In this document: piece after piece, positions 1 to 64,000 of the stretch
Position numbering within the stretch: the stretch's first letter is position 1
Layout: every line of letters starts with the position of its first letter
DNA from: Akkermansiaceae bacterium
GTDB taxonomy: Bacteria; Verrucomicrobiota; Verrucomicrobiia; Verrucomicrobiales; Akkermansiaceae
Direction of reading: 5' to 3'
Assembly: GCA_030725745.1 (NCBI GenBank)
Contig: JANRFH010000003.1
Location: 171,852-235,851, forward strand
Length of the DNA stretch: 64,000 bases
The notes under the pieces: generated by a model
Database searches by the model: none
The model's input: the letters and a program-made list of their open reading frames with translations, nothing else
Told to the model about the DNA's origin: nothing
Position numbers and translations under genes: made by a program

Positions 1-38
1 ACCTCCGCATTCATTTCCGTAAAAAACTCAAATGGTGA
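1..38 (+). CDS. pstA: Phosphate ABC transporter permease PstA, C-terminal tail (partial)
   Basis: Only the last eleven codons lie in the window ([11 protein letters not shown], then TGA at 36-38). A basic C-terminal tail ending just as pstB begins fits the usual pstA-pstB order. The pstB start at 32 overlaps it by a few bases, suggesting translational coupling. The identification rests on position and tail composition alone, so it is tentative. Confidence 0.5.
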
Positions 39-907
39 CCACCTCCCCATCCGATCCCATGACTGAACTAGCAACACCCGTGGAAAGTCCCGCAAAAGCT
101 TCGCCATCGACGAAGGCAAACAACCCAAACCCGATCGCCGAGCAAGACGCGATGATCGAGATCGACGACGTATCCTTCAGCTATGATATGGGGAAAACGA
201 ACGTCCTGAAGAACATCTCGTTCAACATCCCCGCTGGCAAGGTCACCGCCCTCATCGGCCCCTCAGGCTGCGGAAAATCGACCCTTCTGCGCTGCCTGAA
301 CCGCATGAACGACCTCGTTGACACCTCGAAGGTCACCACCGGCCAGATTCGCATCATGGGGCAAGACATCAACGCACACGATGTCGATCCCATTGAGCTT
401 CGCAAACAGGTCGGCATGGTGTTCCAGAAATACAACCCTTTCCCGAAAAGCATTTACGAAAACGTCGCCTACGGTCTGCGCATCCAAGGCATCAAAAACA
501 AGGCCAGGCTCGATGAGGCGGTCGAAAAATCCCTCCAGCGCGCCGCCCTCTGGAATGAGGTAAAAGACCGTTTGAACTCCAGCGCACTTGGTCTTTCCGG
601 TGGCCAGCAGCAGCGCCTCTGCATCGCCCGCACCATCGCCGTCAACCCGCGTATCGTCCTCATGGATGAGCCATGCTCCGCGCTCGACCCCATCGCCACC
701 GCCCGCATTGAGGAGCTCATCGCCGAGCTTCAGGAAGAGTTCACCATCGTCATCGTGACCCACAATATGCAGCAGGCCACCCGCGTCTCGGATCGCACCG
801 CCTTCTTCTACCTTGGCGAACTCATCGAATACGACGACACCACCACCATTTTCGGAAACCCCTCAGTGACCCAGACGGAAGACTACGTCAGCGGGCGCTT
901 CGGGTGA
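32..907 (+). CDS. pstB: Phosphate ABC transporter ATP-binding protein PstB
   Basis: This is the cytoplasmic ATPase that powers the PstSCAB high-affinity phosphate importer. The ABC domain starts near residue 40 with Walker [10 protein letters not shown], the Q-loop lies in [18 protein letters not shown], the signature is LSGGQQQR, and Walker B is IVLMDEP followed by the CSALDP typical of PstB. At 291 aa it is about 35 residues longer than many PstBs because of a Pro/Ala/Ser-rich N-terminal extension; an in-frame ATG at 59 would shorten this. It overlaps the pstA tail and is followed 10 bp later by phoU, forming a pst-phoU operon. Control by PhoB is expected from the family but no promoter is in view. 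Confidence 0.95.
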
Positions 908-917
908 ATATAACACC

Positions 918-1595
918 ATGCCTCCGGAAGAACCGTCACAACACATCCTAAGCTCCTTCGATGCCGAACTGGAGCAGCTCAGGATCGACCTCATCCAGAT
1001 GGGAAATCTTGTCCTGCGCGCTGTGGACGGCTCGGTGAATGGACTCCTCACAAGGGATATCGAGCGTTGCAGCGATGTGATCGACGACGATGAGCTGATC
1101 GACCAGAAACAAAAGGAGATCGATAGCAGGGGCATGTCCATCCTGCTCCGCTACAGCCCCATGGCCTCGGATTTCCGCGCAGCCGTCTCCGCCCTCAGCG
1201 TATGCCGCTCTCTTGAGCGTGTCGGCGACCATGCAGTGAACATTTCCAAATCCTCTCGCAAGATACTCAAGCATGGCGAGTGCCCGGAGATCGGTCTTGT
1301 AAAACCGCTCTTCGAGGCGACCCGCAGCCAATTGGTCAAAGCCCTACAAGCATATACGAACGCCGATTCCTTACAGGCCTTGGAAATCATCGAAGGTGAC
1401 AAAAAGGTCGATAAGCTTCACAAAAAACTCTCCAAGGCACTTCCCGCCATGGTGGACAGCGGTGGTAGCGATGTGAAGGGCATCCTCCATCTCCTCTTTA
1501 TCTCACGTTTCTTAGAGCGCATCGGAGACCTTGCCGCGAGCATCGGCGAAGATGTCGTCTTCATCAGCTCTGCCGAAGACATCCGCCACGCCTGA
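918..1595 (+). CDS. phoU: Phosphate signalling protein PhoU (first copy)
   Basis: PhoU links the Pst transporter to the PhoR/PhoB system and restrains phosphate uptake. The 225-residue protein has the expected two helical-bundle repeats, with the metal-binding type signature around SLERVGDHAVNISK in the first half and FLERIGDLAASIGED in the second. Length is normal for the family. It begins 10 bp after pstB and is followed 48 bp later by a second phoU, so all three genes are probably co-transcribed. Confidence 0.93.
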   Translation: MPPEEPSQHILSSFDAELEQLRIDLIQMGNLVLRAVDGSVNGLLTRDIERCSDVIDDDELIDQKQKEIDSRGMSILLRYSPMASDFRAAVSALSVCRSLERVGDHAVNISKSSRKILKHGECPEIGLVKPLFEATRSQLVKALQAYTNADSLQALEIIEGDKKVDKLHKKLSKALPAMVDSGGSDVKGILHLLFISRFLERIGDLAASIGEDVVFISSAEDIRHA

Positions 1596-1643
1596 GACAA
1601 TACCTCTACTTTCCAAATCTGAAATATAAGATAGATTAAACGA

Positions 1644-2336
1644 ATGAATAGCGCTCCTCATATCATCAAGGACTTCGATCTCGCCCTAGCGGAATTGAAG
1701 AACGACGTCCTCACCATGGCTGCAAAAACTCGCCACAACCTCGAGCGAGCCATCCAGGCACTGCTCGGGCGCGATGCCGAATTGTCCAATTCAGTCATCG
1801 CGGATGACGATGAGGTAGATGAATTGGAGCGAGTCATCGACAAGGCCGGGATGAGTCTTCTAGTAAAATACCACCCCATGGCCTCGGATCTGCGTTTCGT
1901 CGTTTCATCCATGAAAATCTCGATGAACCTCGAGCGTATCTCGGATCACGCCACCAACATCGCGAAACGTGCGAAAAAAATTATCGCTACCGCAGAACTC
2001 ATCGATGTGACCCTCGTCGAGCCTGTCTATACCCTAGCAGACGAACTCCTCCGTGACGCGATCTCGTCTTTCAGCGATGGCAATGGTGTTCTCGGCGCCT
2101 CCCTCCACGTCCGCGACAAGGAGCTTGATAAGCTCTATAAAGCGGCGACCGCCCAGTTCGGCGACCGCATCGAGGACACCCAAGGCCGCTCCCAGGAATA
2201 TGTCCACCTCATCTTCATTGTCCGCTCCCTAGAGCGTGTCGGCGATCTCGCCTCGAACATCGGCGAAGACTCCGTCTACCTAGATCGCGCTAAGGATATC
2301 CGCCACATGAGCCGGGGAGAACGCGAACTGACGTAA
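1644..2336 (+). CDS. phoU: Phosphate signalling protein PhoU (second copy)
   Basis: A second, divergent PhoU of 230 residues lies directly after the first. Both helical-bundle repeats are present, with NLERISDHATNIAKRAKK in the N-terminal half and SLERVGDLASNIGEDSVY in the C-terminal half. The two copies share the motif framework but differ through most of their length, so this looks like an old duplication. It may let different partners be read out, or the copies may act as a heterodimer; this is inference. It is the last gene of the pst-phoU run. Confidence 0.92.
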   Translation: MNSAPHIIKDFDLALAELKNDVLTMAAKTRHNLERAIQALLGRDAELSNSVIADDDEVDELERVIDKAGMSLLVKYHPMASDLRFVVSSMKISMNLERISDHATNIAKRAKKIIATAELIDVTLVEPVYTLADELLRDAISSFSDGNGVLGASLHVRDKELDKLYKAATAQFGDRIEDTQGRSQEYVHLIFIVRSLERVGDLASNIGEDSVYLDRAKDIRHMSRGERELT

Positions 2337-2441
2337 ACCTTCCTAGAAGGGGGGTGGAACAGGAGTTTCCCGGAAAATGAGATTAGGGTTTGAGATTTTG
2401 CCCATCCCATCCAACAATTGGGCGCATCCTTTTCATTTCTC

Positions 2442-3134
2442 ATGAACGCCCTCACACGCGCCGCCACAGCATACTGGCAGTCCTCCATCGGAAAAAAGCT
2501 CGTCGTCGCCGTCACCGGCCTCGCGATGGTGCTTTTCCTCGCCGGCCACCTCACCGGAAACCTCCTTATCTTCGCAGGCCGTGAGGCTTTCAACGAATAC
2601 GCTGAGTTCCTCCATAGCGCCGGCCACGGGGCACTGATCTGGGTCGCACGCATCGGCCTGCTGGTCGTCGTCGTCCTCCACGTCTGGGCCACCATCCTGC
2701 TTGTCCGCGAAAACAAAAAAGCCCGCGGCCAGGAGTATGAATGCAAATCCACCATCCAGGCCACCAAGTCCTCACGCCTCATGATCTGGTCTGGCCTTAC
2801 CATCCTCGCCTTCATCGTCTTTCACATCCTCCACTTCACCGTCCGTGTGAACTCCCACCTCGCGGAAGTCGGCGCGACTGACCCCTACGGCATGGTCGTC
2901 GAGGGCTTCAGAGCTGGATGGCTGAATTTAATCGTCGTCATCTTCTACATCATTGCCATGACCTGCCTCTGCTCGCACCTCAGCCACGGCGTTGCATCCA
3001 TTTTCCAGACACTCGGCTTGCGCTCGAAGAAATCCCAAGAGCTCATCCGGAAGTTTTCCCTAGGCTACACCGCCGTCATCTACTTCGGCTTCATCTCCGT
3101 CCCCATCGCCATCTTCCTCGGCATCGTGGACTAA
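2442..3134 (+). CDS. sdhC: Succinate dehydrogenase cytochrome b subunit SdhC
   Basis: This is the membrane anchor that binds heme and quinone for succinate dehydrogenase. The roughly 230-residue protein has five hydrophobic segments (for example KKLVVAVTGLAMVLFLAGH and LMIWSGLTILAFIVFHILHF) with several histidines near helix ends, as in the single-subunit type B cytochrome b of menaquinone-using bacteria. I chose ATG 2442 (MNALTRAATAYWQSS) over a TTG at 2418 because family members start close to this helix-preceding motif. Normally sdhA follows directly, but here a decayed cassette separates them by about 290 bp. Confidence 0.9.
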   Translation: MNALTRAATAYWQSSIGKKLVVAVTGLAMVLFLAGHLTGNLLIFAGREAFNEYAEFLHSAGHGALIWVARIGLLVVVVLHVWATILLVRENKKARGQEYECKSTIQATKSSRLMIWSGLTILAFIVFHILHFTVRVNSHLAEVGATDPYGMVVEGFRAGWLNLIVVIFYIIAMTCLCSHLSHGVASIFQTLGLRSKKSQELIRKFSLGYTAVIYFGFISVPIAIFLGIVD

Positions 3135-3423
3135 TTGAATGTTGTAAATTGGAAATTGATTATTGCGAAGATGACTCCTGACGAACTCAAAACCCGTTGC
3201 AAGCAGTTTTCTCTGCGTGTGATGCGCTTGGTGCGTTCACTTCCGGAGGATCGAGTCAGCCGCACTATCGCCAATCAGCTCGTTCGGTCGGGCACTTCTG
3301 TTGCCGCAAATTATCGCGCCGCATGCCTCGCCAAATCCCCCGCCGATTTCGCCTCCATCAAAACCGTCCGCCAAAACAACCGCTGAGATAATACTCAATC
3401 TCCAATTTCCAATCCTCAATTCT
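3135..3423. repeat. Imperfect inverted-repeat cassette between sdhC and sdhA
   Basis: AT-rich arms at about 3136-3165 and 3388-3423 are imperfect reverse complements built on the words AAATTGGAAATTG and GATTGAGTATT. They bracket a truncated four-helix-bundle ORF, and the right arm ends at the sdhA start codon. The composition is clearly more AT-rich than the adjoining sdh genes. This looks like an inserted small cassette. Confidence 0.6.
3171..3386 (+). pseudogene. Truncated four-helix bundle protein (S23/IVP-like)
   Basis: From ATG 3171 the reading frame ([19 protein letters not shown]...) matches the start of the small four-helix-bundle family related to the 23S rRNA intervening-sequence protein, including the hallmark stretch [19 protein letters not shown] and the SPADFASIK segment after it. 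Family members are usually 115-130 residues; this one stops after about 71, losing helices three and four. It sits inside an inverted-repeat-flanked, AT-richer island that splits sdhC from sdhA. The biochemical role of the family is unknown. I regard this copy as a decayed remnant. Confidence 0.7.
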
Positions 3424-5394
3424 ATGAACCTCGATAGCAAAATCCCCGCTGGCCCGCTTGAACAAAAGTGGACTAGCCACAAGATGAACTCCAAGCTCAT
3501 CAACCCGGCGAACAAACGGAAATTCTCCGTTATCATCGTCGGCTCCGGCCTCGCTGGTGGTGCCGCCGCCGCCACCCTTGCTGAGCTCGGCTATCAGGTG
3601 AAATGCTTCTGTTATCAAGATTCCCCGCGCCGCGCCCACTCCATCGCCGCCCAAGGTGGCATCAACGCTGCGAAAAACTATCGCAACGACGGCGACTCCG
3701 TTTACCGCCTCTTCTACGACACCATCAAAGGCGGCGACTTCCGCTCCCGCGAGGCAAACGTCTACCGCCTCGCCGAGGTTTCCAACAACATCATCGACCA
3801 ATGCGTCGCCCAAGGCGTGCCCTTCGCCCGCGAATACGGCGGACTCCTCGACAACCGCTCCTTCGGTGGAGCCCAGGTTTCCCGTACCTTCTACGCACGC
3901 GGACAAACCGGACAACAACTCCTCATCGGCTGCTACCAAGCGCTCGAAAAGGAAATCCACAAAGGCGGTGTGAAAATGTACCCGCGCACGGAAATGCTCG
4001 ATCTCGTCAAGGTCGATGGCCACGCAAAGGGCATCGTCGTCCGAGACCTGAACACCGGAGAGATTTCCACCCACGCAGCGGACGCCGTCATCCTCGCCAC
4101 CGGCGGCTACGGAAACGTCTTTTTCCTCTCCACCAACGCCATGGGCTGCAACGTCATGGCCTCTTGGCGCGCCGCTCGCAAGGGCGCCCTCATGGCAAAC
4201 CCCTGCTACACGCAGATCCACCCGACCTGCATCCCAGTCTCCGGCGAATACCAATCAAAGCTCACCCTCATGTCCGAGTCGCTCCGCAACGACGGCCGCA
4301 TCTGGGCACCAAAAACCAAGGAAATTGCAGCAAAAATTCGCGCCAAAGAACTTCACCCGAACGATGTCTCAGAAGACGATCGCGACTACTTCCTTGAGCG
4401 GAAATATCCATCCTTCGGAAACCTCGCTCCACGCGATATTTCCTCTCGAGCTGCCAAAGAAGCCTGCGATGAGGGTCGCGGCGTAGCCCCCACCGGCCTC
4501 GGCGTTTACCTCGATTTCCGCGATGCCATCAAGCGTCTCGGGGAAGACAAGATCCGCTCAAGCTATGGGAACCTCTTCCAAATGTATGAGAAGATCTCCG
4601 GCGAAAACCCCTACGAGCGCCCGATGATGATCTATCCCGCCGTTCACTACACCATGGGCGGCCTCTGGGTGGATTATAACCTCCAGTCAAACATCCCCGG
4701 CCTCCACGTCCTTGGCGAAGCAAACTTCTCCGATCACGGCGCAAACCGCCTCGGCGCCTCTGCCCTCATGCAAGGCCTCGCCGACGGATATTTCGTCATC
4801 CCCACCACCATCGCGAACTACCTAGCCACCCAAAAGCCCGGCACCGTAACCACCCAAGACCCCGCCTTCGCGCAGGCCGAGGGCGAAGTCCGCGAGCGCA
4901 TCTCCAAGCTCCTCGCCATCCAAGGCAAGCGCACCGTCGATTCCTTCCACCGTGATCTCGGCAAAGTCATGTGGGACAAATGCGGCATGGAACGCACCGC
5001 AGAAGGCCTCACTTGGGCACTCGAGGAAATCCCAAGAATCCGCGAGGAATTCTGGAACAACGTCCGCATCCCCGGCACCGCAGACACCCCGAACATGGAG
5101 CTCGAAAAAGCCGGTCGCGTCGCCGATTTCCTCGAATTCGGCGAACTCATGTGCCACGACGCCCTCCAGCGCGAGGAATCATGCGGTGGCCACTTCCGCG
5201 GCGAGCACCAGTTCACCGAAAACAGCCAAGAGGTTAAAGAAGGCAAGACCCAGCCCGGCGAAGCCAAACGCCACGACGAAACCTTCGCCTACGTCTCCGC
5301 ATGGGAATACCACGGCCCAGGCCAAGCGCCGACCCTCCACAAAGAGCCCCTCGAATACGAGACCGTCAAACTCTCCGTCCGCAGCTACGCGTAA
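3424..5394 (+). CDS. sdhA: Succinate dehydrogenase flavoprotein subunit SdhA
   Basis: SdhA oxidises succinate to fumarate in complex II. The 656-residue protein has the FAD-binding GSGLAGG motif at residues 40-46 and the motif [13 protein letters not shown], whose His72 is the expected site of covalent FAD attachment. The active-site region [20 protein letters not shown] and the C-terminal flavoprotein domain are also present. I prefer ATG 3424, although ATG 3484 is possible since the Rossmann fold starts only at residue 33. A sdhB iron-sulfur subunit is expected immediately downstream, but the next genes are an opposite-strand toxin-antitoxin remnant. Confidence 0.93.
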
Positions 5395-5424
5395 GCAAAA
5401 GGAGCGCTGCCTTCAGGCGGCGAG

Positions 5425-5736
5425 TCACTCCAGCAAGCGCTTCTTGAGCCTTTCCATCAGCTCCATGCTCTCGTGAAAAACAGCAAGGATCAGCGGAACA
5501 TCCCCGGCTCGTTCCTGGTGGAAAATAACATGCTTCTGGCAACGCGACGCATGTAGATCCCCCCGGTGCCCAAAAACCGTTTTTGTCCGGACTTCTCCTT
5601 TGCCAATCGCTTCAAAGTGCGCGTCAAGCAAACCGACATAGCGGACTGAATGATCGACGTCCCATTTTTAAATGGTGTAGAGGATGATCCCGGCAATGTC
5701 GCCATCGGCCAGATAGGACAGTTCGAAATTCGGCAT
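5425..5736 (-). pseudogene. ParE/RelE-type toxin with an internal stop codon
   Basis: Read from ATG 5736 the frame gives MPNFELSYLADGDIAGIIL, then YTI, then a TAA at 5668-5670, then KWDVDHSVRYVGLLDAHFEA and on to TGA at 5425. That layout is the ParE toxin pattern (acidic helix, Y-T-x-x-x-W, then the beta-sheet core ending LAVFHESMELMERL). The stop falls where ParE proteins carry a charged residue between YT and W, so one base change would explain it. Total length, 103 codons plus stop, is normal. It starts 3 bp after its antitoxin gene ends. Confidence 0.72.
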
Positions 5737-5739
5737 GAG

Positions 5740-5991
5740 TTATTGCTTTTCCAAAGTGTCCTGCAGGATGGCACTGGCAGATGATCTTCCTTTCAGTCCG
5801 CTCTTCCCATGATGTTCGATTCGTGAATCAAGCAACGCCTCCAGTTCCACTAAAGCTTTCTCCTGATCGTCCGCACCGGCGTCAAACTTCCCTTCCAATA
5901 GGTAGTCCTTCATACTCTTCCCTTTCAGCGCGGCAATGGCTTTCAGCTTCCGGTGCTCCTCAGGCGATACATCGATTGAAATTCTGCTCAT
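5740..5991 (-). CDS. ParD-like ribbon-helix-helix antitoxin
   Basis: The 83-residue protein begins MSRISIDVSPEEHRKLKAIA, a typical ribbon-helix-helix beta strand and helix used for operator binding, followed by a KGKSMKDYLLEG helix and a charged, flexible C-terminal tail that in this family wraps the cognate toxin. It precedes the toxin gene by 3 bp. Because the toxin is interrupted, the antitoxin may persist as an orphan or may neutralise related toxins elsewhere. The pair lies just downstream of sdhA on the opposite strand. Confidence 0.75.
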   Translation of the reverse strand: MSRISIDVSPEEHRKLKAIAALKGKSMKDYLLEGKFDAGADDQEKALVELEALLDSRIEHHGKSGLKGRSSASAILQDTLEKQ

Positions 5992-6385
5992 GATTTAAGT
6001 CCCTCTCGTGGCTTTCACAGTAGCCCACAAACCCACATTTGTGCAACCAAGGACTAGGCGTCTAATAGGGTTTTCTGCGAATCCGACCGACTGAAAAAGA
6101 AAAGTGGCGGCATCCGAAGATACCACCCCCATCGAATGAATCAAAGATTCAGGAATGATTGGCCGCCTGGGCCTGAGTACCAATTGCCTTCCAGATGGAT
6201 GGTGAGAACTGGATTGCCCCATATGCGGCAGCCAGTCCGTGAATCGGTGGACCATCTGCGGAATATAATAGGCCGTCCGCAGTATCGGCACTGTGTGGTA
6301 TTAACCATCGTCGTAGACGGCTCCGACGTGCCTTCCGGCATAAAAACACTCTCCACTTACGGCGCAGTTGCTGTATGCTAATGCC
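5992..6385. other. Intergenic stretch without a recognisable gene
   Basis: About 390 bp between the antitoxin start and the next plus-strand gene. Short ORFs occur in several frames (for example a minus-strand frame at 5995-6291), but none shows a family motif, a hydrophobic segment or a convincing start. It presumably holds the promoters of the two divergent units. I see nothing else there. Confidence 0.4.
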
Positions 6386-6967
6386 ATGAAAAGAAGGCAT
6401 TTCATCGCGATGTCCGTCGTCTCCATACCGATTGCCGCGAAGGCGATGGATGTAGAGGAAACTTGGTGGGAGGATGTGGTCAAAGTCTCCAAATTCACTG
6501 CGAAGTCGGAAGAAGGGAACCTTACGCTAGAGGTCGAGCTCGAATTCCCCAAAGAGCCGGATCTTGTGGCGCTTCCCGAGGTGGGTGGCGAATATCAGGG
6601 CTACTCTTATAAAGGAGAAAAGCTGCCCCTGCGGTTCTGGCCAGGCTGCTCACTCATCACGAAATTTGATTTTAAATGGGACGGGAAACCCATCGAAATC
6701 GAAAAGCGGTTTTGGCGGGATCTCGCGGGTTTCATTATCGAGGACGTCCCAAACAAGCCTGCCTTGAAGCCGGAAGAATCGTGGAAATATCAGAAATTCA
6801 TCGACGGACTTCGCCGCCCCAGCGTCATGATTTCCCAAGACGGTGGAACCGCACTCATCGAGTGGGTGCGCCCTGAGGAATGCGACAGCAGCTCCACCAT
6901 CCGCTGGATCATCAGCCGTTCCGGCACCGTCCTGCGCCACCGCTACGAACCGCCTCACGAATGCTAA
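6386..6967 (+). CDS. Hypothetical exported protein
   Basis: A 193-residue protein of unknown function beginning MKRRHFIAMSVVSIPIAAKA, a short signal peptide with an A-K-A type cleavage site near residue 20. The mature part is rich in Trp, Glu and Lys with alternating beta-like stretches (NLTLEVELEFPKEPDLVAL) and contains no cysteine pair except near the end. I chose ATG 6386 over an upstream TTG at 6368 because it starts the signal peptide. Its end overlaps the modA start at 6961, which suggests coupled translation. Confidence 0.6.
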   Translation: MKRRHFIAMSVVSIPIAAKAMDVEETWWEDVVKVSKFTAKSEEGNLTLEVELEFPKEPDLVALPEVGGEYQGYSYKGEKLPLRFWPGCSLITKFDFKWDGKPIEIEKRFWRDLAGFIIEDVPNKPALKPEESWKYQKFIDGLRRPSVMISQDGGTALIEWVRPEECDSSSTIRWIISRSGTVLRHRYEPPHEC

Positions 6968-7767
6968 CCAAGTTCCCATTGATGAATAAGGAAGGCAGGA
7001 AGGTAGGAATTTTTCTCAACTCTCCTTTCATCGGATCTTTTCCTGCCTTCCTGCTTTCCTCATTCCTCCCTCTTCTCTTTCTAGCAGAAGCAAAAGCCGA
7101 TCTCACCATCGGTGCCGCCATCTCCATGGGCAATGCGCTTGAGGAAATCGTGGAGGCGTATCCCGGGGAAAAACCACGACTCACCTTCTCCGGCACCAAC
7201 GTCATCGCCCGCCAGATTGAGGAGGGAGCGCCCATTGATGTGTTCATCTCCGCAGACACAGCGACCCTCACGGCTCTGGCAAAAAAGAAACTCATCTCCT
7301 CATCCAGTATCCGCACCATCGCGAGTAACGAACTGGTCGTCGTAGTTCCCGCAGCTAGCAAAACCTCCCTAAAATCCGCCCGTGACCTGCTTTCGCTGAA
7401 GCGTATCGCCATCGCCGATCCGACCTCCGTTCCTGCCGGGATCTACGCAAAGAAATGGCTCACCGCAGAAAATATCTGGCCGAAGCTCCAGCGAAAAACC
7501 ATCCCGCTTCAGAACGTCCGCGCCGCCCTCATCGCTGCTGAAACTTCGAACGCCGATGCTGCTATCGTCTACCGCAGCGATGCCGCTTCGAGCGATAAAG
7601 TAAAAATCGCCTTCACCGCCCCGGCGGAAAAAACTGGCTCCATCGAATACCCCGCCGCCATCGTCTCCGCTTCGAAAAACCACAAGGAAGCCGCCCTTTT
7701 CATCGAATTTCTCACTTCGGAAACCGCCACCGCCATCCTCCTGAAGCATGGCTTTGCCGCTCCCTAG
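6961..7767 (+). CDS. modA: Molybdate ABC transporter substrate-binding protein ModA
   Basis: ModA captures molybdate or tungstate outside the cytoplasmic membrane. After a signal peptide the mature chain starts ADLTIGAAISMGNALEEI, the typical first strand and helix, followed by FSGTNVIARQIEEGAPIDVFISAD, whose Ser and Thr positions bind the oxyanion. The distal GIYAKKWL and AIVYRSDA motifs also fit. ATG 6961 and ATG 6982 are both possible. No modB or modC follows, so the partners must be elsewhere or lost. The signal-peptide hydrophobic core is encoded inside a palindromic repeat (see findings). Confidence 0.85.
   Translation: MLTKFPLMNKEGRKVGIFLNSPFIGSFPAFLLSSFLPLLFLAEAKADLTIGAAISMGNALEEIVEAYPGEKPRLTFSGTNVIARQIEEGAPIDVFISADTATLTALAKKKLISSSSIRTIASNELVVVVPAASKTSLKSARDLLSLKRIAIADPTSVPAGIYAKKWLTAENIWPKLQRKTIPLQNVRAALIAAETSNADAAIVYRSDAASSDKVKIAFTAPAEKTGSIEYPAAIVSASKNHKEAALFIEFLTSETATAILLKHGFAAP
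6982..7075. repeat. Palindromic GGAAGGCAGGAA-type repeat inside modA 5' end
   Basis: The run AAGGAAGGCAGGAAGGTAGG near 6988 is mirrored by CCTGCCTTCCTGCTTTCC near 7042, so the two arms can pair across about 35 bp. A one-armed relative (GAATGAGGAAGGTAGGAAAG) occurs at 24634-24660 in a non-coding spacer. Here the element is translated as part of the ModA signal peptide. Confidence 0.6.
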
Positions 7768-7816
7768 TCGCGCCGATCAGGCTTGAGGAAAAAATTTCAC
7801 CCACCAGACTCCACAC

Positions 7817-8494
7817 GTGTCTCGTTTCGTAGAATTCAAGTATCTCCTCAGGAGGCAAGGCGTGGTGTTGGGACTAATCGCATTTCTGGCTGCGGTTCTA
7901 CTAGTTCAGACCTTCGCCAGCTACGATTTCACCCTGCGCTTCTCCGCCATGCCTGCTGAAATTGTCTCGGCATGGAATTCCATCCGTTCAGGAGTTTTCA
8001 CCGCTAGCGTGGGGGAGGAATTGCTCACTCTTCTCACCGCCGGGCTCCTCCATAGCGACATCGGCCACCTTTTGGGAAATATGCTGTTCCTATGGATCTT
8101 CGCTGCTGTCGCCTGCGAGCTGTTAGGATCGCGCTGGGTGGCGGCGGTCTTTATTTTCACGGCAATTACGGGCAATATCTGCCATGTTGCGATGAATCCA
8201 GAATCAACCGCCATTTGCCTCGGTGCCTCTGGAGCGGTGATGGGGTTTGAGGGGCTATATCTCGCGATGGCCGTCCGCTGGAGCTTGCCTGATCCGCATG
8301 TCCAGCCGATGGCGAGACCTGTGAATCCGGGAAGCCTCGCCGTCATCGGCATCATCAGCTTGGTATTCGATTTCAACGGCTACATCAGCGGCGGCGAATG
8401 TATCGCCTACGGAGCCCACCTCGGCGGCTTCATCGGTGGACTTTTCCTCGGCGGCTTCGTCGTCCCGATGCCACGAGTCGCCCTTCCGCGTTAG
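7817..8494 (+). CDS. Rhomboid family intramembrane serine protease
   Basis: Rhomboids cleave transmembrane substrates inside the membrane. This 225-residue protein has about six hydrophobic segments. HLLGN at residues 84-88 corresponds to the HxxxN region, the catalytic Ser138 lies in GASG, and His201 lies in YGAHLGGFIGG, so both dyad residues are present. Translation is assigned to GTG 7817 because no ATG lies upstream in frame. It stands 49 bp after modA on the same strand; no functional link is evident. Confidence 0.85.
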   Translation: MSRFVEFKYLLRRQGVVLGLIAFLAAVLLVQTFASYDFTLRFSAMPAEIVSAWNSIRSGVFTASVGEELLTLLTAGLLHSDIGHLLGNMLFLWIFAAVACELLGSRWVAAVFIFTAITGNICHVAMNPESTAICLGASGAVMGFEGLYLAMAVRWSLPDPHVQPMARPVNPGSLAVIGIISLVFDFNGYISGGECIAYGAHLGGFIGGLFLGGFVVPMPRVALPR

Positions 8495-8567
8495 TTCGCA
8501 GAGGATACGCGCAGTCTATCGCAAGCGGTGCGATGCGGGCTTTCCGCGTCTCTGCTCCACTCTGCGC

Positions 8568-8738
8568 GTGGACGCTCTTGCCATCACTATTCTCGTCAGC
8601 ACCTGCTTGGCCGCGATTTTCATCGTGTGCTTTGCAGCGGAGGCGCGGCGCGGGCGGCGTTCCAGCTTTGAGCGCGATTCATTACTCCCGCTCGATGACA
8701 CCCCGGCTCCAAAGCCACGCAAAATTTCCTCAAAATGA
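8568..8738 (+). CDS. Small membrane protein, possibly CcoS-like oxidase assembly factor
   Basis: A 56-residue single-pass protein from GTG 8568 (VDALAITILVSTCLAAIFIV...), with one N-terminal membrane helix and a basic, then acidic, cytoplasmic tail (RRGRRSSFERDSLLPLDDTP). The layout recalls the short CcoS-type proteins encoded beside cbb3 oxidase genes, and it overlaps the next gene by ATGA, whose N-terminus is CcoN. Sequence similarity to CcoS is only in pattern, so the name is tentative. It may be a leftover of a deleted cco operon. Confidence 0.5.
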   Translation: MDALAITILVSTCLAAIFIVCFAAEARRGRRSSFERDSLLPLDDTPAPKPRKISSK

Positions 8739-9427
8739 CTACGACCATCACCTACGACGACAAGACCGTCCGCCGTTTCATGAACGCCTCCATCTTCTGG
8801 GGCATTGTCGGCATGCTTGTCGGCCTCCTCGCCGCCACCCAGCTCTCATGGTGGCAGATGAACGGAAAATTCCTCGAAACCATCACCTTCGGGCTCTTCA
8901 AGGGCGAAGGCCTCGCTTACATCACCTTCGGCCGTATCCGCCCGCTCCACACAAACGCGGTCATCTTCGCCTTCGTCGGAAATATGGTTTTCGCGGGTGT
9001 TTATTACTCCACTCAGCGCCTGTGCAAATGCCGCACCGCCTCGGATCTCCTTTCCGCCATCATTAGCGATAACAGCGAGCCGGAAGCCGTGGCTCGTGCG
9101 CGAAACTTCATTGCAAAAAATCTCGAAGAGCCTCTCCCGCTCGCCCTCGTCGCACGCCACGCAGGCCTGAGCGAATCCCATTTCTGCCGCGTCTTCAAGG
9201 AAGCCACCGGCCTGACGCTCACCGATTACGTGAATCGACGCCGCATTGAGTGGGCGAAGAAAGAACTGCTCAAACCCGAGGTGCGAGTCTCTGAAATCGC
9301 CTTCCAGATTGGTTATCAATCACTCTCGCAATTCAACCGAAGCTTCTCACGGTTTACGGGGAATTCCCCCAGCAACTTCCGTCGCGAGGAGCTCGCCCGC
9401 GCCACGCCCGTGGGCGCGTGGAAATAA
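8735..9427 (+). CDS. Chimera: N-terminal CcoN segment fused to AraC-type DNA-binding domain
   Basis: Residues 1-107 are the start of cbb3 cytochrome oxidase subunit I: YDDKTVRRFMNASIFWGIVG, then FGRIRPLHTNAVIFAFVGN with a low-spin heme ligand candidate His72, then YYSTQRLCK. From about residue 115 to 220 the protein is an AraC/XylS C-terminal domain with both helix-turn-helix units (LALVARHAGLSESHFCRVFK and VSEIAFQIGYQSLSQFNRSF) and the PSNFRR end. The frame is open through the junction near nt 9050-9080. The remaining ten or so oxidase helices and ccoO/ccoP are absent. Predicted topology is two membrane helices with the DNA-binding domain in the cytoplasm. It could be a deletion fusion, a real membrane-tethered regulator, or an assembly join. 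Confidence 0.85.
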   Translation: MTTTITYDDKTVRRFMNASIFWGIVGMLVGLLAATQLSWWQMNGKFLETITFGLFKGEGLAYITFGRIRPLHTNAVIFAFVGNMVFAGVYYSTQRLCKCRTASDLLSAIISDNSEPEAVARARNFIAKNLEEPLPLALVARHAGLSESHFCRVFKEATGLTLTDYVNRRRIEWAKKELLKPEVRVSEIAFQIGYQSLSQFNRSFSRFTGNSPSNFRREELARATPVGAWK

Positions 9428-9493
9428 AACGGAAATTTTTTGCCCAGGGAAATATCCGTGAAAGATTGGCATGTAAGGTGCTGTATTACTTTT

Positions 9494-9561
9494 GGCGGTT
9501 CGACTGAAACACTTCGGGTTATTGGGTTTTCCCTGGGGTAGATCGGTCGAACCGCTTTTTT
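9494..9561 (+). terminator. Long-loop hairpin followed by T tract
   Basis: The arms GGCGGTTCGAC and GGTCGAACCGC pair and the right arm is followed directly by TTTTTT at 9556-9561. The loop is about 45 bases, long for a plain terminator, so this might also be the 3' end of a small RNA. It lies downstream of the chimeric gene. Confidence 0.55.
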
Positions 9562-9614
9562 GTGCCTGCGATTCGCATTTTATTTTCTGCAAGCTGCGGT
9601 AGGATGATGTGGAA

Positions 9615-9932
9615 ATGAACGGAAACGAGCAAACCATCGAGGCAGAAGTCGTCGAGATCGACGGAGTTGCCGTGGAGCCAAAGCCAAAACACGAGGAATC
9701 GGGCAAAGGTGCGCCATGGGCGCGATGGGGAAACTGGCATGGTCAGGTGAAACGCCTCGACGCCCGTTGGTGGCCACTATGGGTGGTTATCGGCTTTATC
9801 GCGCTGGTGCTTTTCGTCTCTGTCGGAATGGTGGCGGTGGTGCTTTTCGTAACTTGGCGGATTGTTGCGGGGCTGATCAATGCAGTGGCATCTCTTTTCC
9901 TGCCATCTTCTGCACAGCTTCAGCGAAGGTAG
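9615..9932 (+). CDS. Hypothetical membrane protein
   Basis: A 105-residue protein of unknown function. An acidic, Lys/Pro-containing N-terminal half (residues 1-40, including VVEIDGVAVEPKPKHEESG) is followed by a Trp-rich stretch and one long or two short membrane helices (WWPLWVVIGFIALVLFVSVG and MVAVVLFVTWRIVAGLI). ATG 9615 is preferred to GTG 9609. It follows the hairpin at 9494-9561 and is probably transcribed alone. Confidence 0.55.
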   Translation: MNGNEQTIEAEVVEIDGVAVEPKPKHEESGKGAPWARWGNWHGQVKRLDARWWPLWVVIGFIALVLFVSVGMVAVVLFVTWRIVAGLINAVASLFLPSSAQLQRR

Positions 9933-9951
9933 GCTGTCAGAGGTCTTTCAT

Positions 9952-10150
9952 TATTCCGGAGGGATATCAGAAAGTAGCCGGGGGTCGAGCAAAGCGACTA
10001 CCCCCGGTTTGATGGCGCTAGAAAAGCGATCCTGATGGGATCGAACCGGCTCGCTGGCATCCCTCCGGGATACGATATGCTGACCGATTGAACCGTGGGT
10101 AGTCGCTACGCTCGACCCACGGCTACTGGCTTTAATCCCTATCGGGATAA
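9952..10150. repeat. Cluster of palindromic intergenic repeats
   Basis: At least two strong hairpins are visible. GTAGCCGGGGGTCG pairs with CGACTACCCCCGG around 9976-10008, and CCGTGGGTAGTCG pairs with CGACCCACGGCTAC around 10095-10127. The outer parts carry CCGGAGGGATA and ATCCCTCCGGGATA, which also pair. The two stems share the GTCGAGC-GCGACTA core, so they look like diverged copies of one REP-like element. Confidence 0.7.
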
Positions 10151-10165
10151 AGAGGTGGTTTGTTC

Positions 10166-12523
10166 TTAAACCACTGACCTCCCGATCATTAGCAGTCGCA
10201 GTCCGTTGAGGCAGACGATGACGGTGCTACCCTCATGACCGACAACGCCAATCGGAAGCGGTAGGGAAAATCCAAGGGCAGCGATGATGAGGAAAACGAT
10301 GATCCCGGCGGCGAAGGTGAGGTTCTGGATAAGGACGCGTTTCGCCCGACGCGAGTGACTCAGAAGGAGGGGGATATTTTCTAGACGGTCGCCCATGAGC
10401 ACGACGTCCGCTGTTTCCATCGCCACATCCGTGCCCGCCGCACCCATTGCGACGCTGAGGTCGGAGGCGGCGAGGGCGGGTGCGTCGTTTACTCCATCGC
10501 CTATCATCATGACGCGGCCTTCGGTTTTCAGTTGGCGGATGACTTCCAGCTTGTCGCCGGGAAGAAGGCCGGCGTGAACCTCGTCAATGCCCGCCTCGGC
10601 GGCGATGGTCTTCGCGACGAGCGATTGGTCGCCGGTGAGCATGACGACTTTTTTCACGCCGACTTTGTGGAGCTTGGCGGTGAGGTCTCGGGCTTCGGGG
10701 CGTATCGTATCCGCCATGGCAAAGACGGCGGTGGCGGTGACGCGGTCGCCATCGCGCGTGCCGAGCCAGACGCAGGTGCGGCCTTTTTCCTGAAGACCCT
10801 TCGTGAGCGAGTGGAGTGCATCGAAGCCCTCGGCATCATGCTCGCGGAACCAGCGCTCGCTACCGATGAGATGGCGTTGTCCTGAAATGGTTGCCTCCGC
10901 ACCTTTGCCAACTGTGGATTGGAAGGCAGTCGCCACAGGAAGTGAAAGGCCTGCCGCAGCGTTCACGATGGCGTGGGCGAGCGGGTGTTCGGATTTCGAT
11001 TCCAGGGCGGCGGCGAGGGCTAGAGTATCGTGGATGGCTGCTGGCAGTTCTTTAGTGACGTCCATCACGCCGTCAGTGGTGACGATCTCGTTTAGCGATG
11101 GCTTGCCTACGGTGAGAGTGCCGGTCTTGTCGACTGCTACGATATCTATAGTAGCTGCACGTTCGAGATGCGATCCTCCCTTGATGAGGATGCCGCGTCG
11201 TGCCGCGCCGCCGATGGCGGAGAGCACCGTGGCGGGAGTGCTGATGACCAGCGCGCAGGGCGATGCCACGACCATGATCGTCATCGCCCGGTAAAAGGCC
11301 GTGGAGAAGGTTTCGCCCCACAGGAGCCATGGCACGAGGAAGACTGCGATGGTGAAGAGGATCACGCCCATCGCATACCATTGCTCCGCCGTTTCCAGAA
11401 ACCGCTGGGTGGGGGATTTCTCCGCCTGCGCCTCGGCGACGAGCTTGACCATGCGGGCGAGCGCCGAGTCATCCGAGCGCTTCGTGACTTTCATTTCAAT
11501 GCCGCCGCTCTGGTTGATCGTGCCAGCGAAGAGATCGCTGCCCGTGCTTTTCGAGACCGGCATCGACTCGCCGGTGAGAGAGGATTCGTCGACATGCGTT
11601 TCCCCTTCGGAAAGCTTGCCGTCCACCGGGATCTGCTCGCCGGGTTTCACGACGACGGTTTCTCCGATTTCCAGTTCCTCTACGGGCACGCTCATCGTCT
11701 CGCCGTTGCGCTTCACCAGCGCCTTGTCGGGACGCAGGGTGAGGAGGGATTCGATGGCGCGGTGGGTGCGCTCCATGGCGTAGCGCTGGAGGACGTTTGA
11801 GAAACTGAAGAGGAACAGCAGCAGGGCTCCCTCGAAAGGCGCGCCGACAAGCGCCGCGCCGAGGGCGGCGAGCACCATGAGGACATCGATATCGAGGACT
11901 TTCTCGCGCAGCGAGGCGATGGCGGACTTCACGCCCTCCTGTCCGGCGAAAACGTAGGCTCCAAAATAGAGTCCGTGTGTCCACCAGCTAGTGCCGGAAA
12001 TTTTTTCCACAGCAAAGGCGGCGATGAGGAAAAGCAGGCCGAGCGCGCAGGAAATCTCCTCGTTCAGCTCGCCGGAGCGCAGGCGCTCGCCGAGGGATTT
12101 TTCCTGGGGTTTGCCGATCTCAAGCGGGCTGATCTGTGCACCGGATTTTTCCAGCCCGGCGACGACATCGCTTTCGGGCGCAACCGCCGAATCGAAGGTC
12201 AGGCACAGGACTTTGCCGATGTAGGTGGCGGTGGCGCGGCGCACGCCGGGGATTTTTCCGACGCGTTTCTCAAGCCGGAGCGCGCCTGCTTCGCAGCCGG
12301 TATTGGCGAGTCGGAAGCTAAGTTTTTTTAACTCCATCGCCACCTCACTGGCATCTTCCGAAGCTATTTTGCGCAGCTGCGACTCACTGATACGCTCAGG
12401 ATCGAACTCGATTTCCAGCCGCCCGTGTTCCGGATCCGCGCTCACGCCAACGATGCCTTCCTGCTCCGCGAGTTCGTGGATGGGCTCGCCGAGGAGGTCT
12501 AGATCGGGACGTTTTTCGTTCAT
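10166..12523 (-). CDS. P1B-type heavy-metal-translocating ATPase (Zn/Cd/Co class)
   Basis: A membrane pump that expels or moves soft or transition metal ions using ATP. The 785-residue protein has two ferredoxin-like HMA-type regions (about 1-65 and 68-132), TGES at 317-320, the metal-site SPC at 421-423, the phosphorylation motif DKTGTLT at 465-471, the SEHPLAHAI motif, and GDGVNDAPAL near the C-terminal side. The last helices carry NGLRLL and HEGSTVIV, features of the Zn/Cd P1B-2 group. The usual CxxC of the HMA domain is missing (only one Cys, in NTGCEAG). It is last in a minus-strand operon after lipoprotein and amidoligase genes. Confidence 0.88.
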   Translation of the reverse strand: MNEKRPDLDLLGEPIHELAEQEGIVGVSADPEHGRLEIEFDPERISESQLRKIASEDASEVAMELKKLSFRLANTGCEAGALRLEKRVGKIPGVRRATATYIGKVLCLTFDSAVAPESDVVAGLEKSGAQISPLEIGKPQEKSLGERLRSGELNEEISCALGLLFLIAAFAVEKISGTSWWTHGLYFGAYVFAGQEGVKSAIASLREKVLDIDVLMVLAALGAALVGAPFEGALLLFLFSFSNVLQRYAMERTHRAIESLLTLRPDKALVKRNGETMSVPVEELEIGETVVVKPGEQIPVDGKLSEGETHVDESSLTGESMPVSKSTGSDLFAGTINQSGGIEMKVTKRSDDSALARMVKLVAEAQAEKSPTQRFLETAEQWYAMGVILFTIAVFLVPWLLWGETFSTAFYRAMTIMVVASPCALVISTPATVLSAIGGAARRGILIKGGSHLERAATIDIVAVDKTGTLTVGKPSLNEIVTTDGVMDVTKELPAAIHDTLALAAALESKSEHPLAHAIVNAAAGLSLPVATAFQSTVGKGAEATISGQRHLIGSERWFREHDAEGFDALHSLTKGLQEKGRTCVWLGTRDGDRVTATAVFAMADTIRPEARDLTAKLHKVGVKKVVMLTGDQSLVAKTIAAEAGIDEVHAGLLPGDKLEVIRQLKTEGRVMMIGDGVNDAPALAASDLSVAMGAAGTDVAMETADVVLMGDRLENIPLLLSHSRRAKRVLIQNLTFAAGIIVFLIIAALGFSLPLPIGVVGHEGSTVIVCLNGLRLLMIGRSVV

Positions 12524-12574
12524 CTGCCGCTATCTTAGGGCAAGTGGCGGGGATTTCGAGCGATGAAATTGCTC

Positions 12575-13642
12575 TTACTCTCCGGTGATTCCTTTCAAGC
12601 CGAGAAATTCCTCCGGCACTGGCTTGAGTTTGCCGCCGTTGTCCTTTGCCCAATCGAGGATGGCTGAGAAGAAGCTCGCCGCCTCGATGATCTTTTCGCT
12701 CTCCATCCAGACCGGGAAAATGCGGACTTCGAAGGTGTGTTTCCCGGACAGGGATTGCACCATGTTGAAGAGGTTGAAGTCGCAGTATTTGATGAGCTTG
12801 ACGGCGGAGAGTTTTTTCCGCGCCGCTTCCCAATCCAATTCGGTGAAGCCCTCTGAGGTGATGACCTCGAAGATTTCCACTGGCCAACGACCCAGCCGCC
12901 TGCAGTTCGGATTCGTTGCGAAGCGCTCGCGTATCGCATCGGAGTAGATGCCGAGGAAACGCACAAGATTCGCGAAAGTAGCAGCGGAGCACAACGGCGC
13001 CGCATCGAAATGGATGTGGATCGCGCCTTCCGCAGGGATGGTGAAACCCAGTTCGCGGGCGGGTGCGAGCAGGGCTTCGAGTTGCTCTAGATGATTTTCC
13101 GAAATGGGTGCGGAGACGAGTTCACAGGGTCTCTCGCGCTCTCCGGGAAGCGGTGCACCCATGGCAATTGGCGTGCCGTGATCATCGCCGACCCTATACA
13201 TGCCTCCCTGTCCCAGCTGCGGAGTGGAGCCGAAGAGTGCCGCCAGCGGATCGAGGACGGTTTCCAAAGGAGCACTCGCATCCATGTGGCGCATGCCGAG
13301 GCGAAGAAACCGAGCGTCATCACTGACGATCCTATACCATCCAGGAATGGGTGGGTGTGCCTGCTTGAGATCGTCCTGCAGCGTCAGGTCATCCACGCAT
13401 TGCGCGAGGATGTTTCCTTGGCTGTCCTCCACGAGGAAGCCCAAGGTCAGGTTCTCAAAAACGGGAGTGTTCGGGACTTTGCTCGGCTCTCCCTGCGGGT
13501 GAAAAAAGCGCCGCACCTTCCCGCCGAGACGGGAGGCGATGGCATCGGCCAGATCCTTCCGGCTTTTGCCGGGAGGAGCCATGAGCTCGATCTCAAGCCC
13601 GATTTTGCCGAGGGCGGCCTTCGGCGAATTTTCGTGGTTCAC
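12575..13642 (-). CDS. Putative amidoligase (COOH-NH2 ligase family)
   Basis: A 355-residue cytoplasmic protein with the layout of amidoligases, glutamine-synthetase-fold enzymes that form amide bonds between a carboxylate and an amine. Visible motifs are the opening GKIGLEIELM (metal/ATP acidic strand), CELVSAPISENHLEQLE, AIHIHFDAAP, and the C-terminal FEVRIFPVWME, which supplies another Glu/Arg pair. The start is GTG 13642, overlapping the stop of the upstream lipoprotein gene (GTGA), so the two are probably translated together. Substrate unknown: peptide tagging, cell-wall or gamma-glutamyl modification are possibilities. Confidence 0.72.
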   Translation of the reverse strand: MNHENSPKAALGKIGLEIELMAPPGKSRKDLADAIASRLGGKVRRFFHPQGEPSKVPNTPVFENLTLGFLVEDSQGNILAQCVDDLTLQDDLKQAHPPIPGWYRIVSDDARFLRLGMRHMDASAPLETVLDPLAALFGSTPQLGQGGMYRVGDDHGTPIAMGAPLPGERERPCELVSAPISENHLEQLEALLAPARELGFTIPAEGAIHIHFDAAPLCSAATFANLVRFLGIYSDAIRERFATNPNCRRLGRWPVEIFEVITSEGFTELDWEAARKKLSAVKLIKYCDFNLFNMVQSLSGKHTFEVRIFPVWMESEKIIEAASFFSAILDWAKDNGGKLKPVPEEFLGLKGITGE

Positions 13643-14187
13643 CTTGCTGCGTTAAGAGCCGCGCGGTTCCAAGAGTCGTTGCCATTGATGAGGTTTCTAG
13701 CGAGTTTCATCTTGGCATTGCTCGGCCCGCCACCCCAGTAGTTTCCGAGGATTTCAGTGTCATTATAGCTGTAACCACCGTCTTCGTAGGATACCGGCCA
13801 GTCCCAGAAATCGCCTTGAGTAGCACGCGACCTCGCTTGGCTAACGTGATATCGACCATCTTGCGGGCCGAAGTTGAGCATCTTGTAGCCGAGAGTGAGT
13901 TTCGCTTCGCCGATCGACTCGCCCCAATAGTCGGCGAGCACCTTGGCGTCGATGTAGTTGTAGCCGTTGTTGAAATATTTGTCGTACGCCTGGTTGTCGG
14001 TGTAGGTCACCGGCTGCTGTGCGCCTGGGTTGCCCCCGCGGTTAGGTGGTTGCGGCCTTCCTTGGCCTGGGCTGCCGGATTGGTAGTTCGGATCGACACA
14101 GCTAATGAGTGTCAGTGAGACTGCGGCGGTGGTGACGGCGTTTGCAACCCGGCTTGAACGATCAGGGGAGGGGGAATTTTTATCTAT
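13639..14187 (-). CDS. Lipoprotein with a duplicated Y-W-G motif domain (start codon uncertain)
   Basis: The frame encodes a lipoprotein signal ending in VSLTLISC, with the lipid-bearing Cys at 14098-14100, then a Gly/Pro/Gln-rich linker, then two related units: YIDAKVLADYWGESIGEAKL and YNDTEILGNYWGGGPSNAKM. Unknown family. No ATG, GTG or TTG is available upstream of the signal peptide; the frame is open to a TAA just upstream, and an ATA at 14185-14187 would give a well-formed signal. A GTG at 14010 is in frame but would delete the signal peptide. The end overlaps the amidoligase start, implying a shared role. Confidence 0.6.
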   Translation of the reverse strand: MDKNSPSPDRSSRVANAVTTAAVSLTLISCVDPNYQSGSPGQGRPQPPNRGGNPGAQQPVTYTDNQAYDKYFNNGYNYIDAKVLADYWGESIGEAKLTLGYKMLNFGPQDGRYHVSQARSRATQGDFWDWPVSYEDGGYSYNDTEILGNYWGGGPSNAKMKLARNLINGNDSWNRAALNAAR

Positions 14188-14270
14188 TACTAGAAATGAT
14201 AGAATTATCGGCAGTTAGACAAGGTTTAAATCGATTGGGACTCCCCGGAAAAATGGTGTAAATCCCTTCC

Positions 14271-14699
14271 ATGAAGAAAGCTCGGTATGTTTCACGGATT
14301 GCAATCGCCATCTTGAGCATCGCATTCCTGCCCTCGCCGGTTTCGGCCGAACTTCCGCCCGATGTTTATGAGCGGATGCAAAGGGATGCGCCGGAAGTGC
14401 TCAAGATCTCGGTGAAAAGGGTGTTTGCGAGCCGTAAAGGAGCCCTCGATTTCAGCGGTGATCGAGATGTAACGGTTTTTGCCATTGTGGTTTCCGTGAC
14501 CAAGACTGCCAGCGGCTTGAAAGCCGGTGACGAGATCGTGATCCGCTATGTTGCCAAGAATCCCGATGAGAAAATGGCCGGGCCGAGGCCGATCCCGAAG
14601 CTAGAAGAGAAAAAGGAATACCCTGCTTGGCTTTCGAAATCGGAGGCCGGTCATTACGAGCCGGCGGCTCGGGGATTTAGCTTCACCTCCGCGAAGTAA
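14271..14699 (+). CDS. Hypothetical exported protein
   Basis: A 142-residue protein with a clear signal peptide (MKKARYVSRIAIAILSIAFL, cleavage after VSA near residue 27). The mature domain is a small mixed beta protein (VLKISVKRVFASRKGAL, DVTVFAIVVSVTKTASGLK, GDEIVIRYVAK), the arrangement of a single OB- or Ig-like fold, ending in a Tyr/Phe-rich tail. I do not recognise a family. It stands alone upstream of menB. Confidence 0.6.
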   Translation: MKKARYVSRIAIAILSIAFLPSPVSAELPPDVYERMQRDAPEVLKISVKRVFASRKGALDFSGDRDVTVFAIVVSVTKTASGLKAGDEIVIRYVAKNPDEKMAGPRPIPKLEEKKEYPAWLSKSEAGHYEPAARGFSFTSAK

Positions 14700-14755
14700 A
14701 GGCATGCCTTTTATCGGTTGATTGATGCAGCGGCAGAGGCCAGCTTCCCGGCAAC

Positions 14756-15571
14756 ATGTGGATTTCAAAATACGATTTCGAGGACATCCGTTATGAGACG
14801 ACGGAAGACGGAGCCATCGCGAAGGTGACTATCAACCGCCCGGAGGTGCGCAATGCCTTCCGGCCGCAGACGGTCACGGAAATGCTCAAAGCCTTCGACA
14901 TGGCGCACGAGGATCCGCAGGTGGGTGTCATCATTCTTACGGGTGAGGGAGATCTCGCCTTCTGTTCTGGTGGTGATCAGAAAGTGCGCGGCCATGCGGG
15001 ATACATCGGCGGCGACGGTGTGCCGCGCCTCAATGTGCTCGATCTTCAGAAAAAAATCCGTTCCCTGCCGAAGCCTGTCGTGGCGATGGTGGCGGGCTAC
15101 GCAATCGGTGGCGGGCATGTGCTGCATATCGTCTGTGACCTCACGATTGCGGCGGATAACGCTCGCTTCGGACAGACGGGGCCTAAAGTTGGAAGCTTCG
15201 ATGGCGGCCTTGGCTCAAGCTATCTCGCTCGCATCGTCGGGCAGAAAAAGGCGCGGGAGATTTGGTATCTCTGCCGCCAGTATGATGCCCAGCAGGCGCT
15301 CGACATGGGCTTGGTGAATACCGTCGTGCCGCTCGCCGAGCTGGAGACGGAGACGGTGAAATGGTGCCGGGAAATGCTCGCCCATTCGCCGCTCGCGCTG
15401 CGTTGCTTGAAGTCCGCCCTGAACGCCGATTGCGACGGGCAGATGGGGCTGCTGGATCTCGCGGGCAATGCGACTTTGCTTTATTACATGTCCGAAGAAG
15501 GTAGGGAGGGCAAAGAGGCGTTTATCGAGAAACGCAAACCGGATTTCTCGAAGTTCCCGAGGGTGCCGTAA
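14756..15571 (+). CDS. menB: 1,4-dihydroxy-2-naphthoyl-CoA synthase MenB
   Basis: MenB closes the naphthoquinone ring of menaquinone by a Dieckmann-type condensation of o-succinylbenzoyl-CoA. It is a 271-residue crotonase-fold enzyme with the MenB-specific [22 protein letters not shown] and [10 protein letters not shown] segments; the GGGH loop forms the oxyanion hole and Asp in SFDGG is catalytic. The C-terminal [14 protein letters not shown] tail is also diagnostic. No other men gene is in the window. It implies menaquinone respiration, consistent with the type-B-like SdhC. Confidence 0.95.
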
Positions 15572-15573
15572 GG

Positions 15574-15667
15574 AAAGGAACCGCGATTCCGAAATCGCGA
15601 CCTGCACGGCGAATAGCCTTAGTCCTCCGCTGCGGTGGTAGTCGCGATTTCAAATCGCGGTTCCTTT
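15574..15667. repeat. 94-bp foldback repeat, copy 1
   Basis: The ends AAAGGAACCGCGATT and AATCGCGGTTCCTTT are exact inverse copies, and inside them CGAAATCGCGAC pairs with GTCGCGATTTC. A small CCGCTGCGG hairpin sits in the middle. The element starts 2 bp after the menB stop and is the same length as copy 2 at 15975-16068, with only a handful of differences. Confidence 0.85.
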
Positions 15668-15679
15668 CGCCATCATTCC

Positions 15680-15964
15680 ATGAGTCAGAAGAAGAAAATT
15701 ATTGGGGTTGATTGGTATGTCGCTGGGGCAATTTTGCCTTTGGTGCTCTTGCCGTTTGCCATTTTTTTCCTGCAAGGCTCTACCGTTGGATCGATTACTC
15801 CGATCCTAGTATTGATTGTTTCTTCTGTGATCGGGTTGACCTACTGTGTTCAGGGATTCAGGAAGTCGTCTAATGTTTGGGTGCGCACATTTCTCATTCT
15901 ATGTGGGATACTCTATCTAATACCTCTCTGGCTGTTGTGGTTCATCCTAGTAGCTTCAGACTGA
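15680..15964 (+). CDS. Small hypothetical membrane protein between two foldback repeats
   Basis: A 94-residue protein from ATG 15680 with three predicted membrane helices (DWYVAGAILPLVLLPFAIFF, ITPILVLIVSSVIGLTYCV and TFLILCGILYLIPLWLLWF). It has a short basic start MSQKKKIIG and almost no soluble part. I recognise no family. It is enclosed exactly by the two 94-bp foldback repeats and is more AT-rich than menB and sua5 beside it, suggesting it arrived separately. Confidence 0.5.
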   Translation: MSQKKKIIGVDWYVAGAILPLVLLPFAIFFLQGSTVGSITPILVLIVSSVIGLTYCVQGFRKSSNVWVRTFLILCGILYLIPLWLLWFILVASD

Positions 15965-15974
15965 TGGCTAAGGG

Positions 15975-16068
15975 AAAGGAACCGCGATTTTAAATCGCGA
16001 CCTGCACGGCGAATCGCCCTTGTCCTCCGCTGCGGTGGTAGTCGCGATTTCGGAATCACGGTTCCTTT
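15975..16068. repeat. 94-bp foldback repeat, copy 2
   Basis: Second copy of the element at 15574-15667, in the same orientation. Terminal inverted repeats begin AAAGGAACCGCGATT, the centre ACCTGCACGGCGAAT...CCTCCGCTGCGGTGGTAG is shared almost base for base, and the right end GGAATCACGGTTCCTTT has one mismatch in the arm. It ends 2 bp before the sua5 stop codon on the other strand. Confidence 0.85.
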
Positions 16069-16070
16069 CG

Positions 16071-17096
16071 CTAGCGCGGGGTGGATGCCCTTCTGAGGCG
16101 GTCGTTGATGGCGACGCCGAGGCCGACTTCGCTCATGGGCTCGGCGATGATTTCATCGAGACCCATCTCGTCCATTTCTCGCATGGCGTAGAAGAGGCGG
16201 ACAGCGGCTTCTGCCTGCTTGCCGTTGCCGGGGCTGAGGGCGACGACGACTTCCCATTCATGCGAGCGGACGAACTCCCCACCGTCTTCGCCTTTGTAGC
16301 TTAGGAGACCGTAGCGCTTGCCAGGCTCGGGGGTGAAATCCTCCGGTTTCTCGATCAAGCGGAATGGAGTGAGCGGGGCGTAGTGGCTTTCGAGCTGGCC
16401 GGGTGACTGGAGCTTGTCGCCGGGCTTCACTTTCTCGATTTTCCCGAATGGCTGGAGCTTTTCCTTGGTGATGGGCCCGGCGCGGTGGACGTGGAAAATC
16501 GGCTTTTTCCCCTCGCGCGGCTCGATGCGGATGATCGTGCTCTCGATTCCTTCGTTGCAGGCACCGGCATCGACGATGAGCGGGATGCGGCCGCCGAGCT
16601 CCTTCATCACGGCGGAAGCGGAGGTTGGTGAGATGCGGCCGAAGCGGTTTGCGCTGGGTGCGGCGATGGGGTTGCCGAGGGTCTTGTTGATCGCGCGGAA
16701 AATGGGATGCGCGCTCTGGCGGACGCCGACGGTGGGCAGGCCACCCGTCACCAGATCCGGGACTTCCGGTGTTTTTGGTAAAATAATGGTGAGGGGACCC
16801 GGCCAGAATTCGTTGGCGAGTTTGTTGACCGTTTCCCGGATGTCGTCAGGCACGATGGCGACGCGTTCGAGATCGCCGAGGGTGGCGATGTGGACGATGA
16901 GTGGATCGAAGGTCGGGCGTTCTTTGGCGGCGAAGACTTTAGCGACAGCTTCTGGGTTGAAGGCATCGGCGGCGAGGCCATAAACCGTTTCCGTGGGCAG
17001 GGCGACGACTTCACCGGCTTGCAAAAGGGAGACGGCGGCATCGCGCGCCTCGGCCATGCCGTCATCGGTGGCCTCTATGATTTTCGTTTCGAACAC
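16071..17096 (-). CDS. sua5: Threonylcarbamoyl-AMP synthase, Sua5 type
   Basis: This enzyme makes threonylcarbamoyl-AMP from threonine, bicarbonate and ATP for the t6A37 modification of ANN-decoding tRNAs. Residues 1-205 are the YrdC domain (VVALPTETVYGLAADAFNPEAV, KERP, WPGPLTIIL, TVGVRQSAHP, SANRFGRISPT). The roughly 110-residue C-terminal Sua5 domain after the LESHYAPLTPF linker distinguishes it from short TsaC. At 341 aa it is normal for the two-domain form. Its stop codon touches the foldback repeat at 15975-16068. Confidence 0.93.
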   Translation of the reverse strand: MFETKIIEATDDGMAEARDAAVSLLQAGEVVALPTETVYGLAADAFNPEAVAKVFAAKERPTFDPLIVHIATLGDLERVAIVPDDIRETVNKLANEFWPGPLTIILPKTPEVPDLVTGGLPTVGVRQSAHPIFRAINKTLGNPIAAPSANRFGRISPTSASAVMKELGGRIPLIVDAGACNEGIESTIIRIEPREGKKPIFHVHRAGPITKEKLQPFGKIEKVKPGDKLQSPGQLESHYAPLTPFRLIEKPEDFTPEPGKRYGLLSYKGEDGGEFVRSHEWEVVVALSPGNGKQAEAAVRLFYAMREMDEMGLDEIIAEPMSEVGLGVAINDRLRRASTPR

Positions 17097-17112
17097 GGTG
17101 TGATGGTTTCGT

Positions 17113-17205
17113 ATGGAGCGCGGGTTTTCAACCCGCTTTGTTGGTTTTGCCTCATCGGGGTTGCTGCATTACGCCAGACAGCGGGTTGCAAACCCCGCGC
17201 TCCAT
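17113..17205. repeat. Inverted repeat (ATGGAGCGCGGGTTT type)
   Basis: The left arm ATGGAGCGCGGGTTTTCAAC is mirrored by GTTGCAAACCCCGCGCTCCAT, with nested CAACCCGCT and AGCGGGTTG. The whole 93-bp element fits exactly between the sua5 start and the stop of the next minus-strand gene. Related words (GGCTTGAAAGCCGCGCTCCT) occur near 18006-18027. Confidence 0.75.
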
Positions 17206-17207
17206 AT

Positions 17208-17954
17208 TCAGCCCTTCGCGCCGAGGAGGTAGAACATCCAGCGGATTTCCTCCTCGTAGCCGTGGAGGGAGGGGTAAAGAGGCTCGGTGGAGAGGGTGCG
17301 CAGGGCGAGGTTTTGCCGATCTGGTGGGAGGAGCGTCTGGAGATCGCACATCAGGACGGTGAGTTCTGTACGGTTTTTTAAACGCAGAGGACGGTTGCCG
17401 TAGGTAATGACCGAGTCCTTGTCCATTTCCAAGGAAACGCGGTGCGGGGCATTGGCGAAGAAGAGATCGATGCGGAAGTAGTCTTTTTCTACGGTTTTCG
17501 AAATCCGTTTCTCCACAGGAACGGTGTAGGCCCCGTTGTGTGTGTAACGGACTTCCGTTTGCATCTCGTAATCGGATTCCTGGCGGGCGCGCTCGACGAC
17601 TCCGGCGGCGGCGAAGACCAGCTCGCTGCGGCTGCGGTGCTGGCGGCGGTTCATTGCGGTGGTGAGGGTGATGTTTTCTGCGTCCAGATCGATGATGTGG
17701 CAGCGAAAATCCGAATGCAGTGCGGGTATCTCGTCGTCAGGGACGATGTCACTCTCGCAGCCAAGTGTGCGCAGGCCGGTCTGGAAGGCGTGGGCGTCCT
17801 GGATGGAACGTCCGGAAGATACGATGCCGAACCAATCGCTCAAGATACCGGCGCTATCGGCACGGGTGATGGAGGAGACGCCGACAAGGATTTCCTCAAG
17901 CGCCTTGCGATCCGGTTTTGGATCGAGGGCGTGGAGGAGGAGGCTGAAGGTCAC
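17208..17954 (-). CDS. Hypothetical protein
   Basis: A 248-residue soluble protein of unknown function. The N-terminal third (residues 1-80) is helical and hydrophobic (MTFSLLLHALDPKPDRKALE, ITRADSAGILSDWFGIVSSG). The remainder is polar with beta-like stretches (YFRIDLFFANAPHRVSLEMD). There is no signal peptide or metal motif. It starts 71 bp downstream of the ndk stop on the same strand and ends at an inverted repeat. Confidence 0.55.
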   Translation of the reverse strand: MTFSLLLHALDPKPDRKALEEILVGVSSITRADSAGILSDWFGIVSSGRSIQDAHAFQTGLRTLGCESDIVPDDEIPALHSDFRCHIIDLDAENITLTTAMNRRQHRSRSELVFAAAGVVERARQESDYEMQTEVRYTHNGAYTVPVEKRISKTVEKDYFRIDLFFANAPHRVSLEMDKDSVITYGNRPLRLKNRTELTVLMCDLQTLLPPDRQNLALRTLSTEPLYPSLHGYEEEIRWMFYLLGAKG

Positions 17955-18025
17955 AAACTTTAAATTTTAAGTTTTAAACTTCAATGAAGACTTCGGATCC
18001 GGTGGCGGCTTGAAAGCCGCGCTCC

Positions 18026-18457
18026 TTAGAAGACTTCGCCTTCGTTGAAGAAGCGCTTGATCTCGGCTTGGGCGGCTTCGGTGGAGTCGGAGGCGTGGCA
18101 GACGTTGCGCATCTTGGCATCGGCGTCCTTGAAGCCGAAGTCGCCACGGATGGTGCCGGGGGCGGCGACCATGGAGTCGGTGGGGCCGAGGAGGTCGCGG
18201 ACGCGGGAGATGACGTCGTCACCTTCGAGGGCGAGAGCGATGACGGGGGTTTCCTGCATGAACTCGCGGACGGAGGGGAAGAACGGCTTGTCGGCGATGT
18301 GGGAATAGTGCTCGGCGAGGATTTCGTCGCTAAGTGCCATCATTTTGATGCCGCGGATGGTGAAACCTTCCTTGAGGAAGCGTGCGAGGACTTCGCCGGT
18401 GAGGTTTTTGGCGATTGCGTCGGGTTTGAAGAGGATGAGGGTCGTTTCTTGAGCCAT
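18026..18457 (-). CDS. ndk: Nucleoside diphosphate kinase
   Basis: Ndk transfers a phosphate between nucleoside tri- and diphosphates through a phospho-histidine. The 143-residue protein has LILFKPDAI at the start, the substrate loop KMMALS, GPTDSMVAAPGTIRGDFG, and the catalytic motif NVCHASDS with the active His followed by SDS. Length is normal. It lies in a minus-strand group with sua5 and an unknown gene; spacing suggests separate or loosely linked transcription. Confidence 0.95.
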   Translation of the reverse strand: MAQETTLILFKPDAIAKNLTGEVLARFLKEGFTIRGIKMMALSDEILAEHYSHIADKPFFPSVREFMQETPVIALALEGDDVISRVRDLLGPTDSMVAAPGTIRGDFGFKDADAKMRNVCHASDSTEAAQAEIKRFFNEGEVF

Positions 18458-18552
18458 ATGGAGGCTTTAGGCTCATGGAACGGGGGGTGCAAGCCTTTTA
18501 ACCGTGCGCCGAAGGGCTTGAGGTCGAGGGAAGTTTGCTTTCGGGAAGAATT

Positions 18553-18649
18553 TTCACCACTGAGATCACAAAGAACACAGAGACATGAATTCCGTATCTA
18601 AATTTTCCATAATAACGGCTCTGTGTCCTCCGTGCTCTCTGTGGTTGAA
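18553..18649. repeat. Inverted repeat (TCACCACTGAG / CTCTGTGGTTGA type)
   Basis: TTCACCACTGAGATCACAAA and AACACAGAG on the left are mirrored by CTCTGTGTCCTCCGTGCTCT and CTGTGGTTGAA on the right. The arms are about 30 bp with mismatches. The element fills the gap upstream of ndk and downstream of chrA. Confidence 0.65.
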
Positions 18650-18653
18650 TGTA

Positions 18654-20021
18654 TTAGCCGATCCCGATCCAGCTAGCCACCAATCCCAAAGCGGCGCAGG
18701 CGGCGAGGATGGGCATGAAGGATGCCTTGAACTTCCACATCGCGAGGAAAGCGGCGACGGCGAGCACGGCGACGAAGGCATCGAAATCTCCGCCGGGCCC
18801 CGGCCAGAGGGCGTGGATGGCGAAAACGACGCCGAGATTGAGGATCACGCCGACGACTGCGGCGGTGATGGCGGTGAGGCTTGCGCCGATGCGGGGGAGA
18901 TTGCGCAGCCCTTCGACGTAGGGTGCACCTAGGAAAACGAAGAGAAAGCAGGGCAAAAAAGTCGTCCAGACGGTGATCGCGGCACCGATGGCTCCGGCAG
19001 CGAGCGGGCTGAATTTCCCGGGATTTTGCCAACCGCCGACGAAGCCGACGAATTCGAGGACAATGATCAGGGGGCCGGGTGTGGTTTCTGCGAGGGCGAG
19101 GCCGCTCATCATCTGGGCGTGGGTGAGCCAGTGGTAATTTTCCACCGCCTGCTGGGCGACGTAGGGCAGGACGGCGTAGGCTCCGCCGAAGGTGACCATG
19201 GCGGCTTTGCTGAAGAAAATGCCTTGGGCAACTGGTGTGCTATCCCAGCCGAGCCAGAGGCCGAGTGCGATGACGGGGAGGAACCAAAGCGCGATGCATA
19301 TGGCGGAGATTTTCAGAGCACGGAGCCAGGTGGGTCGTGGGGTGGCGGGGAGTTTCAGGAAACCCTCCTCCCCCGCTCCATCGAGGCTTTTGTGACTGCC
19401 TGCGGGAAATTGTTTCACGGAAATCCTGTGACCGATCCACCCGGCCAGCGCTGCGGCGGCGATGATGATGACGAAGGAGACGTTGAAAAAGAAGATGGCC
19501 GCGAAGGACAGGGCGGCGATGAGCCAGAGCGAGGAGCTGCGCAGGGTTTTCCCGCCGATGCGGATGACGGCGGCGGCGATGACCGCGATGACTGCCGGTA
19601 GCAGCCCGTGGAAAACCGCGGCGAGCCACGGCAGGTGCCCGCCGGCCATGTAGAGCCAGCCCAGGCAGAAGAGGATGAGTGCCGAGGGTAGGACAAACAG
19701 CGCGCCAGCTGCAACACCGCCCCGCCAGCCGTGCAGTCTCCAGCCGAGGTAGGTGGCCAGCTGTTGCGCCTCGGGGCCGGGGAGGAGCATGCAGAAGTTC
19801 AGCGCGTGGAGGAAATGGCTTTCGGAGATCCACCTGCGTTTCTCCACCAGCTCCCGGTGCATGATGGAGATCTGCCCGGCCGGCCCGCCGAAGCTGATGA
19901 GGCCGAGCTTGAACCAGTAGCGGATGGCTTCGCGGAGAGTTGGCACGCGGGAAGATGTGGTGAAGTGGGTGGGAAGTGAAGGCGGAATCGCGGTTCCTTT
20001 CACCTCATTGACTTCCCCCAT
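18654..20021 (-). CDS. chrA: Chromate transporter ChrA
   Basis: ChrA-type (CHR family) proteins export chromate or related oxyanions by proton antiport. This 455-residue protein is the long, two-domain form: each half opens with the family signature (FKLGLISFGGPAGQISIMH in the first, FFSKAAMVTFGGAYAVLPYV in the second) and contains LPGPEAQQLATYLGW and TTPGPLIIVLEFVGF. About ten to twelve membrane helices are predicted. Chromate specificity is not guaranteed by sequence. The first residues after MGEVNEV (KGTAIPP) are encoded by half of the foldback repeat seen at 15.6-16.1 kb. Confidence 0.9.
   Translation of the reverse strand: MGEVNEVKGTAIPPSLPTHFTTSSRVPTLREAIRYWFKLGLISFGGPAGQISIMHRELVEKRRWISESHFLHALNFCMLLPGPEAQQLATYLGWRLHGWRGGVAAGALFVLPSALILFCLGWLYMAGGHLPWLAAVFHGLLPAVIAVIAAAVIRIGGKTLRSSSLWLIAALSFAAIFFFNVSFVIIIAAAALAGWIGHRISVKQFPAGSHKSLDGAGEEGFLKLPATPRPTWLRALKISAICIALWFLPVIALGLWLGWDSTPVAQGIFFSKAAMVTFGGAYAVLPYVAQQAVENYHWLTHAQMMSGLALAETTPGPLIIVLEFVGFVGGWQNPGKFSPLAAGAIGAAITVWTTFLPCFLFVFLGAPYVEGLRNLPRIGASLTAITAAVVGVILNLGVVFAIHALWPGPGGDFDAFVAVLAVAAFLAMWKFKASFMPILAACAALGLVASWIGIG
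19983..20001. repeat. Half copy of the 94-bp foldback repeat
   Basis: The word GGAATCGCGGTTCCTTT matches the right end of the 94-bp elements at 15574-15667 and 15975-16068. It lies inside the 5' end of chrA, where it is translated, so it is a solo terminal segment now in coding sequence. Confidence 0.6.
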
Positions 20022-20042
20022 GCGGCTCCTAGCATTTCCGCA

Positions 20043-21533
20043 ATGAGCCCACTCCGTCCGCTCGCCTGCATGGCGTTGAGCGTTTCCTTCCTCACGGCAG
20101 GTGAACTCTATATCAGCCCTGCGGGAAACGACGCGAACCCCGGCACTCTCGCCGCACCATGGAAGACTTTTTCCAAAGCGGCGGCCTCCATCAGCGCGGG
20201 CGATACGCTCTTCATGCGCAGTGGCACTTATGCGGAAAGGCTCATCCTCTCCGGCAAGTCCGGCACGGCCGAAGCTCCTATCGTCATCTGCGCCTACGCA
20301 GAGGAAACGGCAGTCATCGATGGCGACACGCTCACCGTGCCCGGCGGCGGTAGGCAGGGGCTAGTTGTTTTGGAAAATTGTTCGCATATCCGCCTTGAGG
20401 GCTTGGAAATCCGGAATTTCACGACAGAGGACAAGAGTCGCATACCCGTCGGAATCCAGATCGAAGGTAGCGGTAGCGGCATCACGGTGAAGGGCTGCAA
20501 GGTGCATCGTATCTGGCAGAACTCGACGAACGGGAATGCGAACGGCTTTGGAGTTTCCGTCTATGGCACCTCCACCACGGCTATTGACTTACTTGTTTTA
20601 GAGGAAAACGAAGTTTGCGACCTACGCACCGGCCAGAGCGAATCCGTGGTCATCAATGGCAACGTCACGAATTTCACCGTCGCGAAAAACCACGTGCACC
20701 ATTGCAACAACATCGGCATCGATTTCATTGGCTACGAGGGCAGTGCGCCCGGTGAGGTAGATCGTGCAAGAAATGGTGTTTGCCGGGAAAACCTCGTGCA
20801 CGACATCGATTCGCGCTTCAACCCTGGCTACGGCGGGGATTTCACCAAAGGTGGCGGCGATGGCTCTGCAGCGGGGATCTATGTCGATGGCGGGACGGAA
20901 ATCCTGATCTCGCGTAACCGGGTGCATGGCTGCAACTTCGGCATCGAGCTGGCGAGCGAGCACGCGAATGGTTTCACCGAAAACATCACGATGACGGACA
21001 ACCTGCTCCACCACAACCTCGGCCCCGGCATCATCATGGGTGGCTACGATGCGAAGCGGGGTAAGACGAGAAACTGCACGGTGAGCCACAACACCCTTTT
21101 CCGCAACGACACCCTGCACAGCTACGGCGGCCAGATCGCCCTGCAGTTTTACCTAGAGGGGAATGCCTTCACAAACAACATCATCTGGGCGGATGCGAAG
21201 ACGAAACAGATGATCGTGCATTATGTAGAGGGGGGAAAAACCGCACAACGCGCCTTCCCAGCGGGCAATGTTTTCGCCTCAAACCTATATTTCTGTGAGG
21301 ACGGGGAGGATGACATCGAGTTCGGGCTGAACCCGGACGGCACGGGCAAGGACAAGGGGAACCGATCCTACAACGGCCTCGCGGCATGGCGAAAGGCGGT
21401 TGGCGGGGAGGTGGAATCCGTCTTCGCGGATCCGGGCTTGCGCGTCCCGGTGCCGGAAAAGGACTCACCGGATGAGGATTTTAGGCGAAGGCCGGGAAGT
21501 GAGGGAGACTTCGGCTGGCGGTTCCCTTCCTAG
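20043..21533 (+). CDS. Exported right-handed parallel beta-helix protein
   Basis: A 496-residue secreted protein with signal peptide (MSPLRPLACMALSVSFLTAG) and the DUF1565-like opening ELYISPAGNDANPGTLAAPW, then a long series of about 22-residue coils typical of pectate-lyase-like beta helices (for example ITVKGCKVHRIW, FTVAKNHVHHCNNIGIDFIG, ILISRNRVHGCNFGIELAS, CTVSHNTLFRNDT). Such proteins bind or cleave polysaccharide; no defined catalytic triad is clear, so substrate is unknown. It is divergent from chrA and overlaps the end of the next gene by 4 bp (convergent). Confidence 0.8.
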   Translation: MSPLRPLACMALSVSFLTAGELYISPAGNDANPGTLAAPWKTFSKAAASISAGDTLFMRSGTYAERLILSGKSGTAEAPIVICAYAEETAVIDGDTLTVPGGGRQGLVVLENCSHIRLEGLEIRNFTTEDKSRIPVGIQIEGSGSGITVKGCKVHRIWQNSTNGNANGFGVSVYGTSTTAIDLLVLEENEVCDLRTGQSESVVINGNVTNFTVAKNHVHHCNNIGIDFIGYEGSAPGEVDRARNGVCRENLVHDIDSRFNPGYGGDFTKGGGDGSAAGIYVDGGTEILISRNRVHGCNFGIELASEHANGFTENITMTDNLLHHNLGPGIIMGGYDAKRGKTRNCTVSHNTLFRNDTLHSYGGQIALQFYLEGNAFTNNIIWADAKTKQMIVHYVEGGKTAQRAFPAGNVFASNLYFCEDGEDDIEFGLNPDGTGKDKGNRSYNGLAAWRKAVGGEVESVFADPGLRVPVPEKDSPDEDFRRRPGSEGDFGWRFPS

Positions 21534-22033
21534 CTGCGTCCCTTGCCGACACGAAATGCAAGAAAGGCCAGCAGGGCGGCAACGAGGATCCCGAGGTATC
21601 CGAAGACTTGGAAAATTATACGGAGAAACCCGCGTCCTTCATCATAGTGGTCGCGATCATAGATTGTTTCCTGCTCATGGCGTAAAACGAGAATGGTCAG
21701 AGGCTCGCCTTCCGGTGCTGCCCAACCTGCTTGTTCCCTGGGGACGGCATCGATTTTCACCATTGCGTCCGGTTTGAGTGCATTGATACTTTCTTCGAGC
21801 CCGGGATATTTATTCAGGTAGCTTAGTGCGAACGCTGGTTCGTCTTCATTATCGAGCTGGATTACCATACGCCTTCCCATCTTGCTAGCATCGGTGAAAG
21901 TCACACTTTTCAACGCGCCGGCATAGGTCTGCCAGGAGTCGCGGGGAGCGGGGTCTTGGCCACTGAAAATGAAGATGCTACCGATCGAAGCAAAAAGCAC
22001 TGCGAGTGCGATGAGGATGAAGCGAAGTTTCAT
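21530..22033 (-). CDS. Hypothetical membrane protein
   Basis: A 167-residue protein with an N-terminal membrane helix (FILIALAVLFASIGSIFIFS), an extracytoplasmic beta-rich domain of about 110 residues (SVTFTDASKMGRRMVIQLDN and following), and a C-terminal helix (VFGYLGILVAALLAFLAFRV). This plan resembles DUF3592-like proteins but I cannot confirm it. It starts 11 bp after the rlmN stop codon on the same strand and may be co-transcribed with it. Confidence 0.55.
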   Translation of the reverse strand: MKLRFILIALAVLFASIGSIFIFSGQDPAPRDSWQTYAGALKSVTFTDASKMGRRMVIQLDNEDEPAFALSYLNKYPGLEESINALKPDAMVKIDAVPREQAGWAAPEGEPLTILVLRHEQETIYDRDHYDEGRGFLRIIFQVFGYLGILVAALLAFLAFRVGKGRS

Positions 22034-22044
22034 GGCTTTGGATG

Positions 22045-23127
22045 CTACACGATGCCTTCGGCCGTTTCCTGTTTCAGGCGGAGCTGGCCGCAGGCGGCGT
22101 CGATGTCGTGGCCTTTCTCAATACGGAGGGTGGCGGTGACTCCGGCTTGTTTGAGGACGTCTTGGAAGGCGCGGCAGTGGGATAGGGCGGGGCGTTTCCA
22201 TTCCAATCCCTCTACGGTGTTGTAGGGGATGAGGTTCACTTTTGCGCCGATGCTGCGGGCGTGGCGGGCGAGAATTTCTGCCTGGGAGAGGGCGTCGTTG
22301 ACGCCTTGGATGAGGATGTATTCGAGAGTGAGCTTTTGCTTTTTGGTGGAGTTCCAATGGGCGAGGGCGTCCATCAGCTCGGCGACGGGATACTTTTTGT
22401 TCACCGGCATGATCTGCGAGCGGACTTCATCGGTGGCACCGTGGAAGGAGATGGCGAGGCGGATCTGCTGGGGGTGATCAGCGAGTTTCCTGATCTGAGG
22501 CGCGAGGCCGGAGGTGGAGATGGTGAGGTGGCGCGCGCCGAGGTGGAGGGTTTCCGGCCCCGTGATGAGGGCGATGGACTCCATAAGGTTGTTGAAATTT
22601 GCCATCGGCTCGCCCATGCCCATGAAGACGAGGGAATCGACTCGCTCACCGGAGATCTGCTCGGCGGCGAGGACTTGCCCGGCGATTTCGGAGGGATCGA
22701 GGTTGCGGGTGTAGCCGGCGAGGCCGGAGGCGCAGAATTTGCACCCGTAGGCGCAACCGACCTGTGAGGAGACGCAGAGCGTGCGGCGGTCGGATTTTTC
22801 GCCGTAGAGGGCGGGGTTTGCAGGGATGAGGACGGACTCGATGTAGCGGCCGTCGTGGAGGCGGAAGAGGAACTTGCGCGTGGTGTCCTCGCTGCCTTGG
22901 GTCTTCGCATGCGTGAGCGCGGTGATGCGGAAGGAGGCGGCGAGTTTTTCCCGCAGGGCGGCGGGGAGGTTGCTCATTTCATCGATGGACGTGACCTTTT
23001 TCTTCCAGACCCAATCGAGGATCTGCTTGGCGCGGAAGGAGGGCTCGCCCTGAGCGGCGAGCCATTCGGCGATGGCTTCGGGTGACTGGCCGGGAAGGGC
23101 TGGGAGTGGATCGGGGGTTGCGGGCAT
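22045..23127 (-). CDS. rlmN: Dual-specificity RNA methyltransferase RlmN
   Basis: RlmN is a radical SAM enzyme that methylates C2 of A2503 in 23S rRNA and A37 in some tRNAs. The 360-residue protein has the 4Fe-4S motif CAYGCKFC preceded by CVSSQVG, the GMGEPMANFNN motif, and the methyl-carrying catalytic Cys in DIDAACGQL near the C-terminus. The N-terminal helical RNA-binding domain (FRAKQILDWVWKK) is present. This is the canonical copy; a second family member lies at 47652-48743. Confidence 0.94.
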   Translation of the reverse strand: MPATPDPLPALPGQSPEAIAEWLAAQGEPSFRAKQILDWVWKKKVTSIDEMSNLPAALREKLAASFRITALTHAKTQGSEDTTRKFLFRLHDGRYIESVLIPANPALYGEKSDRRTLCVSSQVGCAYGCKFCASGLAGYTRNLDPSEIAGQVLAAEQISGERVDSLVFMGMGEPMANFNNLMESIALITGPETLHLGARHLTISTSGLAPQIRKLADHPQQIRLAISFHGATDEVRSQIMPVNKKYPVAELMDALAHWNSTKKQKLTLEYILIQGVNDALSQAEILARHARSIGAKVNLIPYNTVEGLEWKRPALSHCRAFQDVLKQAGVTATLRIEKGHDIDAACGQLRLKQETAEGIV

Positions 23128-23154
23128 TACTGGGAGATCAAGCTAGGGGAAAAG

Positions 23155-23292
23155 AAACCGCGAATGGACGCGAATAAACGCAAATCTCGGGTTTGTGAGA
23201 ATATGTGGGCAAAATCCAACCAATTTCATCAAAAACCAATTTTCCGAATCCCTTTGTATCGCATTAGCGTTTATTCGCGTCCATTCGCGGTT
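23155..23292. repeat. Inverted repeat (AACCGCGAATGGACGCGAAT type)
   Basis: The left arm AACCGCGAATGGACGCGAAT followed by AAACGCAAAT is mirrored on the right by GCGTTTATTCGCGTCC and ATTCGCGGTT. The arms of about 30 bp enclose about 75 bp of AT-rich spacer. It lies between rlmN and the downstream exported peptidase. Confidence 0.75.
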
Positions 23293-23341
23293 GAATCTTC
23301 AGAAACTTGGTTAGGCATCTCCTTCGTTTGATTGCGCTTTA

Positions 23342-24565
23342 TTACTGGGTGAAGGTGAAATCGACACCTTTGCGCGAGTATGCTTTGGCGATATCCGCCT
23401 CAAGCTCAAGCCATGTCTGCCCATCGAGCAGAACTTCGAGCGCTTCTTCGCCTTGCTTGCCGGCGTTAAGGGCTTTGAGGAATTTCTTGATGCGCGCGGC
23501 GTCTTCATCGCGATCCATGTGGAAGAAATAGTTCGTGATGAGGAGGCCGCAGCCGTAGTTGACCTGCGGGTTCGCCGTGAATGCGGAGTATGGCATGAGC
23601 ATGAAATTCTTCAGCGGGCCGAGGTTGATTTTATCGCCGATGGCACGTCCGCCATTGTCGTCTTTGCCATAGGCGGTGACATACTCGACGATGGGCTTGA
23701 AATTCGTTTTTACGTTGAAAGAGCCGGAGCGGTATGGGGTGACACCCACGTATTCAGCGAGTCCTTCAGTGAACCATCCGCGAGCTCCTTCTGCGTAGTA
23801 GCGGTTCGGCGTGAGCTGGTGGAGGAGCTCGTGAGGGAGGGTTTTGTTGCTCTTGTCGCGGTCTAACATGTAGCCGCTGCCGACCGGGCGCACGCCGAGG
23901 CTGGTGAGCGGCACCATGACGATGTTTTTCCCGCCGATGAAGACGCCTGCGCTGCCTGGGGGGCCGCCTTCCTTGTAGTAGGAGTCCTGGGTTTCGAAGA
24001 GGTAGATCTGGTATTTCCCGTCCTTTTTCTTCCCGCCATTTACGGCAAGTGGCAGCTCCCGGGTGAATTGGTGGGTGGCCTCGAACAAAACAGCGAAGCC
24101 TTTGACAACGGATTTCGCGAGGCGGACGTCGCAGTTGTAGCGGTAGTTCGCGGACTCGTAGATGAAGGTCTTTTCCTCGGCGTTTTCGATGACGGTGACG
24201 ATCTCGGGGTCACCCTCGAAACTGACACGATCCGGCCAGGGGTCGTTGAAATTGTCGATAACGGCCTCTTCCGGTTCGTCGTCACCTTCCGCTGGTTCTT
24301 CGCCTGGGGTCGCGACCCCGAATTTCTCTATGTAAGCTTGGTCGATCTTGGAGAGTTTCTCAAGGGGGTAGGGCAGCTCGCGTCCATCGGGAAGGAGGAG
24401 CATCACCTCGTCATTGACGACGTTGAGGAGTTTGGCCTTTACCTTACGGCCTTGGTCGTCCGTCCAGACACGCTCGGCTTGCTGGGCGGTGGCCGCTGCG
24501 GACGCAAAGAGCAGTAGGGTGAAGATTCGTGCTAGGTTGAAGATTCGCGCTTTCATGGCTTTCAC
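23342..24565 (-). CDS. Exported SHD1-domain metallopeptidase
   Basis: A 407-residue secreted protein. After a signal peptide (ARIFTLLLFASAAATAQQ) comes an SHD1-like domain (RVWTDDQGRKVKAKLLNVVN... LEKLSKIDQAYIEKF), common in Verrucomicrobiota and Planctomycetota exported proteins. The rest is peptidase-like, with HELLH at about residues 244-248 and, further on, WFTEGLAEYVG supplying the third zinc ligand Glu, the gluzincin arrangement. An acidic Glu/Pro linker joins the two. Substrate unknown. It could be a DUF1570-like protein; peptidase activity is inferred from the motif only. Confidence 0.7.
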   Translation of the reverse strand: MKAMKARIFNLARIFTLLLFASAAATAQQAERVWTDDQGRKVKAKLLNVVNDEVMLLLPDGRELPYPLEKLSKIDQAYIEKFGVATPGEEPAEGDDEPEEAVIDNFNDPWPDRVSFEGDPEIVTVIENAEEKTFIYESANYRYNCDVRLAKSVVKGFAVLFEATHQFTRELPLAVNGGKKKDGKYQIYLFETQDSYYKEGGPPGSAGVFIGGKNIVMVPLTSLGVRPVGSGYMLDRDKSNKTLPHELLHQLTPNRYYAEGARGWFTEGLAEYVGVTPYRSGSFNVKTNFKPIVEYVTAYGKDDNGGRAIGDKINLGPLKNFMLMPYSAFTANPQVNYGCGLLITNYFFHMDRDEDAARIKKFLKALNAGKQGEEALEVLLDGQTWLELEADIAKAYSRKGVDFTFTQ

Positions 24566-24633
24566 GGAAAAATGCCTGTTTTTGAGGGGAAAGTCGAATC
24601 TGGAATTTCGGGCGGGTGGCTGGGAAGTTTTTT

Positions 24634-24660
24634 GAATGAGGAAGGTAGGAAAGCAGGAAG
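24634..24660. repeat. One-armed GGAAGGTAGGAAAGCAGG repeat
   Basis: GAATGAGGAAGGTAGGAAAG continues to GCAGGAAG. It closely resembles the palindromic element inside the modA 5' end (6982-7075). Here it is non-coding, lying between two minus-strand exported-protein genes. Confidence 0.55.
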
Positions 24661-24694
24661 GGATTCACTAAAGTTATAACGTTTGTAAGTCGGT

Positions 24695-25873
24695 TTATCT
24701 CGCTGATGTCGCGTTGGATGCGCTGGGAGCAGGGCTCATAACGTGGAACCGCCTGATCATTTCGGATTTCACCCAAGCTGCGGCGATATCGACGGCTCCG
24801 TTCGAGAAGCGACCAAGCTCAAGGGAGGCCAGCTCTGCTTCGAGTGCGGTATCGGAGGTGAGGATGGCGGCGAGTTTGCGGGTTTTTTCGTCGGAGATGA
24901 TCTCGTGGCGGGAGACGAAGACGCGTTCAATTTTCTCGGGCTTGGGGGTGATTTCCAGCGGGAGGATGGCATCGACATGGGCGCGCGGGACGATACTGAG
25001 GACGCGCGTTCCCGGCTCGCGGAACCATGTGGCACGCCAGGTGGCGACCATCGCGGAGGCCTCGTCTGGGGTGAGGCCTTTTTCCGTAAGAGCTGAGACC
25101 CAGTGAGTGGCGAGTTCCTCTTCAACCTCTGAGACGGGGCGCGGGGTGGAGTCTAGCTTGAGTGTGCTTGCTGTGCTGGAATCGTTTTTTGCTGGAATGA
25201 CTTTCCAGGCGGCCATGCCGTCACTAACGCTGAGGGCGATCCCTTCGGTGGGCTCTTGAGTGTAGTTGTTTACCGTAATCGTATGATCCGTGTCCAACAT
25301 GACATGGAGCGGCAGGGTGGAGTTACCGGCACCACGGTAGAAAATAAACTTCTCTGCCTGGGGTGCGAGGGCTTGGTTCTGTTTGAAAGGGTCTTTCTCC
25401 AGATCGGATTTGAAAATCCATGCATCCGGGACGTTGCGGGCGGCGGTGTAAGGCTCGTGAGGGTCGGGGTTATTCTCCTCGGGGATGAGGGCGAGGGCTT
25501 CCACGTCATCGGGGGCATGCAGGGTGCCGCTCCAAGTGGCTGGAATGCCGGCAAGAGAAATTGGTGTGGCTATAAAGGGGAAAGTCTCTGAAATGGCACC
25601 CTCCTTGAAGGTGGCGCTGACAGAGACGTGTTGCGGCTTGTCCGCGTAGAAATAGATGACGGGGGTTTCCATGCGGACACGGGCAATACCAGATTTGAAG
25701 TTCCCTGCTTTCCCGACGAAATCCGGAAGTGCCGCAAGATCCTGCCCCGGCTGATACCATGAGACCGGTGCTCCGTTCGCTCCGGAGAGGACTGTGAAGG
25801 TGCCCCATTCGTGGACTTCTAGGGCGCTGGCGAAGCTGGTGGCGGCGAGACAGGCGAGGATGGGCACTTTCAT
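24695..25873 (-). CDS. Hypothetical exported protein
   Basis: From ATG 25873 the 392-residue protein starts with a signal peptide (MKVPILACLAATSFASA) and continues LEVHEWGTFTVLSGANG, an opening I associate with exported proteins of unknown role in this phylum. Beta-rich segments with repeated E-T-P-V-I-Y-F-Y like stretches precede a helical C-terminal third. An upstream ATG at 25936 would place the signal peptide internally and is less likely. No enzyme motif was found. Confidence 0.6.
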   Translation of the reverse strand: MKVPILACLAATSFASALEVHEWGTFTVLSGANGAPVSWYQPGQDLAALPDFVGKAGNFKSGIARVRMETPVIYFYADKPQHVSVSATFKEGAISETFPFIATPISLAGIPATWSGTLHAPDDVEALALIPEENNPDPHEPYTAARNVPDAWIFKSDLEKDPFKQNQALAPQAEKFIFYRGAGNSTLPLHVMLDTDHTITVNNYTQEPTEGIALSVSDGMAAWKVIPAKNDSSTASTLKLDSTPRPVSEVEEELATHWVSALTEKGLTPDEASAMVATWRATWFREPGTRVLSIVPRAHVDAILPLEITPKPEKIERVFVSRHEIISDEKTRKLAAILTSDTALEAELASLELGRFSNGAVDIAAAWVKSEMIRRFHVMSPAPSASNATSAR

Positions 25874-25942
25874 AGTGCCTTTCACGCTATCAAGCAGATC
25901 CATGGCTGTCTGTAAAAAGGCGGTAAATCCTAGCAAGGAGAC

Positions 25943-25974
25943 AAAAAAAGGCCGACCGCATCTCGCGGCCGGCC
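25943..25974 (-). terminator. Rho-independent terminator of the 26.0-26.8 kb PEP-CTERM gene
   Basis: On the minus strand GGCCGGCCGCGAGATGCGGT followed by CGGCC forms a 10-bp GC stem with a 5-base loop, followed by seven Ts. It lies 37 bp past the stop codon. Confidence 0.85.
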
Positions 25975-26010
25975 TGATGATTTTGGTGAGCTTGTTAAGC
26001 CTCGCGCCGA

Positions 26011-26763
26011 TTAGCGGCGACGGCGGAGAAGCATGAGGGAGCCGAGGGCACCGAGGAGTGCTGCGGAAGGCTCGGGGACGGCTACTGCTGATACATTAAA
26101 TGCTCCGAGGCGGGTAGCTCGGGTGGCAGGCAAATTGCCTTCAGCGCCAGTATTTGTTCTATCTGTCAACGCGAGGCGAAATTGCACGGTTTGTCCAGAA
26201 AGCACGGTGTATGTATCGGTGAACGTGGGTGAAGTAATTGCGCCGGTATGCGCTACATCTAAGGCTGCAGTGGATGAAGCGTCGAATTGTGTTAATGTGC
26301 CGCCATTGATACTAAGAAATAGTCCTGCATCCCTTGCCGCCCAGTTGCTGCTGCTGTTGTTAGGGTCCATATTGAAGGAAAATGATGTAATGTTCAGATC
26401 CTGCGCCGCTACGAAACTGAATCCGATCCAAGCGGTTCCATTCGCCGCGTCCGAAAGCGAAGCACTGAATGCTGATGTATCATCCGCGCCAAATTGCCAC
26501 ATCATATCTGTTCCATCACCGGCTCCTTGGACGGTGGTTTGAGTGGCGTTTTTCTGTTTGAACTCAGCATCCGCACCACCGGATGCGGCGGTAGACGTTG
26601 AGGATGTGACGAAATTCGTGTCGAAGCCAGCCAAACGTTCAAGCGCATTAGTAGCAGCTGCGGTGCTATCATATTGGAGGATGAGCGCTGCATGGGCGCT
26701 TGCGCTGAGGGCAAGCATTGCAGCAAGGGAGGTGATTGGGGTCATCAGTTGGATTTTGGTCAT
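26011..26763 (-). CDS. PEP-CTERM sorting domain protein
   Basis: A 250-residue exported beta-rich protein with an N-terminal signal peptide (ending SASAHA) and a C-terminal sorting signal VPEPSAALLGALGSLMLLRR: the PEP motif, a hydrophobic helix and an Arg cluster, recognised by exosortase-type systems. The middle is rich in Ser, Thr, Ala and Asn (SFSFNMDPNNSSSNWAARDA). It closely resembles the divergent protein at 27097-27882, sharing layout and motifs such as AARDAGLFLSINGG. Cell-surface or extracellular role is inferred. Confidence 0.88.
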   Translation of the reverse strand: MTKIQLMTPITSLAAMLALSASAHAALILQYDSTAAATNALERLAGFDTNFVTSSTSTAASGGADAEFKQKNATQTTVQGAGDGTDMMWQFGADDTSAFSASLSDAANGTAWIGFSFVAAQDLNITSFSFNMDPNNSSSNWAARDAGLFLSINGGTLTQFDASSTAALDVAHTGAITSPTFTDTYTVLSGQTVQFRLALTDRTNTGAEGNLPATRATRLGAFNVSAVAVPEPSAALLGALGSLMLLRRRR

Positions 26764-27096
26764 TATTTTCGAGGATGATTTAGTCCACTCCCTACATAAA
26801 CCCCTGATTATGAGAGTTCAATACGGAAATGTGAAAAATCCCCAAAAAATGTGATTTTTCCCGCAAATACGGAAGAATTCGCACGCCATGGGGGCGCTGC
26901 GGACAAGGACGAACACGAGCAATCCCCTGCCCCATTGAGGGGCTGGTGAAGCGGGATGGGTGCTTCGTGCGTTATTTGCTGAATAATTTTTTTAAATCGC
27001 CTGTAAAGACCCCACGGGAGAGGGGGTTTTAAATGAGTGGGGATTGATTGTGCCTTCCCCATGTTGAATTTGAAATCACAACCCCTGACTACAGAA
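26764..27096. promoter_or_regulatory. Divergent intergenic region between two PEP-CTERM genes
   Basis: This 333-bp gap must contain both promoters. A near-palindrome GTGAAAAATCCCC...GATTTTTCCCGC (about 26830-26865), flanked by AATACGGAA on the left and AATACGGAAG on the right, stands out and may be an operator or terminator. A second hairpin, CCCCATTGAGGGG, lies near 26931. Core promoter boxes could not be assigned with confidence. Confidence 0.4.
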
Positions 27097-27882
27097 ATGA
27101 AAAAATCCAGTTTCCGCCGTGCGTTCGTCGCGGCTTCCACCCTTGCCCTCGCGACTTCCGCTGCCAATGCGGCAATTATCCTTCGATATGATAGTGTTGC
27201 AGCAGGCTCTTCCTTTGGTGCATTCACTTACGGCTCTGCCACCGAACTCTCTGAAATTCAACAGTTAACCGACTCTGCCTTTGTCACAACGGCGGCTGAT
27301 ACTAGCGTCGTCGGTAACAAAGGGATCATGGCTGCAATCCATGCCAGCCAAGCCCTCGTCGCAGGTGCAAACAGCAACCAGAACGACATGCAGTATCGCT
27401 TCGGTTCCGATGGCACCACGGCTGGAAACGGTATCCTGAATGGTCCCCTGACTGCCGCTCATGCAGCCAGCGGTCCACGTCTGGATTTCAGTTACACCGC
27501 CGCCACCACCCAGAATCTTACGGAGTTTTCCTTCCACTTGTTCAACAACTCTGGCGGCGGCTCCAGCTATGGTGCACGTGACGTCGGGCTTTTCGTCTCG
27601 GTAGGTGGCGGCGCTTACACCCAGTTTGGTGATTTGTTCACATCGCCTACCGGCAACGGCAACCAAGGCACCGTTACCTTCAGCGATAGCTTCGCTGTCG
27701 GAACGGGAGAATTTGTCGATTTTCGCCTCGCATTCACCGACCGTACCCGCACGAACAATGACTTACAAGCAGCCACCCGTATTGGTGATGTCCAGATCTC
27801 AGCCGTCGCCGTCCCCGAGCCATCCGCAGCCCTTCTCGGCGCGCTCGGCTCGCTCATGCTGCTTCGCCGCCGTCGCGCTTAG
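27097..27882 (+). CDS. PEP-CTERM sorting domain protein
   Basis: From ATG 27097 the 261-residue protein has a signal peptide (MKKSSFRRAFVAASTLALAT, cleavage after ANA) and ends VPEPSAALLGALGSLMLLRR plus RA, the same tail as its divergent neighbour. The central domain has FSYTAATTQNLTEFSFHLFN and YGARDVGLFVSVGGGAYTQF, clear counterparts of motifs in the neighbour, so the two are paralogues. A strong terminator follows at 27919-27955. Confidence 0.88.
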   Translation: MKKSSFRRAFVAASTLALATSAANAAIILRYDSVAAGSSFGAFTYGSATELSEIQQLTDSAFVTTAADTSVVGNKGIMAAIHASQALVAGANSNQNDMQYRFGSDGTTAGNGILNGPLTAAHAASGPRLDFSYTAATTQNLTEFSFHLFNNSGGGSSYGARDVGLFVSVGGGAYTQFGDLFTSPTGNGNQGTVTFSDSFAVGTGEFVDFRLAFTDRTRTNNDLQAATRIGDVQISAVAVPEPSAALLGALGSLMLLRRRRA

Positions 27883-27918
27883 TTCAGTGAGCAGCTCATA
27901 GCTGTTTAGAAAAATTCC

Positions 27919-27955
27919 ACCGGCTGGTCTGCGTTTTGCGGCCAGCCGGTTTTTT
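27919..27955 (+). terminator. Rho-independent terminator of the 27.1-27.9 kb PEP-CTERM gene
   Basis: ACCGGCTGG pairs with CCAGCCGGT around a short TGCG-containing loop, followed by six Ts. It lies 37 bp past the stop codon and closes the gene. Confidence 0.9.
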
Positions 27956-28136
27956 GTGCCCGATTTTGTTGAGCATCTCTGCATGGATATGAAAGAAGCC
28001 AATGTTTCGATGCATGAGGCGTCCATGTAGGACGGCGGGACAAGGATGCAACAAAAGGGCCCGGGGTTTCACCCGCGGGCTGGTATGAAAAGTCCTGTTG
28101 GGACGTAAGATGCAGGGTACAGCATCAACGGTTTAA

Positions 28137-30203
28137 TCAGGGCGCGTCGCTGATGTTAACCGTGACGTTCCTGGGGAGGACGGCGAGTTGTTTCTCGGTG
28201 AACTGGCCGGGGGAGACGATGAGTTCGCGGAGGGTGGCCATCGCGACGAGGGGGGAGAGGTCTTTGGTGGGGGTGCTGCGGATGTCGAGCTTGGTGAGGC
28301 GAGTGCCTTCGAGGTGCCAGAGGTCAGAAATGCCGCTACCGCGAAGATCCAACGAATCGATGGGGATGAGGCGCAGCAAGCTTTTCACTGGGATAAGCTC
28401 TTCATCACGTCTGCCTCCTTTGCGATAGAAAGAGCGCAGCATACCTCCGGACAATCTCATGGATCTGTTGTCGGCGTCGTATCGGAAAATGCCCTGGACC
28501 CATCCATCATTGTTGAGCCGTAGGAGCATTTCGAGGATTTCAGCGCTCTCGGTGGGCGATTTCCTTTTTAATGCGTCGTAAACGAACATTTTCTCGATCA
28601 ACGGTTCACGGCTTTTTACTTCACTAGTGGAGAGAAGTTTCATGAGGCGTCCGAAATCAGAAGTCGGGAGTAGGCCGTCCTTGCGCGTGAGCTTTTCGAA
28701 CTCCGGTATGTGCTTACGTAAATCCTTATCTCTCTGGCTAAGTGGGGGATAGCAATCGCTAGCCTCGGAAAACTTCTGAGAGAGAAAAAGGATATGAGCC
28801 TTCAGGGTGCTGAGCTTCTCGTGATCGGGCAGGTTCTCAGAGATTCCCGTTTCCAGCTCTTTGATGATGTTGTCGATGACGGCGAGAGTGACCTCTTCAT
28901 CGATGACCATGGTATGGGTGAGGAACCAGCTTTCCTCGATGGTAGATTTGCCGCGCTGGCTGAGGAGTGCGCCGACGAAGTTGCTTTCGCTGCGGTATCG
29001 TTCCAGTGCTTCTTCAGCGCGATTACGAGCTTCCACGGCGATGGTTTGTTGTTCTCTGGCTTCTGCGCCTGATTTTTCAGCAAGGGCGAGTGCTTTCTCT
29101 GTCCTGATGAGAGCTGCTTCTGCGCGGTTGTTACTGGCTTGGAGCCTAGGGATAAACCACATGGCGGTGCCGAAGGCGGACAGGAGAACGAGGAAGCCGA
29201 GGACGCAGGCGAGTTTGTTCCGGCGGTAAAAGAGGGCGATCTCCCGTCCTAGGCCGGCTTTTTCCACATCGGTACTGAAGCCACGGAGATGGCGGTAAAT
29301 GTCAGCATGGAGGGCGGCTGCACTGATGTAGCGATCGGCGGGATCCTCCGCGCAGGCTTTTTCCACAATGGCGGCGATAGCTGGGGAATCCGGTGGATGC
29401 TTTGCGCGGGAGGTGGGGGGCTTGAGGGTGCATAGCTCGTAGAGGATGCAGCCGAGTGCGTAGATGTCCGTCTGTGCGGTTTTGACGGAGCGGTGCTGGT
29501 TTTGCTCCGGAGCCATGTATCCGGGCGTGCCACCAATGGAGTGTTCAAGTTGGTCGCCGTATAGATCAGGATCCAGCAGGGACTCAGCCGTGTGCTGCTC
29601 AGTCTGCCTGCGCTCGATCTCGCCCATGCTCCAGTCGCACACCTGCACTTCTCCGAAGGTGCCGATCTGGATGTTTTCTGGCTTCAGATCGAGGTGGAGG
29701 ACGTATCGCGAATGGGCATATTCCATGGCCTCGCAGATGCGGAGGACAAGAGCTAGACGCTTGGCGTAGGTGAACTTGTCGGCGGATTTGCCTTTACGGA
29801 TGTCGCTGATGATTTTCCGCAGGGATGAGCCTCGCTTTAGCTCCATGGTGAAAAAGGGGCGGCCTTGCCCATCGATGCCCATGTCGAAGAGCTTGATGAT
29901 ATTGGGATGTTCGAGGCGGGAGGTGATGTGCGCCTCGCGCAGGAAGGCATCGTAGCGTTCGCGCGGGGTTCCTTGCTTCGGGCGGGCAAGGGCGACCTCG
30001 CGCTCGGTTCTGGCATCGTAGGCGCGCACGACCTCCTTCATGCCGCCGATGCCGATGGTTTTTTCCTCGGTGTAGCGCACGCTGATCGCCGAGAGGGAAT
30101 GGTAGAGCGGGGTGATCTCGAGATCGATGTCGGCATCCCCGCTGTTATCAAGGGAGGCCTCTTCGTAGAGCAGGTTGAAGTCGAAGGTTTCCGTGGGTTT
30201 CAT
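28137..30203 (-). CDS. Membrane Ser/Thr protein kinase, divergent catalytic motifs (module 1)
   Basis: A 688-residue protein with an N-terminal kinase domain (about 45-310), a membrane helix (LACVLGFLVLLSAFGTAMWF, 331-350), a coiled coil rich in Ala and Glu (355-405), and a C-terminal region with leucine-rich-like units (DLRGSGISDLWHLEGTRLTK). The catalytic loop is HLDLKPEN (170-177, HRD to HLD). The DFG motif is replaced by DWS (190-192). The VAIK lysine position reads VALARP (70-75), so the usual Lys is absent. It may be weakly active or a pseudokinase. It overlaps its ECF sigma gene by ATGA, indicating translational coupling. Confidence 0.85.
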   Translation of the reverse strand: MKPTETFDFNLLYEEASLDNSGDADIDLEITPLYHSLSAISVRYTEEKTIGIGGMKEVVRAYDARTEREVALARPKQGTPRERYDAFLREAHITSRLEHPNIIKLFDMGIDGQGRPFFTMELKRGSSLRKIISDIRKGKSADKFTYAKRLALVLRICEAMEYAHSRYVLHLDLKPENIQIGTFGEVQVCDWSMGEIERRQTEQHTAESLLDPDLYGDQLEHSIGGTPGYMAPEQNQHRSVKTAQTDIYALGCILYELCTLKPPTSRAKHPPDSPAIAAIVEKACAEDPADRYISAAALHADIYRHLRGFSTDVEKAGLGREIALFYRRNKLACVLGFLVLLSAFGTAMWFIPRLQASNNRAEAALIRTEKALALAEKSGAEAREQQTIAVEARNRAEEALERYRSESNFVGALLSQRGKSTIEESWFLTHTMVIDEEVTLAVIDNIIKELETGISENLPDHEKLSTLKAHILFLSQKFSEASDCYPPLSQRDKDLRKHIPEFEKLTRKDGLLPTSDFGRLMKLLSTSEVKSREPLIEKMFVYDALKRKSPTESAEILEMLLRLNNDGWVQGIFRYDADNRSMRLSGGMLRSFYRKGGRRDEELIPVKSLLRLIPIDSLDLRGSGISDLWHLEGTRLTKLDIRSTPTKDLSPLVAMATLRELIVSPGQFTEKQLAVLPRNVTVNISDAP

Positions 30204-30850
30204 GCTTCCTCCTCCTCTCCGCTGACTTCCAGATCCGTTCTGAGGGATTTGATTTCCTTCATGAGCACGGTTTTTACGCGGTGCTTGAGGATGTAGACCG
30301 TGTTGGTCTTGATGCTCAGCTCCTCGCTGATGGACTCCACGCTCTGCCCCTCCATGGATTTTTCAAAAACGGTGATCGCGTGGCCTGAAAACATTTTGCT
30401 GACACGCTCCATGGCCAGCTCAACGACGTAGCGTTGCCATTCTTGTTCGACCTTGTCGGTGATTTCCGGGTCGTCGGAGAGGACCATGGCTTGGCCGGTG
30501 TTTTCATCATCTAGGCTGGGGCCCTCCGGCTGGCGGTTTTTTGAGCGGATGATGTTGAGGGCGGTGTTGCGTATGAGGCGCGCGAACCATGTGCGGAACT
30601 TCGCGCGCTCATCGTCGCGTTTGTAGGTTTTCAAGCCTTTCCAGAGGCGCAGGACGACCTGCTGGCGTGCGTCGTCGAGATCAGCTCCCTTGAAGCCCAT
30701 GCTACCGAGGACTTTGGAAATGAAAGGATTGTAGAACCCTAACAACTCTTCCCAAGCAAGGTCGCTCTTTCCATCCCGCGCTCGCTGGAGGAGGCTTACG
30801 CGCGTGTTTAGTGCGTCGGTTGGATTGTTGGTTGGGGTTTGCATGTGCAC
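30200..30850 (-). CDS. ECF-type RNA polymerase sigma factor (module 1)
   Basis: A 216-residue ECF sigma factor: region 2 spans WEELLGFYNPFISKVLGSMG to RTWFARLIRNTALNIIRSKN and region 4 contains FEKSMEGQSVESISEELSIK and NTVYILKHRVKTVLMKEIKS. The last codons overlap the kinase start (ATGA), so the kinase is probably its partner, perhaps switching activity by phosphorylation as in other ECF/kinase pairs. No anti-sigma factor is adjacent. Its own target promoter is unknown. Confidence 0.85.
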   Translation of the reverse strand: MHMQTPTNNPTDALNTRVSLLQRARDGKSDLAWEELLGFYNPFISKVLGSMGFKGADLDDARQQVVLRLWKGLKTYKRDDERAKFRTWFARLIRNTALNIIRSKNRQPEGPSLDDENTGQAMVLSDDPEITDKVEQEWQRYVVELAMERVSKMFSGHAITVFEKSMEGQSVESISEELSIKTNTVYILKHRVKTVLMKEIKSLRTDLEVSGEEEEA

Positions 30851-30930
30851 TGGGCTGGTGCGTGGTAACTTCTTATAATTAAGAAGTTACCTCATTCAAA
30901 AAGCCCGGCAAGCGTGCAGAAAGGTCAACC

Positions 30931-31914
<984 letters not shown>

Positions 31915-31956
31915 GTCAGTGTGAGATTGGGGAAAAATTTCGTTGGAGAAAAAGGA

Positions 31957-33015
31957 TCAGGCGAAGAAGTGGTGGCCAATTTTTGAGGCCTCGGTGTTGT
32001 TATCGGTTTCCCAATAAACGTCGGTGGAAATGTCGGGGATGGTCGGAGCCGGCGCTTCTTTGGCGAATTTCACGGAAGCTACAGCTTCTTCTTGGGCGGC
32101 TTTGCCAATTTCATCGGATTTCTCCTCAGTCAGGACACCTTCGTCGATGAGCTTGCGTCGGAACACGTTGATCGGATCGTAGTTGTCCTTGTAGTTCTGG
32201 ATTTCCTCGGGAGTGCGGTACTTCTTGTGGTTCGCATCGGCGACGGAGTGGCCGTAGTAGCGGTAGGTATCGATCTCAAGGACGGTGGGTTTGCTTTCCT
32301 TTTTCGCACGATCCATGGCGATCTGGGTCTTGGCTCGGACTTCGTAGATGTCGGATCCGTTCACGACATCCCACTCGATGGCGTAGGCTTCTGCGCGCTG
32401 AGCGAGGCAGCCGGTGTAGGCGCTGGAACGCTCTTGGGAGGTGCCCATGGAGTAGCCGTTGTTTTCGATGACGTAGATGACGGGGATTCCAAAAAGGGAG
32501 GCGATGTTCAGGGATTCGTGGAAGGCACCTTGGTTGACGGCGCCGTCGCCGAGGTAGCAGAGGCAGCAGCCATCTTTACCTTGGTATTTCAGGGCGAAAG
32601 CGAGGCCGAGGCCGAGTGGAGTCTGGCCAGCGACGATGCCGTGGCCGCCCCAGAAATTCTTGTCGGGAGCGAAGAAGTGCATCGAGCCGCCTTTGCCTTT
32701 GGAACAGCCGGTTTGCTTGCCATACATCTCTGCCATGCATTCGTTCATGCCCATGCCGACGGCGAGCGCGTGGCCGTGATCGCGGTAGGCGGTAATGTAA
32801 TGATCGTCCGCGCCGCCCAGCGAGATGGTGCCGACGGCGACCGACTCCTGGCCGATATAAAGGTGGAGGAAGCCGCCCATTTCACCTGCTGCATAAGACT
32901 TGGCAGCAGCCTGTTCAAAGCGGCGGATGCGCACCATCTGGGTGAAGAGTTCGATTTTCCGCTCAGGTGTGAGGGATTGATTGATCGGCGAGGTGGCGAA
33001 ATTCAGGTCTGACAT
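31957..33015 (-). CDS. pdhA: Pyruvate dehydrogenase E1 component, alpha subunit
   Basis: E1 alpha binds thiamine diphosphate. The 352-residue protein has MVRIRRFEQAAAKSYAAGEM, GFLHLYIGQESVAVG, the GGKGGSMH-like loop KGKGGSMHFFAPDKNFWGGH, and the ThDP motif GDGAVNQGAFHESLN ending in a conserved ENNGYSMGTS. The phosphorylation-loop region YRYYGHSVADANHKKYRT is also present. First gene of the pdhAB pair. Confidence 0.94.
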   Translation of the reverse strand: MSDLNFATSPINQSLTPERKIELFTQMVRIRRFEQAAAKSYAAGEMGGFLHLYIGQESVAVGTISLGGADDHYITAYRDHGHALAVGMGMNECMAEMYGKQTGCSKGKGGSMHFFAPDKNFWGGHGIVAGQTPLGLGLAFALKYQGKDGCCLCYLGDGAVNQGAFHESLNIASLFGIPVIYVIENNGYSMGTSQERSSAYTGCLAQRAEAYAIEWDVVNGSDIYEVRAKTQIAMDRAKKESKPTVLEIDTYRYYGHSVADANHKKYRTPEEIQNYKDNYDPINVFRRKLIDEGVLTEEKSDEIGKAAQEEAVASVKFAKEAPAPTIPDISTDVYWETDNNTEASKIGHHFFA

Positions 33016-33080
33016 GAGGGTCGTTTCGTTGTGGGGAAAATCTATGGCTCAGTAAAGGTGTGGCGAGATGGCGGCAAGGC

Positions 33081-33662
33081 TTATCTGGCGGGTTGGGGAT
33101 GCACTGCTGCTGCACGTGTGGGTAGCGCGAAATGTGCCGAAAGGAAGATCGCGGTGAACAGGACATTCGCTGCGGCCATATTGCGCAGGAACACCCATGA
33201 AGGGATTGCGCTTCCTGCTGGCCCCGTCCAGAGCGACTGCACGATTCCGGCGAGGTTTTTCGGATACATCGGGCTCATGGCCCAGGCGATGCCGTTTGTA
33301 ATGGCGTGAAAGGCGAGAGCTGCGGCGAGAGAGCCGAGGAGCAATGAGCCGAGGCCGCGCTTCATGAGGGCTTTCCCGATGAAAAATGTCGCAGCAAAGC
33401 CGAGTGCCGTACCGATGAGTGTTGGAGCGCCGAGCCATGCCGCATTTCCAGACATGAGCGCAGGAGCCGGATAGGTAACGAGCCATGCGGCGAGCGGGAT
33501 CGCCCATGCACGCCAACCTTTTGCGATGAAGGCACCGCAGAAAAACAGGGCGGCGAGTGGTTGGAAGTTGGGAATCGTTTCCGGAAACATGCTTCCGACG
33601 ATTCGGAATGCGATGAGTAGGATAATGATCAGTGCCAGAGGCAGGAAGCGGTTCATGAACAA
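33081..33662 (-). CDS. Conserved membrane protein (DUF6580-like)
   Basis: A 193-residue protein with five to six hydrophobic helices (ALIIILLIAFRIVGSMFPET, NFQPLAALFFCGAFIAKGWR, GLGSLLLGSLAAALAFHAIT). The N-F-x-P-x-x-A-L-x-x-F-x-G-A pattern and overall plan fit the DUF6580 family of unknown function, whose shape resembles substrate-binding subunits of vitamin transporters. It lies 65 bp upstream of pdhA on the same strand. Function is not established. Confidence 0.65.
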   Translation of the reverse strand: MFMNRFLPLALIIILLIAFRIVGSMFPETIPNFQPLAALFFCGAFIAKGWRAWAIPLAAWLVTYPAPALMSGNAAWLGAPTLIGTALGFAATFFIGKALMKRGLGSLLLGSLAAALAFHAITNGIAWAMSPMYPKNLAGIVQSLWTGPAGSAIPSWVFLRNMAAANVLFTAIFLSAHFALPTRAAAVHPQPAR

Positions 33663-33880
33663 GAATCTATCCGTCTCTGGCGGCTCGGGGCGAGGGGAAA
33701 TTTTTGGTGCGAAGCTTCTAAGGGTGATGGCGGCTCAAAGCTGGAAAATGTGCCATATTGCCTACCCACTACTACATCTTGTGGTCATCTAGGAAATAAC
33801 TTGGATTTGCGATGACTGAGTGCTTGCCAATGCAGGGTGAAAACAGAAACTCAAGCCATACACGTTTGTGTAATTATCCT

Positions 33881-34978
33881 ATGAAGTTCAAGATCTCCAA
33901 AGACGTTTTCCTGGAAGGTTTGCAGAAAGTGCAACACGTGGTCAGCTCACGCACCACCCTACCAATCCTTTCCAACGTGCTGCTCGTAGCAAAGGACGGC
34001 CGCCTCGTTTTCACCACCACGGATCTTGATGTCGGGATTACTGGATCAGTTGAGGCCAGCATCGAAAAGGAAGGTGCCACCACCCTCCCAGCCAAGCGCC
34101 TTGTCAGCATCGTCAAGGAACTCCCCGCCAGCGAGGTCGAGGTCACCGTCGATGCGAAAAACTACGCGACTATCAAAAGCGGCCCATCGACTTTCAAAAT
34201 CATCGGGCTTGCGGATTCCGAGTTCCCACCGCTCCCAGACTTCGACGGAGCGAAGAGCTTCAAGATCCCACAGGCAGATCTGAAGAACGGCCTAAAGAAG
34301 ACCTCCTTTGCCATCTCCACTGATGAGACACGCTACGTGCTCAACGGTATTTTCGCTTCCTTCCGCGAAGGCAAGCTCGCCCTTGTCGCCACCGACGGAC
34401 GCCGCCTTGCGATGGCCGATACCGATCTTGAATTCCCCGCCTCGCATGAAACGGATGTCATCATCCCTTCCAAGGCGGTGAATGAAATCCAGCGCCTGCT
34501 CGGTGATTCCGGCGATGTGGAAGTGAAACTCAGCGACAGCCAGATTTCCTTCACCGTCGGCGATACCTTCCTCGCCAGCAAGCTGATCGAGGGCAACTAC
34601 CCGAACTACCGCCAAGTCATCCCAGGCGATAGCAACGAGCGCGTGGTTATTTCACGCGAGCATCTCCTTGAGACCGTCCGCCGTGTTTCCCTGCTTTCCT
34701 CTGACAAATCGAACTCCGTGAAACTGATCTTCACCGAGAACCAAATCGAAGTCACCGCGAACTCACCGGATGTCGGTGAGGCGCAGGAAACGCTCGAAGT
34801 CAGCTACAGCGGCCCAGACATGCAGATCGCTTTCAATCCAGAGTTCCTCCAAGCACCGCTTCGTGCGCTGGATACCGACAATGTCTACCTTGACCTTATC
34901 GACGAGATGAGCCCGGGTGTGCTCCGCATCGACGGATCATTCCTCTACGTGCTCATGCCGATGCGCGTGACCAACTGA
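33881..34978 (+). CDS. dnaN: DNA polymerase III beta subunit (sliding clamp)
   Basis: The clamp encircles DNA and gives processivity to the replicative polymerase. The 365-residue protein starts MKFKISKDVFLEGLQKVQHV and has the three-domain clamp pattern; RTTLPILSNVLLVAKDGRLV, TDLDVGI, DETRYVLNGIFASFREGKLA, ATDGRRLA and the C-terminal YVLMPMRV ending are diagnostic. I chose ATG 33881 (MKFKIS) over ATG 33812. It is not next to dnaA or recF here, and I saw no cluster of DnaA boxes. yebC follows 9 bp later. Confidence 0.95.
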   Translation: MKFKISKDVFLEGLQKVQHVVSSRTTLPILSNVLLVAKDGRLVFTTTDLDVGITGSVEASIEKEGATTLPAKRLVSIVKELPASEVEVTVDAKNYATIKSGPSTFKIIGLADSEFPPLPDFDGAKSFKIPQADLKNGLKKTSFAISTDETRYVLNGIFASFREGKLALVATDGRRLAMADTDLEFPASHETDVIIPSKAVNEIQRLLGDSGDVEVKLSDSQISFTVGDTFLASKLIEGNYPNYRQVIPGDSNERVVISREHLLETVRRVSLLSSDKSNSVKLIFTENQIEVTANSPDVGEAQETLEVSYSGPDMQIAFNPEFLQAPLRALDTDNVYLDLIDEMSPGVLRIDGSFLYVLMPMRVTN

Positions 34979-34987
34979 TCCTAGGCC

Positions 34988-35698
34988 ATGGGCAGGCACT
35001 TCGAATGCAGAAGACGGGCTAAGGAATCTCGCTGGGCATCCATGTCCAAGATTTTCCCGAAGCTTTCGCGATCCATCACGCTGGCGGCCAAGGCTGGCGG
35101 GCCCGATCCTGATTCGAATGCTACGCTGCGCGTCGCGATCCAGAATGCAAAGGCGCAGAATCTTTCCAAAGAGAACATCGAGAACGCAATCAAGCGTGCG
35201 GACGGCAATGATGCCTCCAATATTACTGAGGTCATCTACGAGGCAAAAGGGCCGCACGGTTCCCTATTCTTCATCGAGTGCGCCACGGACAACACGAACC
35301 GCTCCGTCGGTAATCTCAAAGTCATCCTCGGGAAGAACGGTGGTGAAATAGCACCTTCCGGATCGCTCAATTTCATGTTCGACCGCAAATCCGTCGTCGA
35401 GTTCCCGGTTCCCGAGGGTAAGGATCTTGAGGAACTGGAGTTCGAGCTCATCGATGCGGGGCTTGAGGAAATGTCTGTCGATGACGGCGTGGTTACACTT
35501 ATCGGAGACTACACTTCTTTTGCTAGCCTCACGTCCGGCGTTGAGGCGATGGGCATTGAAGCCACGAAGTCAGGACTCCAGCGTCTTCCCACTCAGCCCA
35601 TCGACCTCACTGAGGAACAGATGGTGGATGTCGAGAACCTACTGGATAAGATCGAGGACGATGACGACGTCCAATCGGTATATACAAACCTCGGATAA
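34988..35698 (+). CDS. yebC: YebC/PmpR family transcription or translation factor
   Basis: A 236-residue TACO1/YebC-family protein. Typical segments are KIFPKLSRSITLAAKAGGPD, NATLRVAIQNAKAQNLSKEN, YEAKGPHGSLFFIECATDNT, and a C-terminal acidic end. Members act as DNA-binding regulators or help ribosomes pass proline stretches; the exact role cannot be read here. It follows dnaN by 9 bp and is probably co-transcribed. Confidence 0.9.
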   Translation: MGRHFECRRRAKESRWASMSKIFPKLSRSITLAAKAGGPDPDSNATLRVAIQNAKAQNLSKENIENAIKRADGNDASNITEVIYEAKGPHGSLFFIECATDNTNRSVGNLKVILGKNGGEIAPSGSLNFMFDRKSVVEFPVPEGKDLEELEFELIDAGLEEMSVDDGVVTLIGDYTSFASLTSGVEAMGIEATKSGLQRLPTQPIDLTEEQMVDVENLLDKIEDDDDVQSVYTNLG

Positions 35699-35715
35699 TC
35701 GCTGCTGCAGGGCAT

Positions 35716-35748
35716 AAAAAAGCCGCTCTCCAATAATCGTGAGCGGCT
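35716..35748 (-). terminator. Terminator hairpin between yebC and the exported protein
   Basis: AGCCGCTC pairs with GAGCGGCT around a short loop. On the minus strand it is followed by TTTTTT, so it best serves the minus-strand gene ending at 35776, though it may also stop yebC transcription. Confidence 0.8.
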
Positions 35749-35775
35749 ATAGATTTTAGAATCAGGTGCGGCGTT

Positions 35776-37428
35776 TTACTTCGGCACAACCTTGGAGCGG
35801 AAGAATCCACCTCCTTCAGGATTTCCGACCGTCGTTACACAGAGCTTGCTGGGGGATTCAATAACTTTGAATCTTGGATCGGTCTTGCTGACGGTTTCCC
35901 AAGTTTTCATGTCTGAGCTGAACTCGATGGAATATGTGAGCGCTGGAACTGGATTCACGAGTTTTGCGATCTCGTATCTGAGCCCACTCTCAGGAGTAGC
36001 GTCTGATCCATCTCTGGTTGAAATGCCTACTTCGAATGCTTCGACCTTTGTAACAGCACTTGAGAAAGAAGGGCTGCTGGAAGCATTTGCAGGATCCGAA
36101 CCGAAAGCCCATTCGGCGAAGTTTGAAGAACCGTCGCCATCGTAATCGTAGTTTTCAGATTTTTGAAGAGCTGTTGCAGTGGCGGGCAGCCTGGCTGCAA
36201 TGGCGGTTCTGAAAATAGTAACAATCCTCACTGGAAGCCTGAATCTTCTAGTGGATCTATCAGCGATCACAGCAGTGGTGGGGCGGTTCAGGATGAATTC
36301 TAAATCGATCACACCGGTTTGGCCGGGTGCAATGAAGTTAGGAGGAAGGATGTATTCTTGGACGAGCGGAATCGGAAGGTAAACTCGTGTGACGTTTGGC
36401 CCCGCGAAGGTTGGGAATAGCGGTAGTGTGGAGTTGATGATGTATTCATAATCTCCGTCTGCATCAACCGCAGTAAATGGGCCGGGGAACAGTCCACTTG
36501 GGGCGCCATCGTATAACGGATTTAATTCAAATTGTCCGAGTCCGTTGTATGTGACTGCGTCTGAAGTTGGATCATCAGGATCGTCTAGAGGCTTGATAGA
36601 GAGGTAAAGCAAATCCGCCGCCGGTGCGATGAATGAAATTGTGTTGCCTTCCCACTCCAATGTATTGAGTTCGAGTGGGTCAAGGAGGGCAAAGCCATCT
36701 TGATAGATCACGTTTTTGAAGCGGAATCCCTGTTTGACATTATTTATCTTACGAAATCCGTCGAGAGCCGGGAAAAGGTTCAGCTCCAGAGCAACCGGAG
36801 GCGAAACAACCGTCGAATAAGGGTTTACGAGTTTTTTGAAATTGAAGCGGTAGGTGCCTGGAACGATCTCTCTATCGAAAGTATTTCTCTCGGCAGAATT
36901 ATAAACTCTATCCAGCTCTAAAATGGTGATGTCATATTTCTGGATGAGCGAAGAAAATAGGTTGTAGTAGAGTGTCGAACTATCGTCCACAAAACCGGAA
37001 AGCGGCCTCGGGAGCAACGAAGGAGGTGCAGAAATGAGTTTTGCATCGGAGGGGGCAAATGGCTGGAGAATTGCGGCACTGGTAATTTGAGAAATACTGA
37101 AATAGACGCCGCTATCATTGATGCCGTCACCAGTAAAGTCACCAAAAACCACATAGCCAGTAGCGCCAAGTGGGCAGGGAATGGAAGGATTGAAGAAGGT
37201 AAAGCTAAAGCAACCTGGAGGCGTATAAACTGCATTTCCGTCCCTCACATCTATGGAAAAAGCACCTGCTTCAAAATAAGTCTCTTCTGACCCACCCGTT
37301 GGCCTAATTTGCCTGTAGTTTCCGAATGACGATGACGAGAAATCAAAGGAACTGAACTGGGCGTTAGCTACTCCAGAGCCGATTGCACAGGCCGCAACCG
37401 AGAGGGTAAGGGTTTTTGTGATGTTCAC
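35776..37428 (-). CDS. Large exported protein with C-terminal calcium-type repeat region
   Basis: A 550-residue secreted protein: signal peptide MNITKTLTLSVAACAIGSGV, then a long beta-rich body (GATGYVVFGDFTGDGINDSG) and a C-terminal segment YDYDGDGSSNFAEWAFGSDP, the Asp/Gly-rich motif often found at the end of Verrucomicrobiota exported proteins. The last about 100 residues form a separate beta domain (YSIEFSSDMKTWETVSKTDP). Function unknown; surface or extracellular location inferred. Its codon use looks more AT-rich than neighbouring housekeeping genes. Confidence 0.65.
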   Translation of the reverse strand: MNITKTLTLSVAACAIGSGVANAQFSSFDFSSSSFGNYRQIRPTGGSEETYFEAGAFSIDVRDGNAVYTPPGCFSFTFFNPSIPCPLGATGYVVFGDFTGDGINDSGVYFSISQITSAAILQPFAPSDAKLISAPPSLLPRPLSGFVDDSSTLYYNLFSSLIQKYDITILELDRVYNSAERNTFDREIVPGTYRFNFKKLVNPYSTVVSPPVALELNLFPALDGFRKINNVKQGFRFKNVIYQDGFALLDPLELNTLEWEGNTISFIAPAADLLYLSIKPLDDPDDPTSDAVTYNGLGQFELNPLYDGAPSGLFPGPFTAVDADGDYEYIINSTLPLFPTFAGPNVTRVYLPIPLVQEYILPPNFIAPGQTGVIDLEFILNRPTTAVIADRSTRRFRLPVRIVTIFRTAIAARLPATATALQKSENYDYDGDGSSNFAEWAFGSDPANASSSPSFSSAVTKVEAFEVGISTRDGSDATPESGLRYEIAKLVNPVPALTYSIEFSSDMKTWETVSKTDPRFKVIESPSKLCVTTVGNPEGGGFFRSKVVPK

Positions 37429-37567
37429 GGCAGAAACTTCGCTTGCGACGGTGGATCTGACAAGCGAAATTTTGGAAACTGATCCTTACAATTGTCTTAC
37501 AATGTAATTTCATCCTGTGATTTTTTTAAAAAACCACAACGGATGCAATTGAAAGTCCATTTCCTGC

Positions 37568-38791
37568 TTAGGAAACCTGAAATGCCTCCGCTTGGGCAGT
37601 GGTCAGTTCGACAAATTGCCACGGCAGGCCGTTTTCGTTGAGATCTGCCATGAAGCTGTCTGGATCGTGCTGTTCGATATTCCAGACGCCGGGTTTGTCC
37701 CAGCCGCCAGAGAGCATTTGCTTTGCTCCGATCATGGCGGGAACGCCGGTGGTGTAGGAAATAGCCTGCGAACCAACTTCCTCGAAGCATTTTTCGTGAT
37801 CGCAGATGTTGTAGATGTAGATCGCCTTCGGTTGGCCGTCCTTGATGCCCGTGATGACGTTGCCGATGCAGGTGCGGCCCTTTGTGGTTTCACCGAGGTC
37901 GCCTGGATTCGGCAGCACTGCTTTGAGAAACTGGAGCGGGACGATCTTCACGCCGTTGTATTCCACCTCGTCGATGCGTGTCATGCCGACGTTTTGGAGG
38001 ACTTGTAGGTGGTTGATGTAGTTTTGCGAAAACGACATCCAGAATTGGGCGCGCTTGATGGTGGGGATGTGTTTCACTAGCGATTCGAGCTCTTCGTGGT
38101 ACATACGGTAAATCTCGTAAGTCCCAACTTCCTGCGGACAGGTGAAAGGCTGGTGCATGGACATCGGTGCTGTCTCGACAAATTTCCCGTCCTCCCAGTG
38201 GCGGCACTCGGCGGTGACCTCGCGGATGTTGATCTCGGGGTTGAAATTCGTGGCGAAGGCGCGGCCGTGATCGCCGCCGTTCACATCGATGATGTCGAGG
38301 GTGTGGATTTCATCGAAGTGATGCTTGAGCGCCCATGCGGTGAAAACGTTGGTGACGCCGGGGTCGAAGCCGGAGCCGAGAAGGGCGGAGAGGCCGGCTT
38401 TTTCGAATTTTTCCTGATACTCCCACTGCCATGAGTATTCGAACTTGGCGACATCGAGAGGCTCGTAGTTCGCGGTGTCCATGTAGTGGATGCCGGCGAG
38501 GAGGCAGGCGTCCATGAGGTTGAGATCCTGATAAGGGAGGGCGACGTTGATGAGGAGAACTGCGCCGGTTTTTTTGATAAGGTCGGCGGTTTCCTCTGCG
38601 TTGTCGGCATCGACCTTGGCGGTGGTGATTTCCACGCCGGTGCGTTGTTTCACCGATGCGGCGATGGCATCGCATTTGGAAAGGGTGCGGGAGGCGAGGG
38701 TGATTTCGCTAAAAGTTTCCGGGAGCATGGCGCACTTGTGGGCGACGACACTGCCGACTCCGCCGGCTCCGATGATGAGGACTTTGTTCAT
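37568..38791 (-). CDS. Saccharopine-dehydrogenase-family protein, probably carboxynorspermidine synthase
   Basis: A 407-residue enzyme with an N-terminal Rossmann motif VLIIGAGGVGSVVAHKCAML and the family sequence LINVALPYQDLNLMDACLLA, followed by DTANYEPLDVAKFEYSWQWE. In this clade the closest function is reductive condensation of aspartate semialdehyde with a diamine to carboxynorspermidine or carboxyspermidine, an alternative polyamine route. The decarboxylase partner is not in the window. Saccharopine dehydrogenase proper is the main alternative. A spermidine-synthase-like gene lies far away at 62.4 kb. Confidence 0.75.
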   Translation of the reverse strand: MNKVLIIGAGGVGSVVAHKCAMLPETFSEITLASRTLSKCDAIAASVKQRTGVEITTAKVDADNAEETADLIKKTGAVLLINVALPYQDLNLMDACLLAGIHYMDTANYEPLDVAKFEYSWQWEYQEKFEKAGLSALLGSGFDPGVTNVFTAWALKHHFDEIHTLDIIDVNGGDHGRAFATNFNPEINIREVTAECRHWEDGKFVETAPMSMHQPFTCPQEVGTYEIYRMYHEELESLVKHIPTIKRAQFWMSFSQNYINHLQVLQNVGMTRIDEVEYNGVKIVPLQFLKAVLPNPGDLGETTKGRTCIGNVITGIKDGQPKAIYIYNICDHEKCFEEVGSQAISYTTGVPAMIGAKQMLSGGWDKPGVWNIEQHDPDSFMADLNENGLPWQFVELTTAQAEAFQVS

Positions 38792-38834
38792 ATTTGAAAA
38801 ATGGGTATTGCTGGAAGGAACGGAGGCTCAGGGG

Positions 38835-39242
38835 CTATGCCCATGTCCAGTTGAAAACGGTTTCGATTTCTGGGTGGAGGGAGTGATGGACGGGGCAGCC
38901 ACGGGCGGCGCTTTCGAGGAGTTTGCGCTCCGGGTGAGAGGCGGGGAGAGGCATTTTGATGTCTACTTCTAGCTTGGAAATGCGGCGGGGAGAGTCTTCG
39001 GACATGAATTTGCGCACCTCGACGGCCATGCCTTCTAGAGAGATTTCCTTCCGCTCGGCGACGATGCCCATGACGGTGGCCATGCAGGCACCTAGGGCGG
39101 TGGCGACGAGATCGGTGGGTGAAAAGGCCTCGCCCTTGCCGTTGTTATCGACCGGCGCATCGGTGGTGATGACGTTGCCAGATGGCGCGTGAGTGGCGGA
39201 GCAACGGAGCCCGCCTTTATAGCTGAGATTGATTTTGACCAT
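38835..39242 (-). CDS. OsmC family peroxiredoxin-like protein
   Basis: A 135-residue OsmC/Ohr-type protein from ATG 39242 (MVKINLSYKGGLRC). The two redox cysteines expected for peroxide reduction are in TALGACMATVMG and AARGCPVHHSL. The helical core ERKEISLEGMAVEVRKFM also fits. Such proteins reduce organic hydroperoxides. An upstream ATG at 39296 lacks homology to the family start. Confidence 0.88.
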   Translation of the reverse strand: MVKINLSYKGGLRCSATHAPSGNVITTDAPVDNNGKGEAFSPTDLVATALGACMATVMGIVAERKEISLEGMAVEVRKFMSEDSPRRISKLEVDIKMPLPASHPERKLLESAARGCPVHHSLHPEIETVFNWTWA

Positions 39243-39324
39243 GTTGTTGGAAGCTGGGCACATGCTCCACGAATTCGCGCGATGTTCAATCGGCAAACCT
39301 ATTGGGCTTCATTTCCCAGATGTG

Positions 39325-41874
39325 TCACTCCACTTCGGCATTCGATTCCGCCTTTGAGAGCACGATGCGGAAGCCGTAATATGAGCCGTGAAAGGCGCTT
39401 GGAACGGGGTTTCGCCAGCCAATGAGCAGGTTTTCCTCGATGTAGGAGTTCCACCCGCCGCCACGAACCACGCCGAGTGGGCTGTCGGTGGAGGAGGAAA
39501 TGTCTTCTGCTACCCATTCTTGGACGTTTCCGCCGATGTCGAAGAGGCCGTATTCGTTTGGCTCGAAGGAACCGACGGGGGCAGTTCGGGGGAAGCCGTC
39601 TTCGTAGCTGGGGATGACACGATCCGACTCGGTGCCGGCCAAACTCGCGGCCGAGGCGTCTGCGTAGTTGGCAAATCCATCCGGGGGTGGCCAGGCAGTT
39701 CCCCATGGATGGATGGGTGGCTTGTTCGCATCACGCTGGCTGGGGCCATCGCCGATTTCCGAATCTAGGCCGGCCATGCGGCTCCACTCGACATCCGTTG
39801 GTAGGCGGTAGGTATGTGTGGCAGAGATGCGCTCGCCTTCGCGTTCTCGCTCGGTAAGCCATTTGCAAAAATCAATGGCCTCATTGCGCGAAACATAGAT
39901 GATCGGGTGGTTCGGCCCCTGTGCGAAATCGGGTTTACGGGGGGTCTTGGCTTTGGTTTCCTGAACGAAAAGTTCGTAATCCTTGACGCGGGTTTCCCAT
40001 GCCGAGGCCATCAGATCGGAGCCAATGGGTTCGAATTTCATACCGATGCCGTTCAGCCACGTTTTTCCGAAGACAACACCTTGGTTTTCCTGGAGCACGG
40101 CGTTGAGGGGGAGATTTTGGCCGGAATTGACCTTCGCCTTGAGGTTGAAAGGTTTGTAGCCCTCTAGGATGAGAAGCATCTCTATGGGGCCGGGCTTCAC
40201 CTTCGGAATCAGTAATGGTGGGGAGGCCGTGTTTCCGACGGCGACCCCGTTCACATACACCTCAGCTCCCGGAGGTGAGCTGGTGAGCTGGATCGCGCCG
40301 TAGGCGTATTCTCTGACGATGATGCGAAATGGCCTGAGTTTCTCACGGCGTGCTTTTTCCGAAATCTTGGGGTTGTCGAAGGAATCGTCGATTTTGGCGA
40401 CAATCTGATTGTCCTGGGTGAGGAATCCGCCGTGGATGCCGCCGACGCGCAGCCAATCGGTAAAGCCGATGATCTCCGGACGAGAGGCGAGGACAATTTC
40501 GGTGGGTTTTCCGTTTTCCGAAATCCTCAGGGTCTCCGAGGTCTTGGGATTGCGTTTAGAGGATCTCAGGAACTCGAACCAGATGCGTTTGCTGACGTAA
40601 CCCGAACTGATGTGTTCCTCCCCGAGTGGCAGGTATGTGGTGCCGAGGTGATCCTCCCACTTTTCTCCGACGGCGGGTGGGGTGAAATTCTGCAACTCAC
40701 GGAAAATGAGCATGGGCTCGGTGACAGCCTCCTCGGTGACGGTGGCTTCGATGCGCAGCTGGCGGTAGCCCTTTTTCCTGACGAAGTAGTTTAGCTCGGT
40801 GCCGACTGGTGCAGTGAAAACGCGTGTGGTGGTGGTGCCGATGAGTTCGCCCTCTTCATCGTAGACTTCCGCGCCCTCCGGAGAGGTGCCGATGCGGTAT
40901 TGCCCTTCGAGGACGATGTTCTTTGGCGGGATCGGTTTGTTCCAAGGCAGCAGGGTGCTGTCTTTCATCCCTTCCCAGGATGCCCAGCCGGCAAAGCCGA
41001 GGAGGATGAGCGTAGTCGCCCATATCGAGTAACCCCGGCGGGGGCGGCGCTTGCCGCCACGTAGGGATCTGAGGGCATCGGCTAGTTTGTCGGCAGCGCT
41101 GATCGTGCGTTTGCTGATGCGCGGCTCGCAGATCTCGCAGATGATCTGGTTCAGCTCAAGCCAGCGCTTCCTTTCGAGACCTCCGGGCAGTTCATCCGGC
41201 AGTTCGGGGAAATCGAGGCGGTCTTTTCCGGTGGCGATTTCGTATAGAACCTTCCCGAGCGAATAGACATCCGCTTGCGCAGAACCGGGGCCTTCAGGAG
41301 GGACGAAACCCTCGGTGCCGACGAAGGTGCGCTGGCCACGTGCGGCGACGAGCCCTATGTCGGCGAGCTTCGCCTTTCCATTGACGAAAATGACGTTGGA
41401 GGGCTTCACATCGCGGTGAGCAAGGCCGCAGCCATGGAGGTGAGCCAGTGCCTCCGCGAGAGATAGTCCGACCTCGATACAGAGATCCGTATCCAGCCGG
41501 ACTCCTACGGTGCCATCGGCGCGGAGGGTGCGGGCTTCGTATTCGACGGGATTGATTTCCTGGCCTGTGAGGACGTCATCGCCCAGCTCCATGACGTAGT
41601 AGTAAAAGGAAGTGCCATTCGGGCTGCGGCCAACGTGGAGGATATTCACCAGCCCCGGATGATCGCGTGAAATGGGCTCAAACTTGAGGATGCCCTCGAA
41701 CTCGCGCTCAAAGGTGCGTTCGTCGCTGAAATCCTCGCGGAAAACGACCTTCACGGCACGCAGCGCTCCCGTCACCGCACGTGCCATCCAAACCTCGCCA
41801 TAAGCTCCGCCGCCGATTTTCCGGAGGACATCGTGATCCGGTATGCTCGGGTTGCTGCGCGTGGCGGTGGGCAT
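39325..41874 (-). CDS. Membrane Ser/Thr kinase with PEGA and FGE-sulfatase-like domains (module 2)
   Basis: An 849-residue protein: kinase domain (about 14-270) with GGGAYGEVW, Lys42 in AVKVV, HRDVKPSN at 153-160 and DIG replacing DFG at 172-174; membrane helix at about 283-300; PEGA-like units (EGQYRIGTSPEGAEVYDEEG and LTSSPPGAEVYVNGVAVGNT); and a C-terminal formylglycine-generating-enzyme-like domain (WETRVKDYELF, YGLFDIGGNVQEWVAEDISS, VVRGGGWNSYIE). The cysteines of active sulfatase maturases are not seen in the final motif, so this is more likely a ligand-binding sensor. The kinase is probably the partner of the ECF sigma factor 116 bp upstream. Confidence 0.85.
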   Translation of the reverse strand: MPTATRSNPSIPDHDVLRKIGGGAYGEVWMARAVTGALRAVKVVFREDFSDERTFEREFEGILKFEPISRDHPGLVNILHVGRSPNGTSFYYYVMELGDDVLTGQEINPVEYEARTLRADGTVGVRLDTDLCIEVGLSLAEALAHLHGCGLAHRDVKPSNVIFVNGKAKLADIGLVAARGQRTFVGTEGFVPPEGPGSAQADVYSLGKVLYEIATGKDRLDFPELPDELPGGLERKRWLELNQIICEICEPRISKRTISAADKLADALRSLRGGKRRPRRGYSIWATTLILLGFAGWASWEGMKDSTLLPWNKPIPPKNIVLEGQYRIGTSPEGAEVYDEEGELIGTTTTRVFTAPVGTELNYFVRKKGYRQLRIEATVTEEAVTEPMLIFRELQNFTPPAVGEKWEDHLGTTYLPLGEEHISSGYVSKRIWFEFLRSSKRNPKTSETLRISENGKPTEIVLASRPEIIGFTDWLRVGGIHGGFLTQDNQIVAKIDDSFDNPKISEKARREKLRPFRIIVREYAYGAIQLTSSPPGAEVYVNGVAVGNTASPPLLIPKVKPGPIEMLLILEGYKPFNLKAKVNSGQNLPLNAVLQENQGVVFGKTWLNGIGMKFEPIGSDLMASAWETRVKDYELFVQETKAKTPRKPDFAQGPNHPIIYVSRNEAIDFCKWLTEREREGERISATHTYRLPTDVEWSRMAGLDSEIGDGPSQRDANKPPIHPWGTAWPPPDGFANYADASAASLAGTESDRVIPSYEDGFPRTAPVGSFEPNEYGLFDIGGNVQEWVAEDISSSTDSPLGVVRGGGWNSYIEENLLIGWRNPVPSAFHGSYYGFRIVLSKAESNAEVE

Positions 41875-41881
41875 CGAAGGA

Positions 41882-41992
41882 GAAACTCTAAATTTTAAAC
41901 TTTAAACTTCAATGAAGAGAAGAGAAGAGGGCCGGAGCAAGCGCCAGTCAGGTTTAAGAGTCCAAATTTTGAGGTTTAGAGTTTAAAGTTTC
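41882..41992. repeat. AT-rich inverted repeat between kinase and ECF genes
   Basis: TAAATTTTAAACTTTAAACT on the left is an imperfect reverse complement of TTTAGAGTTTAAAGTTTCAG on the right. A similar single-armed copy with TTAAATTTTAAGTTTTAAAC and TTCAATGAAGA occurs at 17955-17988. These are low-GC islets in otherwise GC-rich sequence. Confidence 0.5.
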
Positions 41993-42656
41993 AGTCCGTC
42001 TCTTCTTGGAGTTTTGCGAGTTCCTTTTTGAGAACGGCACCGACCCGGTGTTTTGCTAGATAAACTTGTGCCATGCTCACGCCGAGCTTCTTCTGGACTT
42101 CCCCGGCATCCATCTGGCGGACGACGTAATAATCGAAAATCTGGTATTGTTTCGGGGCAACCTGTGCCTTCACGCGAGCGAGCGCGGCATCTGCGATGCC
42201 CTTTTTCCACTCCGTGTCCCAGAGGCGGGAGAGGACGTCGCCATTGGGATCCTCGATGCGGTCGATAACGGCAGTCTTGCGATCATCATCCCACTCGCCA
42301 CCGGCCATGGCGGTGTCTTTCTTGCGCTTGCGGAACTGGTCATTGATGCGCCAGCGCGTCATGTTCATGAGCCAGGTTTTGAAAGATCCCTGCTCCGGAT
42401 CGTAGAGCTTCTTTTTGCTCTGTTTGGCGATTGAGAGAATGGTTTCTTGGACGCAATCGAAGGCTTCTTCGGAGCGCAGACCAGCCTTGATGGCGACGGC
42501 GTAGATCAACCGCCAGTAGGTCTGGTAGAATTCATCCCAGGTCTTCTGATCCTCCCAATCGTCGAGGCGGGCGATAAGACTTTTGCGCGTTGCTGCGTAG
42601 GCCTTGGTGAGAATGGCGTCCTCTTTCTCGGGTTTTTCCTCTTTGTCGTCGGACAT
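41991..42656 (-). CDS. ECF-type RNA polymerase sigma factor (module 2)
   Basis: A 221-residue ECF sigma factor from ATG 42656 (MSDDKEEKPEKED). Region 2 is seen in WRLIYAVAIKAGLRSEEAFD and CVQETILSIAKQ with FKTWLMNMTRWRINDQFRKR. Region 4 is in YYVVRQMDAGEVQKKLGVSM and AQVYLAKHRVGAVLKKELAK. Upstream of the kinase gene by 116 bp on the same strand, so this is a second sigma/kinase pair. No anti-sigma factor is adjacent. Confidence 0.83.
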   Translation of the reverse strand: MSDDKEEKPEKEDAILTKAYAATRKSLIARLDDWEDQKTWDEFYQTYWRLIYAVAIKAGLRSEEAFDCVQETILSIAKQSKKKLYDPEQGSFKTWLMNMTRWRINDQFRKRKKDTAMAGGEWDDDRKTAVIDRIEDPNGDVLSRLWDTEWKKGIADAALARVKAQVAPKQYQIFDYYVVRQMDAGEVQKKLGVSMAQVYLAKHRVGAVLKKELAKLQEETD

Positions 42657-42717
42657 CTGAACCCTATTTACCACCGCTTTCGGAGAACTGGAACGCGGAA
42701 AAAGAAAAATCCGGAAA

Positions 42718-44112
42718 TTACACCCTTCCGGATTCCCGGCTGTTGTATCTAGGGGCTTCCGGCTCGCGCATGGTCTTTTCCCAGAAATAGCGGCGGAATA
42801 TAACTTTCACGGCAGCTGTGAGTGGCACAGCCAGCAGCGCACCGACAAATCCGCCGAGGACGAGCGACCAGAAAAGCATGGAGAAAATGACGGTCAGTGG
42901 ATGAAGCCCCACGGAGTCGCCGACGATTTTCGGAGCGGTGAAGAGCGAGTTGATCTGCTGGACGCCGGCGAAAATTAGCACCACGAAGCCGACGTATGGC
43001 CATGGCTCAAGATCGAAAGGCGCGTTCCCGGACTCCGCGTGGAGGTAGGCGATGAAGCAGGCGGGGATGAGGCAGAGGATGTTCCCGATGTAAGGGATGA
43101 TGCCGAGGATGGCCATGAAGACGCCGATCAGGAGAGCATAGGGAAGATCGAAGAAGAACAGCGCGATGCCCACGAGGATGCCGTCGATGACTCCCACCAC
43201 CACCTGACCGCGGAAGAAGGAGATGAGGTAGCCGTTGATTTCCTGGAGGGTAGAAACGAGTTCCGTCTTGAAGCGTGAGGCGCGGAGCGGGACGTATTCG
43301 TGCCAGTGCTCGCGGATGGAGACGGAGTCCTTGAGGAAGAAAAATAGATAGACCGGCACCATGATCATGCCGAGTACGAGGCCGAGTATGCTGAGGATTT
43401 TCGAGGAGCCGATGGATAGCCATCTTTTGCCGGCTCCGAGGATTTCCTCTTGGTTGTCATGCAGCATCCGCCACACCCGGCTGCGCCAGAAGAAATCCAG
43501 AGAGTCAGGAGTGAGAGAGCCGTTGGCATAGCGGATGGGTTCTCCGCCGTCTGTGGTTTCCGTCAGTAGCCAGCCGACCGGGCCGTCCTTGTATTTCTGG
43601 CGGAGATTGTGAAGCGAGCGAGCGAGGGCAGGTGCGAGATCTGGGGCATCGTCAGGAGTGATCCGCATTTTTTCTTCGGCCGCTTCGCCTTCTGCCTCCG
43701 GGGCATCGCTTGCTTCCGTTTCGGCGGGTTGGGCGACTGCGCCGGGCTCGGTTTGGGCGGTAATCACGGGCTCAGAGAAAATTTCTCGGAAAAATGTCCG
43801 CCCTCCCTGGATAGCCGGAATCACGGCGGCGACAAGCAGAGTGATGATGACGAGTGTCGCGAGAAAAACGGAAATCACCGACCAAAGCCGACTGAGCCCG
43901 CGTTTTTCAAGTAGCCTTACGACGGGATCCAGCAAGTAGGCGATGATACCTGCAACGATGAGCGGCACGAGAACTGGCTGAAGAAAACCGAAGAGCTGCC
44001 CAATCAACCAGACCAACCCAACGAGCAGCGCACCAAGGATCAGCATCGCGACGCCGGTGGCCGCGCTCCAGAGGGTTTTTTGCTGAAACCGTGTCGGATA
44101 TTTCATCTGCAA
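42718..44112 (-). CDS. AI-2E family transporter
   Basis: A 464-residue membrane protein with about seven to eight helices (LVGLVWLIGQLFGFLQPVLV, LWSVISVFLATLVIITLLVA, the conserved PYALLIGVFMAILGIIPYIG, and a C-terminal VIFSMLFWSLVLGGFVGALL). This matches the AI-2 exporter/PerM-like family, which includes autoinducer and sodium exporters. A roughly 110-residue insert after the third helix is acidic and Ala/Glu-rich. Substrate not assignable from sequence. Confidence 0.85.
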   Translation of the reverse strand: MQMKYPTRFQQKTLWSAATGVAMLILGALLVGLVWLIGQLFGFLQPVLVPLIVAGIIAYLLDPVVRLLEKRGLSRLWSVISVFLATLVIITLLVAAVIPAIQGGRTFFREIFSEPVITAQTEPGAVAQPAETEASDAPEAEGEAAEEKMRITPDDAPDLAPALARSLHNLRQKYKDGPVGWLLTETTDGGEPIRYANGSLTPDSLDFFWRSRVWRMLHDNQEEILGAGKRWLSIGSSKILSILGLVLGMIMVPVYLFFFLKDSVSIREHWHEYVPLRASRFKTELVSTLQEINGYLISFFRGQVVVGVIDGILVGIALFFFDLPYALLIGVFMAILGIIPYIGNILCLIPACFIAYLHAESGNAPFDLEPWPYVGFVVLIFAGVQQINSLFTAPKIVGDSVGLHPLTVIFSMLFWSLVLGGFVGALLAVPLTAAVKVIFRRYFWEKTMREPEAPRYNSRESGRV

Positions 44113-44182
44113 ACGGTTTTATCGGCGAGCCGCCGTTTCCACAACCTTTCTTATTCGTGGAAAGTGGCGGATGAAAAAGTAT

Positions 44183-45709
44183 CTACATCAACTGCGCACC
44201 TGCTTCTGCAAGCTCAGAGCGTTCGCCGCGGTTGAGGGCGACGTGGGCGCTGAAGGGCTGATCCTTGAGGCGGTTCCGCGTGTAGACGAGACCGTTGCTG
44301 CGGCTGTCCACGTAGGGGTTGTCGATCTGTGCGGGATCGCCGACGAGGACGAGCTTGGAGTCGCGCGACATGCGGGTGACGATGGTTTTCGCCTCCTGCG
44401 GGGTGAGTTGCTGCGCTTCGTCGAGGATGAAGAAACGGTTAGGAATCGAGCGTCCGCGTATGTAGCAGAGGGCTTCGATTTCTAGGATACCTTGCTCCAT
44501 GAGCATTTCATAGGGCTTCTTCGGTGGCACGCCGCTGTTTGGTTTTACCTGTTTGCGCTTGGGGCCGAGCGGGATGTTGGGGCGCATGAGGAGGTCGAGC
44601 GCATCGTGGATGGGCTGGAGCCATGGGCGCATCTTTTCATCGAGTGAGCCGGGCAAGAAGCCGAGCTGGTCTCCCATTGAAACGACTGGGCGGCTGACGG
44701 TGATGCCGTTGTATTTCCGGTTGAACATTTCGTGCAGCCCCGCGGCGACGGCGACGAGGGTCTTTCCGGTGCCAGCGTGGCCGTAGCAGGTGACGAGGGA
44801 AATATCTGGATTGAGCAGCGCATCGATAAGGCAGCGCTGGCCAAGGTTGAGCGGCTTGAGAGATTGGCCGTCTGGGATTTTCAAAACCTCGGGTATGTTG
44901 AGGCGAACGAAGAGGCCGTTTGCCTGAAGGCGGGCGGGGATGGTCTGTTTTTCTCCGCAGGAGAGGAGCACGTATTCATTCACAGAAATCCCTTCGCGCC
45001 TATCCTGCGGGATGGCGATTTCTCCCTTGCTGGCGAAGCCGTGCAGCTCTGTGGCATCCACCTCAATACGGCGGACATCGTAGTTCGAGACCTCGCGTGC
45101 ATCGACTTTGTCGTTGAGGTAGTCTTGGCACTCGATGCTGACGGCGCGCGCCTTGAGCTGGAGGTTGATGTCCTTGGTGACGAGGGCGACTTGACTGTCG
45201 GGATTGTGCTGCTGTACGAGGACACAAGCGGCGAGGATGCGGTGATCGACTCGCTCACGATCTGGGAAGATGCGGTAGAATTGCTTGAGCTGATCTGAGT
45301 TGTCCGGGCAGCTGGAGGGATCGTAAATGACTAGACGAATGGTGCCGCCGCCTTCGGTGGGAACTCCGCCTGTCACGGCTGTGGAGGCTGCGAAAATATC
45401 TGTTAGGCGGCGGTGGACGCGGCGGGCATTAGCTCCGCGCTCCGATTGTTCGCTTTTGAATTTGTCCAGCTCAGCTAGGACATCGACTAGAATGCAGATG
45501 TGGTTTTCCTTGAACCTCTCAAGGCAAGCGGGGTCATGGAGTAGAACATTGGTATCGAGAACATAGTTTTTACCAAGTTTGGTTGGCGCTTTTAGGCCGA
45601 ATTCTTCGATGGCTCTGGTGGCAGAAGATCGACGGCTTCTTTTCGGAGGCGCGGCGACGGGTGACTCTTCGAATAGTGCAGGTTGCATGGACTGGGTGCT
45701 GGGGTTCAT
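44183..45709 (-). CDS. PhoH family protein with N-terminal PIN domain
   Basis: A 508-residue two-domain protein. The PIN nuclease-like domain begins at YVLDTNVLLHDP (49-60) and includes the acidic pair around DVLAELDKFKSEQSER. The C-terminal PhoH ATPase has Walker A GHAGTGKT (about 307-314), FFILDEAQQL as Walker B, and FLPGSLDEKM. PIN-PhoH proteins act as RNA helicase-nucleases in related bacteria. It is a single gene transcribed alone; the stop lies close to the start of the AI-2E gene. Confidence 0.9.
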   Translation of the reverse strand: MNPSTQSMQPALFEESPVAAPPKRSRRSSATRAIEEFGLKAPTKLGKNYVLDTNVLLHDPACLERFKENHICILVDVLAELDKFKSEQSERGANARRVHRRLTDIFAASTAVTGGVPTEGGGTIRLVIYDPSSCPDNSDQLKQFYRIFPDRERVDHRILAACVLVQQHNPDSQVALVTKDINLQLKARAVSIECQDYLNDKVDAREVSNYDVRRIEVDATELHGFASKGEIAIPQDRREGISVNEYVLLSCGEKQTIPARLQANGLFVRLNIPEVLKIPDGQSLKPLNLGQRCLIDALLNPDISLVTCYGHAGTGKTLVAVAAGLHEMFNRKYNGITVSRPVVSMGDQLGFLPGSLDEKMRPWLQPIHDALDLLMRPNIPLGPKRKQVKPNSGVPPKKPYEMLMEQGILEIEALCYIRGRSIPNRFFILDEAQQLTPQEAKTIVTRMSRDSKLVLVGDPAQIDNPYVDSRSNGLVYTRNRLKDQPFSAHVALNRGERSELAEAGAQLM

Positions 45710-45894
45710 GGGTTCGGGGTTCTATGACGGATGGGGCAGGAAAAGGAGCAGTGCAAGCCGCATCGCCGTGGGGTCGGCGGGTGGGATCAGAAGTGATCCG
45801 CGTCGGGCCATCAAAAGACGGTCGAATGACAACGCTTTTAATCAAGATAACTGAACTATCTCTTTTTGCTGTGGAATGACAACCCTAAATGAGA

Positions 45895-45923
45895 GACGCC
45901 CGCTTTTTATCAAAGCGGGCGTC
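45895..45923. terminator. Perfect GC hairpin
   Basis: GACGCCCGC pairs with GCGGGCGTC around an 11-base loop. It lies 33 bp beyond the stop of the minus-strand histone-H1-like gene. There is no T tract, so it may be a weak or factor-assisted terminator. Confidence 0.5.
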
Positions 45924-45955
45924 GTAGAGGTTATCAATGTCTAAGCGGTTGGGGT

Positions 45956-46297
45956 TCAGCCTTCGTTGACGGATTTTTCGGCTTCGAGCCAGTCGCTGTC
46001 GTTGTCACCGGGAAGCCCCAGTTCCATGCGACGGCGGTAGTTCAAGTAGGCGGCTTTGGCGATGGCTTCGAGCGATGGCGCGGGCTTTTTGGCGGCGGCT
46101 TTCTTCGCTGTTTTCTTCACTGCGGCTTTCTTGGAGACTGCTTTAACAGCAGGTGTGGCAGCTTTTTTAGTGGCTACTTTTTTCACCTCTTTTTTGGGAG
46201 CAGGTGTTGCTTTCTTTGTCGGTGCCTTTTTCGCGGAAACTTTTTTCGCGGCGGGTTTTTTGGCGGCGACTTTCTTGGTTGTTTTCTTGGCAGGCAT
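45956..46297 (-). CDS. Histone H1-like Lys/Ala-rich protein with DUF2934 C-terminus
   Basis: A 113-residue basic protein from ATG 46297. Residues 1-75 are KKA/AKK-type repeats (MPAKKTTKKVAAKKPAAKKV) like bacterial H1-type DNA-binding proteins. The last about 35 residues (IAKAAYLNYRRRMELGLPGD, then NDSDWLEAEKSV) match DUF2934, a short module of unknown function. The combination suggests a nucleoid-associated protein with a specific tail. An upstream ATG at 46354 would add only 19 unremarkable residues. Confidence 0.8.
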   Translation of the reverse strand: MPAKKTTKKVAAKKPAAKKVSAKKAPTKKATPAPKKEVKKVATKKAATPAVKAVSKKAAVKKTAKKAAAKKPAPSLEAIAKAAYLNYRRRMELGLPGDNDSDWLEAEKSVNEG

Positions 46298-46401
46298 GAT
46301 TTGTTGGTGTCGTTGTGGATATAGCACGTAGAGTGCCGCGCTCGCCTTAGACATGTTTTTCCGGCATTGCCAGCACGATTCCTTGGTTTATCCTTGTGGG
46401 C

Positions 46402-47652
46402 ATGGAGCAGGAGTATCGCTGGAGCGACACCCGAGACGCAGACACCTACCGCTTGCCGGGGCAGGAGCATCTCGGACGCTGGGCTGTGGCTGCGATGCTC
46501 GTATCCATCCTGCTGCATGTGGTGGTGTTCTTTGCACTGGATCATGTGAAGATCGCACTAGGTATCCAACAGCCTGAAGACTACTCGACAGAGCCGGTAA
46601 ACATCCGCCAGGTGGAGGTGAAATCCTACGAACGTGATCAGGAAATACCAGAGGAGGAAACCATCACGCCGCCCGATGATAGCGCGGCTCTTCTGGAGGA
46701 AGTGGATCTGCTCGACATGCTTCCCGAAGATGTCGAGATCGACATGTCGACGGAAATCATTGATCCAGAGTATGCCCTCACCATGACCGATCCTCTTGCC
46801 GAGGGCACATTGGAGGCGATTGAGGAAACCATTTCGGCAGGCTTTGAGATGGAAGATAATTTTCCCGAGCTCGGCAGGATGGAAGAACAGCTGGAGCCTG
46901 CCGCGATGGGACAAATCACCGTGGATCCCGGCGCGATGCAATTGGACGACGGCGAGCTTTCAAGTTTCACCGATGAGCTTTTGAAGCGCGGCAACGACGG
47001 CCTCGTCTCTGAGGGGAAACTGGATGGTGTTGAATCGCTCGACCAGCTCCTTGATCTCCCTCCGAATCTCCTTCTTTCGAAGAAGACCCTGCTTCCCAGC
47101 GACCTACTGTTTGAGTTCAACCGCGCCGAGCTGCGCGAGAGTGCGAAGATCGGTCTAATGAAACTTGCGCTGCTCATGGATCGTAATCCGAACCTCTATT
47201 GTTGGATCGAGGGGCATACGGATCTCATCGGCACAGACGAAGCGAACATTCTTTTGTCAAAGCGCCGTGCCGAGGCGGTGAAAAGCTACCTAGTGGAATC
47301 CATGCGAATGAATCCGGAACGCATCATCACGCGTGGCTTTGGCGAGAGTGATCCGCTCGTTCCTTCAGGCGATGCGGACAGGCAAGCGCCGAACCGCCGG
47401 GTGGAGATTCGCATGCGCAAGACGCCTCCGCCGGATGAGCCAATCAAGGTGAAGCCGAAAGCGCAACCTGTGCCAGAGCCCGAGCCTGAGCCAATGCCTG
47501 ATCCGCCGAAAGCCATCCTCATCCGCCCGAATGTGGAGCCGGAACCCGTGCCTGAGCCGCCGAAGGCGATGATCATCGAAGAGGAGCCTGCCCCCCTCAA
47601 AGCACAGCCGGTCGAGGAGCCTCCAGTTCCCCGCGCCCAGCCAGTCGACTAG
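46402..47652 (+). CDS. Inner-membrane-anchored OmpA-domain protein with Pro-rich tail
   Basis: About 416 residues from ATG 46402 (GTG 46396 possible). A short cytoplasmic N-terminus is followed by one membrane helix (WAVAAMLVSILLHVVVFFAL, about 27-46) in a TonB/TolA-like setting, then a very acidic linker of about 150 residues, a peptidoglycan-binding OmpA domain (FEFNRAELRESAKIGLMKLA, WIEGHTDLIGTDEANILLSK, RRAEAVKSYLVESM, RRVEIRM), and a 75-residue Pro/Glu tail with repeats of EPEPEPMPDPPKAILI type. OmpA domains are normally outer-membrane or lipoprotein anchored, so this plan is unusual. It overlaps the following rlmN paralogue by one base. Confidence 0.75.
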   Translation: MEQEYRWSDTRDADTYRLPGQEHLGRWAVAAMLVSILLHVVVFFALDHVKIALGIQQPEDYSTEPVNIRQVEVKSYERDQEIPEEETITPPDDSAALLEEVDLLDMLPEDVEIDMSTEIIDPEYALTMTDPLAEGTLEAIEETISAGFEMEDNFPELGRMEEQLEPAAMGQITVDPGAMQLDDGELSSFTDELLKRGNDGLVSEGKLDGVESLDQLLDLPPNLLLSKKTLLPSDLLFEFNRAELRESAKIGLMKLALLMDRNPNLYCWIEGHTDLIGTDEANILLSKRRAEAVKSYLVESMRMNPERIITRGFGESDPLVPSGDADRQAPNRRVEIRMRKTPPPDEPIKVKPKAQPVPEPEPEPMPDPPKAILIRPNVEPEPVPEPPKAMIIEEEPAPLKAQPVEEPPVPRAQPVD

Positions 47653-48743
47653 TGAAAGATGCCGCGTCTACATCACTGAGCGGGCTATCATTTCCCGAGC
47701 TGGAAGAATTACTCTCCACCAACGGCGTGCGCGCCCATCACGCGAAGGAGCTTTTCCGCACCATCCATCGGGAAATGGTCATTGATCCAGCGGCATCCCC
47801 ACTCTCCCCTCCCCTCGCGAAATGGGTTTCAGAAAACGTAGGCGCAGGGAAAAAGTATTTCATCGATCTCCCACAACAAGCCGATGAAATCCACAGCAGC
47901 GATGGCCTGACGCGCAAATACCTCCTCCGCCTCGCCGATGGCCAAGTCATCGAGACCGTGCTTATGGAATACAAAGGTCGCTTCACCGCCTGCCTTAGTT
48001 CTCAGGCGGGTTGTGCGATGGGCTGCGTCTTTTGTGCGACTGGGCAAATGGGATTTGTGCGCCACCTCACCGCCGGGGAAATTGTTTCCCAAGTGCTGCA
48101 CGTGCGCCGTGTGCTTGCGGAGACACATCCGCACCGCCGTCTTCGCAACATCGTGCTCATGGGCATGGGTGAGCCGCTGCACAATTACGATGCCGTCATG
48201 CAGGCGATGGGCATCGTTTCTGATAGACGCGGGTCGTGCATCGGGGCGTCTTTCATCTCCATCAGCACCGTCGGCTACGTGCCGCACATCCTGCGCATGG
48301 CGGAGGAGAAGCGCCCATATCGCCTCGCTGTTAGTTTGCACGGCTCGACTGAGGCGGAGCGCTCCGCCCTCGTGCCCGCGAGCAAGAAGTGGGATCTGGA
48401 AACGCTCATTTCCGCCTGCCGCAGCTACACATCGCAGACGGGCAACCGCATCTTTTTCGAGTGGACATTGATCGCCGGGAAAAACGATTCCGTAGAAACC
48501 GCCCAGCGCCTCGCCGCACTGTTAGAGGGTATACCAAGTCACGTAAACCTCATCCCACTCAATCCAACCGAAGGCTACGAAGGAGTCGGCAGTGCTTCGG
48601 GAAGCGAGTTTCAGGAAACCCTCCGCGCCGCAGGGATTCCCTGCACCTTCCGACAAAGGCGCGGCATCGATGTCGCTGCGGGTTGTGGGATGCTGAAGGC
48701 GGAGAGGTTGAAGCGTGAGTCTCGCCAATCGGCACAAAAATGA
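47652..48743 (+). CDS. RlmN/Cfr-family radical SAM methyltransferase, second paralogue
   Basis: A 363-residue radical SAM RNA methyltransferase with CAMGCVFC, the preceding CLSSQAG, VLMGMGEPLHNYDAVMQAMG, and the catalytic Cys in IDVAAGCGMLKAE. It differs from the RlmN at 22045-23127 through much of its length. It might be a true RlmN paralogue or a Cfr-like enzyme; motifs alone do not separate these. The GTG start at 47652 overlaps the previous stop, and the next gene overlaps its stop by ATGA, so three genes form one tight operon. Confidence 0.85.
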   Translation: MKDAASTSLSGLSFPELEELLSTNGVRAHHAKELFRTIHREMVIDPAASPLSPPLAKWVSENVGAGKKYFIDLPQQADEIHSSDGLTRKYLLRLADGQVIETVLMEYKGRFTACLSSQAGCAMGCVFCATGQMGFVRHLTAGEIVSQVLHVRRVLAETHPHRRLRNIVLMGMGEPLHNYDAVMQAMGIVSDRRGSCIGASFISISTVGYVPHILRMAEEKRPYRLAVSLHGSTEAERSALVPASKKWDLETLISACRSYTSQTGNRIFFEWTLIAGKNDSVETAQRLAALLEGIPSHVNLIPLNPTEGYEGVGSASGSEFQETLRAAGIPCTFRQRRGIDVAAGCGMLKAERLKRESRQSAQK

Positions 48744-49135
48744 AGCATATCATCTCCACGTTCTTTTTTGCTTTGGCTACCTCCACGGTTCAAGCAAGCG
48801 AAGTGATCCTGCCCTATTCGGCATTCGGCCCCCAGGTTGCCGCCTATGAGTTGATCGGCATGGAGTGGTGGCAATGGGACTCACATGGAGACGGCACCGA
48901 GCGCGAATACCCGATCAAGGTTGTCGTTTTCTGGGATCAGACCCTGGAAGAAACATCTAGAAATCATCCAGTCGATCAGGAGAAACAACAGGACTTCCGC
49001 TACGTCGAGTATGCGAAGGCTGTCGAGCACATGGCGAAGACCATTAAGGAATTCAAAGAGGTCGAACTAGACGCATCGGATATCGAACAAGCGCTGGCAA
49101 AGCTTAAAACAAGTAAGGCTCGCGAGGAGAAATGA
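48740..49135 (+). CDS. Small hypothetical exported protein
   Basis: 131 residues with a signal peptide (MKHIISTFFFALATSTVQAS) and a mature region rich in Trp, Glu, Lys and Asp (MEWWQWDSHGDGTEREYPIK). The last third is predicted helical and charged (FKEVELDASDIEQALAKLKT). No family recognised. It overlaps rlmN2 by ATGA, so it is translated with it. Confidence 0.6.
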   Translation: MKHIISTFFFALATSTVQASEVILPYSAFGPQVAAYELIGMEWWQWDSHGDGTEREYPIKVVVFWDQTLEETSRNHPVDQEKQQDFRYVEYAKAVEHMAKTIKEFKEVELDASDIEQALAKLKTSKAREEK

Positions 49136-49167
49136 AGTGCTGGTTTGCCCCGTGACTGCGCCGCAGA

Positions 49168-49500
49168 TCAAAACGGCTTGTAAATGCCGAGATAGCCAGC
49201 GGCAGTTGCGGCGAGAATGCAGAGAGTGAGGACGATCCACGATGGCATGAGCTTTTTCTTCGATAGCACGGGCGCGACGCCGATGAAGAGCCAGAGGCCG
49301 ACTTTTGCGATCCACCAGAACTGGCCGGAAGGTGGCTTGCCGAGCATGGCGAAGCCGAGGAGGAAAATGAGGAGAAGGGAGACGCCGTGGAGAATGGAGG
49401 CAGATTTTTGTTTCGACCCACCGAGCATGGTGGCACCGAGGGAAGAGAAGAGGGCGAAGACACCGGCGAGGTGAAGGACTTTGAGAAGGAGAGGATCCAT
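49168..49500 (-). CDS. Small hypothetical membrane protein
   Basis: 110 residues with three to four hydrophobic helices (LKVLHLAGVFALFSSLGATM, ILHGVSLLLIFLLGFAMLGK, AKVGLWLFIGVAPVL, WIVLTLCILAATAAGYLGIY). It has the look of a SirB/CopD-like 4-TM protein, with two His in helices 1-2 that could bind heme or metal, but I cannot assign a family with confidence. It is separated by 84 bp from the M16 peptidase stop. Confidence 0.55.
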   Translation of the reverse strand: MDPLLLKVLHLAGVFALFSSLGATMLGGSKQKSASILHGVSLLLIFLLGFAMLGKPPSGQFWWIAKVGLWLFIGVAPVLSKKKLMPSWIVLTLCILAATAAGYLGIYKPF

Positions 49501-49584
49501 GGGCGGAGCTTCCTCGGGATGGCGGGGCGTTTCAAGGCAAACCGGGCTGAGTTACCGGCTTCTTTTTCCGGCGGGACGCGGCAG

Positions 49585-52104
49585 CTACGCTAGAGATTTT
49601 TCCCCGAGGACGATGGAGATGGTGGGTTCGGCGGAGAAAATGGTTTTTGCAACTTCGCGGACTTCGGCGGGCGTGAGGGTTTTGTAGATTTCTGGGAGGA
49701 GGCGGTGGGAGTCTGCGGGGTGGCCGAAGAGGAGATCTAGGGCGGCGTGGCGGGCGTTTGAGGAGGGGGATTGCTGCTGGAGGGCGGCGCCGGAGAGGAC
49801 GGTGGACTGGACGCGGGCGAAGGTTTCCTCCGGGATGCCTTCGGCAGCGATTTTGGCGATTTCCTTTTTCAACTCAGTGGTGGCGAGGTCGATCTGCTCG
49901 GGCGAGGTGGCGAGGTAGAAGGTGAACATGCCTTGGTCGAAGCCGAGGAACTGGGTGGCGCCGACGCGGTAGGCGAGGCCGAGTTCTTCGCGGATGCGGC
50001 CGAAGAGGGGGCCGGCCATGTCTGAGGAGTGTTCGTTGATGAAGGCGAGGGCGTGGCGTTTGGGATCGCTGACGCCGGTGCCGGGGTAGCCGATGGCGAG
50101 GACTGCCTGTTTCTTGGGGAGGATGTGGGTGACGGTTTCTCCGGTGTTTATAGTAGATGGTGGGGGTGACCATGCTTCGCTTTTGGGGAGGGCGGCGAAG
50201 TGGTTTTCGAGGAGATCGATGAGAGCGGCGGGATCGAAATCACCTGCGACTGCTAGGGTGAGGTTGGCGGCGTTGAAGTGGCGGGAGTGGTGGGCGGCGA
50301 GGTCGATGCGGTGAAGTTTTTCCAATGTCGCGACGGTGCCGAGGGAGTCGAGGGCGTAGCCTTGGCCGAAGTAGTGGGAGCGGCGGAGGGCTTTGAAACA
50401 GCAGTGGAGGGGATCGGTGAGGGCTTCTTCGAGGGAGGCGAGCTGGGAGGCTTTTTCGCGGGCGATTGCCTCGCTGGGGAAGGTCGGGTGGAGGATGACA
50501 TCGGCGAAGATGTCGAGGATGTGGTGGGTGTCGACGGAGAGGCCAGCGGCCTGGACGAGGAGGGCGTTGTTGCCGGTGGAGGCGGAGATATTTGCGCCGA
50601 GGGACTCTAGAGCGAGAGCGATATCATCGGCGGAGCGGGTGGTGGTGCCTTTGGTGAGGGTGGAGGCGAAGAGCTGGTTGAGGCCGTTGTTTTCCGGGGT
50701 TTCCGAGACGAGGCCGGCGCGGGCGGCGGCTTGGAAATGGATGAGGGGGACGCGGTGATCTGGGAGGAGGGCGAGCTGGAGGCCGTTGGAAAGGGTGTGG
50801 GTGGTGATGCCTTGGAGGGCGGCGGCGGCTTTCTTTTCCGCGACGATAGGGGCGTAGTTTTCCGGATCGAGGGAGGTGAAGGTGAGTTTGTTTTCCGTGA
50901 GGGTCTGGGCGAGGCGACGGATGTCCGCGACGTTGACGGCATTAATCGCGGCAAGGTGGCTGCGGGTGAAATTCAGGTCGCGGGCTTCGTGCCAGTTTGA
51001 GGCGAGGTCGGAGGCGCGGCCAGAGGCGGTGGTGAGGGTGCGGAACTGGCTGGCGGCGGTCTGGCGTTTCGCCTTGGCGAGTTCTTCGTCGAGGGCGGAT
51101 GCGGTGAGTTCTGAAATTTCCGAGAGGATGGCAGATTTCAGTTCGTCGCGCTTCTCCGGGGCGCACTCGGCGGAGATGGCGAAGAGGCCGGGCTGGCCGG
51201 GATCGATCCATGTCCATGCGGAGATTTCGAGGGCGAGCTCGCGGTCGTTGCGCAGGGAGCGGTGGAGGCGGGAGGCTTTTCCACGGCCGAGGATGGCGGC
51301 GAGGAGATCGTAGGCCGGGGCGTCCGGATGATCGAGGGCGGGAGTTTTCCAAGAAAGGCAGAGGCGGCTGGTGGGCACGGCGAAGGTTTCGAATGCTTCG
51401 CGGGAGCCGAGCTGGGGGTCGTCTTGCTGGAGGTGCGGCTCGGGGCCGGCGACGTTTTTGCAATCGGCGGTGAGGGCGAGGATCTGGGCGTGGGCTTCGT
51501 CTGGATCGAAATCGCCGGAGATGACGATGTGGGTTTTGTCCGGGGTGTAGCGGCTCTTGTGATAATCTGTTAGGTCGCTGTATTGGATTTCATCAAAGAG
51601 GTGGCGGTGGCCGATGACCGGCTGGCGGCGTGCGTCTTTGGCGAAGGCGGTGGAGAGGAGGAGGCGGATGGAGGCGTTGTCGGGATCGTCGAGTCCCATG
51701 TCGATCTCGCGGCGGATGACGTCCTTTTCGTTTTCAAAATCGGCCTCGGGGATGAGGGGGAAGAAGACGAGGCCGGTGAGGCATTTCAGGAAGGTATCGA
51801 GCGAGTGGGAGGGGCCGTCGATGTAATAGACGGTGCGGTCGAAGGTGGTGTAGGCATTCCAGTGGCCGCCGCCAGCCTGAACGGCTTGGGCGAGGCCTTC
51901 GGAGGTAAAGTCACGGGTGCCCTTGAAGACCATGTGCTCGAGGAAATGGGAGAGGCCGGTGCCGAGGTGCTCGTTTTCATGGATGCTACCGGTGGCGACC
52001 CATGCTTGGACGGAAATAACCGGGGCGGCGGGATCAGGATCGAGGATAAGGGTGAGTCCGTTCGGGAGGGTGTGGCGGGTGGCGTGGGTGAGAGGATATT
52101 CCAT
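49585..52104 (-). CDS. M16 family zinc peptidase (two-domain)
   Basis: From ATG 52104 (MEYPLTHATRHTLPNGL), 839 residues. The first domain is a catalytic M16 peptidase with HFLEH at residues 53-57 (inverted HxxEH zinc motif) and an ENEKDVIRREI glutamate. The second half (beginning ITTHTLSNGLQLALLPDHRV) is a second M16 fold without HxxEH, as in PqqL-type or processing peptidases, where it forms a non-catalytic clamp. No signal peptide is seen, so a cytoplasmic role is likely. An upstream ATG at 52275 adds 57 residues without family similarity. Confidence 0.88.
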   Translation of the reverse strand: MEYPLTHATRHTLPNGLTLILDPDPAAPVISVQAWVATGSIHENEHLGTGLSHFLEHMVFKGTRDFTSEGLAQAVQAGGGHWNAYTTFDRTVYYIDGPSHSLDTFLKCLTGLVFFPLIPEADFENEKDVIRREIDMGLDDPDNASIRLLLSTAFAKDARRQPVIGHRHLFDEIQYSDLTDYHKSRYTPDKTHIVISGDFDPDEAHAQILALTADCKNVAGPEPHLQQDDPQLGSREAFETFAVPTSRLCLSWKTPALDHPDAPAYDLLAAILGRGKASRLHRSLRNDRELALEISAWTWIDPGQPGLFAISAECAPEKRDELKSAILSEISELTASALDEELAKAKRQTAASQFRTLTTASGRASDLASNWHEARDLNFTRSHLAAINAVNVADIRRLAQTLTENKLTFTSLDPENYAPIVAEKKAAAALQGITTHTLSNGLQLALLPDHRVPLIHFQAAARAGLVSETPENNGLNQLFASTLTKGTTTRSADDIALALESLGANISASTGNNALLVQAAGLSVDTHHILDIFADVILHPTFPSEAIAREKASQLASLEEALTDPLHCCFKALRRSHYFGQGYALDSLGTVATLEKLHRIDLAAHHSRHFNAANLTLAVAGDFDPAALIDLLENHFAALPKSEAWSPPPSTINTGETVTHILPKKQAVLAIGYPGTGVSDPKRHALAFINEHSSDMAGPLFGRIREELGLAYRVGATQFLGFDQGMFTFYLATSPEQIDLATTELKKEIAKIAAEGIPEETFARVQSTVLSGAALQQQSPSSNARHAALDLLFGHPADSHRLLPEIYKTLTPAEVREVAKTIFSAEPTISIVLGEKSLA

Positions 52105-52154
52105 GTCTAATTTTACGGCTTGGCTGGAGGATGGATGCCGCATAAACGTGTGAC

Positions 52155-52655
52155 ATGCAACGGTGGATGTTATGGGCTGCGTTAGCGGCGGTGGGAGTGG
52201 CTTTACTCGGAGGAGGTGCGCTCTACGGGCTGAAGGAATACCGCGCGAACAAGCCGGACAAAATCTGGGTGCCACTGCCGTTGCGGGCGGATCTTTCCAT
52301 GGCGGAACAGAAGGATCTGGCGGAAAAGATCGATGTGGAGCTAAGGAAGGATGAGAGGCTGCGCAAGGTCGTCACGGATCTGGGGCTGGTGAAGAAATTC
52401 AATGTCGCGGACGAGGATGCAGCGGTGAAGGAACTAGAAAGTAGGCTCTTCGTGGATGTGGGATCGGCGGACACTCCAAACGGTCAGGTACCATCGATCA
52501 ACATCGGGGTTCGGGGTATCAGTCGTGAAAATCCGCTGCTCAGGGAGATGGCGTCACGCATCATCAAGGATGTCTGGGTGATGATCGGGATCGATCCGAA
52601 TACGGGGAAGCGGCTGGATGGCACGGGGATGTCAGATGCGCCGGGGGATCTTTGA
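52155..52655 (+). CDS. Hypothetical membrane-anchored protein
   Basis: 166 residues: an N-terminal helix (MQRWMLWAALAAVGVALLGG) that could be a signal anchor, then a charged, predicted helical/beta soluble domain (PLRADLSMAEQKDLAEKIDV, SRLFVDVGSADTPNGQVPSI). It starts 51 bp from the divergent M16 peptidase gene and ends 10 bp before the fumC stop on the other strand. No family recognised. Confidence 0.6.
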   Translation: MQRWMLWAALAAVGVALLGGGALYGLKEYRANKPDKIWVPLPLRADLSMAEQKDLAEKIDVELRKDERLRKVVTDLGLVKKFNVADEDAAVKELESRLFVDVGSADTPNGQVPSINIGVRGISRENPLLREMASRIIKDVWVMIGIDPNTGKRLDGTGMSDAPGDL

Positions 52656-52664
52656 TATTGGATT

Positions 52665-54041
52665 TTATTCCCCGGCCATCGTCGCCGGGTCGAGGGCTTG
52701 CTCAAGCTGATCGGCGGTGATGCCGAGGTCCGTGAGTTTTTCCTCGCAGAGAAGGCGGACGGTTTTTCCCGATGAAATGGATTCCTTGGCGATGTCGGCG
52801 GCGGTGTCATAGCCGATGAGGGGGACGAGGGAGGTGACCATGGAGAGGGATTGCTCGATGAGTTCTTCGCAGCGGGCTTCGTTGGCGTTGATGCCATCGA
52901 CGCATTTTTCCGCGAAGGCGGTGGAGGCGGAGGCGAGGAGGCGGATGGATGAGAGCACGGTCTGGCCGAGGAGGGGCATGAAAGTGTTGAGCTCGAACTG
53001 GCCACCGGCTCCGCAGAAGGTGACGGTGGTCTGGTTTCCGAAAACGCGGGCGGCGACCATGGTGAGGGATTCGCAGAGGACGGGGTTGATCTTGCCCGGC
53101 ATGATGGAGGAGCCGGGCTGGATGGCGGGTAGGGAGATCTCGCCAATGGAGCAGCGGGGGCCGGAGGCGAGGAGGCGGATGTCGTTGGCGATTTTGAAAA
53201 GGGAGGTGGCGATGGCGTTGAGCTGGCCGTGTGCCTCGACGAGTGCGTCGCGGGCGGCTTGTGCTTCGAAGGGGTTCTCGGCGGCGTGGAATTCGAAACC
53301 GGTGCGCTCGGCGAGGTTGGCGATGGCGGTTTCCGGGAAATTCTCGTGTCGGTTCAGGCCGGTGCCGATGGCGGTACCGCCGAGGGGGATTTCGAGGAGA
53401 GCTTTGATGGCCTTGTGGCAGCGGTCGATGCCGCGCTCCGCCTGTTTCGCGTAGCCGGAGAACTCCTGGCCGAGGCGCATGGGCACGGCATCCATGAGGT
53501 GGGTACGGCCGATCTTGAGGACGGGATGGAACTCGTCGGCCTTTTTCGCGAGGGAAAGTCGGAGGGCTTCAAGGGCGGGGATGAGGAGGTCGTGCAGGAG
53601 CTGGCAGGCGGCGATGTGGAGGGCGGTGGGGAAGGTGTCGTTGGAGGATTGGCCGAGGTTGATGTGGTCGTTCGGGTGGACATCGGTTCCGGCGCGGCGG
53701 CAGAGGGTGGCGATGACCTCGTTGGCGTTCATGTTTGTGGAGGTGCCGGAGCCGGTCTGGAAGACATCGACGGGGAAATGGGCGTCGTGTCTGCCCTCGG
53801 CGACTTCGCGTGAGGCGGTGGAGATGGCTTCCGCGAGTTCTTGCGGGAGGGTGGCGAGTGCGGAGTTTGCGATGGCGGCGGCTTCCTTGATGAGGCCGTA
53901 GGCGTGGATGATGGCGGGATCCATGGTCTCGCCGGAGATGGGGAAATTTTCCACCGCTCGCTGGGTGGAGGCACCGTAGAGGGCATCGGCGGGGACGGCG
54001 AGCTCGCCCATGGAATCGTGTTCGAGGCGTGTTTCGGGCAT
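52665..54041 (-). CDS. fumC: Class II fumarate hydratase FumC
   Basis: FumC interconverts fumarate and malate in the TCA cycle. The 458-residue protein has FPISGETMDPAIIHAYGLIK, TGSGTSTNMNANEVIATLCR and the signature loop GSSIMPGKINPVLCE, whose Ser is catalytic. The C-terminal region (LVPLIGYDTAADIAKESISS) is complete. It is an iron-free tetrameric fumarase type. It stands alone rather than next to sdh. Confidence 0.95.
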   Translation of the reverse strand: MPETRLEHDSMGELAVPADALYGASTQRAVENFPISGETMDPAIIHAYGLIKEAAAIANSALATLPQELAEAISTASREVAEGRHDAHFPVDVFQTGSGTSTNMNANEVIATLCRRAGTDVHPNDHINLGQSSNDTFPTALHIAACQLLHDLLIPALEALRLSLAKKADEFHPVLKIGRTHLMDAVPMRLGQEFSGYAKQAERGIDRCHKAIKALLEIPLGGTAIGTGLNRHENFPETAIANLAERTGFEFHAAENPFEAQAARDALVEAHGQLNAIATSLFKIANDIRLLASGPRCSIGEISLPAIQPGSSIMPGKINPVLCESLTMVAARVFGNQTTVTFCGAGGQFELNTFMPLLGQTVLSSIRLLASASTAFAEKCVDGINANEARCEELIEQSLSMVTSLVPLIGYDTAADIAKESISSGKTVRLLCEEKLTDLGITADQLEQALDPATMAGE

Positions 54042-54206
54042 TTCTAACTCTCAACTTTCAAGCTCCAACTTTCAATAGGGAAGATGCTCCGTTCTGCCGA
54101 CCCTCGCGGAGGTCTAGGCTCGAAACCTTTCGTGTAGTGTCCTACTGAAAAGCTGATCTGAACGGCACCTCTTTACACGGCCAGGAGGATTGGATAGCAA
54201 CGACAG

Positions 54207-54743
54207 ATGACGAAATACCTAAAGCTTCTATTACTGCTATTTGTTGTCGGCTCGATGAGCGGTTGTACCGAAGTAGTTGCTGAGGGCGATCTGCTCACGT
54301 TGAAAAGTAAGGCTTACGTAGCCGTCGTTATGCCCTTGATAGGAATTATTTTGATTGTCGGTGGCGTCTCGATTTGCATGAAGCGCTTACCAGAAATCTG
54401 GAAAAGCGATATGAGCATGGGGTGGAAAGGTCGTCGCTCGAAGATCGTGTTGATTCCAATCATCGGCGTCGTGTTTTTGCTCGGGGTCGCTCCACGCATG
54501 CTCTATCGGGTCGAGGTGGGTTCGGATTTTGTAAACTTCCGGGAAGTCGGAAACTCAAAACGCTACGATCGAGATGCCATCGAAAAGGTCGTGCTTATGG
54601 AAGGCATTCACGAAGGCCAGCGCAGACTCCAGGTCACGGGGAAATCCGGAGAGCCTCACTTTATCAACGAATCCGAAATCGGAACCGAAAGCTTCGATAA
54701 AATGGTAGCCGCAATTCAAACCATGCGTAACCCGCGCGACTAA
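54207..54743 (+). CDS. Hypothetical lipoprotein with internal membrane helices
   Basis: 178 residues starting MTKYLKLLLLLFVVGSMSGC, with a lipobox GSMSGC. Two further hydrophobic segments (AYVAVVMPLIGIILIVGGVS and IVLIPIIGVVFLLGVAP) suggest it is membrane embedded, and a C-terminal beta-rich domain (MLYRVEVGSDFVNFREVGNS) follows. No family recognised. Lower GC than neighbours, and the gene stands between fumC and a sulfatase. Confidence 0.6.
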   Translation: MTKYLKLLLLLFVVGSMSGCTEVVAEGDLLTLKSKAYVAVVMPLIGIILIVGGVSICMKRLPEIWKSDMSMGWKGRRSKIVLIPIIGVVFLLGVAPRMLYRVEVGSDFVNFREVGNSKRYDRDAIEKVVLMEGIHEGQRRLQVTGKSGEPHFINESEIGTESFDKMVAAIQTMRNPRD

Positions 54744-54891
54744 CCGCCATCAAAGCCGGCTTCGGAGGGCACCTCGGAGGTGATGGCGGTGGATTTGTTC
54801 CTCCAGTAGATGCGCTGGGTGGTTTGGAAACCGTTGCCGCGGAGGATGAAATGTTTCCCAAAGACGAGCGTATGAGTAATTCTTTTCCGAA
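54744..54891 (-). other. Possible decayed gene fragment
   Basis: A minus-strand frame of about 45 codons reads LVFGKHFILRGNGFQTTQRI then YWRNKSTAITSEVPSEAGFD and GG before TAG at 54744-54746. Its composition is protein-like (aromatic and Gly/Asn-rich) but it has no start codon and no upstream continuation. It could be a remnant of a degraded gene. Confidence 0.25.
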
Positions 54892-56367
54892 ATGAAAAAT
54901 CTGAAATCCAATATCCACCAAGGTGTCAGCGGCATCCGCAAAATCCTTCTGCTCATGCTTGCGGGCGTATCTCTGGCTGCAGCGGAAAAGCCGAATGTCG
55001 TAGTGTTCCTCGTCGATGACCTGGGCTACATGGACATCGGTGCGAACAATCCGGATTGTTTTTACGAAACGCCGAACATCGATGCGCTGGCGAAGGAGGC
55101 GATGCGTTTCACGGATGGATACGCGGCAAACCCCGTTTGCTCGCCGACGCGCTACAGCCTGATGACCGGGAAATATCCGACGCGGGTAGGTGCCACGAAT
55201 TTTTTCCCGAAAGGCGGGGGTGCCATGAGGAGCGGGAAGTTCAATCCGGCGCCGCTAATTCGCGAGATGCCAAAGGACGAAATCACTCTGGCGAATGCGC
55301 TAAAAGAGCAAGGCTACGCGACGTTTTTCGCCGGGAAATGGCATTTGGGAGAGGATGAGGCCGGCTACCCGCAGCACCGGGGATTTGATGTAAACATCGG
55401 CGGATACTCGGCTGGTGGCCCCTACACGGGGAACAAATATTTCGCGCCTTTCAAGAATCCCGAGATCCAGGAAGAGAGCCCGGATGGCGAACATCTGCCC
55501 GCGCGGTTGGCGAAGGAAACGGTGGGCTTCATCGAGAGAAACAAGGACACGCCATTCCTGACCTACCTTTCATTCTACTCGGTACATACGCCGTTGATCG
55601 GTCGTCCGGATCTGGTGAAAAAGTATCAGGAAAAAGCGAAGAAAGTTTCCGGGAAGGAATTCGACAAGATCACCACGGCGAGTGGAAAAACCGGCAAGGT
55701 GCGCATTCTCCAGAAGCACGCGGTTTACGCGGCGATGGTAGAGGCAATGGATCAGGCGGTGGGCGATGTAGTGAATGCGCTGAAAGATAACGGCGAGTGG
55801 GAAAACACGATCATCGTTTTCACCTCTGACAACGGCGGACTCTCCACCTCCGAAGGCTGGCCGACGAGCAACCTACCACTGAACGGCGGCAAGGGCTGGG
55901 TCAACGAGGGCGGCATCCGCGAGCCTTGGATCATCCGCTACCCGGGCGTCACCGTGCCGGGTTCTGAGAATGATGATCCGATCTGCTCCATCGACCTTTT
56001 TCCTACACTCGCCGCAGCGGCGGGCTATGAGACGAAGCATGAAATCGACGGCCTAGATCTTTTTCCTACTCTGAAAGGTGAGCCACTGGGACGCAACGCG
56101 CTCTACTGGCACTATCCGCACTACAGCAACCAGCAAGGCATCCCCGGCGGCGCGATACGCATGGGGAAATACAAGCTGGTGGAGAACTACGAAGATGGAA
56201 GCGTTGCGCTTTTCGACCTAGAGGCAGATATCGGTGAGAAGAAGGATCTTTCAAAAGCGCAGCCAGAACGCGTCAGCGAGATGCGTGGCATGCTTCATGA
56301 TTGGTATAAGGAAGTGGATGCGAAGTTCCTCCAGCCGAAGGGCGGGAACGAGCCGTGGAGACCATGA
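54892..56367 (+). CDS. Exported sulfatase
   Basis: Arylsulfatase-type enzyme, likely periplasmic, that removes sulfate from sugars or polysaccharides. After a signal peptide (IRKILLLMLAGVSLAAAE), metal-binding VVFLVDDLGYMD places Asp42 and Asp43, and the NPVCSPTR motif at 81-87 has Cys83, which is converted to formylglycine. AGKWHLG and the HYPHYSN-type C-terminal region fit family S1. At 491 aa length is normal. A formylglycine-generating enzyme is required; the FGE-like domain at 39.3-41.9 kb lacks its cysteines, so the maturase must lie elsewhere. Confidence 0.92.
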   Translation: MKNLKSNIHQGVSGIRKILLLMLAGVSLAAAEKPNVVVFLVDDLGYMDIGANNPDCFYETPNIDALAKEAMRFTDGYAANPVCSPTRYSLMTGKYPTRVGATNFFPKGGGAMRSGKFNPAPLIREMPKDEITLANALKEQGYATFFAGKWHLGEDEAGYPQHRGFDVNIGGYSAGGPYTGNKYFAPFKNPEIQEESPDGEHLPARLAKETVGFIERNKDTPFLTYLSFYSVHTPLIGRPDLVKKYQEKAKKVSGKEFDKITTASGKTGKVRILQKHAVYAAMVEAMDQAVGDVVNALKDNGEWENTIIVFTSDNGGLSTSEGWPTSNLPLNGGKGWVNEGGIREPWIIRYPGVTVPGSENDDPICSIDLFPTLAAAAGYETKHEIDGLDLFPTLKGEPLGRNALYWHYPHYSNQQGIPGGAIRMGKYKLVENYEDGSVALFDLEADIGEKKDLSKAQPERVSEMRGMLHDWYKEVDAKFLQPKGGNEPWRP

Positions 56368-56407
56368 TGGGGTTTGCGCGGCGGGATTTCGCGGTTACTT
56401 TCCAGCC

Positions 56408-56968
56408 ATGAAATCTGAAGAAAAGCTCCCCGCTGCCATGCCTGAGATTCCGCACGCAGCGGAAGCGATCACGCTGGGTGCAGGATGTTTCTGGTGCGTC
56501 GAGGCCGCATACAACCAGATCGACGGCGTGTATTCTGCAACCTCCGGCTACATGGGCGGCACGGTAGAAAAGCCGACTTACGAAGACATCTGCACAGGTA
56601 AAAGCGGTCATGCAGAGGTGGTGCAGGTGGTGTTCGACCCGACCCGCATCACCCTTGAGCGTGTGCTCGCATGGTTCTGGGATCTGCACGATCCTACCCA
56701 GCTGAACCGCCAAGGAAACGATGTTGGCACCCAATACCGCTCGGCGATTTTCTACACAAGCGAGGCGCAGAAAGAACTGGCTGAGGCCTCGAAAAAGGCG
56801 GCGCAGGAGCATTTTAACCAGCCAATCGTCACCGAAATCACCCCAGCAGCAGAGTTTTTCCCGGCGGAGCGCTATCATCAGGGATTTTATTTCGAGAATA
56901 AGGGCAGCAACGGCTACTGCGCATACGTCGTGGAGCCGAAACTTAAAAAGCTGCAACTCGCTCACTGA
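56408..56968 (+). CDS. msrA: Peptide methionine sulfoxide reductase MsrA
   Basis: MsrA repairs methionine-S-sulfoxide. From ATG 56408, 186 residues. GAGCFWCVEAAYNQIDGV carries the catalytic Cys, followed by SGYMGGTVEKPTYEDICTGK, HAEVVQVVFDP, and the WDLHDPTQLNRQGNDVGTQY and YHQGFYF motifs. The C-terminal part lacks the second resolving Cys pair (only one Cys, in NGYCAYVV), so recycling may use that residue. It follows the sulfatase by 40 bp. Confidence 0.95.
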   Translation: MKSEEKLPAAMPEIPHAAEAITLGAGCFWCVEAAYNQIDGVYSATSGYMGGTVEKPTYEDICTGKSGHAEVVQVVFDPTRITLERVLAWFWDLHDPTQLNRQGNDVGTQYRSAIFYTSEAQKELAEASKKAAQEHFNQPIVTEITPAAEFFPAERYHQGFYFENKGSNGYCAYVVEPKLKKLQLAH

Positions 56969-57154
56969 TGGTGAGTTGCGTGAAATGAGCAACCGCTTGC
57001 CTGCCATTTGCATCGAAACGGCTCATCCTGTCACATGACCGTTCTGGCGGTTTGGCCTCCGTTGTGCTAGAAATGTGTGTCGAAGTCCGTTTAAGAGAGG
57101 ACTGCAATCTCACTGCAGCTACGCCCTTTTACCCACCGAAGATCCCAAAAACCC

Positions 57155-58345
57155 ATGCCAGACATTTGTCTATATTTCCAGGTGCACCAGCCGCACCGGC
57201 TCCTGACGGATCCGGTATCTACTGGCGCATCAAACGCTGGCTATGAAGACGAGCGGCTGAACCGCGAGATTCTCAATCGCATCGCGGACAAGTGCTACCT
57301 GCCAGCCAACGAAATGTTCCAGCGCAAGATCGAGGAGAGCAGCGGGCTTTTCCGGATTGCCATGTCCATTTCGGGAACGGTTATTGAGCAATTCCGCAAA
57401 TACCGCCCGGATGTGCTGGAGTCCTTTCAGAAACTCGTTGCGACGGGTGGAGTGGAGCTTCTCGCGGAGACGTATTATCACTCGCTCGCCTTCGTTTACT
57501 CGGAAAAGGAATTCCAGCGGCAGGTCGATATGCACCTCGACCTCATGGAGGAGTGTTTTTCCGTGCGACCCTCCGTTTTCAGAAATTCCGAGCTCATCTA
57601 CAACAACGCCATCGCTGCAAAAGCCGAGACGCTTGGATTCGATGGCATCCTCGCCGAGGGCACCCCGGCCTTTGTCGATGGCCAACACTCGCCGAATTTC
57701 CTCTACCACGCCCCCGACACCGCGCGCATCAAAACGCTCCTGCGCAACCACACGCTCTCGAACGACCTCGCCATCCGTTTCTCCGATCCCTCATGGAGCG
57801 GATTCCCGCTGACTTGGGAAAAATTCACCGACTGGATCGGCCAATCCCCCGGCGACCTCATCAACCTCTTCATGGACTACGAGTCCATCGGCGAGCACAA
57901 CAAAAAGGAAAACGGCATCTACGAATTCTGGAAACGCGTCCCGGAAATCCTCATCGAAGCAGGCTCCCAATGGGTCACGCCATCGGAAGCTGCATCCATC
58001 TACAGCAGCTCGAAAGAGTATGACTGCAAGAAGGTCACCTCATGGGCGGATGCCGAGCGCGACCTCTCCGCATGGTCGGGAAATGCGATGCAGAAGGAAG
58101 CCATCGCCGCCATCTCAGCGCTGGAGAAAAAAATCCACGCCACCGAGGATGGGGAACTCATCGGCACATGGGGCGGGCTCCAGTCCTCCGATCACCTCTA
58201 CTGGATGTCCACAAAAGAGGGCACTGACGGCGCGCTGACGAACTACTTCTCACCTTATGAAAGCGCCCAGGAAGCCCACCGCATCTTCATGGCGGCGATA
58301 CGCGATCTAGACCAACGCGCCAGCAGCCTCGCCCTGCCGGGTTGA
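57155..58345 (+). CDS. Glycoside hydrolase family 57 enzyme
   Basis: 396 residues with the GH57 opening ICLYFQVHQPHRL, nucleophile Glu146 in VFRNSELIYNN, and acid/base Asp241 in LFMDYESIGEH. The family covers alpha-amylases, 4-alpha-glucanotransferases and branching enzymes, and the length fits the short alpha-amylase-type members. No signal peptide, so it probably acts on intracellular glycogen or maltodextrin. It stands 6 bp from the end of trmD on the other strand. Confidence 0.88.
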   Translation: MPDICLYFQVHQPHRLLTDPVSTGASNAGYEDERLNREILNRIADKCYLPANEMFQRKIEESSGLFRIAMSISGTVIEQFRKYRPDVLESFQKLVATGGVELLAETYYHSLAFVYSEKEFQRQVDMHLDLMEECFSVRPSVFRNSELIYNNAIAAKAETLGFDGILAEGTPAFVDGQHSPNFLYHAPDTARIKTLLRNHTLSNDLAIRFSDPSWSGFPLTWEKFTDWIGQSPGDLINLFMDYESIGEHNKKENGIYEFWKRVPEILIEAGSQWVTPSEAASIYSSSKEYDCKKVTSWADAERDLSAWSGNAMQKEAIAAISALEKKIHATEDGELIGTWGGLQSSDHLYWMSTKEGTDGALTNYFSPYESAQEAHRIFMAAIRDLDQRASSLALPG

Positions 58346-58351
58346 GGAGGT

Positions 58352-59017
58352 TCAGAGATCGGGGCGGTTCCGCCGTGTGCGCTCGGCCGCTTTTTCCATG
58401 CGCCATGCAGCGATCTTCGCGTGGTCTCCAGAGAGCAGGATTTCGGGGACTTTCTGCCCTTCGAAATCGACCGGACGGGTGTAGCATGGAGCTTCTAACA
58501 GGCTGGGATCGGAAAAGGATTCCTCGATGGCGGATTGTGAGTCGCCGAGGGCTCCGGGCAGCAGGCGGATGATGGAATCGCAGAGCACGGCGGCGGCGAT
58601 GGCTCCGTTGGTGAGCACATAGTCGCCGATGGAAATTTCCTCATCGATGAGCGTCTCGACGATGCGGTGGTCTATGCCCTCGTAGTGGCCGCAGACGATG
58701 AGAAGATGCGTTTCGGAGGAAAGCTCGCGGCAACGTGCCTGTTTGAGCTGTTTGCCCTGCGGGGTCATGAGGATGACGCGAGTCCCCTCCCCTTTCAGCT
58801 CTCGGATCGCGGCGGCGAGAGGCCCCGGCTGGAGCACCATCCCGGGCCCGCCACCGCAGGGCGAATCATCGACACGGCGGTGCTTGTTGTCCGACCAATC
58901 GCGAAGGTTATGCGCGCAAATTTCCACAAGACCCGCATCGCGGGCGCGCTGGATGATGGAATCGCTGAGGGGTGAGAGGGCGATGTCTGGGAAGAGGGTG
59001 AGGATGTCGATTTTCAT
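58352..59017 (-). CDS. trmD: tRNA (guanine-N1-)-methyltransferase TrmD
   Basis: TrmD makes m1G37 in tRNAs and prevents frameshifts. The 221-residue SPOUT enzyme has MKIDILTLFPDIALSPLSDS, the VDDSPCGGGPGMVLQPGPL, LIVCGHYEGIDHRIVETL and IGDYVLTNGAIAAAVLCDSI segments of the SAM knot. Usual neighbours rpsP, rimM and rplS are absent from this location. Confidence 0.95.
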   Translation of the reverse strand: MKIDILTLFPDIALSPLSDSIIQRARDAGLVEICAHNLRDWSDNKHRRVDDSPCGGGPGMVLQPGPLAAAIRELKGEGTRVILMTPQGKQLKQARCRELSSETHLLIVCGHYEGIDHRIVETLIDEEISIGDYVLTNGAIAAAVLCDSIIRLLPGALGDSQSAIEESFSDPSLLEAPCYTRPVDFEGQKVPEILLSGDHAKIAAWRMEKAAERTRRNRPDL

Positions 59018-59122
59018 AGGAGAAGATCCTTTAGGAATTCAGTCATGGGACGAAAAACACTGGATTTTAACTGTTTGACGCCCTGGAGGCCTAGATCGCG
59101 TTGCGCCTTCTCGATCCTAGAG

Positions 59123-60826
59123 TCATTGGCGGGATTGACTAGAATTGACTAAAGTCTGACTAGAATTGACTAGGATCCAGACAGCCTGTTTGGTTTTGCC
59201 GATGAGGGTAATTTCACCATTATGTTTAAGTTTTTGGATAAGATTACCGATTTTACGGGTTTTTTGAGGTTCGGAAAGGGTGGCTGAGAGTTTTTCGCGC
59301 AAGAGCATATCAAGATCGCTGCGTGTGGCTCGGCCGTATTGTTTCAGATAATTCAAAATGAGATGGCAATAATAAGGGTCGTCGAAGGCGCGGTTTTTGA
59401 TGTAGTCGGCGCGCTGTTCTTGGCTAAGAGCCAAAGATGAGGTGACATGGAAGTTGGGTTTACGACCCTCGATGAGGTTCTTCTTTTTGAGCTGAGAGAT
59501 GAGATGGTCTTCGGAGAACTGACGACCTTTTTGAATCAAATCTAGAGCCATGATTTCCGGGAAACCAAGATCCGGATGCGCCATTAGGGCTTTGCTATAG
59601 TTCTCATCGAGGAAACGGCCGGGAAGGGTGAGTGTGACGTGGGCGGGATCCAAGGAGTCGTATTCCGGGAGAGGTAGGAAGCGCTTTGCTTGACCGCGGA
59701 ACATGACATCGTGAATTCCAAAACCCATTTTATCGATCATCCGGAGATTGACCATTGCGGTGGTGAGGAAGCGATTACGATATTGGGTGGGCGTTTTGTT
59801 GGTGGTGATGTAATCTTCGGGAGTGCCGTCGATAAAGGAACCAGCGTTCTGAAAGATGAGTTCATGCGGCTTTTCCGTGACGACGATTCGCTCCGCTCGG
59901 GTGTAGTCTTGGTGGGCGATACAGTTGTGAAGAGCCTCGAGAATGATACGTTGGTCGTATTTCGGGACTTCGAAGGCGATAAGGTCGCCCGGGCGGAGGA
60001 GGGTGAGCTTTAGGTTGCGGATGCGCTGGTAAAGGAGGGATGAAGTAAGGATGAATGGCGGATGGAAGTGCTCGTAAGCGCGCTCCTCGCCCTCTAGTTT
60101 CCAAGTCATTTCGGCGACATAGGGGGAAATGAAATGTGTGCTTTCCGGTTTGCCTAAGAGCAAGATGGCTGCCCGTGTGATATGCCCGGAAATGGTTACG
60201 CCAGCACGGTCGAGAAAATCGCTGTCCGACCATACGGCGATGGTTTCGGCATCAATTCTGCCGCTGTGTTTGGCAGTGAATGCTTCGCGAGCTTTTAGAA
60301 TTGCTGAAGCATGTAGATCTGAAATGGAGGCATCTTGGCAAATGACCGCAGACCAATCGGGAGCCATTGTCTGGGAGCGGATTTCGTCGCGTTTTTCATC
60401 GCTCAAAGCCGTTAGCGATTCATGTGAACGGGCGTAGTAGTGGCCGCTCCACGCGAACGGAAGGCCTCGGGGCGCTGGTAGAATCTCAAAAAGGAGGATG
60501 CGTTTATCGCCGTCAAAGACTTCATGAATCTCGCGAAAGGTTCCCGCGCCGGTGCCATCAGTGATTTGCTTTTTCAGTGAATACAAGCGCTCGCTTTCAG
60601 ACCGGTAAGTCGTGCCAGTGGTTTCTCGGGTCTTGTTGTTTACGCCGAAGACAAGCCATGCAGAGCTGCGGTTACGGAGATTTGCCTCATTGGAGAGCGC
60701 GGAGAAATATTTCCCAATGTCTGAGGTTGAAAAGTTGTCGTTGGCTTCCTTGAACTCCACGCACTCGTTCTCCCACTCGGAAATGAGGGAGTGGAGGAGT
60801 GTCAGATTTGGATTTAAGGTGTTCAT
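59123..60826 (-). CDS. AlbA_2-domain ATP-binding protein (putative DNA/RNA-binding regulator)
   Basis: A 567-residue protein with an N-terminal AlbA_2/Schlafen-like domain (EWENECVEFKEANDNFSTSD, LVFGVNN, HYYARSHES) and a middle HATPase-like section (ILEALHNCIAHQDYTRAERI, FQNAGSFIDGTP, NRFLTTAMVNLRMIDKMGFG). The C-terminal third has winged-helix-like stretches. Such proteins occur in mobile or defence-related settings and as regulators; function here unknown. Its C-terminus (LVNSSQTLVNSSQSRQ) is a 21-bp tandem duplication of codons. The region is more AT-rich than its neighbours, hinting at transfer. Confidence 0.75.
   Translation of the reverse strand: MNTLNPNLTLLHSLISEWENECVEFKEANDNFSTSDIGKYFSALSNEANLRNRSSAWLVFGVNNKTRETTGTTYRSESERLYSLKKQITDGTGAGTFREIHEVFDGDKRILLFEILPAPRGLPFAWSGHYYARSHESLTALSDEKRDEIRSQTMAPDWSAVICQDASISDLHASAILKAREAFTAKHSGRIDAETIAVWSDSDFLDRAGVTISGHITRAAILLLGKPESTHFISPYVAEMTWKLEGEERAYEHFHPPFILTSSLLYQRIRNLKLTLLRPGDLIAFEVPKYDQRIILEALHNCIAHQDYTRAERIVVTEKPHELIFQNAGSFIDGTPEDYITTNKTPTQYRNRFLTTAMVNLRMIDKMGFGIHDVMFRGQAKRFLPLPEYDSLDPAHVTLTLPGRFLDENYSKALMAHPDLGFPEIMALDLIQKGRQFSEDHLISQLKKKNLIEGRKPNFHVTSSLALSQEQRADYIKNRAFDDPYYCHLILNYLKQYGRATRSDLDMLLREKLSATLSEPQKTRKIGNLIQKLKHNGEITLIGKTKQAVWILVNSSQTLVNSSQSRQ
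59136..59172. repeat. 21-bp tandem duplication at the end of the AlbA_2 gene
   Basis: TGACTAGAATTGACTA occurs at 59136-59151 and again at 59157-59172, giving a 21-bp period. On the minus strand it encodes the repeated LVNSSQ heptads at the protein end. Confidence 0.85.
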
Positions 60827-60955
60827 GACAATTCGATGGGCTCCAGAATTAATGGAAATCGGCTTCAGAATAAAAGTTCACTTCAATAGGTTGGGGGAGA
60901 GTTAAAGAAAAAGGCCATCTACTTTAAAAGTGTGCGGGAGATTAAAGGAGGGCTT

Positions 60956-62305
60956 TCAATCTGGTTTGAAGGGTGGGTTCTGCTGCGAACGCCAAAAATC
61001 CAGCCGCTCCTTGATGCGTTTTTCCAATCCCTGATCGCCGGGGTGGTAGTAGGCGCGGCCTTCGGGGAGGTAGGCTTGGGGGGTGTAGTTTCCGGTGTAG
61101 TCGTGGGAGTAGAGGTATTTCATCTCATCCTCTGGCTTGCCGGTGAGCTTCTTCGAGGTGGGGGTGCGGAGGTGCTCGGGGACGGCGAGGGTGCGGCCGG
61201 TTTCGACGTCTTTCATGGCAGCGCCTAGGGCGGCGTAGGCGCTGTTGGACTTGGGGCTGGTGGCAAGGTAGACGGTCGCGTGGGCTAATGGGATGCGACC
61301 TTCGGGCATACCGACGAACTCCAGGGCGTGGTGGGCATCGAGGGCGACGCGGAGTGCTCCGGAATCGGCGAGGCCGATGTCTTCTGAGGCGGCGATGACG
61401 AGGCGGCGGGAGATGAAACGCGGGTCTTCACCGGCGTGGAGCATTTTCGCGAGCCAGTAGAGGGCGGCATCGGGGTCGGAGCCGCGGATGGATTTAATGA
61501 AAGCTGAGATGGTGTCGTAGTGGCCTTCATCGCCGTAGTGCACGGCTTTGCGTTGGATGGATTCCTCGGCGATCTGCAGAGAAATGTGGATTGATGATTG
61601 TTGATTGTTGATTTCCGATTGGGTGGGGACGGTGGCTAGCTCAAGGGCTGTTAGCGCTTTGCGGACGTCGCCGTCGGAGAGTTTTGCCAAATGGTCTAGG
61701 GCTTCGGGATCGGCGGTGATTTGCATTTCACCGAGGCCGCGTTCTGGATCTGAAATTGCCTTTTCTAACAGGTTTTTGATGGAGATTTCATCGACGGCTT
61801 CGAGCTGGAAGATCTGGGAGCGGGAGACGAGGGGGGAATTGACGTAGAAGTAGGGGTTGTGGGTGGTGGCGCCGATGAAGCGGACGGTGCCGCGCTCTAG
61901 GTGGGGGAGGAGGACGTCTTGTTGGGCTTTGTTGAAGCGGTGGATCTCATCGATGAACAGGATGGTGGTCTCGCCGCGCAAATCCTGATTCATCTTTGCT
62001 TGGGCAATTTTTTCGCGGATTTCGGCGACGTTGGATTCGACGCCGTTGAGCGATTCGAAGCGGGATCCGGTGGTGAGGGCGATGACACCGGCCAATGAGG
62101 TTTTCCCAGTGCCGGGGGGGCCGTAAAAGATGAGGGAGGCGAAGCGGTCTGCCTCGATGGCGCGGCGGAGGAGCTTGCCCTCGCCGAGGATATGATTCTG
62201 GCCGAGGACTTCGTCGAGCGTGCGCGGGCGCATGCGGGTGGCGAGCGGCGCGGATGTTGCCGTTTTGTCGGTTTTCACCTTAGGGCTGGAGAAGAGGTCG
62301 GACAC
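60956..62305 (-). CDS. rarA: Replication-associated recombination protein RarA
   Basis: A 449-residue AAA+ ATPase of the RarA/MgsA/WRNIP1 type that acts at stalled forks. Walker A GPPGTGKT is at 63-70, Walker B is [11 protein letters not shown], and [15 protein letters not shown], and the C-terminal helical domain with [20 protein letters not shown] and [20 protein letters not shown] are present. Between EL-ATVPT and [11 protein letters not shown] the linker carries an unusual Asn/Gln-rich [11 protein letters not shown] stretch (see findings). Otherwise normal length. Confidence 0.93.
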
Positions 62306-62367
62306 GTTGTGGGAAAATCCTAAGCTCGAAATTCGAAATTCTAAACGGCAAACTCCAAGGGAAAAAA

Positions 62368-63108
62368 TTAGCTTAGCTTGCGGATTTTGATGCGTTTCCA
62401 GTACATACGGTCGCGCCAGTCATCGAAATGATCGGTGAAATTTGTTAGACGGGTGGTGGTGGCGACTGTTTCCCCGGCGGCGAGGACTTCGTTCAGGCTG
62501 TCCGGGGTGGTGAGGGAGCGGACGGTGGGGAAAAGGGCGGCGAGGCGCTTGCGGGTGGCGGTTTGCTTGGCGCGGTGGCCGGTGCCGATGACGAGGTTGA
62601 GCGCGAGAATACCTCCGGGCGCGAGGGATTTCTGGACGAGACTGAGCCAGTCGCTATCGCACTCATCGGCGCGGAAGACGTCTTCATCGCCAGCGAGGTA
62701 GAGATCGTCGATGATGACGTCGAACTTGCGGCGGTTGCTTTTCATCCACGCGTAGGCGTCGGCGATTTCGATGCGGGCTTCAGTTTCTGAAAGGCTCATC
62801 TCTTCCTTGGCGAGTTCGATGAGCTCGCTATCGAGATCCACGCCCGTGAGTTCCGCTTCAGGCAAGAGATGGCGCAGGGTGCGGAGTGCGGTCCCGCCGG
62901 CGACACCGAGCATGAGGATGGATTTCGGCCTGCCATTTCCATGAAGAAGGGCGCCAGCAGCGATGAGATCCCATGCGAGGCCGGTGAGGAAACGACTCCG
63001 GTGCATCTGAGCGTGGATCGCCCCGGCGACCCTAAACTCTGTGGCGAGATCCGATTTCCAGACGCTGATTTTCTGGAAACGCGTTTCGAACTCCCGAGTT
63101 TTTCTCAT
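62368..63108 (-). CDS. Spermidine-synthase-like methyltransferase-fold protein
   Basis: A 246-residue protein with the polyamine-synthase/Rossmann motif ILMLGVAGGTALRTLRHLLP, ELTGVDLDSELIELAKEEM and the catalytic-region VIIDDLYLAGDEDVFRA. This architecture is shared by SpeE and by SAM-dependent methyltransferases. The N-terminal beta-barrel of true SpeE is short here, and the usual SpeE aspartate is replaced within IDDLYL, so I would not assume spermidine synthesis. It lies 62 bp from rarA on the same strand. Confidence 0.7.
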   Translation of the reverse strand: MRKTREFETRFQKISVWKSDLATEFRVAGAIHAQMHRSRFLTGLAWDLIAAGALLHGNGRPKSILMLGVAGGTALRTLRHLLPEAELTGVDLDSELIELAKEEMSLSETEARIEIADAYAWMKSNRRKFDVIIDDLYLAGDEDVFRADECDSDWLSLVQKSLAPGGILALNLVIGTGHRAKQTATRKRLAALFPTVRSLTTPDSLNEVLAAGETVATTTRLTNFTDHFDDWRDRMYWKRIKIRKLS

Positions 63109-63211
63109 TACTAATGAAAAGCCCTACAGGATGTGTAGAAGCGGAGGAAGAAATATCATTGGGCGGCAATTGGTTTGCCTGATGGGTATGGATAAAATAG
63201 GTATTCCTCCA

Positions 63212-64000
63212 ATGAACGATTGGTATTTCGCAAAAAATGGGCAGCAGCTGGGCCCGGTAAGCTCTGAGGAAATCAAGCGCATGATTACCGCCGGTGAGTT
63301 AGATCCGACGAAGGACTTGGTCTGGAATCCGCGGATGACCGATTGGTTACCAGCATTCGAAGTCCCGGAGCTTATTGCTCAGGCACCACTGATCCCCAAT
63401 CCAGGTATGGTTGCCGAGCAACCTTTCGCCTATCAAACGACCACGGGTGAACTAGGAGAAATAGAGCCTGGAAGTGAACCGATCATCGCGACGGCATGCG
63501 TGAAGCGCGCCTTTGATCTTACGGTGAACAACATCGGCCCTATTCTGATCATCACGATCATCTATGTAGTCATCAGCATGGCCGTCTCTGCTGGCTTACA
63601 GGTATTGGATCACGCTATGGGGTTGGAACCCACGGGCCAATTTTTCTCTAAGGATTTCGACAACGGCTCGGGTGTTAGCTACAATTTTTACGCTGGAGGA
63701 GACGATCAACTCAGCCCGTTCAGTTCGTTGATTTCGAGTATCATCAGCGTTTTCTTCATGCTTGGGGCAACGCGAATCGGGCTGCGTATCGCTTCCGGGC
63801 ATTCTTTTGATATCGGCATGCTTTTTTCCGGCGCTAGGTGGCTTATCAAAGGCTTTATCGCCTACTTTATTTATATGGTCGTCGTCACGTTAGGATTCAT
63901 TTGCCTGATAGTCCCCGGCATATTTCTGATGGTGCGTCTAGGTGCTTACATGAATGCCATGGTAGAGAGGGACATGGGCATCATTGAGTCTCTGAAATAC
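63212..64000 (+). CDS. GYF_2-domain membrane protein (partial, runs off window)
   Basis: From ATG 63212 (MNDWYFAKNGQQLGPV) the frame stays open to the end of the window. Residues 1-52 form a GYF_2 (DUF4339) domain (SSEEIKRMITAGELDP, DWLPAFEVPEL). A linker is followed by hydrophobic helices (NNIGPILIITIIYVVISMAV, ISSIISVFFMLGATRIGLRI, GFIAYFIYMVVVTLGFICLI) that are typical of the DUF975-like membrane module found with such domains. Upstream ATGs at 63182 and 63188 are in frame. Role unknown. Confidence 0.75.
   Translation, partial: MNDWYFAKNGQQLGPVSSEEIKRMITAGELDPTKDLVWNPRMTDWLPAFEVPELIAQAPLIPNPGMVAEQPFAYQTTTGELGEIEPGSEPIIATACVKRAFDLTVNNIGPILIITIIYVVISMAVSAGLQVLDHAMGLEPTGQFFSKDFDNGSGVSYNFYAGGDDQLSPFSSLISSIISVFFMLGATRIGLRIASGHSFDIGMLFSGARWLIKGFIAYFIYMVVVTLGFICLIVPGIFLMVRLGAYMNAMVERDMGIIESLKY

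Follow-up and report, generated by a model that had tools for sequence, protein, structure and literature searches.

The question raised by this locus is how an open reading frame that begins as a subunit of a respiratory oxidase comes to end as a transcriptional regulator, and whether its product would do anything in the cell. The frame lies at positions 8735-9427 on the + strand of the window, by which we mean the whole 64,000-nucleotide stretch of Akkermansiaceae DNA that was analysed, and in the open-reading-frame list it starts with ATG and encodes 230 amino acids with no internal stop. Pfam and NCBIfam profiles revealed an in-frame ccoN'-'araC fusion. Its CcoN half (residues 1-109, 8735-9061) matched COX1 (PF00115) over residues 11-105 with 51.8 bits against a cut-off of 34.8, and NCBIfam ccoN (TIGR00780) over profile positions 2-91 of 474 with 68.1 bits against a cut-off of 583.15, such that the N-terminal end of the profile is all that is covered and the protein is not a full-length catalytic CcoN. 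The AraC half (residues 108-230, 9059-9427) matched HTH_18 (PF12833) over residues 140-217 with 86.2 bits against a cut-off of 33.6 and HTH_AraC (PF00165) with 63.2 bits in two stretches, the better at residues 127-167, which together form the double helix-turn-helix of the AraC/XylS family. The Pfam scan found no PocR domain (PF10114) in the frame, so that it lacks the N-terminal sensor of PocR-AraC regulators, a domain present in the parent regulators of two relatives of the same genus (G009 and G004). Judged by profile scores, each half's family match is far beyond chance, and the in-frame state of the join, taken alone, is a chance of about one in three. Hydrophobic stretches at residues ~14-39 and 71-93 and a histidine at position 72 complete the picture drawn by an earlier sequence-only reading, which had proposed an in-frame chimera of CcoN and AraC with two membrane helices and His72 and which is upheld by the single frame, by both profile collections and by the identities to G004 given below. 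No genes for the partner subunits CcoO and CcoP follow the frame; downstream come instead a gene for a small membrane protein and one for a P-type ATPase on the other strand.

G004, a genome of this genus assembled as one contig, holds the closest parents of both halves. The CcoN half is 98% identical to residues 1-109 of an 842-codon CcoNO frame there, and fusion residues 107-226 are 88% identical to the C-terminus of a 435-codon PocR-AraC regulator frame. At the nucleotide level (blastn), window positions 8498-9061 matched the G004 ccoN locus at 81.7% identity and positions 9055-9397 matched the G004 araC gene at 82.2%, and the two alignments overlap in a 7-bp stretch, CGCCATC (9055-9061, + strand), that is common to both parent genes. 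This overlap maps the join, which had been placed at about 9050-9080 from the sequence alone. On the left, the ccoN-locus match begins at the fourth base past the stop codon of a rhomboid gene, and the region from there to the fusion start (8498-8734, + strand) aligns with the sequence 5' of ccoN in G004 and eight relatives; we regard it as the upstream region of a lost cco cluster. It contains a conserved stretch at ~8498-8567, presumed to be the promoter region, and a short open reading frame of 56 amino acids that runs from a GTG at 8568 to a stop at 8738, overlapping the ATG of the fusion, and that is, by its position, putatively CcoS-like. The upstream stretch and the short frame also lie 5' of ccoN in all eight relatives aligned, and the translation of the short frame was matched in 86 of 91 loci that carry the CcoN half (own-genome loci and duplicates counted).

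Gene order in relatives revealed that in some of them a single cbb3-oxidase cluster begins with one parent, ccoN, and ends with the other, araC. In G009 the cluster runs on one strand from ccoNO through a FixP-type ccoP, a FixG/CcoG-type gene, a DsbD_2 protein and a CcoI-like P-type ATPase with a metal-binding domain to a PocR-AraC gene (Pfam), and the 522-aa frame in the relatives' cluster is FixG/CcoG-like. Six of the 72 other genus genomes (G009, G043, G044, G065, G070 and G081) hold ccoN and araC on the same strand of one contig, 8.6-8.8 kb apart from start to start. A named genome collection gave the same arrangement, with intact ccoN frames and the parents 8.3-9.7 kb apart, at no fewer than seven of 78 loci, four of which (L087, L092, L094 and L097) are contigs of G044, G043, G065 and G081, so that the two sets overlap; at least one of the 78 has the two genes on opposite strands. 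Counts of loci with both parents are lower bounds, as many of the 78 end at a contig end or at the 10-kb flank; 39 carried the CcoN half alone and 31 the AraC half alone, with AraC-half matches below 55% identity excluded, and three short CcoN frames (L095, L100 and L127) simply run off their contigs. Elsewhere the cluster is in two pieces, as in G004, G064 and G080: ccoNOP and the araC gene lie ~524 kb apart on the single contig of G004, the parents are separate on one contig of G064, and they are on different contigs in G080 and G005. A PocR-AraC homologue also stands at the end of or beside the cco cluster in G025, G026 and G032, which belong to other families of the order (an example of such a cluster is L044:3055-12175), the PocR domain itself having been scanned in G009 and G004. 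This neighbourhood across families suggests that the homologue may be an undescribed regulator of this oxidase, and a literature search combining PocR domain, AraC and cytochrome found nothing.

For the rest of this cluster, the window's own genome gave no close match. The assembly, which may be a metagenome bin, comprises 57 contigs at 95% completeness, such that ~5% of the genome may be missing. When the ccoNOP region of G004 was compared with it at the DNA level, the only match to cco genes was the fusion locus, the other two matches (765 bp on contig C41 and 62 bp on C6) lying beyond ccoP. The ccoG-to-araC region of G004 matched at 9055-9397 and otherwise only in 22 short stretches (27-107 bp each), almost all of them aligning to a single 116-bp segment of that region, and the PocR sensor part of the G004 regulator had no match in a search run without a positive control. 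The rest of ccoN, ccoO and ccoP and the N-terminus of araC thus have no close match in this genome at the DNA level, a level at which distant copies of ccoP, ccoG and ccoI could escape, and a complete cco operon with an intact araC gene, the finding named at the outset as one that would refute the chimera, was not seen at the locus. With the CcoNO protein of G004 as query, the fusion was recovered at 98% and the remaining matches were distant oxidases at 28-39%. These include a divergent cbb3-like set of CcoN-, CcoO- and CcoP-like genes on contig C2 (17925-19774) and a divergent CcoN-like gene on C15 (31929-33930), where a CcoO-like match also lies, all well below the NCBIfam cut-offs, as well as an aa3-type CoxA oxidase on C15, also below its cut-off. 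A total loss of cbb3-type respiration is rejected by the distant genes kept on C2 and C15; as the assembly reads, the genome is without this cco cluster, not without all oxidases.

The site at which the fusion sits is itself informative. Its left neighbour is a gene for a rhomboid-family membrane protein (7817-8494, + strand; Pfam Rhomboid, 75.6 bits), and its right neighbour is a conserved hairpin element (9492-9562, + strand; 91.5 bits with a covariance model of which the window is one of five sources). In at least six relatives the interval from the 3' end of the rhomboid gene to the hairpin is 47 bp (G005, G008, G040, G052 and G085) or 44 bp (G084), against 1000 bp in the window, and the chimera therefore constitutes a net insertion of ~950 bp. 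The interval is filled by a different stretch in G080, and in G004 the rhomboid gene and the hairpin are far apart. Among 200 loci, a rhomboid gene accompanied a CcoN half or an AraC half (at 55% identity or more) at own-genome loci only, and the upstream neighbour of ccoN is common to G004, G005 and G080 and differs from the one in the window.

The hairpin belongs to a larger family. The element (window 9457-9565 and loci L193-L200) is a hairpin of 70 nt whose apical loop is conserved and of the GGTTAATGGGTTTT(T)CC type, often with a T-run behind it; the model, built from five sequences with the window among them, found matches in 72 of the 73 genomes of the genus, counting its five sources, at 1 to 15 copies per genome, with four copies in tandem in G068:C125, and Rfam gave no match to the hairpin in the window. 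An alignment of 22 rows (17 distinct) contains 8 pairs in which both partners change, and 1 of 500 shuffles reached this number, although the alignment was fitted to the structure and 7 of its 22 rows match sites already represented, on the reverse strand and with lower scores. Upstream of many copies stands TTGGCAYG...TGCT, whose GG-N10-GC spacing resembles, by eye, a sigma-54 promoter. The element is possibly a multi-copy small RNA family. Further along the window, a dispersed repeat at 9945-10157 has copies on C2, C17, C52, C13 and C16 at 71-87% identity and is partly palindromic, because several contigs match on both strands; a second dispersed repeat of ~100 bp (15572-15670) recurs, complete or in part, on many contigs of this genome and of relatives; and a putative amidoligase gene (Amidoligase_2, 65.6 bits; 12575-13642) adjoins a heavy-metal P-type ATPase gene (10166-12523) on the same strand.

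Searches for further examples returned none. Among 72 other genus genomes, no row joined CcoN and AraC (E <= 1e-30), and none did so among 385 other genomes sampled from the order (E <= 1e-50, with scoring limited to seven candidates per genome), a sample that includes genus members and overlaps the first. No joined halves were found at the 78 loci of the named collection, which derive from the best 80 of at least 543 confirmed stretches and from which the window's own record was possibly excluded. Within its own genome the fusion matched itself and seven AraC proteins, far more weakly, and among the literature matches listed no title concerned a CcoN-AraC fusion. A family of CcoN-AraC fusions is rejected on these samples: the search of the fusion and of each half against relatives, proposed together with the original observation, recovered the parents separately and the joined form nowhere else.

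Taken together, these comparisons argue that the frame is probably the scar of a lost and relocated cbb3-oxidase cluster, formed by recombination between short repeats. The ancestor would have carried the upstream region, the small frame, ccoNO, ccoP, ccoG, assembly genes, a ccoI-like gene and PocR-AraC on one strand, with the rhomboid gene on one side of the whole cluster and the hairpin element on the other. Two CGCCATC copies, one in ccoN and one just 5' of the araC helix-turn-helix, would then have recombined, deleting ~8 kb, presumably in a single and recent event, and joining ccoN codon 109 in frame to the araC DNA-binding domain. The 7-bp match at the join is short and could have a chance origin. 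Fusions made by deletion between the ends of an operon are a general phenomenon, and the present case resembles them in the short repeat at the join, in the middle genes that were not found and in the one-strand parents of some relatives; it differs in that the locus itself is also displaced relative to relatives. That ccoN was joined by deletion to an araC gene lying downstream had been named at the outset as an alternative to a genuine sensor, and this is now the best supported account, given the 8.3-9.7 kb linkage of the parents in relatives and the unmatched middle. Against it stands that the nearest relatives lack the ancestor it requires and hold the parents apart, so that same-strand parents and missing middle genes are found through some relatives and not through the nearest ones, and that the outer flanks are not those of the operon's ancestral locus, as the rhomboid gene adjoins neither parent in the loci examined from other genomes. 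The split parents in the nearest relatives and a rhomboid gene foreign to cco loci imply either that the cluster moved here or that the ~950 bp came in already put together as a mosaic.

The latter we consider unlikely. Repair or template switching would have placed two copied fragments between the rhomboid gene and the hairpin, one of ~560 bp with the upstream region and the start of ccoN and one of ~370 bp with the end of araC, the split originals being lost separately. Such an origin fits the separate places of the parents in the close relatives G004, G064 and G080, two insertion flanks that occur at neither parent's locus among the relatives' loci examined, and a net insertion of ~950 bp; yet it requires two donor fragments in matching order and orientation and the separate loss of both originals, whereas some members of the genus hold an unbroken cluster with its genes in this order and on one strand. 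It is quite improbable that the contig merely joins pieces not adjacent in the cell through an error of assembly or binning, for, fragmented and incomplete as the assembly is and confined to one genome as the fusion is, such an error would have to make three separate joins inside 1 kb, the middle one sharing only 7 bp when assembler overlaps are usually longer than that, while the outer order of rhomboid and hairpin recurs in the six or more relatives and G+C, taken in 1-kb windows between 7501 and 10000, stays at 0.55-0.59.

If the frame is a deletion scar, as we favour, its state of preservation bears on its age. The fusion shows no stop, frameshift or lost start. A tree of sdhA, menB and the P-type ATPase places the genome near G004, G080 and G005, with four nodes at support 60-76, and in that set of four the CcoN residues 1-109 carry 10 synonymous and 0 nonsynonymous private changes in the window, compared with 10/6 (synonymous/nonsynonymous) in G005, 8/4 in G080 and 3/0 in G004. 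The absence of private amino-acid changes indicates that the chimera is young or that this half is still constrained; if this branch is taken, roughly, to carry 0.15-0.30 synonymous changes per site, that absence limits neutral drift to less than ~4-8% of the branch. In the AraC half the private synonymous changes number 21 or 25, according to which comparison set is used, and the 6 private nonsynonymous site changes fall in codons 97, 105, 113 and 114 out of 114, with codons 113 and 114 accounting for four. Relative to G004, dN/dS is 0.031 for the CcoN half and 0.054 for the AraC half. The synonymous divergence from G004 is 0.46 for the CcoN half (8735-9061) and 1.16 for the AraC half (9059-9400). 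With the fusion found in one genome only, selection acting since the fusion would look the same as a very young scar.

What such a product would be can be outlined from its parts. If translated, it would be a two-helix membrane protein followed by an AraC DNA-binding domain without a sensor, and this domain would be cytoplasmic, because the known topology of CcoN places it on that side and because positive residues follow the second hydrophobic stretch. An AlphaFold model from the single sequence, with no alignment, had a mean pLDDT of 56.5: blocks 161-220 reached 74-90 and showed the helices that an AraC domain should have, the helices at 9-35 and 70-91 were poorly modelled, and residues 39-113, the junction included, were mostly below 50. 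Compared with CcoN/CcoNO of cbb3-type oxidases (TIGR00780, PRK14485, PF00115), the first 109 residues are nearly identical, the His72 segment included, but most of the protein and hence the active site is gone; compared with the PocR-AraC regulator of the cco cluster (PF10114 plus PF12833), the complete AraC double helix-turn-helix is kept, but two CcoN helices replace the PocR sensor. ToxR, TcpP and CadC are membrane-tethered one-component regulators, and the fusion would be like them in combining, in one chain, a membrane anchor and a cytoplasmic DNA-binding domain, a likeness seen at the level of sequence; it differs in its AraC-type domain, in its N-terminal two-helix membrane part, in having no periplasmic sensor and in its occurrence in one genome. 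The idea that the protein might sense heme or redox state through His72 found no support and is rejected, as the first 109 residues of CcoN alone remain and no second genome with the fusion was found in the samples searched; His72 is a putative heme ligand, and the later heme ligands of CcoN are presumably gone, so that a heme bound in this half would lack them.

The fusion most likely has no selected function yet, or at most binds weakly and constitutively at the regulator's former targets; a function is unproven and less likely than a scar. There is a slim chance that we are looking at a newborn regulator, a PocR-AraC protein that has exchanged its sensor for two CcoN helices and that, placed under the cco upstream region and perhaps expressed from it, would control its former targets and perhaps its own promoter. 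Slimmer still is the prospect that the fusion works, and is selected, as an AraC regulator tethered to the membrane and placed under the former cco upstream region. The intact frame, start codon, upstream stretch and DNA-binding domain would fit it, as would a CcoN half free of private amino-acid changes and an AraC half in which all six nonsynonymous changes are confined to the last 18 codons. Eight genus genomes, several of them incomplete, possess a close araC (66-85% identity) with no ccoN match (E <= 1e-30), from which it follows that the regulator may have other targets. The missing sensor and the lack of a second fusion genome in the samples searched weigh against such a role.

The locus is a clear case in which the loss of an operon would leave an enzyme fused in frame to the regulator of the same cluster. 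If the chimera is not functional, the comparison explains an odd open reading frame and cautions against annotating it as a sensor; if its product is made and works, it would represent the birth, in one step, of a membrane-tethered transcription factor.
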